From: Akkermansiaceae bacterium
GTDB taxonomy: Bacteria; Verrucomicrobiota; Verrucomicrobiia; Verrucomicrobiales; Akkermansiaceae
NCBI GenBank assembly: GCA_029288115.1
Contig: JARFPV010000413.1
Coordinates: forward strand, 1-14,096
DNA: 14,096 nt
Direction: 5' to 3'
Within the stretch, counting starts at the first letter, position 1, and each line of letters starts with the position of its first letter. Shown here piece by piece: positions 1 to 14,096 of this stretch. Made by a program: the position numbers and the translations under genes. The notes under the pieces were generated by a model, which saw nothing but the letters and a program-made list of their open reading frames with translations, searched no databases and was not told where the DNA came from.

Positions 1-55
<55 letters not shown>

Positions 56-60
56 ATTTA

Positions 61-128
61 CAAGCAGAAGCCGCAATCCGAGATTTGGATTCAAGTCTCG
101 TGGGCTCGGAGATGTGTATAAGAGACAG
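61..128 (+). other. Illumina P7 / Nextera transposase adapter (contamination)
   Basis: Positions 61-84 match the P7 flow-cell oligo with a few mismatches, 85-94 look like a 10-base i7 index, and 95-128 match the Nextera read-2 adapter. The adapter ends in the 19-base Tn5 mosaic end AGATGTGTATAAGAGACAG at 110-128. Translated in the frame of the next gene it gives the artefact peptide SLVGSEMCIRDR. Genomic sequence begins at about 129, so any gene start placed inside this segment is false. Confidence 0.97.
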
Positions 129-129
129 G

Positions 130-612
130 TTTAAGGAATATCACCGCACGATTGATGCTCAGAATCGTTTTAATGCTGAATACGCTCGTATCCAAAAGGG
201 AGTGAATGAGAGAAGCGAGGCGATGAATAGGGTGCGTGGTATGATCAGTACGCTCGCCAAAGAAATCAAAAAAGGTGAGCTTCCAGCGGAGGAGTTGGAG
301 AACAAACGAAATGAGGGGCAGATGCTGACTCAGGAGCTCCGGATGATGGAGAATGGAACGCGTGAGTTTACAACGAGCGAAAAGCAGCGGGTTGCAAAAC
401 TCAAGGCATCAAGCATGCAAGGCATCATGAAGGAGATCAAACAGAAGGTCGCCGAACATGCCAAGAAGCAGAACTTTGACTTCGTTTTTGATAAGTCGGG
501 AAAAAACACCAACCAGGTTTCGTTTTTTATCTATCTCAGAGACGCCCAAGACATCACGGCACTCATGCTCAAGGAGCTTAACAAGTTTGCTCCCGGAGCG
601 GGTGGTAACTAA
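130..612 (+). CDS. OmpH/Skp-family periplasmic chaperone, 5'-truncated
   Basis: About 160 C-terminal residues of an OmpH (Skp-like) protein are visible. Skp proteins are periplasmic trimers that hold unfolded outer-membrane proteins on the way to the BAM complex. The visible part is a long, highly charged helical hairpin rich in Lys, Glu, Gln and Met, followed by the usual C-terminal block (KKQNFDFVFDKSG, then a strand and helix ending LKELNKF). The signal peptide and first strand, roughly 30-40 residues, are missing because the contig begins inside the gene. The upstream open frame is adapter-derived. The stop lies 20 bases before the rodA start, so the two genes probably form one transcription unit. 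The family call is good; whether it is the orthologue of skp itself is uncertain. Confidence 0.82.
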   Translation, partial: FKEYHRTIDAQNRFNAEYARIQKGVNERSEAMNRVRGMISTLAKEIKKGELPAEELENKRNEGQMLTQELRMMENGTREFTTSEKQRVAKLKASSMQGIMKEIKQKVAEHAKKQNFDFVFDKSGKNTNQVSFFIYLRDAQDITALMLKELNKFAPGAGGN

Positions 613-632
613 CAGGTATTTGCTGCCCTGCC

Positions 633-1814
633 ATGACGCCGCTACTGCGCAAAATTCTCGGAATGAACTGGCTGCTGGTGCTTACCATGCTGGCGCTTGC
701 AGTTTTCGGGGTCTATGCCATCGAGAGCGCAGCAAGACATTTACCCCAAGGTGGGGAGTATTATGCTAACATGCATAAGAAGTGGATTATTCTCGGGTGT
801 GTTGTTTTTATGGCAACCGCCCTGATCGATTACCGTTGGATTCGCTGGCTCGGCATTCCTATGTATCTGGTGGGGCTTGCCCTGATGATTGTGGCGATGT
901 CGGCTGGAAATGAAGTGCACCAGCTTCGGTTCGGCGGGCTTTCGTTTCAGCCCACCCAGCTTGGTATCGCGGGGGGGATTGTGTTGATCGGCTCGTTGTT
1001 GCAGGATTTGCCGCGACTCCATCCGGTGTTCAAATTGCCAATTCTCAAGGTGGCGATTATCGGTTTGCTTGCCGGTATTCCTTTTCTTGTGGTGGTGAAA
1101 ATGGGGGATATGGGATCGGCGATGGTCTGGCTACCTGTCACAGCGGTCATCATGTTTGCGGGAGGTATTCCATACCGTTACCTGCTGTTTATGGGGATCG
1201 TGGGATTTGGGCTGTTTGCCATTGCCTACTTTGTGGTGCTACCGAAGGAATCCGAGCGGGGAGCTGGCCGGATCGAACTCTATCTCGATATGCTCAATGA
1301 ACGTGAGGTTGATATCAACGGCGATGCCTATGCACCTTACTGGGTGTCCACATCCATAGGTAAAGCAGGATACAAGGGCATCGGATGGAATGCCGATAGC
1401 CAACGCGGCTCTCTGCACGACAAGAAGTACATTCCTTGGAAAACGGCCCACAACGACTTCATTTTTGCGGTCATAGGCGAGGAGCAGGGGTTTCGCGGTA
1501 GCCTGCTTTTGCTGACCGGGTATTCTCTACTCCTAATCCAGTGTCTATTCATCGCGTTTTACAGCCGCGATAGCTCAGGGAGAATCATCTCTGCGGCAGT
1601 CGTGGCGTTGCTGTTCGCCCACATTTTTGAAAACATAGGCATGTGTGTTCTACTCACACCGATCACAGGTATTCCACTGCCCCTAGTCAGTTACTCGGGG
1701 ACATTTGTGGTTATGTGTATGTTTTTGTTAGGTTTGGTGCAGAGCGTATGGGTGCACCGGAATGCGGAAATAGACGAGCCTGCTGAGGACCTCGAGAGGA
1801 GGAAGTTCGGCTAG
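633..1814 (+). CDS. rodA: RodA-type SEDS peptidoglycan glycosyltransferase
   Basis: This 393-residue polytopic inner-membrane protein belongs to the SEDS family (RodA/FtsW/SpoVE). These enzymes polymerise lipid II into glycan strands, RodA with a class B PBP in the elongation complex. Visible family marks are MGDMGSAM near 157-164 (the GDxG region), the extracellular block HNDFIFAVIGEE at 273-284 whose Asp275 matches the catalytic Asp, and NIGMCVLLTPITGIPLPLVSY at 334-354. RodA fits better than FtsW because of the IGKAGYKGIGW context and the length. The usual QPSELxK motif reads QPTQLGI at 106-112, so the conserved Glu and Lys are both lost. It follows the chaperone by 20 bases with no evident Shine-Dalgarno. 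Its stop converges on the minus-strand gene ending at 1828. Confidence 0.88.
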   Translation: MTPLLRKILGMNWLLVLTMLALAVFGVYAIESAARHLPQGGEYYANMHKKWIILGCVVFMATALIDYRWIRWLGIPMYLVGLALMIVAMSAGNEVHQLRFGGLSFQPTQLGIAGGIVLIGSLLQDLPRLHPVFKLPILKVAIIGLLAGIPFLVVVKMGDMGSAMVWLPVTAVIMFAGGIPYRYLLFMGIVGFGLFAIAYFVVLPKESERGAGRIELYLDMLNEREVDINGDAYAPYWVSTSIGKAGYKGIGWNADSQRGSLHDKKYIPWKTAHNDFIFAVIGEEQGFRGSLLLLTGYSLLLIQCLFIAFYSRDSSGRIISAAVVALLFAHIFENIGMCVLLTPITGIPLPLVSYSGTFVVMCMFLLGLVQSVWVHRNAEIDEPAEDLERRKFG

Positions 1815-1827
1815 AGTGATAGCTCGA

Positions 1828-2139
1828 TTAATGTGTGTGTGAGGAGTCGTCCTCCCACGGTGTGTCACGCACCTCCTTCGATTCCGGGTGCATAATGTCT
1901 CGCTGAGCACCCTTTTTTCTAACCAGTGAGCGCCGGAATTTGCGGTATTCCTCGTGCATCAGGCTGTTGATGTAATCAAATGTAACCGCCAGTGACAGCA
2001 TAAGCGGTAGCACAATCAGGAGGTGATACAGAGAATCCTCGAGTCGGTTTGTCAATATGGCGGCTATCCCCATGTAGATCTCCCAGCAGGAAACCAAAAC
2101 GGCAGCCAGAGTTCCCAGAGTGAGAATGAACTGGCGCAT
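1828..2139 (-). CDS. Small two-helix membrane protein, unknown function
   Basis: I do not recognise this protein of 103 residues. It has two predicted membrane helices (about residues 4-27 and 40-61) joined by a short loop (TNRLEDS). A positively charged segment (HEEYRKFRRSLVRKKGAQR) and an acidic, His-rich tail follow. I chose the ATG at 2139 (MRQFILTLG) because the frame upstream, which could start at 2223, has low-complexity composition and would overlap the fabH stop. There is no Shine-Dalgarno; the leader reads TTAACCAAACC, like other starts in this window. It lies 77 bases downstream of fabH on the same strand and may be co-transcribed. Its 3' end converges on rodA, 13 bases away. The coding call is fairly safe; the role is unknown. 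Confidence 0.6.
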   Translation of the reverse strand: MRQFILTLGTLAAVLVSCWEIYMGIAAILTNRLEDSLYHLLIVLPLMLSLAVTFDYINSLMHEEYRKFRRSLVRKKGAQRDIMHPESKEVRDTPWEDDSSHTH

Positions 2140-2216
2140 GGTTTGGTTAAGAATTAGGAATGGGTAATTTGGAATGGCGAGGCCGTGAATCCTAACTCGT
2201 AATGGGCCATTGAGAG

Positions 2217-3215
2217 TTACCACTCAATCGCGGTGGCTGCCCAGGTGAGCCCGGCGCCAAATACGACTAGAATGATGTTGTCGCCTCGTTCGAATCTGCC
2301 CTCACGATGCGCCTCATCCAAGGCGATGGCTACTGCGGCAGCCGAGGTGTTGCCATACTTGTGAAGGTTCACGTAGACCTTTTCGTTTGGTATAGTCAGT
2401 CGATCGGCGATAGCATCGATAATACGAAGGTTCGCTTGATGCGGGACTACGAGCTTGATGTCGTCAGGCGTTAACCCGGCGCGTTCGATGACTTTTTCTG
2501 CTGCGTTACGCATGGCATTGACAGCCAGCTTAAAGACTTCGCGGCCTTGCATCGAAAGCGTGTTGAGATGTTGGTCAGCATTGGCGGCGGTGATTGGGCA
2601 GGCGGAACCTCCACCGCCGATTTTTAACAAATCTGTATGGCGTCCATCGCTTCCGGTCTCGGTGGCGATGATCCGTCCTTCTCCTGACTCAGACTTTCGC
2701 AGAACTGCGGCGCCCGCACCATCGCCGAAAAGCACACAGGTGTTTCGGTCCTCCCAGTTCGTCACTGAGGAAAGTTTTTCTGCTCCCACAATCAGAGCGT
2801 TTTCATAGGCACCATCTGAAATGAGACGACGGGCGATTTTCATCGCATAGAGAAATCCTGAGCAGGCGGCGGAAATATCAAATGCAACCGCAGAATTTGC
2901 TCCCAGAGCCGTCTGAACGTAGCATGCCGTTGCCGGGGTTGGTGTGTCTGGAGTGATGGTAGCTACGATGATCAACTGCACATCTTCATGGGCGATTCCT
3001 GCCTGATCGAGCGCGCGCTGACCAGCCTTGGTTGCCATGTGAGATGTGAACTCGTCGTCTGCTGCGATGCGCCGCTCCTTGATGCCGGTTCGGCTCGTGA
3101 TCCACTCGTCACTGGTATCGACCATTTTTGCCAGGTCGTCATTGGTAAGGATGCGTTCGGGCAGATAACTGCCGGTTCCGGCAATCTTGACTGGGTGGTC
3201 GGTGGCTTCACTCAT
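2217..3215 (-). CDS. fabH: 3-oxoacyl-ACP synthase III (KAS III)
   Basis: This cytosolic thiolase-fold enzyme condenses acetyl-CoA (or another short acyl-CoA) with malonyl-ACP to start type II fatty-acid synthesis. All three catalytic residues are present: Cys118 in DISAACSGFLYA, His259 in VVPHQANLRI and Asn289 in KYGNTSAAA. The N-terminal ITGTGSYLPE-type start (IAGTGSYLPE, 11-20) and the DTSDEWITSRTGI block (33-45) are typical. Length, 332 residues, is normal, so the gene looks intact. It follows plsX by 65 bases on the same strand, the order seen in the classic rpmF-plsX-fabH cluster. The fabD and fabG genes that often come next are absent. The ATG at 3215 has no Shine-Dalgarno. Confidence 0.96.
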   Translation of the reverse strand: MSEATDHPVKIAGTGSYLPERILTNDDLAKMVDTSDEWITSRTGIKERRIAADDEFTSHMATKAGQRALDQAGIAHEDVQLIIVATITPDTPTPATACYVQTALGANSAVAFDISAACSGFLYAMKIARRLISDGAYENALIVGAEKLSSVTNWEDRNTCVLFGDGAGAAVLRKSESGEGRIIATETGSDGRHTDLLKIGGGGSACPITAANADQHLNTLSMQGREVFKLAVNAMRNAAEKVIERAGLTPDDIKLVVPHQANLRIIDAIADRLTIPNEKVYVNLHKYGNTSAAAVAIALDEAHREGRFERGDNIILVVFGAGLTWAATAIEW

Positions 3216-3280
3216 AAGAAATCAAACAGTGTTCGCTGGCGTGAAATGTAGCGATTATCCAGAGGATGAACAGCTTTATG

Positions 3281-4303
3281 TCATGGGCGGTTAATTTCCG
3301 TCAGTGCGGTCTCGATATGAGGATTCACCTCGAGACTGACGGTCTCACGCGCCACGCGGATGGCATTCTGGATGGCAAGTGCGGATGAACCACCGTGTCC
3401 GATGATGCAAACCCCATTGACACCGAGCAGAGGTGACCCTCCGACGTATTCGTAGCTGCTCTTCTTTTTTACCGCTTTGAATGCGCCACGAGCAATGGCT
3501 GCTCCCATGATACGGAAGGGGCTGCGTTTAAACTCGAGCTTGAGCCACTTGGACATTGCCTTGGCGGTTGCCTCACAAGTTTTCAGAATGATGTTCCCCG
3601 TGAATCCGTCACAGACGACAACGTCGAGCTTGCTATCAAAGAGATCGTGCCCCTCGACATTACCGATAAAGTCAAATGGCGCACGCCCCGTTGATTCAAG
3701 ATGCTTGAGTAAGGCGAATGTCTCCTTGGTGAAGGTTGTGCCTTTCTCGTCTTCTTCGCCGTTTGACATCAGCCCGACTCGTGGACGATCTACACCGAGA
3801 ACGTTATTCGCGTAGACGGCTCCCATCAGTGCGTAAGTGACAAGATGTTGAGGTTTGGCTTCGGGATTGGCTCCAGCATCAAGAAGCTGGCATATGCCAT
3901 ATTCGTTTGGAATGGCTGTGGCGATGCCTGCACGTTCGACTCCCTTGAGAGTTCGGAGTTTTACGGTGGCGGCAGCTACGGCAGCGCCTGTGTTGCCAGC
4001 GCTCACGACGGCATGTGCATCACCGGACTTAACGAGATCGGTCGCTACCGAGATGGATGAGTTTTTTTTCCGGCGAAGTGCTTTTGCCCCTGACTCATCC
4101 ATGCCCACCACCTCGGACGCGTGGACAATCTTGATGCGGCTGTCAGTGATGCCATGCTCTTTGATGAGGTGACCAATCACTTCGGAGTCACCCACGAGAT
4201 AGAGTTGATCGATGTCCTTGTAGAGCTTGAGCGCGTTGCGTGCGCCTATGATGTTAATCTCAGGGGCGTGGTCTCCGCCCATGGCATCCAGTGCGATGTT
4301 CAT
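3281..4303 (-). CDS. plsX: Phosphate acyltransferase PlsX
   Basis: PlsX converts acyl-ACP and phosphate into acyl-phosphate, the acyl donor used by PlsY at the membrane in phospholipid synthesis. The protein begins with the family's N-terminal signature ALDAMGGDHAPE. SAGNTGA, KGVERAGIAT, DGFTGNIILKT and GHGGSSALAIQNAI follow in the expected order. The frame is open upstream to 4384, but those 27 extra residues precede the conserved MNIALDAMGG start and read into the terminator hairpin, so I place the start at the ATG at 4303 (340 residues, normal for the family). There is no Shine-Dalgarno; the leader is T-rich. It sits between the rpmF terminator hairpin and fabH, so it may have its own promoter or depend on read-through. 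Confidence 0.95.
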   Translation of the reverse strand: MNIALDAMGGDHAPEINIIGARNALKLYKDIDQLYLVGDSEVIGHLIKEHGITDSRIKIVHASEVVGMDESGAKALRRKKNSSISVATDLVKSGDAHAVVSAGNTGAAVAAATVKLRTLKGVERAGIATAIPNEYGICQLLDAGANPEAKPQHLVTYALMGAVYANNVLGVDRPRVGLMSNGEEDEKGTTFTKETFALLKHLESTGRAPFDFIGNVEGHDLFDSKLDVVVCDGFTGNIILKTCEATAKAMSKWLKLEFKRSPFRIMGAAIARGAFKAVKKKSSYEYVGGSPLLGVNGVCIIGHGGSSALAIQNAIRVARETVSLEVNPHIETALTEINRP

Positions 4304-4377
4304 AGAGAAAAAACTAGAGGTTTCTGATAGCCGCGTAAACCCTGAAAAGGAAAGACGCGATATGAGAGGGTAGGGTG

Positions 4378-4418
4378 AAAACAAAACGTAGCGGAATGCC
4401 GAGGCATTCCGCTACGTT
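4378..4418 (-). terminator. Rho-independent terminator after rpmF
   Basis: A perfect 16-bp inverted repeat (4385-4400 with 4403-4418) has only two bases between the arms. Read on the minus strand, the direction of rpmF, it is followed at once by TTGTTTT. It lies 30 bases past the rpmF stop and ahead of the plsX start. This should separate high expression of the ribosomal protein from the lipid genes, either as a full terminator or as a partial one that lets some transcription through. Confidence 0.85.
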
Positions 4419-4448
4419 GAATGATTCATCAGTAAAATGAATGCCTCG

Positions 4449-4631
4449 TTAGAGGGCATCCACTTCGAGCACCTGACGCTCGCGGTAAGTTCCGCAGTGC
4501 GGGCATGCAATGTGTGAGGGCACGCGGCTCTCGCACTCGGGGCACGTCTTGAGCTTCGGTGTACGCCAGCGGTTTGCTCCGCGGCGCATCTTTTGCTTCA
4601 TTTTGGATGTTCTGCGCTTAGGTACGGCCAT
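4449..4631 (-). CDS. rpmF: 50S ribosomal protein L32
   Basis: This 60-residue protein of the large ribosomal subunit begins with the diagnostic AVPKRRTSKMKQKMRR. It carries a zinc ribbon with two CxxC knuckles: Cys30/Cys33 (CPEC) and Cys43/Cys46 (CPHC). It is therefore the zinc-binding C+ form. It lies 59 bases downstream of the DUF177 gene, the usual bacterial pairing (yceD-rpmF). There is no Shine-Dalgarno; the leader contains TTTAACCAACCACTACC before the ATG. A strong hairpin terminator follows the gene. Confidence 0.97.
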   Translation of the reverse strand: MAVPKRRTSKMKQKMRRGANRWRTPKLKTCPECESRVPSHIACPHCGTYRERQVLEVDAL

Positions 4632-4690
4632 GGTAGTGGTTGGTTAAATGGTTGATTTTGATGAGATACAGAGTGTTTTCTGATAGGAAA

Positions 4691-5191
4691 TCATGACTCA
4701 GATGAGTCGTCCTGAATTGCGTCCAGAGCGTCCCAAGGATTGGGTGCTTCGTCGCGGGGAGGGGTCTTTACATCATCCCTGGTGGGTTTGTCCACTGCTA
4801 AATACCGGGAATCCACTTCGCAGTCCATAGGCTCGTCAGCCTCGTCACAACGTGGATAATCAGGGAAACGGACCACAATTTCCTCTCTTAGACAGTCTAC
4901 AAGGTCCACTTGGGAGCCCGTGAGCTCGATACTCAGATCAAAGGAATCCACAATAATCGTCTGCTCAAACTTCTGTAATGTACGCACACAGGTGAAGCGC
5001 ATTTTGACCTCCAGGCTACCGCGCACCAGTAGCTCGGAATCAAATTTCTGTAGATGGAGGTCGTATTCAAGAGGTCCAGCCGCGTTCAAATCTCCATCAG
5101 GCAGGTCAAAGATCGATCCGTCCAACTCTCCTGAGAAGGTTTTTCCCTCCTCGGGCAAAGTAGCGGTGTCAATAGTAAGGTGCTTTTTCAT
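4691..5191 (-). CDS. YceD/DUF177-family protein
   Basis: This 166-residue cytosolic protein belongs to the DUF177 (YceD) family, almost always encoded just before rpmF and linked to large-subunit rRNA maturation in some organisms. Visible features are the central strand block RGSLEVKMRFTCVRTLQKFE (57-76), the LTGSQVDLVDCLREEIVVRFP region (90-110) leading to YPRCD, and the C-terminal NPWDALDAI, which matches the family's usual ending. The tail is acidic and Ser-rich. The family's usual second C-terminal cysteine pair is only partly recognisable (Cys115, Cys124). It begins 13 bases after the selD stop and so looks co-transcribed with selD. Family assignment rests on context as well as sequence. 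Confidence 0.85.
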   Translation of the reverse strand: MKKHLTIDTATLPEEGKTFSGELDGSIFDLPDGDLNAAGPLEYDLHLQKFDSELLVRGSLEVKMRFTCVRTLQKFEQTIIVDSFDLSIELTGSQVDLVDCLREEIVVRFPDYPRCDEADEPMDCEVDSRYLAVDKPTRDDVKTPPRDEAPNPWDALDAIQDDSSES

Positions 5192-5204
5192 GAATTGCAG
5201 TCAA

Positions 5205-6263
5205 TTAGGAAGCGCTCAGATGGATTGCCTTGTCTTGCTGCGGCACTGTTCTTCCGATTTCCACCGCACATGGAGCACCGGTTTCCTCAAGTGTTTCCAT
5301 GACAGCGTTGAGATTTTCCTCAGGCACACTTAGTAACAGTCCACCGGACGTCTGGGCGTCGGCTGCAATAAGCTGTAGCGCATCGCTGACGTTATCGGCG
5401 ATATCCAGACGTGGCATCGCGTGCTCAAGGTTCTTGCGGGTGCCTCCGGGGACACAGTCATCGATGACGTGTTGCATGACCTCGGGCGACATCGATGGTA
5501 GCAGTGAGGCGTCAATTTCGGCGGACACACCACTGCCGTCGCATAACTCGATCAGATGACCTGCCAGACCGAAGCCCGTGATGTCTGTGCAGCAGCGGAC
5601 CAGCCCGCGTTCCGCTAGGGTAGCGCCAGGCTTGTTAAGTGTTGCCATCAATTCACTGGCGTGATTGGCGAGTTCTTCCGAGCAAATTCCACGTTTGATT
5701 GCGGTGGAGACAATACCGCTGCCCAGCGGCTTAGTGAGGAGAAGGATTTCGCCCGGGCGTGCATGCGCATTGGCCAGATGGCGTTCAGGGTGCACCATGC
5801 CAGTCACTGCCAGGCCGTAGATAGGTTCTGGGTTTTTGATCGTATGTCCGCCTAGAAGACTGCACTCTGCTTCAACACACATTTCCGCACCACCACGGAA
5901 AATCTCACGGATAGTATCGTTGTCGATCACATCGGACGGCATGCCGGCAATGGCGAGAGCAGTTAGTGGCCGGCCTCCCATAGCATAAACATCTGAGAGC
6001 GAGTTCGCTGCTGCAATACGGCCATAGAGCAATGGGTCGTCGACAATCGGTGTGAAAAAATCCGTCGTCTGCACCAGTGCACGATCGTCGTCGATTTTGA
6101 ACACACCGGCGTCGTCCGCAGTTGCGGAACCTACGAGCAAGCGCTCATCCTGATGTTGAGGCAACCCATGCAGAACCTGCGTGAGCGACTCGGGGTCGAG
6201 TTTAGACGCTCATCCAGCACAGGAGGCTAGTGATGTGAGGCGTATGGTATCTTTGTTGGTCAT
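5205..6263 (-). CDS. selD: Selenide, water dikinase, itself a selenoprotein (in-frame TGA = Sec18)
   Basis: SelD makes selenophosphate from selenide and ATP, the selenium donor for selenocysteine (and for selenouridine in tRNA). The recognisable frame from 6164 lacks the catalytic N-terminus. Reading upstream through one TGA (6212-6210) restores it: the ATG at 6263 gives 352 residues with RLTSLASCAGUASKLDPESL at 8-27. Aligned by eye to E. coli SelD (RLTQYSHGAGCGCK), the TGA sits at catalytic Cys17 and Lys21 at Lys20; E. coli Cys19 is Ser20 here. Further ATP and metal sites are TADDAG (48-53), TTDFFTPIVDDP (66-77), ANSLSDVYAMGG (86-97), LLGGHTI and the C-terminal AQTSGGLLL. A TAA lies just upstream in frame, so 6263 is the first possible ATG. 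A SECIS-like hairpin starts at the TGA. It heads the yceD-rpmF unit. Sec or Cys at this site is known in the family. Confidence 0.93.
6182..6212 (-). promoter_or_regulatory. Candidate bacterial SECIS hairpin with the Sec UGA
   Basis: Read on the minus strand, the UGA starts a hairpin. An outer 6-bp stem pairs UGAGCG with CGCUCA, a 5-base one-sided bulge (UCUAA) follows, then an inner 5-bp stem ACUCG/CGAGU with an ACCC loop. Both stems are perfect Watson-Crick. Bacterial SECIS elements sit just after the UGA inside the coding region and are bound by SelB. The tip here is about 13-14 bases past the UGA, slightly closer than usual. A loop G is obtained only if the closing G-C pair opens. The position is right; function is inferred. 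Confidence 0.6.
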
Positions 6264-6423
6264 GATGATTTAGCTTGAGCAAGTGCGGTGAGTGCTTTCT
6301 GAGAGCAAGGTTCTAGCATGTGTGCATGCGTTCGCAAGTCAGAGAGTAAAAGTCTGCGTAATATTGCGCTTTTTTTGCTTCTAGGATGTCAAATTTCCTA
6401 GCAAGCTACGACGCACTTACCCC
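6264..6423. promoter_or_regulatory. Divergent intergenic region between selD and the 6424 gene
   Basis: This 160-base gap should hold promoters in both directions. On the minus strand there is an exact TTGACA (6392-6387), but the nearest good -10 (TATTAC, 6363-6358) is 23 bases away, too far for a standard promoter. On the plus strand a TAATAT (6359-6364) lacks a good -35. An inverted repeat CTAGGA/TCCTAG (6381-6386, 6396-6401) overlaps the TTGACA and could be an operator. A smaller GCATG/CATGC pair lies near 6316-6329. No RNA gene was seen. Promoter positions are guesses. Confidence 0.3.
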
Positions 6424-7302
6424 ATGAGTGAAGTCACCAGTAACCCCGACGCCCCGGTTTGCAAGCCCACCAAGTGGTTCCTGTGGCGCGCCCTCGCCAT
6501 GCTCACGATGTTCAGTGTGTTTGCTATTCTCTTTTTTAAGGACGGTATGTGGGGCTATCGCGAGAAAAATCTCCACTTCTATGTGCATGAGGCGTTTGTC
6601 CAGGCTGGGAAGGATTTTCAAAAAATGGATGACTCTGCGGAAGCCGATTGGAAAAAATATGTATCAGGGAAAAAAGTTCTCTTCCCCGATGACGCGTCCG
6701 AAGTGTTACCCCGCGATGCTGATATCGACATGCCCTGGCCAGAGGAAATAGCCGACGGCTTCAGCCTGATGAAGGAGAAGGGTGGTCAGAATGGTGCGGC
6801 GCGGCTTTGGGAAGACTATAGTGGCGCTCGTGAATGGAGTTCCGAGACAGAAGAGAAACCATTTAAAAAAGGCAAAATCACCGAGCAGTTTGTCGCCCTC
6901 GGCGTGACCGGTCTACTCGTCGCCGTCACTCTGTTTTTCCTCATCCGCACCATGAACCGCCAAATCAGCGCGAACGATGATGCACTGCACACCCAAGACG
7001 GTCGCAGGATTCCCTACACCGATATGGTGAGAGTGGATAAACGCAAGTGGGACACCAAGGGGCTCGCCTTGATCTACTACAAAGATGGTGATGCGGAAAA
7101 GAAAGCCAAGATCGACGGCATGGTTTACGGCCAGTTTAAGGAAGAGGACGGAGCACCTGCAGAAAAACTCTTCGCCTACGTCATGGAGCGATTCAAAGGC
7201 GAGGTGATTGAATACAGCGACCTCGACGAAGAAGATGAGGAGGCTGACGACTCGGTGGCCGAAAGTGGCGACGCCGATGAAAATAAAGATAACAATTCAT
7301 GA
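6424..7302 (+). CDS. Unknown two-helix membrane protein with acidic tail
   Basis: I do not recognise this 292-residue protein. It has a short N-terminal segment, a membrane helix at about 18-38, a mostly charged loop of about 115 residues (40-153) and a second helix at about 155-175 (FVALGVTGLLVAVTLFFLIR). After that comes a soluble domain (190-262) whose pattern RIPYTDMVRVDKRKWDTKG followed by strands and a final helix is reminiscent of small bacterial PH-like domains. The last 25-30 residues are almost all Asp, Glu and Ser. The Trp-rich loop (WPEEIADG, RLWEDY) probably faces outside. It is divergent from selD and lies 62 bases before acpP on the same strand. No Shine-Dalgarno precedes the ATG (leader ACTTACCCC). 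The PH-like idea is weak. Confidence 0.75.
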   Translation: MSEVTSNPDAPVCKPTKWFLWRALAMLTMFSVFAILFFKDGMWGYREKNLHFYVHEAFVQAGKDFQKMDDSAEADWKKYVSGKKVLFPDDASEVLPRDADIDMPWPEEIADGFSLMKEKGGQNGAARLWEDYSGAREWSSETEEKPFKKGKITEQFVALGVTGLLVAVTLFFLIRTMNRQISANDDALHTQDGRRIPYTDMVRVDKRKWDTKGLALIYYKDGDAEKKAKIDGMVYGQFKEEDGAPAEKLFAYVMERFKGEVIEYSDLDEEDEEADDSVAESGDADENKDNNS

Positions 7303-7364
7303 TTTTCATGGTTGCCAAGTCTCATTCCCACAGTTAAATCACTCTCACCAACCAACCAGCATTC

Positions 7365-7601
7365 ATGTCTGATAATACCGAAGCAAAAGTAAAAGATATC
7401 ATCGTCGAGCAACTCGGCGTAAACGCCGATCAAGTTAAGCCAGAAGCCAAGTTCATTGAGGACCTTGGTGCAGACTCTCTCGACACCGTCGAGCTTGTCA
7501 TGGCCTTTGAGGAAGAGTTTGGAATCGAGGTTCCCGACGAGGATGCTGAGAAGCTGCAAAGCGTCGGCGACGTCGTTACTTACGTCAACAACGCCTCCTA
7601 G
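7365..7601 (+). CDS. acpP: Acyl carrier protein
   Basis: This is a 78-residue, strongly acidic four-helix carrier that shuttles acyl chains in fatty-acid and phospholipid synthesis. The phosphopantetheine attachment motif [20 protein letters not shown] is intact, with Ser38 as the modified residue, and the ending DVVTYVN is typical. It should serve FabH, PlsX and the rest of the pathway encoded on both sides. The leader CACCAACCAACCAGCATTC precedes the ATG and has no Shine-Dalgarno despite the very high expression expected. A clear intrinsic terminator follows 20 bases after the stop, so acpP can be expressed separately from the downstream genes. Confidence 0.98.
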
Positions 7602-7621
7602 TTCCCGCTTGAAAAAATTTC

Positions 7622-7654
7622 AAAGGGCAGGCTCTTAGCGGGTCTGCCCTTTTT
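7622..7654 (+). terminator. Rho-independent terminator after acpP
   Basis: A 9-bp perfect stem, AAAGGGCAG (7622-7630) with CTGCCCTTT (7644-7652), has a 13-base loop and ends in a run of five T (7650-7654). It starts 20 bases after the acpP stop on the same strand. Confidence 0.9.
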
Positions 7655-7722
7655 GTTGCGTTGTCGAGCAATCGCCCCGATAGTGGGGTCAGCGCAATTC
7701 ATCACTCACCAACCATCATAAC

Positions 7723-8250
7723 GTGGAGCACTCACCAGACAGCATTCAGTATGCCATGGAGACAGCCCGACTCATCCATGAGCCGGATCGCAGGATCGAT
7801 ACTTTCGGTGCCACACGTTTCAAGTTCACCATGCTCAGCGAACCGATGGACTCCATCGGTCAGGTTCGTCTCCGCCATGGTGAGATGGAAGCGCAAAAGC
7901 CCCAGATCATTCGCCCCGATGGTATGCAGGGCGTGGAGTTGGATGGCTTTAACGAAAAAGCAGGCGAGTATATGGACTGGCTTAAGGCAAACAACCTGGA
8001 GCCGGTGTTTTTTCAATATGGTTTCACGTTCAAGCGGGGCAACGTGACTGAGGAACTGCTGCACGACTCCATGAATGCCGTTCGTGGACGTGTCTTGGAT
8101 GATGTCAGGTCCTCTGGAGATCCCATGCTTGCTGTGATGGAGGGTGTGGATGACGCTTGGGAAGTGTGTTTGCTCAAGTTCGCGATCGACATGATAAGCA
8201 AGTCCTCGGATATCAATACCTTTGACTTCAAGCGCAAGGGTTTGCTCTAA
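7723..8250 (+). CDS. Unknown conserved-looking soluble protein, GTG start
   Basis: I do not recognise this 175-residue protein. It has no signal peptide or membrane helix and a mixed alpha/beta composition with blocks that look conserved: FGATRFKFTMLSEPMDSIGQ (28-47), IRPDGMQGVELDGF, and EYMDWLKANNLEPVFFQYGF. The second half is helical and ends NTFDFKRKGLL. The start is probably the GTG at 7723: it follows the leader CACCAACCATCATAAC, the same type that precedes acpP. An internal ATG (MET, residue 12) is the alternative. It lies between the acpP terminator and the LysM gene, with accA further on, so it should start from its own promoter. Codon use resembles its neighbours. I can suggest no function. 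Confidence 0.72.
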   Translation: MEHSPDSIQYAMETARLIHEPDRRIDTFGATRFKFTMLSEPMDSIGQVRLRHGEMEAQKPQIIRPDGMQGVELDGFNEKAGEYMDWLKANNLEPVFFQYGFTFKRGNVTEELLHDSMNAVRGRVLDDVRSSGDPMLAVMEGVDDAWEVCLLKFAIDMISKSSDINTFDFKRKGLL

Positions 8251-8299
8251 ACTGAATTTTCAGTGGCAAGAACCACGTTTTTTATCTATCATCTTGCGC

Positions 8300-9181
8300 A
8301 TGCGCATCCTGCTCATCATCAAGGCCATTGCAGCACTGCTTGTGCTCGGTGCCATGGGCGGTACTGCCTACCTCATGAAGGAATACACGGGTACCGTAAA
8401 GGACATGCCCGGAACAATGATGGAGCGACAGCAAAAGATCGAACTGACTCTGAAAAAAAAGGCAGAGCAGGGCGTCCGATCCGATAATGAGCCTGGTGAA
8501 AAAGCATTCCAGCGCGCTAAAGAACTGCTCGCCATGGAGTCAATGGTCGAAGCCGAGGAAAAACTCAAATATATCGTCAGTTTTTATCCGTCGGCCAAGT
8601 CGGCTTCCGAAGCACGGCGGATTCTCGGTGAAATAAATATCGATAGATTGTTAGACCCTGAATTCAAGGAAGGAAAAAAAGTCATCTCAGTGAAGAGTGG
8701 TGATAGTTATACCAGGATTGTTAGCAAAAACAAAACCACCTTCGATAGCCTGATCCATCTGAGTAAATTGAAACAAACAGAGCACAATAGGCTCCGCATC
8801 GGTCAGAAACTCACAGTCATGCCGCTTGATCTGCGAGCTGTCATCGACACACGCCGTAAAACTCTCACACTCTGGCGCGGTGGCGATTACGTCAAAGAGT
8901 ATCCGATCCAAAAAATTTCCTACAAAGCAAATAAGGACGTCAATCGGCTGAAGATCGGTTCTGTCCGTGGCTGGTATCGTGATCGCCTTTACCCGAGCCA
9001 CTCAGAGTTTTATCGGGCTTCCAGCAAGGTCATCCTGCTCAGTGATAAATCGCTTTCCATCCGGTCAATTCCAGAGGATGATGAGGAAGATTACGGATTT
9101 GGCTTCTACCTTGATCCCATTGACATGGAGGAACTTCCCTTGTTACTGCGCCCCGGCAATGACGTGGAAATCAGGAACTAA
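8300..9181 (+). CDS. Membrane-anchored LysM protein with degenerate L,D-transpeptidase-like domain
   Basis: This protein has 293 residues counted from the ATG at 8300. The frame is open from 8222, but the hydrophobic N-terminus begins at MRILLIIKAI, and the earlier part overlaps the upstream gene. An uncleaved signal or membrane anchor spans 3-25. A TPR-like helical pair follows (66-115, with KELLAMESMVEAEEKLKYIV), then a LysM domain at 128-175 (VISVKSGDSYTRIV through LRIGQKLTVMP), which binds peptidoglycan. Residues 177-292 begin like a YkuD L,D-transpeptidase (LRAVIDTRRKTLTLWRGG) and end like one (DMEELPLLLRPGNDVEI). The protein contains no cysteine at all, so the catalytic SHGCIR motif is missing; SLSIR (251-255) may mark the spot. 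It is probably a non-catalytic, cell-wall-binding periplasmic protein. Confidence 0.8.
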   Translation: MRILLIIKAIAALLVLGAMGGTAYLMKEYTGTVKDMPGTMMERQQKIELTLKKKAEQGVRSDNEPGEKAFQRAKELLAMESMVEAEEKLKYIVSFYPSAKSASEARRILGEINIDRLLDPEFKEGKKVISVKSGDSYTRIVSKNKTTFDSLIHLSKLKQTEHNRLRIGQKLTVMPLDLRAVIDTRRKTLTLWRGGDYVKEYPIQKISYKANKDVNRLKIGSVRGWYRDRLYPSHSEFYRASSKVILLSDKSLSIRSIPEDDEEDYGFGFYLDPIDMEELPLLLRPGNDVEIRN

Positions 9182-9227
9182 TCTCGCAATACAGGCAACA
9201 GACAAACGATAACTGGCTACCGACCAT

Positions 9228-10184
9228 ATGAAACCACTCGATTTTGAAAAACCCATCGCGGAGCTTGAACATCAGCTCGAAAAGCTCAAGCATAAGGCAC
9301 AATCCCAAAAGATCGACATGTCTGATGAGATTGATGCCATGGAGCAGAAACTCGTAGACACTCGGGACAACATCTATGACAACCTGACCCCATGGCAACG
9401 CGTGCAGATCGCACGTCACACTAACAGACCATTCATGCTCGACTATATTTCACACGTCTTTGATGACTTTTGCGAACTCCATGGAGATCGCCACGTTGGC
9501 GATGACCACTCCATGCCGGGTGGATTCGCCACCCTTGGTGAGCAGCGCGTCGTTGTAGTGGGTCACCAGAAGGGAAGGGACACCAAGGAAAATCTGTTAC
9601 GCAACTTCGGTAGTGCGCACCCAGAAGGTTACAGGAAATCCCTCAGACTGATGAAGCTCGCGGAAAAATTCCATCTGCCTGTTATCGCTCTGATCGATAC
9701 CCCCGGCGCGTTCCCCGGCATTGGTGCCGAGGAAAGAAACATCGCCGAGGCAATCGGGTTCAACCTGCGCGAGATGATGCGACTCAAGACCCCGACCGTT
9801 GCCGTTGTCTTAGGCGAGGGCGGTTCAGGTGGTGCTCTTGGAATCGGAGTTACTGATCGCGTGCTCATGATGGAGAACGCTTACTACTCGGTGATTAGCC
9901 CGGAAGGCTGTGCCGCGATTCTCTGGAAACACCGCAAGCATGCGCCCGAGGCCGCCGAGGCGATGAAAATCGCAGCGCCTGACCTAGGGAAACTGAACCT
10001 TATCGATGAGGTTATCCCCGAACCCAAGGGCGGAGCGCACATTGACCATGCACAGGCGGCCGAAAACCTTCGCCATGCGGTCATTACCCAGATCCACGCC
10101 CTTCAGGAACTCAGCATGGATGATTTGTTAGATCAGCGCTACCAGAAGTTCCGAGCCTACGGTGAGTGGCAGGGTGAGGCGTAG
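9228..10184 (+). CDS. accA: Acetyl-CoA carboxylase carboxyltransferase subunit alpha
   Basis: AccA and AccD form the carboxyltransferase that moves CO2 from biotin to acetyl-CoA, giving malonyl-CoA, the committed step of fatty-acid synthesis. The 318-residue length matches the family. It opens with the usual LDFEKPIAELEHQLEKLK helix. The crotonase-fold core follows: FDDFCELHGDR, HPEGYRKSLRLMKLAEKF, LIDTPGAFPGIGAEERNIAE, the glycine-rich GEGGSGGALGIG and YSVISPEGCAAILWK. No key residue appears to be missing. It starts 46 bases after the LysM gene on the same strand, and its stop is only 10 bases from the stop of the convergent permease gene. The accD partner is not in the window. Confidence 0.97.
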   Translation: MKPLDFEKPIAELEHQLEKLKHKAQSQKIDMSDEIDAMEQKLVDTRDNIYDNLTPWQRVQIARHTNRPFMLDYISHVFDDFCELHGDRHVGDDHSMPGGFATLGEQRVVVVGHQKGRDTKENLLRNFGSAHPEGYRKSLRLMKLAEKFHLPVIALIDTPGAFPGIGAEERNIAEAIGFNLREMMRLKTPTVAVVLGEGGSGGALGIGVTDRVLMMENAYYSVISPEGCAAILWKHRKHAPEAAEAMKIAAPDLGKLNLIDEVIPEPKGGAHIDHAQAAENLRHAVITQIHALQELSMDDLLDQRYQKFRAYGEWQGEA

Positions 10185-10194
10185 CCCCCTGGGT

Positions 10195-11982
10195 CTATCT
10201 CTGGAGGCTGGGGTTCCGTAGTTTTTTTCTAACGATTTCAGAAGCGAAATCTCCAATGATGACGATGCAGGCACTGAGGAGAATAAAAAAGAGCCATTCA
10301 TCATAGTTGTCTCTCGCTCGTGCTTCATCAATGAGAAATCCTAGAGAGCTGATGCCAAGAAGGCCAAGCACCGTGGCATCGCGGATGCACGTTTCCCAAC
10401 GGTAGAAAAAATACAAGACCATGCGGTTAAAGTAAGCGGGAAGAACCGAGAACAAGTATCCTTGTAGACGGTTTCCACCTTGGGCTAGCTGGACCTTGGT
10501 GTGATTTAAATCCGAGTGGTCTGCTAGCTCCCCCCCGAGTCTGCCGACAATGCCGTAATTGTGGATAGCAAGTCCCAAGATGAGTGGCCAAGCAGTAGGC
10601 CCAAGCATTTGTAGGAGCAAGAAGGCTAGTAGAAACTCCGGCATGCTGCGGCAGAGAATAAAGAGTGCGCGCAAGAAGAGTGAGGTAAGCTTATGGAGCA
10701 AATTCAAGACACGATTGTTGCCAGCATAAATGCCGTAAGGATTTTCCTCATTGAGAGACTTGGAGCTCCACGGCAAGGTGATCAGTCCCATGATAAAGGC
10801 GAGTATCATCGCGGCAGTGCCGATGTAGAGCGTCTGTAGCGAGGCCTCCACTCCTTGTTCCAGAATAAGCTGTTTTGCCCATGGTATGGCATCGCTCCAG
10901 TCGCCGGATTTTTGCACCGGGTAGGGTGTGATTTCCTCGGAGAGAAAGCGTTCCAGATTTGACATGCGCTGCTCCCAGCTGAGTTTTGAGAACAGAGAAT
11001 CGCCTGTGGTCCAGGAAATGGTAGTGAGACCGATGGTAAAGATAGCGGTTATTGTGAGGAGTCGTCGCTTCGGCTGGACTCGGCGTAATGAGCTCGGTGA
11101 AAGGTTTTCCGGGAGGTGTTTCGCGGACGGGTAATTCGTCATGCTCTTGCGGATGTAGTGGCTAGAGCGCTCTACGATCAGGATCAAAGCGAGTAAGGCG
11201 TATAGCAGTGTCCACAGTTCATTATAGTAGTTGTCTTCAAAGGCTGTTTCAATGTGGAGCCCGATCGTGGATATGCCAACGAAACCTAAAATCGCTGCCG
11301 AGCGAATGGCGCATTCAAAACGGTAGAGGGTATAGCTGACGATGTCTTTTAGTGAGATCAGGAATGTGCCGTATAGCCAGGATGCAAAGGTGCCTCCCCC
11401 CAAGGATTGAAGGTAAGCTTTGGCGTAGCTTGGTTGTTCATCAAGCAGTTCAGAAAATACTTTAGCCAAGCTGCAGCTGTATGGGATGGACAGTGCGACG
11501 ATCACGGCCATGGGCGAGGTGCCGAGGGCTGTTATGAAGATGAGTGCCCACAGTATTTCATGAACGGATCTGCCAGCTGTGGTAACCGTCCGTGTGATAC
11601 GGTGGGTTATCGCGAGGGTGAGGCGTGTGACGACTGACTTCGAGCGAGGTGGCCACCAGGACTTGGACGACAGGAAGCCAAGAATGAGTCCGACCGGTAG
11701 AGATAAAGAGATAGCGCATACAGCGTATTGGAGGGTGTTCCATAATGCTTCGCCGATTTTATGCCAGAATGGCGGAGCCGACTCCGGCATATCCGGGTCT
11801 TGGTAATCCAGTGCGGGTTCGAGCGCCGCAGCAAAGAATTTTTTTATCACCCCCATCCCATACTCTTGAGGGAAGAAGTCTGCCCACTTGATCTGCGTGG
11901 AGTAGATGCAGAATACGAGTAAAGGGATCAGGAGTAACAGAAAGATCCTGCGTGCGCCCTTGTATGGTTTCAAGGAAATCAT
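10195..11982 (-). CDS. PhnE-family ABC permease, two permease halves fused in one chain
   Basis: This is an inner-membrane permease of the phosphonate/phosphite (PhnE) type, 595 residues long, about twice the usual length. Two homologous halves are visible. The first has EALWNTLQYAVCAISLSLPVG (78-98), RSVHEILWALIFITALGTSP (138-157) and RFECAIRSAAILGFVGISTI (221-240). The second has QGVEASLQTLYIGTAAMILAF (376-396), RSMPEFLLAFLLLQMLGPTA (445-464) and RWETCIRDATVLGLLGISSL (528-547). The EAA coupling loop precedes the last pair in each half. One chain can thus supply both membrane domains of the importer. Its ATG overlaps the ATPase stop (ATGA), indicating translational coupling. Substrate cannot be read from the permease; a selenium oxyanion is possible, as argued for the binding protein. 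Confidence 0.9.
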   Translation of the reverse strand: MISLKPYKGARRIFLLLLIPLLVFCIYSTQIKWADFFPQEYGMGVIKKFFAAALEPALDYQDPDMPESAPPFWHKIGEALWNTLQYAVCAISLSLPVGLILGFLSSKSWWPPRSKSVVTRLTLAITHRITRTVTTAGRSVHEILWALIFITALGTSPMAVIVALSIPYSCSLAKVFSELLDEQPSYAKAYLQSLGGGTFASWLYGTFLISLKDIVSYTLYRFECAIRSAAILGFVGISTIGLHIETAFEDNYYNELWTLLYALLALILIVERSSHYIRKSMTNYPSAKHLPENLSPSSLRRVQPKRRLLTITAIFTIGLTTISWTTGDSLFSKLSWEQRMSNLERFLSEEITPYPVQKSGDWSDAIPWAKQLILEQGVEASLQTLYIGTAAMILAFIMGLITLPWSSKSLNEENPYGIYAGNNRVLNLLHKLTSLFLRALFILCRSMPEFLLAFLLLQMLGPTAWPLILGLAIHNYGIVGRLGGELADHSDLNHTKVQLAQGGNRLQGYLFSVLPAYFNRMVLYFFYRWETCIRDATVLGLLGISSLGFLIDEARARDNYDEWLFFILLSACIVIIGDFASEIVRKKLRNPSLQR

Positions 11983-12749
11983 GGCTCTACCAATTCAGAT
12001 TCAGAAAGGTGGTATAGCTCTTCGAGTTGCTCTGTTGATGGCTCAGGGGAATCAAATAAGATATGCCCATTTTTCAAGCCAATCATGCGTGGGAAAAACT
12101 CACGTGCCAGATTCACATTTTGAATCGACATCACCAGTGTGAGTTGGTTCTCTGTCGCAATTTCTGATAGTAAAGTAATGAGGCTGCGGGCTCGTGCTGG
12201 ATCTACTGCAGAAATCGGTTCATCTGCTAATAGAGTGTGTGCCTGCTGAAACAGCGCGCGGGCAACGGCTACGCGTTGTTGTTGTCCGCCGGACAGGGTA
12301 GCCGTGTGTTGGTACATCTTTTCAGGGATGCCTACCCTTTGTAGCAGTGAGAAGATGTGTTGGAGGTTTTTTTGTGGTGGGATCAGGAATTTGGATAGCA
12401 TCCCCAGCGCAGAGTGCTTGCCCACTCTACCAAGTAGGATATTTTGAAATACCTTGAGTTGTGGGATAAGCCCTAAATCCTGTGGAATGTAGGCTATCTC
12501 ACTACGGAGCCTGCGTAGATCCTTGTTGCTAAGGCTATCTAGATGCGATTCTGCCCTATCCGATTCTATAAGGCTGTAGCTGCCAGAGTTTTGCAGCACT
12601 TGCCCGTTGAGCAGCTTGAGCAGAGTCGTTTTGCCGCTACCTGAAGGACCAATGAGAGCAACGTGCTCACCCTGCCTGATCTCTAAGGAAATATTACTCA
12701 GAGCAACGGTAGCACCAAAACTCTTGGTGATGTCTGTGAGTTGAAACAC
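11979..12749 (-). CDS. PhnC-like ABC transporter ATPase
   Basis: This 256-residue cytoplasmic ATPase should power the adjacent importer. Walker A is GPSGSGKTT (34-42), the Q-loop glutamine is Gln90 in YIPQDLGLI, the signature is LSGGQQQR (152-159) and Walker B is TLLADEP with Asp176 and Glu177. The overall pattern (SAVDPARAR, NVNLAREFFPRMIGLKNG) is closest to PhnC. The H-loop histidine, normally in a SLHQVDLA-type motif, is replaced by Gln210 (SIQNVNLA; codon CAA), which is unusual. The start is a GTG at 12749; the conserved MFQLTDITKSFG start supports it. It follows the binding protein by 47 bases that contain a hairpin, and it overlaps the permease start by 4 bases. Confidence 0.93.
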   Translation of the reverse strand: MFQLTDITKSFGATVALSNISLEIRQGEHVALIGPSGSGKTTLLKLLNGQVLQNSGSYSLIESDRAESHLDSLSNKDLRRLRSEIAYIPQDLGLIPQLKVFQNILLGRVGKHSALGMLSKFLIPPQKNLQHIFSLLQRVGIPEKMYQHTATLSGGQQQRVAVARALFQQAHTLLADEPISAVDPARARSLITLLSEIATENQLTLVMSIQNVNLAREFFPRMIGLKNGHILFDSPEPSTEQLEELYHLSESELVEP

Positions 12750-12754
12750 AGGAT

Positions 12755-12789
12755 TTAAAATGCCCCTCCCACTCTCAAGCGGGAGGGGC
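12755..12789 (-). terminator. Hairpin between binding-protein and ATPase genes (partial terminator)
   Basis: A 9-bp perfect, all-G/C stem (12762-12770 with 12781-12789, GCCCCTCCC and its complement) has a 10-base loop. On the minus strand it is followed by ATTTTAAA, a weak T tract. In ABC importer operons such a hairpin after the binding-protein gene commonly lowers expression of the downstream ATPase and permease and protects the upstream message. That role is inferred here. Confidence 0.7.
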
Positions 12790-12796
12790 GATAAAA

Positions 12797-13720
12797 CTAT
12801 TCTTTAAAGAAGCCTAGCTCTTTAGCAATCGTAACGATGTTTGCGAAATCTTCGTTCTTTGCTTCGATCAGGCCCTCTTCACGCTTGAGAACTTTAAGAA
12901 CCTCCTCGTCCTTACAGTCGATCAAAGCCTTTTGAAGTTTGTCGATGAAACCAGCACCAAATGTTTCATCAAGTGATGGATGTGCGGTAAAGTTGTAGTC
13001 AGCATACCCGGGGGTTTCCCAGATGATTTTAGCTTTGTTGGGGTCGATTTCCCCGGATTTGGCCATGCTGTCGTAGGTTTTGTAGCTTAATACACCCGCT
13101 TGCACGGAGCCTTCATTGACAGCATTGGCAGTGCCTGCATGACTTGCCTTGCCAGTAAATTGGACAGGCTTGGAGAAGAACTCTTCGGGAGTCTTGCCTG
13201 TTTCTTTCTGGATAAACCAAGTTGGCATTAAGCGGCCAGAGGTAGATTTTTTAGAGCCGAACGTAAATGTGAGATCGGCAATGCCCTTGGGGAATTCATC
13301 AGACTTTTCCAGTCCAGTGGATTCATGCGCGATGAAGTAAGACTTATACTTAGGGTCGACAACTCCTTGGACGATAGCGCGAGATCCCTCGACGCGAGCA
13401 CGGGCTTGCACGCCTGTTAGTCCGCCGAACCATACCAGCTGGACTTCGTTGTTAGCGAACCGATTGACTGAAGCACTGTAGTCTTGTGAGTTAACATACT
13501 CCACTTTGACGCCGAGCTCTTTGGCAAGGTAGTCACTGAGCGCCTTGTATTTGATGCTTTGATCAGATACCTTCTTATCTGTAATCGCAGTGATGCGTAG
13601 GACTTTTTCGTCACCGTTCGCATTGTTTGTTTCTTCATTCTTCCCGCAACTGACCAGGGCAATTGCACCAGCATAGATGGATGCCAGAACGACACCTCTT
13701 AGTATACGTTCTCGTTTCAT
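12797..13720 (-). CDS. PhnD-family ABC substrate-binding lipoprotein, possibly selenium oxyanion
   Basis: This is a periplasmic binding protein of the phosphate/phosphite/phosphonate (PhnD/PtxB) family, 307 residues from the ATG at 13720. A signal peptide with lipobox LVSC puts the lipidated Cys at 25. Earlier in-frame starts (to 13813) would precede this signal and are rejected. Core motifs are ITAITDKKVSDQSIKYKALS (43-62), VQLVWFGGLTGVQARARV (93-110), the ligand-site GSKKSTSGRLMP (155-166) and WETPGYADYNFTAHP (234-248). PhnD proteins bind the oxyanion through the STSG helix end. WFGGLTGVQAR and YADYNFTAHP resemble, from memory, a PhnD clade called putative selenate-binding because it lies beside selD. 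No phosphonate-breakdown gene is in the window. Family is firm; substrate is a hypothesis. Confidence 0.9.
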   Translation of the reverse strand: MKRERILRGVVLASIYAGAIALVSCGKNEETNNANGDEKVLRITAITDKKVSDQSIKYKALSDYLAKELGVKVEYVNSQDYSASVNRFANNEVQLVWFGGLTGVQARARVEGSRAIVQGVVDPKYKSYFIAHESTGLEKSDEFPKGIADLTFTFGSKKSTSGRLMPTWFIQKETGKTPEEFFSKPVQFTGKASHAGTANAVNEGSVQAGVLSYKTYDSMAKSGEIDPNKAKIIWETPGYADYNFTAHPSLDETFGAGFIDKLQKALIDCKDEEVLKVLKREEGLIEAKNEDFANIVTIAKELGFFKE

Positions 13721-13735
13721 ATATTTGTAGTGGCC

Positions 13736-13770
13736 ATTATAACCGCCCCTAAAGCGCATAGGCATAGGGG
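13736..13770 (-). promoter_or_regulatory. Possible promoter/operator for the ABC importer
   Basis: On the minus strand an exact TATAAT (13741-13736) lies 15 bases before the binding-protein ATG, which would leave a very short 5' leader. No good TTGACA is present at the right distance. Where the -35 should be there is a 6-bp inverted repeat, CCCCTA (13746-13751) with TAGGGG (13765-13770), separated by 13 bases. A protein bound there could replace or block the -35. Speculative. Confidence 0.35.
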
Positions 13771-13779
13771 GCATGTCTA

Positions 13780-13811
13780 GGAAAAACGTGTGACTCTTGA
13801 TACGTTTTTCC
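13780..13811. repeat. Perfect 10-bp inverted repeat upstream of the importer operon
   Basis: GGAAAAACGT (13780-13789) and ACGTTTTTCC (13802-13811) are exact complements with a 12-base spacer, 60-91 bases upstream of the binding-protein start. It is too A/T-rich and lacks the trailing T run of a normal terminator in either direction. It could be a regulator-binding dyad or an RNA hairpin in the operon leader. Confidence 0.55.
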
Positions 13812-13970
13812 ATCTTGTGACATGGGAGCCGAAAACCTGCAATTTATTGCACTCAAATGAATGATTTTATTCCCCTGATCATCACATTTTTCCAAGCTAT
13901 GTGAATAATTTGATGGTCCTAATGGTTCATTTTAAGGGCATTGTGAGAGCGAGTGAAAAAACTTTGGAAA

Positions 13971-14014
13971 AAGGTGTCGAAAGGTGTTGACCTGAGACGA
14001 TTTTCAGATAGTTT
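13971..14014 (+). promoter_or_regulatory. Strong plus-strand promoter, rRNA-operon-like
   Basis: A TTGACC -35 (13987-13992) is followed after 16 bases by TAGTTT (14009-14014), and then by an unbroken G/C-rich discriminator (CCGCCCGCCGC). Upstream is an A-rich tract (GTGAAAAAACTTTGGAAAAA) like an UP element, and a tandem 10-base repeat AAGGTGTCGA/AAGGTGTTGA (13971-13990) that overlaps the -35. Such a layout is typical of growth-rate-regulated stable-RNA promoters. The sequence ends 82 bases later, before any rRNA sequence. Assembly contigs often break at rRNA operons, which fits. Confidence 0.55.
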
Positions 14015-14096
14015 CCGCCCGCCGCTCCACCGGAGGGCACGCGAGAGACAGCAAGGTCGATCGGGGACACCATGAGAATGGCAGCTTTCAGAGCTG

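Follow-up and report, generated by a model that had tools for sequence, protein, structure and literature searches.

A predicted selenocysteine-type selD gene with an in-frame UGA and a covarying SECIS hairpin in an Akkermansiaceae bacterium and its Verrucomicrobiales relatives

Introduction

The roles of SelA, SelB, SelD and MnmH are established pathway knowledge and are carried over by inference to the organism studied here. SelD proteins that contain selenocysteine (Sec) are a known kind: in the available excerpts of the literature, Sec-containing SelD/SPS2 with a UxxK motif is listed as experimentally verified (Table 1 of PMC13188914), and both Sec-to-Cys conversions in SelD and a possible part of SelD in trait maintenance have been described before (PMC1794560, in part). 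A survey of more than 5200 genomes also exists (PMC5029168, in part). Within partial coverage by titles and abstracts, literature on selenophosphate or selenocysteine in Verrucomicrobia and Verrucomicrobiales yielded no paper recognisable as concerning the present case and, because that coverage is partial, we make no claim to a first report.

Here we analyze a 14,096-nucleotide stretch of an Akkermansiaceae genome bin (the window) whose selD gene carries an in-frame TGA. The encoded protein shares its family and catalytic register with E. coli SelD, which we take PDB entry 3u0o to be, and differs from it in having a predicted Sec where the E. coli enzyme has Cys17. It resembles Sec-containing SelD/SPS2 proteins (TIGR00476) in scoring above the family cut-off, in the N-terminal-loop Sec site followed by Lys at +3, and in a bacterial-type SECIS directly past the UGA. 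The difference lies in the CxxU loop (CAGU): among UGA-SelDs, 74 of the order's 78 but 0 of 11 in other phyla have a Cys three residues N-terminal to Sec, whereas in ocean data CxxU accounts for about 5.6% of the single-domain Sec-SelDs, according to excerpts of that study (PMC2398784). The same excerpts describe Ndh-SelD fusions with CxxC, which share with the window protein a SelD domain and a Cys at -3 from the catalytic position but are fused and Cys-type. With its CxxU loop, the window SelD belongs to an already known class of Sec-SelD.

Results

The complete selD frame contains a single TGA at the catalytic position

Read from the ATG at 6263, the selD frame begins MTNKDTIRLTSLASCAGUASKLDPESL and contains one TGA only, at codon 18, with two codons (II) separating the start from the preceding in-frame stop (Table 1). 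An earlier note on this DNA had proposed this upstream translation and had observed that the listed ORF, starting at 6164, lacks the N-terminal catalytic loop; both statements hold, the mechanical ORF list giving a 319-aa TTG-initiated frame in place of the 352 residues. In a family profile search the full-length product scored 373.3 bits against TIGR00476 (cut-off 125) and 370.2 bits against PRK00943 (cut-off 299), placing it within the curated SelD family, and it contains the Pfam domains AIRS and AIRS_C. Alignment with phmmer to 3u0o, labeled selenide, water dikinase, spans residues 4-343 (E 1.8e-78, 267 bits) and sets U18 on Cys17 and Lys21 on Lys20, so that the loop shows the expected Sec or Cys followed by Lys at +3. 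The register to E. coli SelD claimed earlier is therefore right for the Cys17/TGA and Lys positions but not for the distance from RLT to U, which is seven residues and not eight. The best named match is UBA8040, a Verrucomicrobiales MAG (85% identity), and the next matches, at 76-80%, are MAGs labeled Akkermansiaceae, Verrucomicrobiaceae or Verrucomicrobiales. By family assignment, the window gene encodes a predicted SelD that would convert selenide to selenophosphate in an ATP-dependent reaction.

Table 1. Features of the window, with positions on the 14,096-nucleotide stretch
Feature	Position	Strand	Details
selD (predicted selenide water dikinase)	5205..6263	(-)	ATG at 6263; 352 residues; Sec predicted at 18; stop TAA
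UGA codon, very probably read as selenocysteine (residue 18)	6210..6212	(-)	TGA 89, TGC/TGT 13, other 0 of 102 loci; on Cys17 of 3u0o
CAGU, CxxU redox-type motif of the catalytic loop	6210..6221	(-)	Cys 3 residues before Sec
SECIS hairpin	6166..6184	(-)	Inside TQVLHG codons; 8 consensus pairs; loop GUU; loop 33 nt past UGA
False short ORF	5205..6164	(-)	TTG start; 319 aa; mechanical ORF list; without catalytic loop
yceD (PF02620)	4691..5191	(-)	13 nt downstream of selD
Phosphonate-type ABC transporter	10195-13813	(-)	Binding protein passes TIGR04553 'putative selenate ABC transporter', 270 vs 250 bits
Assembly artefact	1-128		Poly-C, then P7-type adapter; exact 19-base Nextera end at 110-128

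Codon 18 is TGA or a Cys codon in every locus compared

We compared the codon homologous to residue 18 across 109 loci, which take in part of the UGA-SelD rows of the order survey, and found 96 TGA, 10 TGC, 3 TGT and no other codon. Dropping seven identical-sequence records (L046 and L048-L053, duplicates of counted loci) leaves 102 distinct loci with 89 TGA, 10 TGC, 3 TGT and no other; L065 and L066 are left out of the count, codon 18 lying outside their coverage, and L047, a distinct genome, enters the counts of 102, 91 and 78 and is absent from the alignments, the motif count made beside the substitution analysis, and the tree. Order loci, the window included, comprise 78 TGA and 13 Cys codons (n = 91), and all 11 loci from other phyla have TGA. 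Within the survey of 386 order genomes, SelD carries TGA in 12 of 12 same-genus relatives (11 full genes and one fragment). With nothing but TGA or TGC/TGT in the 102 distinct loci, the TGA goes far beyond chance and does not stem from a sequencing error.

On either side of the TGA, most substitutions separating the window from 10 genus relatives hit the third base of the codon, a pattern which argues that both parts are translated together. Against relative G362, changes at codon positions 1/2/3 number 1/1/9 over the 16 codons preceding the TGA and 8/2/28 over the 60 that follow; the weakest third-position bias is seen with G221 (9/7/10 before the TGA). The in-frame UGA thus has the marks of a selenoprotein gene, being aligned with the Cys of homologues and having conserved flanks. 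UGA is also the stop codon of plsX, yceD, orf292 and a phnC-like gene, 4 of the 13 window genes, which argues against its reassignment in this genome.

A covarying hairpin follows the UGA

A hairpin starts 25 nt after the UGA, at columns 29-47 counted from its U, with GUU or GUC as the loop in almost every aligned row. Across 85 distinct sequences (out of 88 rows), 95.1% of 680 cells are paired versus 82.9% after shuffling, both partners have changed in 6 of 8 pairs, and covariation reaches 0.456, compared with 0.213 for shuffled alignments (0/500) and at most 0.131 when the structure is slid; a Gln codon (CAG/CAA), for example, shifts jointly with the opposite Leu codon. The hairpin of the window has 7 of the 8 pairs, with one C-A mismatch beneath the top 4 pairs and 3 pairs beyond the mismatch, and the best structure of a 50-nt fold from the UGA shows only the top 4 pairs. 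At -9.3 kcal/mol, the window's 26-nt hairpin region was more stable than every one of 300 synonymous resamplings (z -3.2), and the same test gave a mean z of -2.9 over 81 of the 85 rows (L112, L113, L114 and L115 left out), with 65 below -2. The intact top 4 pairs, loop sequence, spacing and 26-nt folding energy of the window hairpin agree with the bacterial SECIS constraints in the available part of PMC13188914 (an upper stem of 4-16 bp, a loop of 3-9 nt with G among its first two bases, a distance of 16-37 nt from the UGA, and MFE <= -7.5).

An Rfam scan of the window at the gathering threshold gave no match. We built a covariance model (R1) from 55 hairpins, excluding L062, L112, L114, L115 and rows below 53% identity, and it ranked SelD first in all 7 genomes searched (31.6-33.9 bits; runner-up in the window's bin, G000, 14.2), the genomes' own SelD genes being partly in the model by construction. 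Used to look for other genes with a SelD-type SECIS in these seven genomes, R1 gave 20 more matches, none resembling a selenoprotein gene, and those with a UGA 5-45 nt upstream open a read-through frame of 90 codons at most; this negative is weak because scoring reached only 150 of 1015-2443 first-look candidates in each genome and R1 failed to recover the SelW genes in 5 of the 7. Three divergent UGA-SelDs of the order (L112, L114 and L115) have GELL or GKLL in place of QVL and are without a hairpin at the usual site, so their SECIS, if present, must differ.

Sec and selenouridine machinery in the bin and its relatives

The window's bin (3.17 Mb in 710 contigs, 81% complete, 4.5% contamination) contains two genes of the Sec-decoding trait, selB (318 bits, cut-off 242) and selA (476 bits, cut-off 268; truncated by a contig end and covering 427 of 455 profile positions), with a second scan agreeing for each, and the selenouridine trait gene mnmH/ybbB (348 bits, cut-off 220). 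Because the bin is fragmented and partly contaminated, assignment of these three genes to the organism is only as good as the binning. The earlier note had expected selA, selB and selC in the genome; the two protein genes were found, and tRNA-Sec was not found in the incomplete bin. Five matches to the Rfam tRNA-Sec model, with 150 of 301 first-look candidates scored, all correspond to Gln, Leu and Gly tRNAs; BLAST with one tRNA-Sec of the genus returned matches of 14-22 nt only; and contig C267 opens with a short match that does not extend into a tRNA. A search of the bin by synteny with G362 did not find the gene either, and the gene adjoining tRNA-Sec in G362 and G331 (plsC, judged from sequence) has a different neighbor in G000. 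The findings that the note had named as contradicting it, a complete genome with no selA, selB or selC or reads with TGC/TGT at this codon, are not what we see, selA and selB being present and the bin incomplete.

Among the relatives of the genus, 9 of 12 have tRNA-Sec, and an Rfam match above cut-off occurs in 26 of 32 other genomes searched. For the 25 UGA-SelD genomes searched the figure is 22, and ARAGORN calls tRNA-SeC(UCA) in all of them but G262, thus in 21, G262 having a 60-bit match and no such call; G270, G286 and G325, genus bins 84-92% complete, gave no match over cut-off. Three searched genomes have E. coli-type Cys-SelD only (G373, G025 and G288), and tRNA-Sec was not found in them: ARAGORN identifies the over-cut-off matches of G373 and G025 as tRNA-Ser and tRNA-Leu. 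G010 and G026, which have no SelD-strength match, gave tRNA-Ser only, below cut-off, and the best tRNA-Sec matches in all five of these genomes are Ser or Leu tRNAs. In three genomes a tRNA-Sec gene lies immediately upstream of selD on the same strand (G172:C25, G006:C1 and G009:C97).

Other selenoproteins of the genus

SelD has been described as the single selenoprotein in a setting with mnmH and no UGA-containing formate dehydrogenase (PMC1794560, in part). The formate dehydrogenase-family match of G000 (TIGR01591, 824 bits, over cut-off) has no in-frame stop, no listed TIGR01591 match with an in-frame stop occurs in G000 and its 12 genus relatives, and UGA-containing matches over cut-off are confined to G167 and G239 among 33 genomes. 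Together with mnmH this suggested SelD as the only selenoprotein of the genus, an idea we rejected on finding SelW-like genes with a UGA in 10 of 12 relatives; a search for the SelW-like gene in G000 gave no match. Since SelD is not alone as a selenoprotein of the genus, its product is expected to serve Sec as well as tRNA selenouridine. Two of 17 translated UGA-SelW genes, L231 (G344) and L232 (G163), have two in-frame UGAs, with UGMU (UxxU) replacing CxxU. For SELENOW, the available part of PMC7539508 gives UxxU in amphioxus and Ostreococcus, and a limited literature search found no bacterial UxxU SelW.

Cys-containing SelD proteins of the order

We constructed a FastTree phylogeny of 98 SelD proteins, omitting L046-L053 and three short sequences. 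Two TGC genes, L097 (G044) and L098 (G020), are nested among Sec genes with successive node supports of 0.88, 0.96 and 0.80, a placement that indicates Sec-to-Cys conversion as read from the tree. The SECIS hairpin of this pair is decayed, with 5 and 4, respectively, of the 8 pairs left, and is missing from the best fold; both genomes keep tRNA-Sec and a UGA SelW and have no mnmH match. E. coli-type Cys-SelDs of the order, with the loop GxGCGCK, form a separate clade of 7 genes with support 1.0. Outside the window, four CxxC SelD-like loci of the order (L106-L109, frames of 749-793 residues) may belong to the Ndh-SelD type; the 793-residue frame of L108 (G101) has one in-frame TGA away from the catalytic codon, which is TGT.

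Gene neighborhood and window features

yceD adjoins selD downstream in 11 of 11 genus loci with a full selD examined, with 9-36 nt between the matches, and plsX and fabH lie beyond it. From the short gap and conserved gene order, selD and yceD are probably on one transcript. About 4 kb from selD lies the phosphonate-type ABC transporter; all five genus loci that extend 1.5-2.1 kb past accA (L048-L052) gave no sign of such a transporter next to that gene, and a literature search on TIGR04553 found no paper. The artefact at the window start consists of adapters that are presumably Illumina P7-type and Nextera; the ORF at 85-612 begins inside it, and its 19-mer recurs in three other loci of the bin (L013, L014 and L177).

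Discussion

We conclude that selD is almost certainly a selenoprotein gene in which a UGA recoded with a SECIS hairpin specifies the catalytic Sec18. The earlier note's proposal of Sec at the catalytic Cys position is supported by the codon conservation, the covarying hairpin and the presence of selA and selB in the genome. Its judgment that this is a correction to gene calling and no new class was also right, Sec-SelD being a known kind.

If the UGA were instead a true stop or a sequencing error, the gene would be broken or its protein would start at the TTG at 6164 without the loop. The listed ORF does begin there, and untrimmed adapter at contig ends marks the assembly quality as imperfect, but recurrence of the TGA in every same-genus relative surveyed and in most order loci, with Cys in the other 13, the coding pattern on both sides of it and the SECIS covariation make this very improbable. 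Reassignment of UGA to a standard amino acid (codes 4 or 25), with no Sec involved, would also account for a conserved gene with an in-frame UGA; with UGA terminating other window genes, formate dehydrogenase-family and mnmH matches of G000 free of in-frame stops, and Cys as the invariable alternative at codon 18, we give it practically no credence.

Sec decoding could also be in the course of loss, with selA and selB left behind, tRNA-Sec gone, and the UGA-containing SelD non-functional or made by low-level read-through with another amino acid. The failure to find tRNA-Sec and SelW in G000 points in this direction, as does the altered flank of the gene that neighbors tRNA-Sec in G362 and G331. 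The bin is incomplete, however, and the neighbors of tRNA-Sec vary even among relatives that have it; SelD, SelB, mnmH and the hairpin are retained, and the third-position pattern reflects selection on selD. We therefore consider loss highly unlikely and favor a functional Sec18.

With Sec18 in place, SelA would make Sec-tRNA(Sec) using selenophosphate, and SelB would bind the hairpin just past the UGA and bring the Sec-tRNA to codon 18. Sec18 in the N-terminal loop would then act as the catalytic residue handling selenide, with ATP used to form selenophosphate, which would supply SelA for Sec synthesis and MnmH for tRNA 2-selenouridine. Since selenophosphate feeds Sec synthesis, SelD would, by pathway reasoning, depend on its own product. 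A further, improbable extension is that selD is selenium-gated with positive feedback and that termination at codon 18 under selenium shortage could lower yceD, plsX and fabH expression by polarity, an idea prompted by yceD lying within a few dozen bases of selD in each of the 11 genus loci examined and by plsX and fabH behind it; if true, polarity would tie ribosome and lipid synthesis to selenium supply.

The general understanding of selenium use is unchanged by the Sec-SelD of the window. For this gene, the automatic call is corrected, the short ORF being one that would lose the SelD catalytic loop. For the family, UGA-SelD with a clearly covarying SECIS is documented across Verrucomicrobiales, and the G044/G020 pair makes it possible to compare Sec with Cys SelD in nature.
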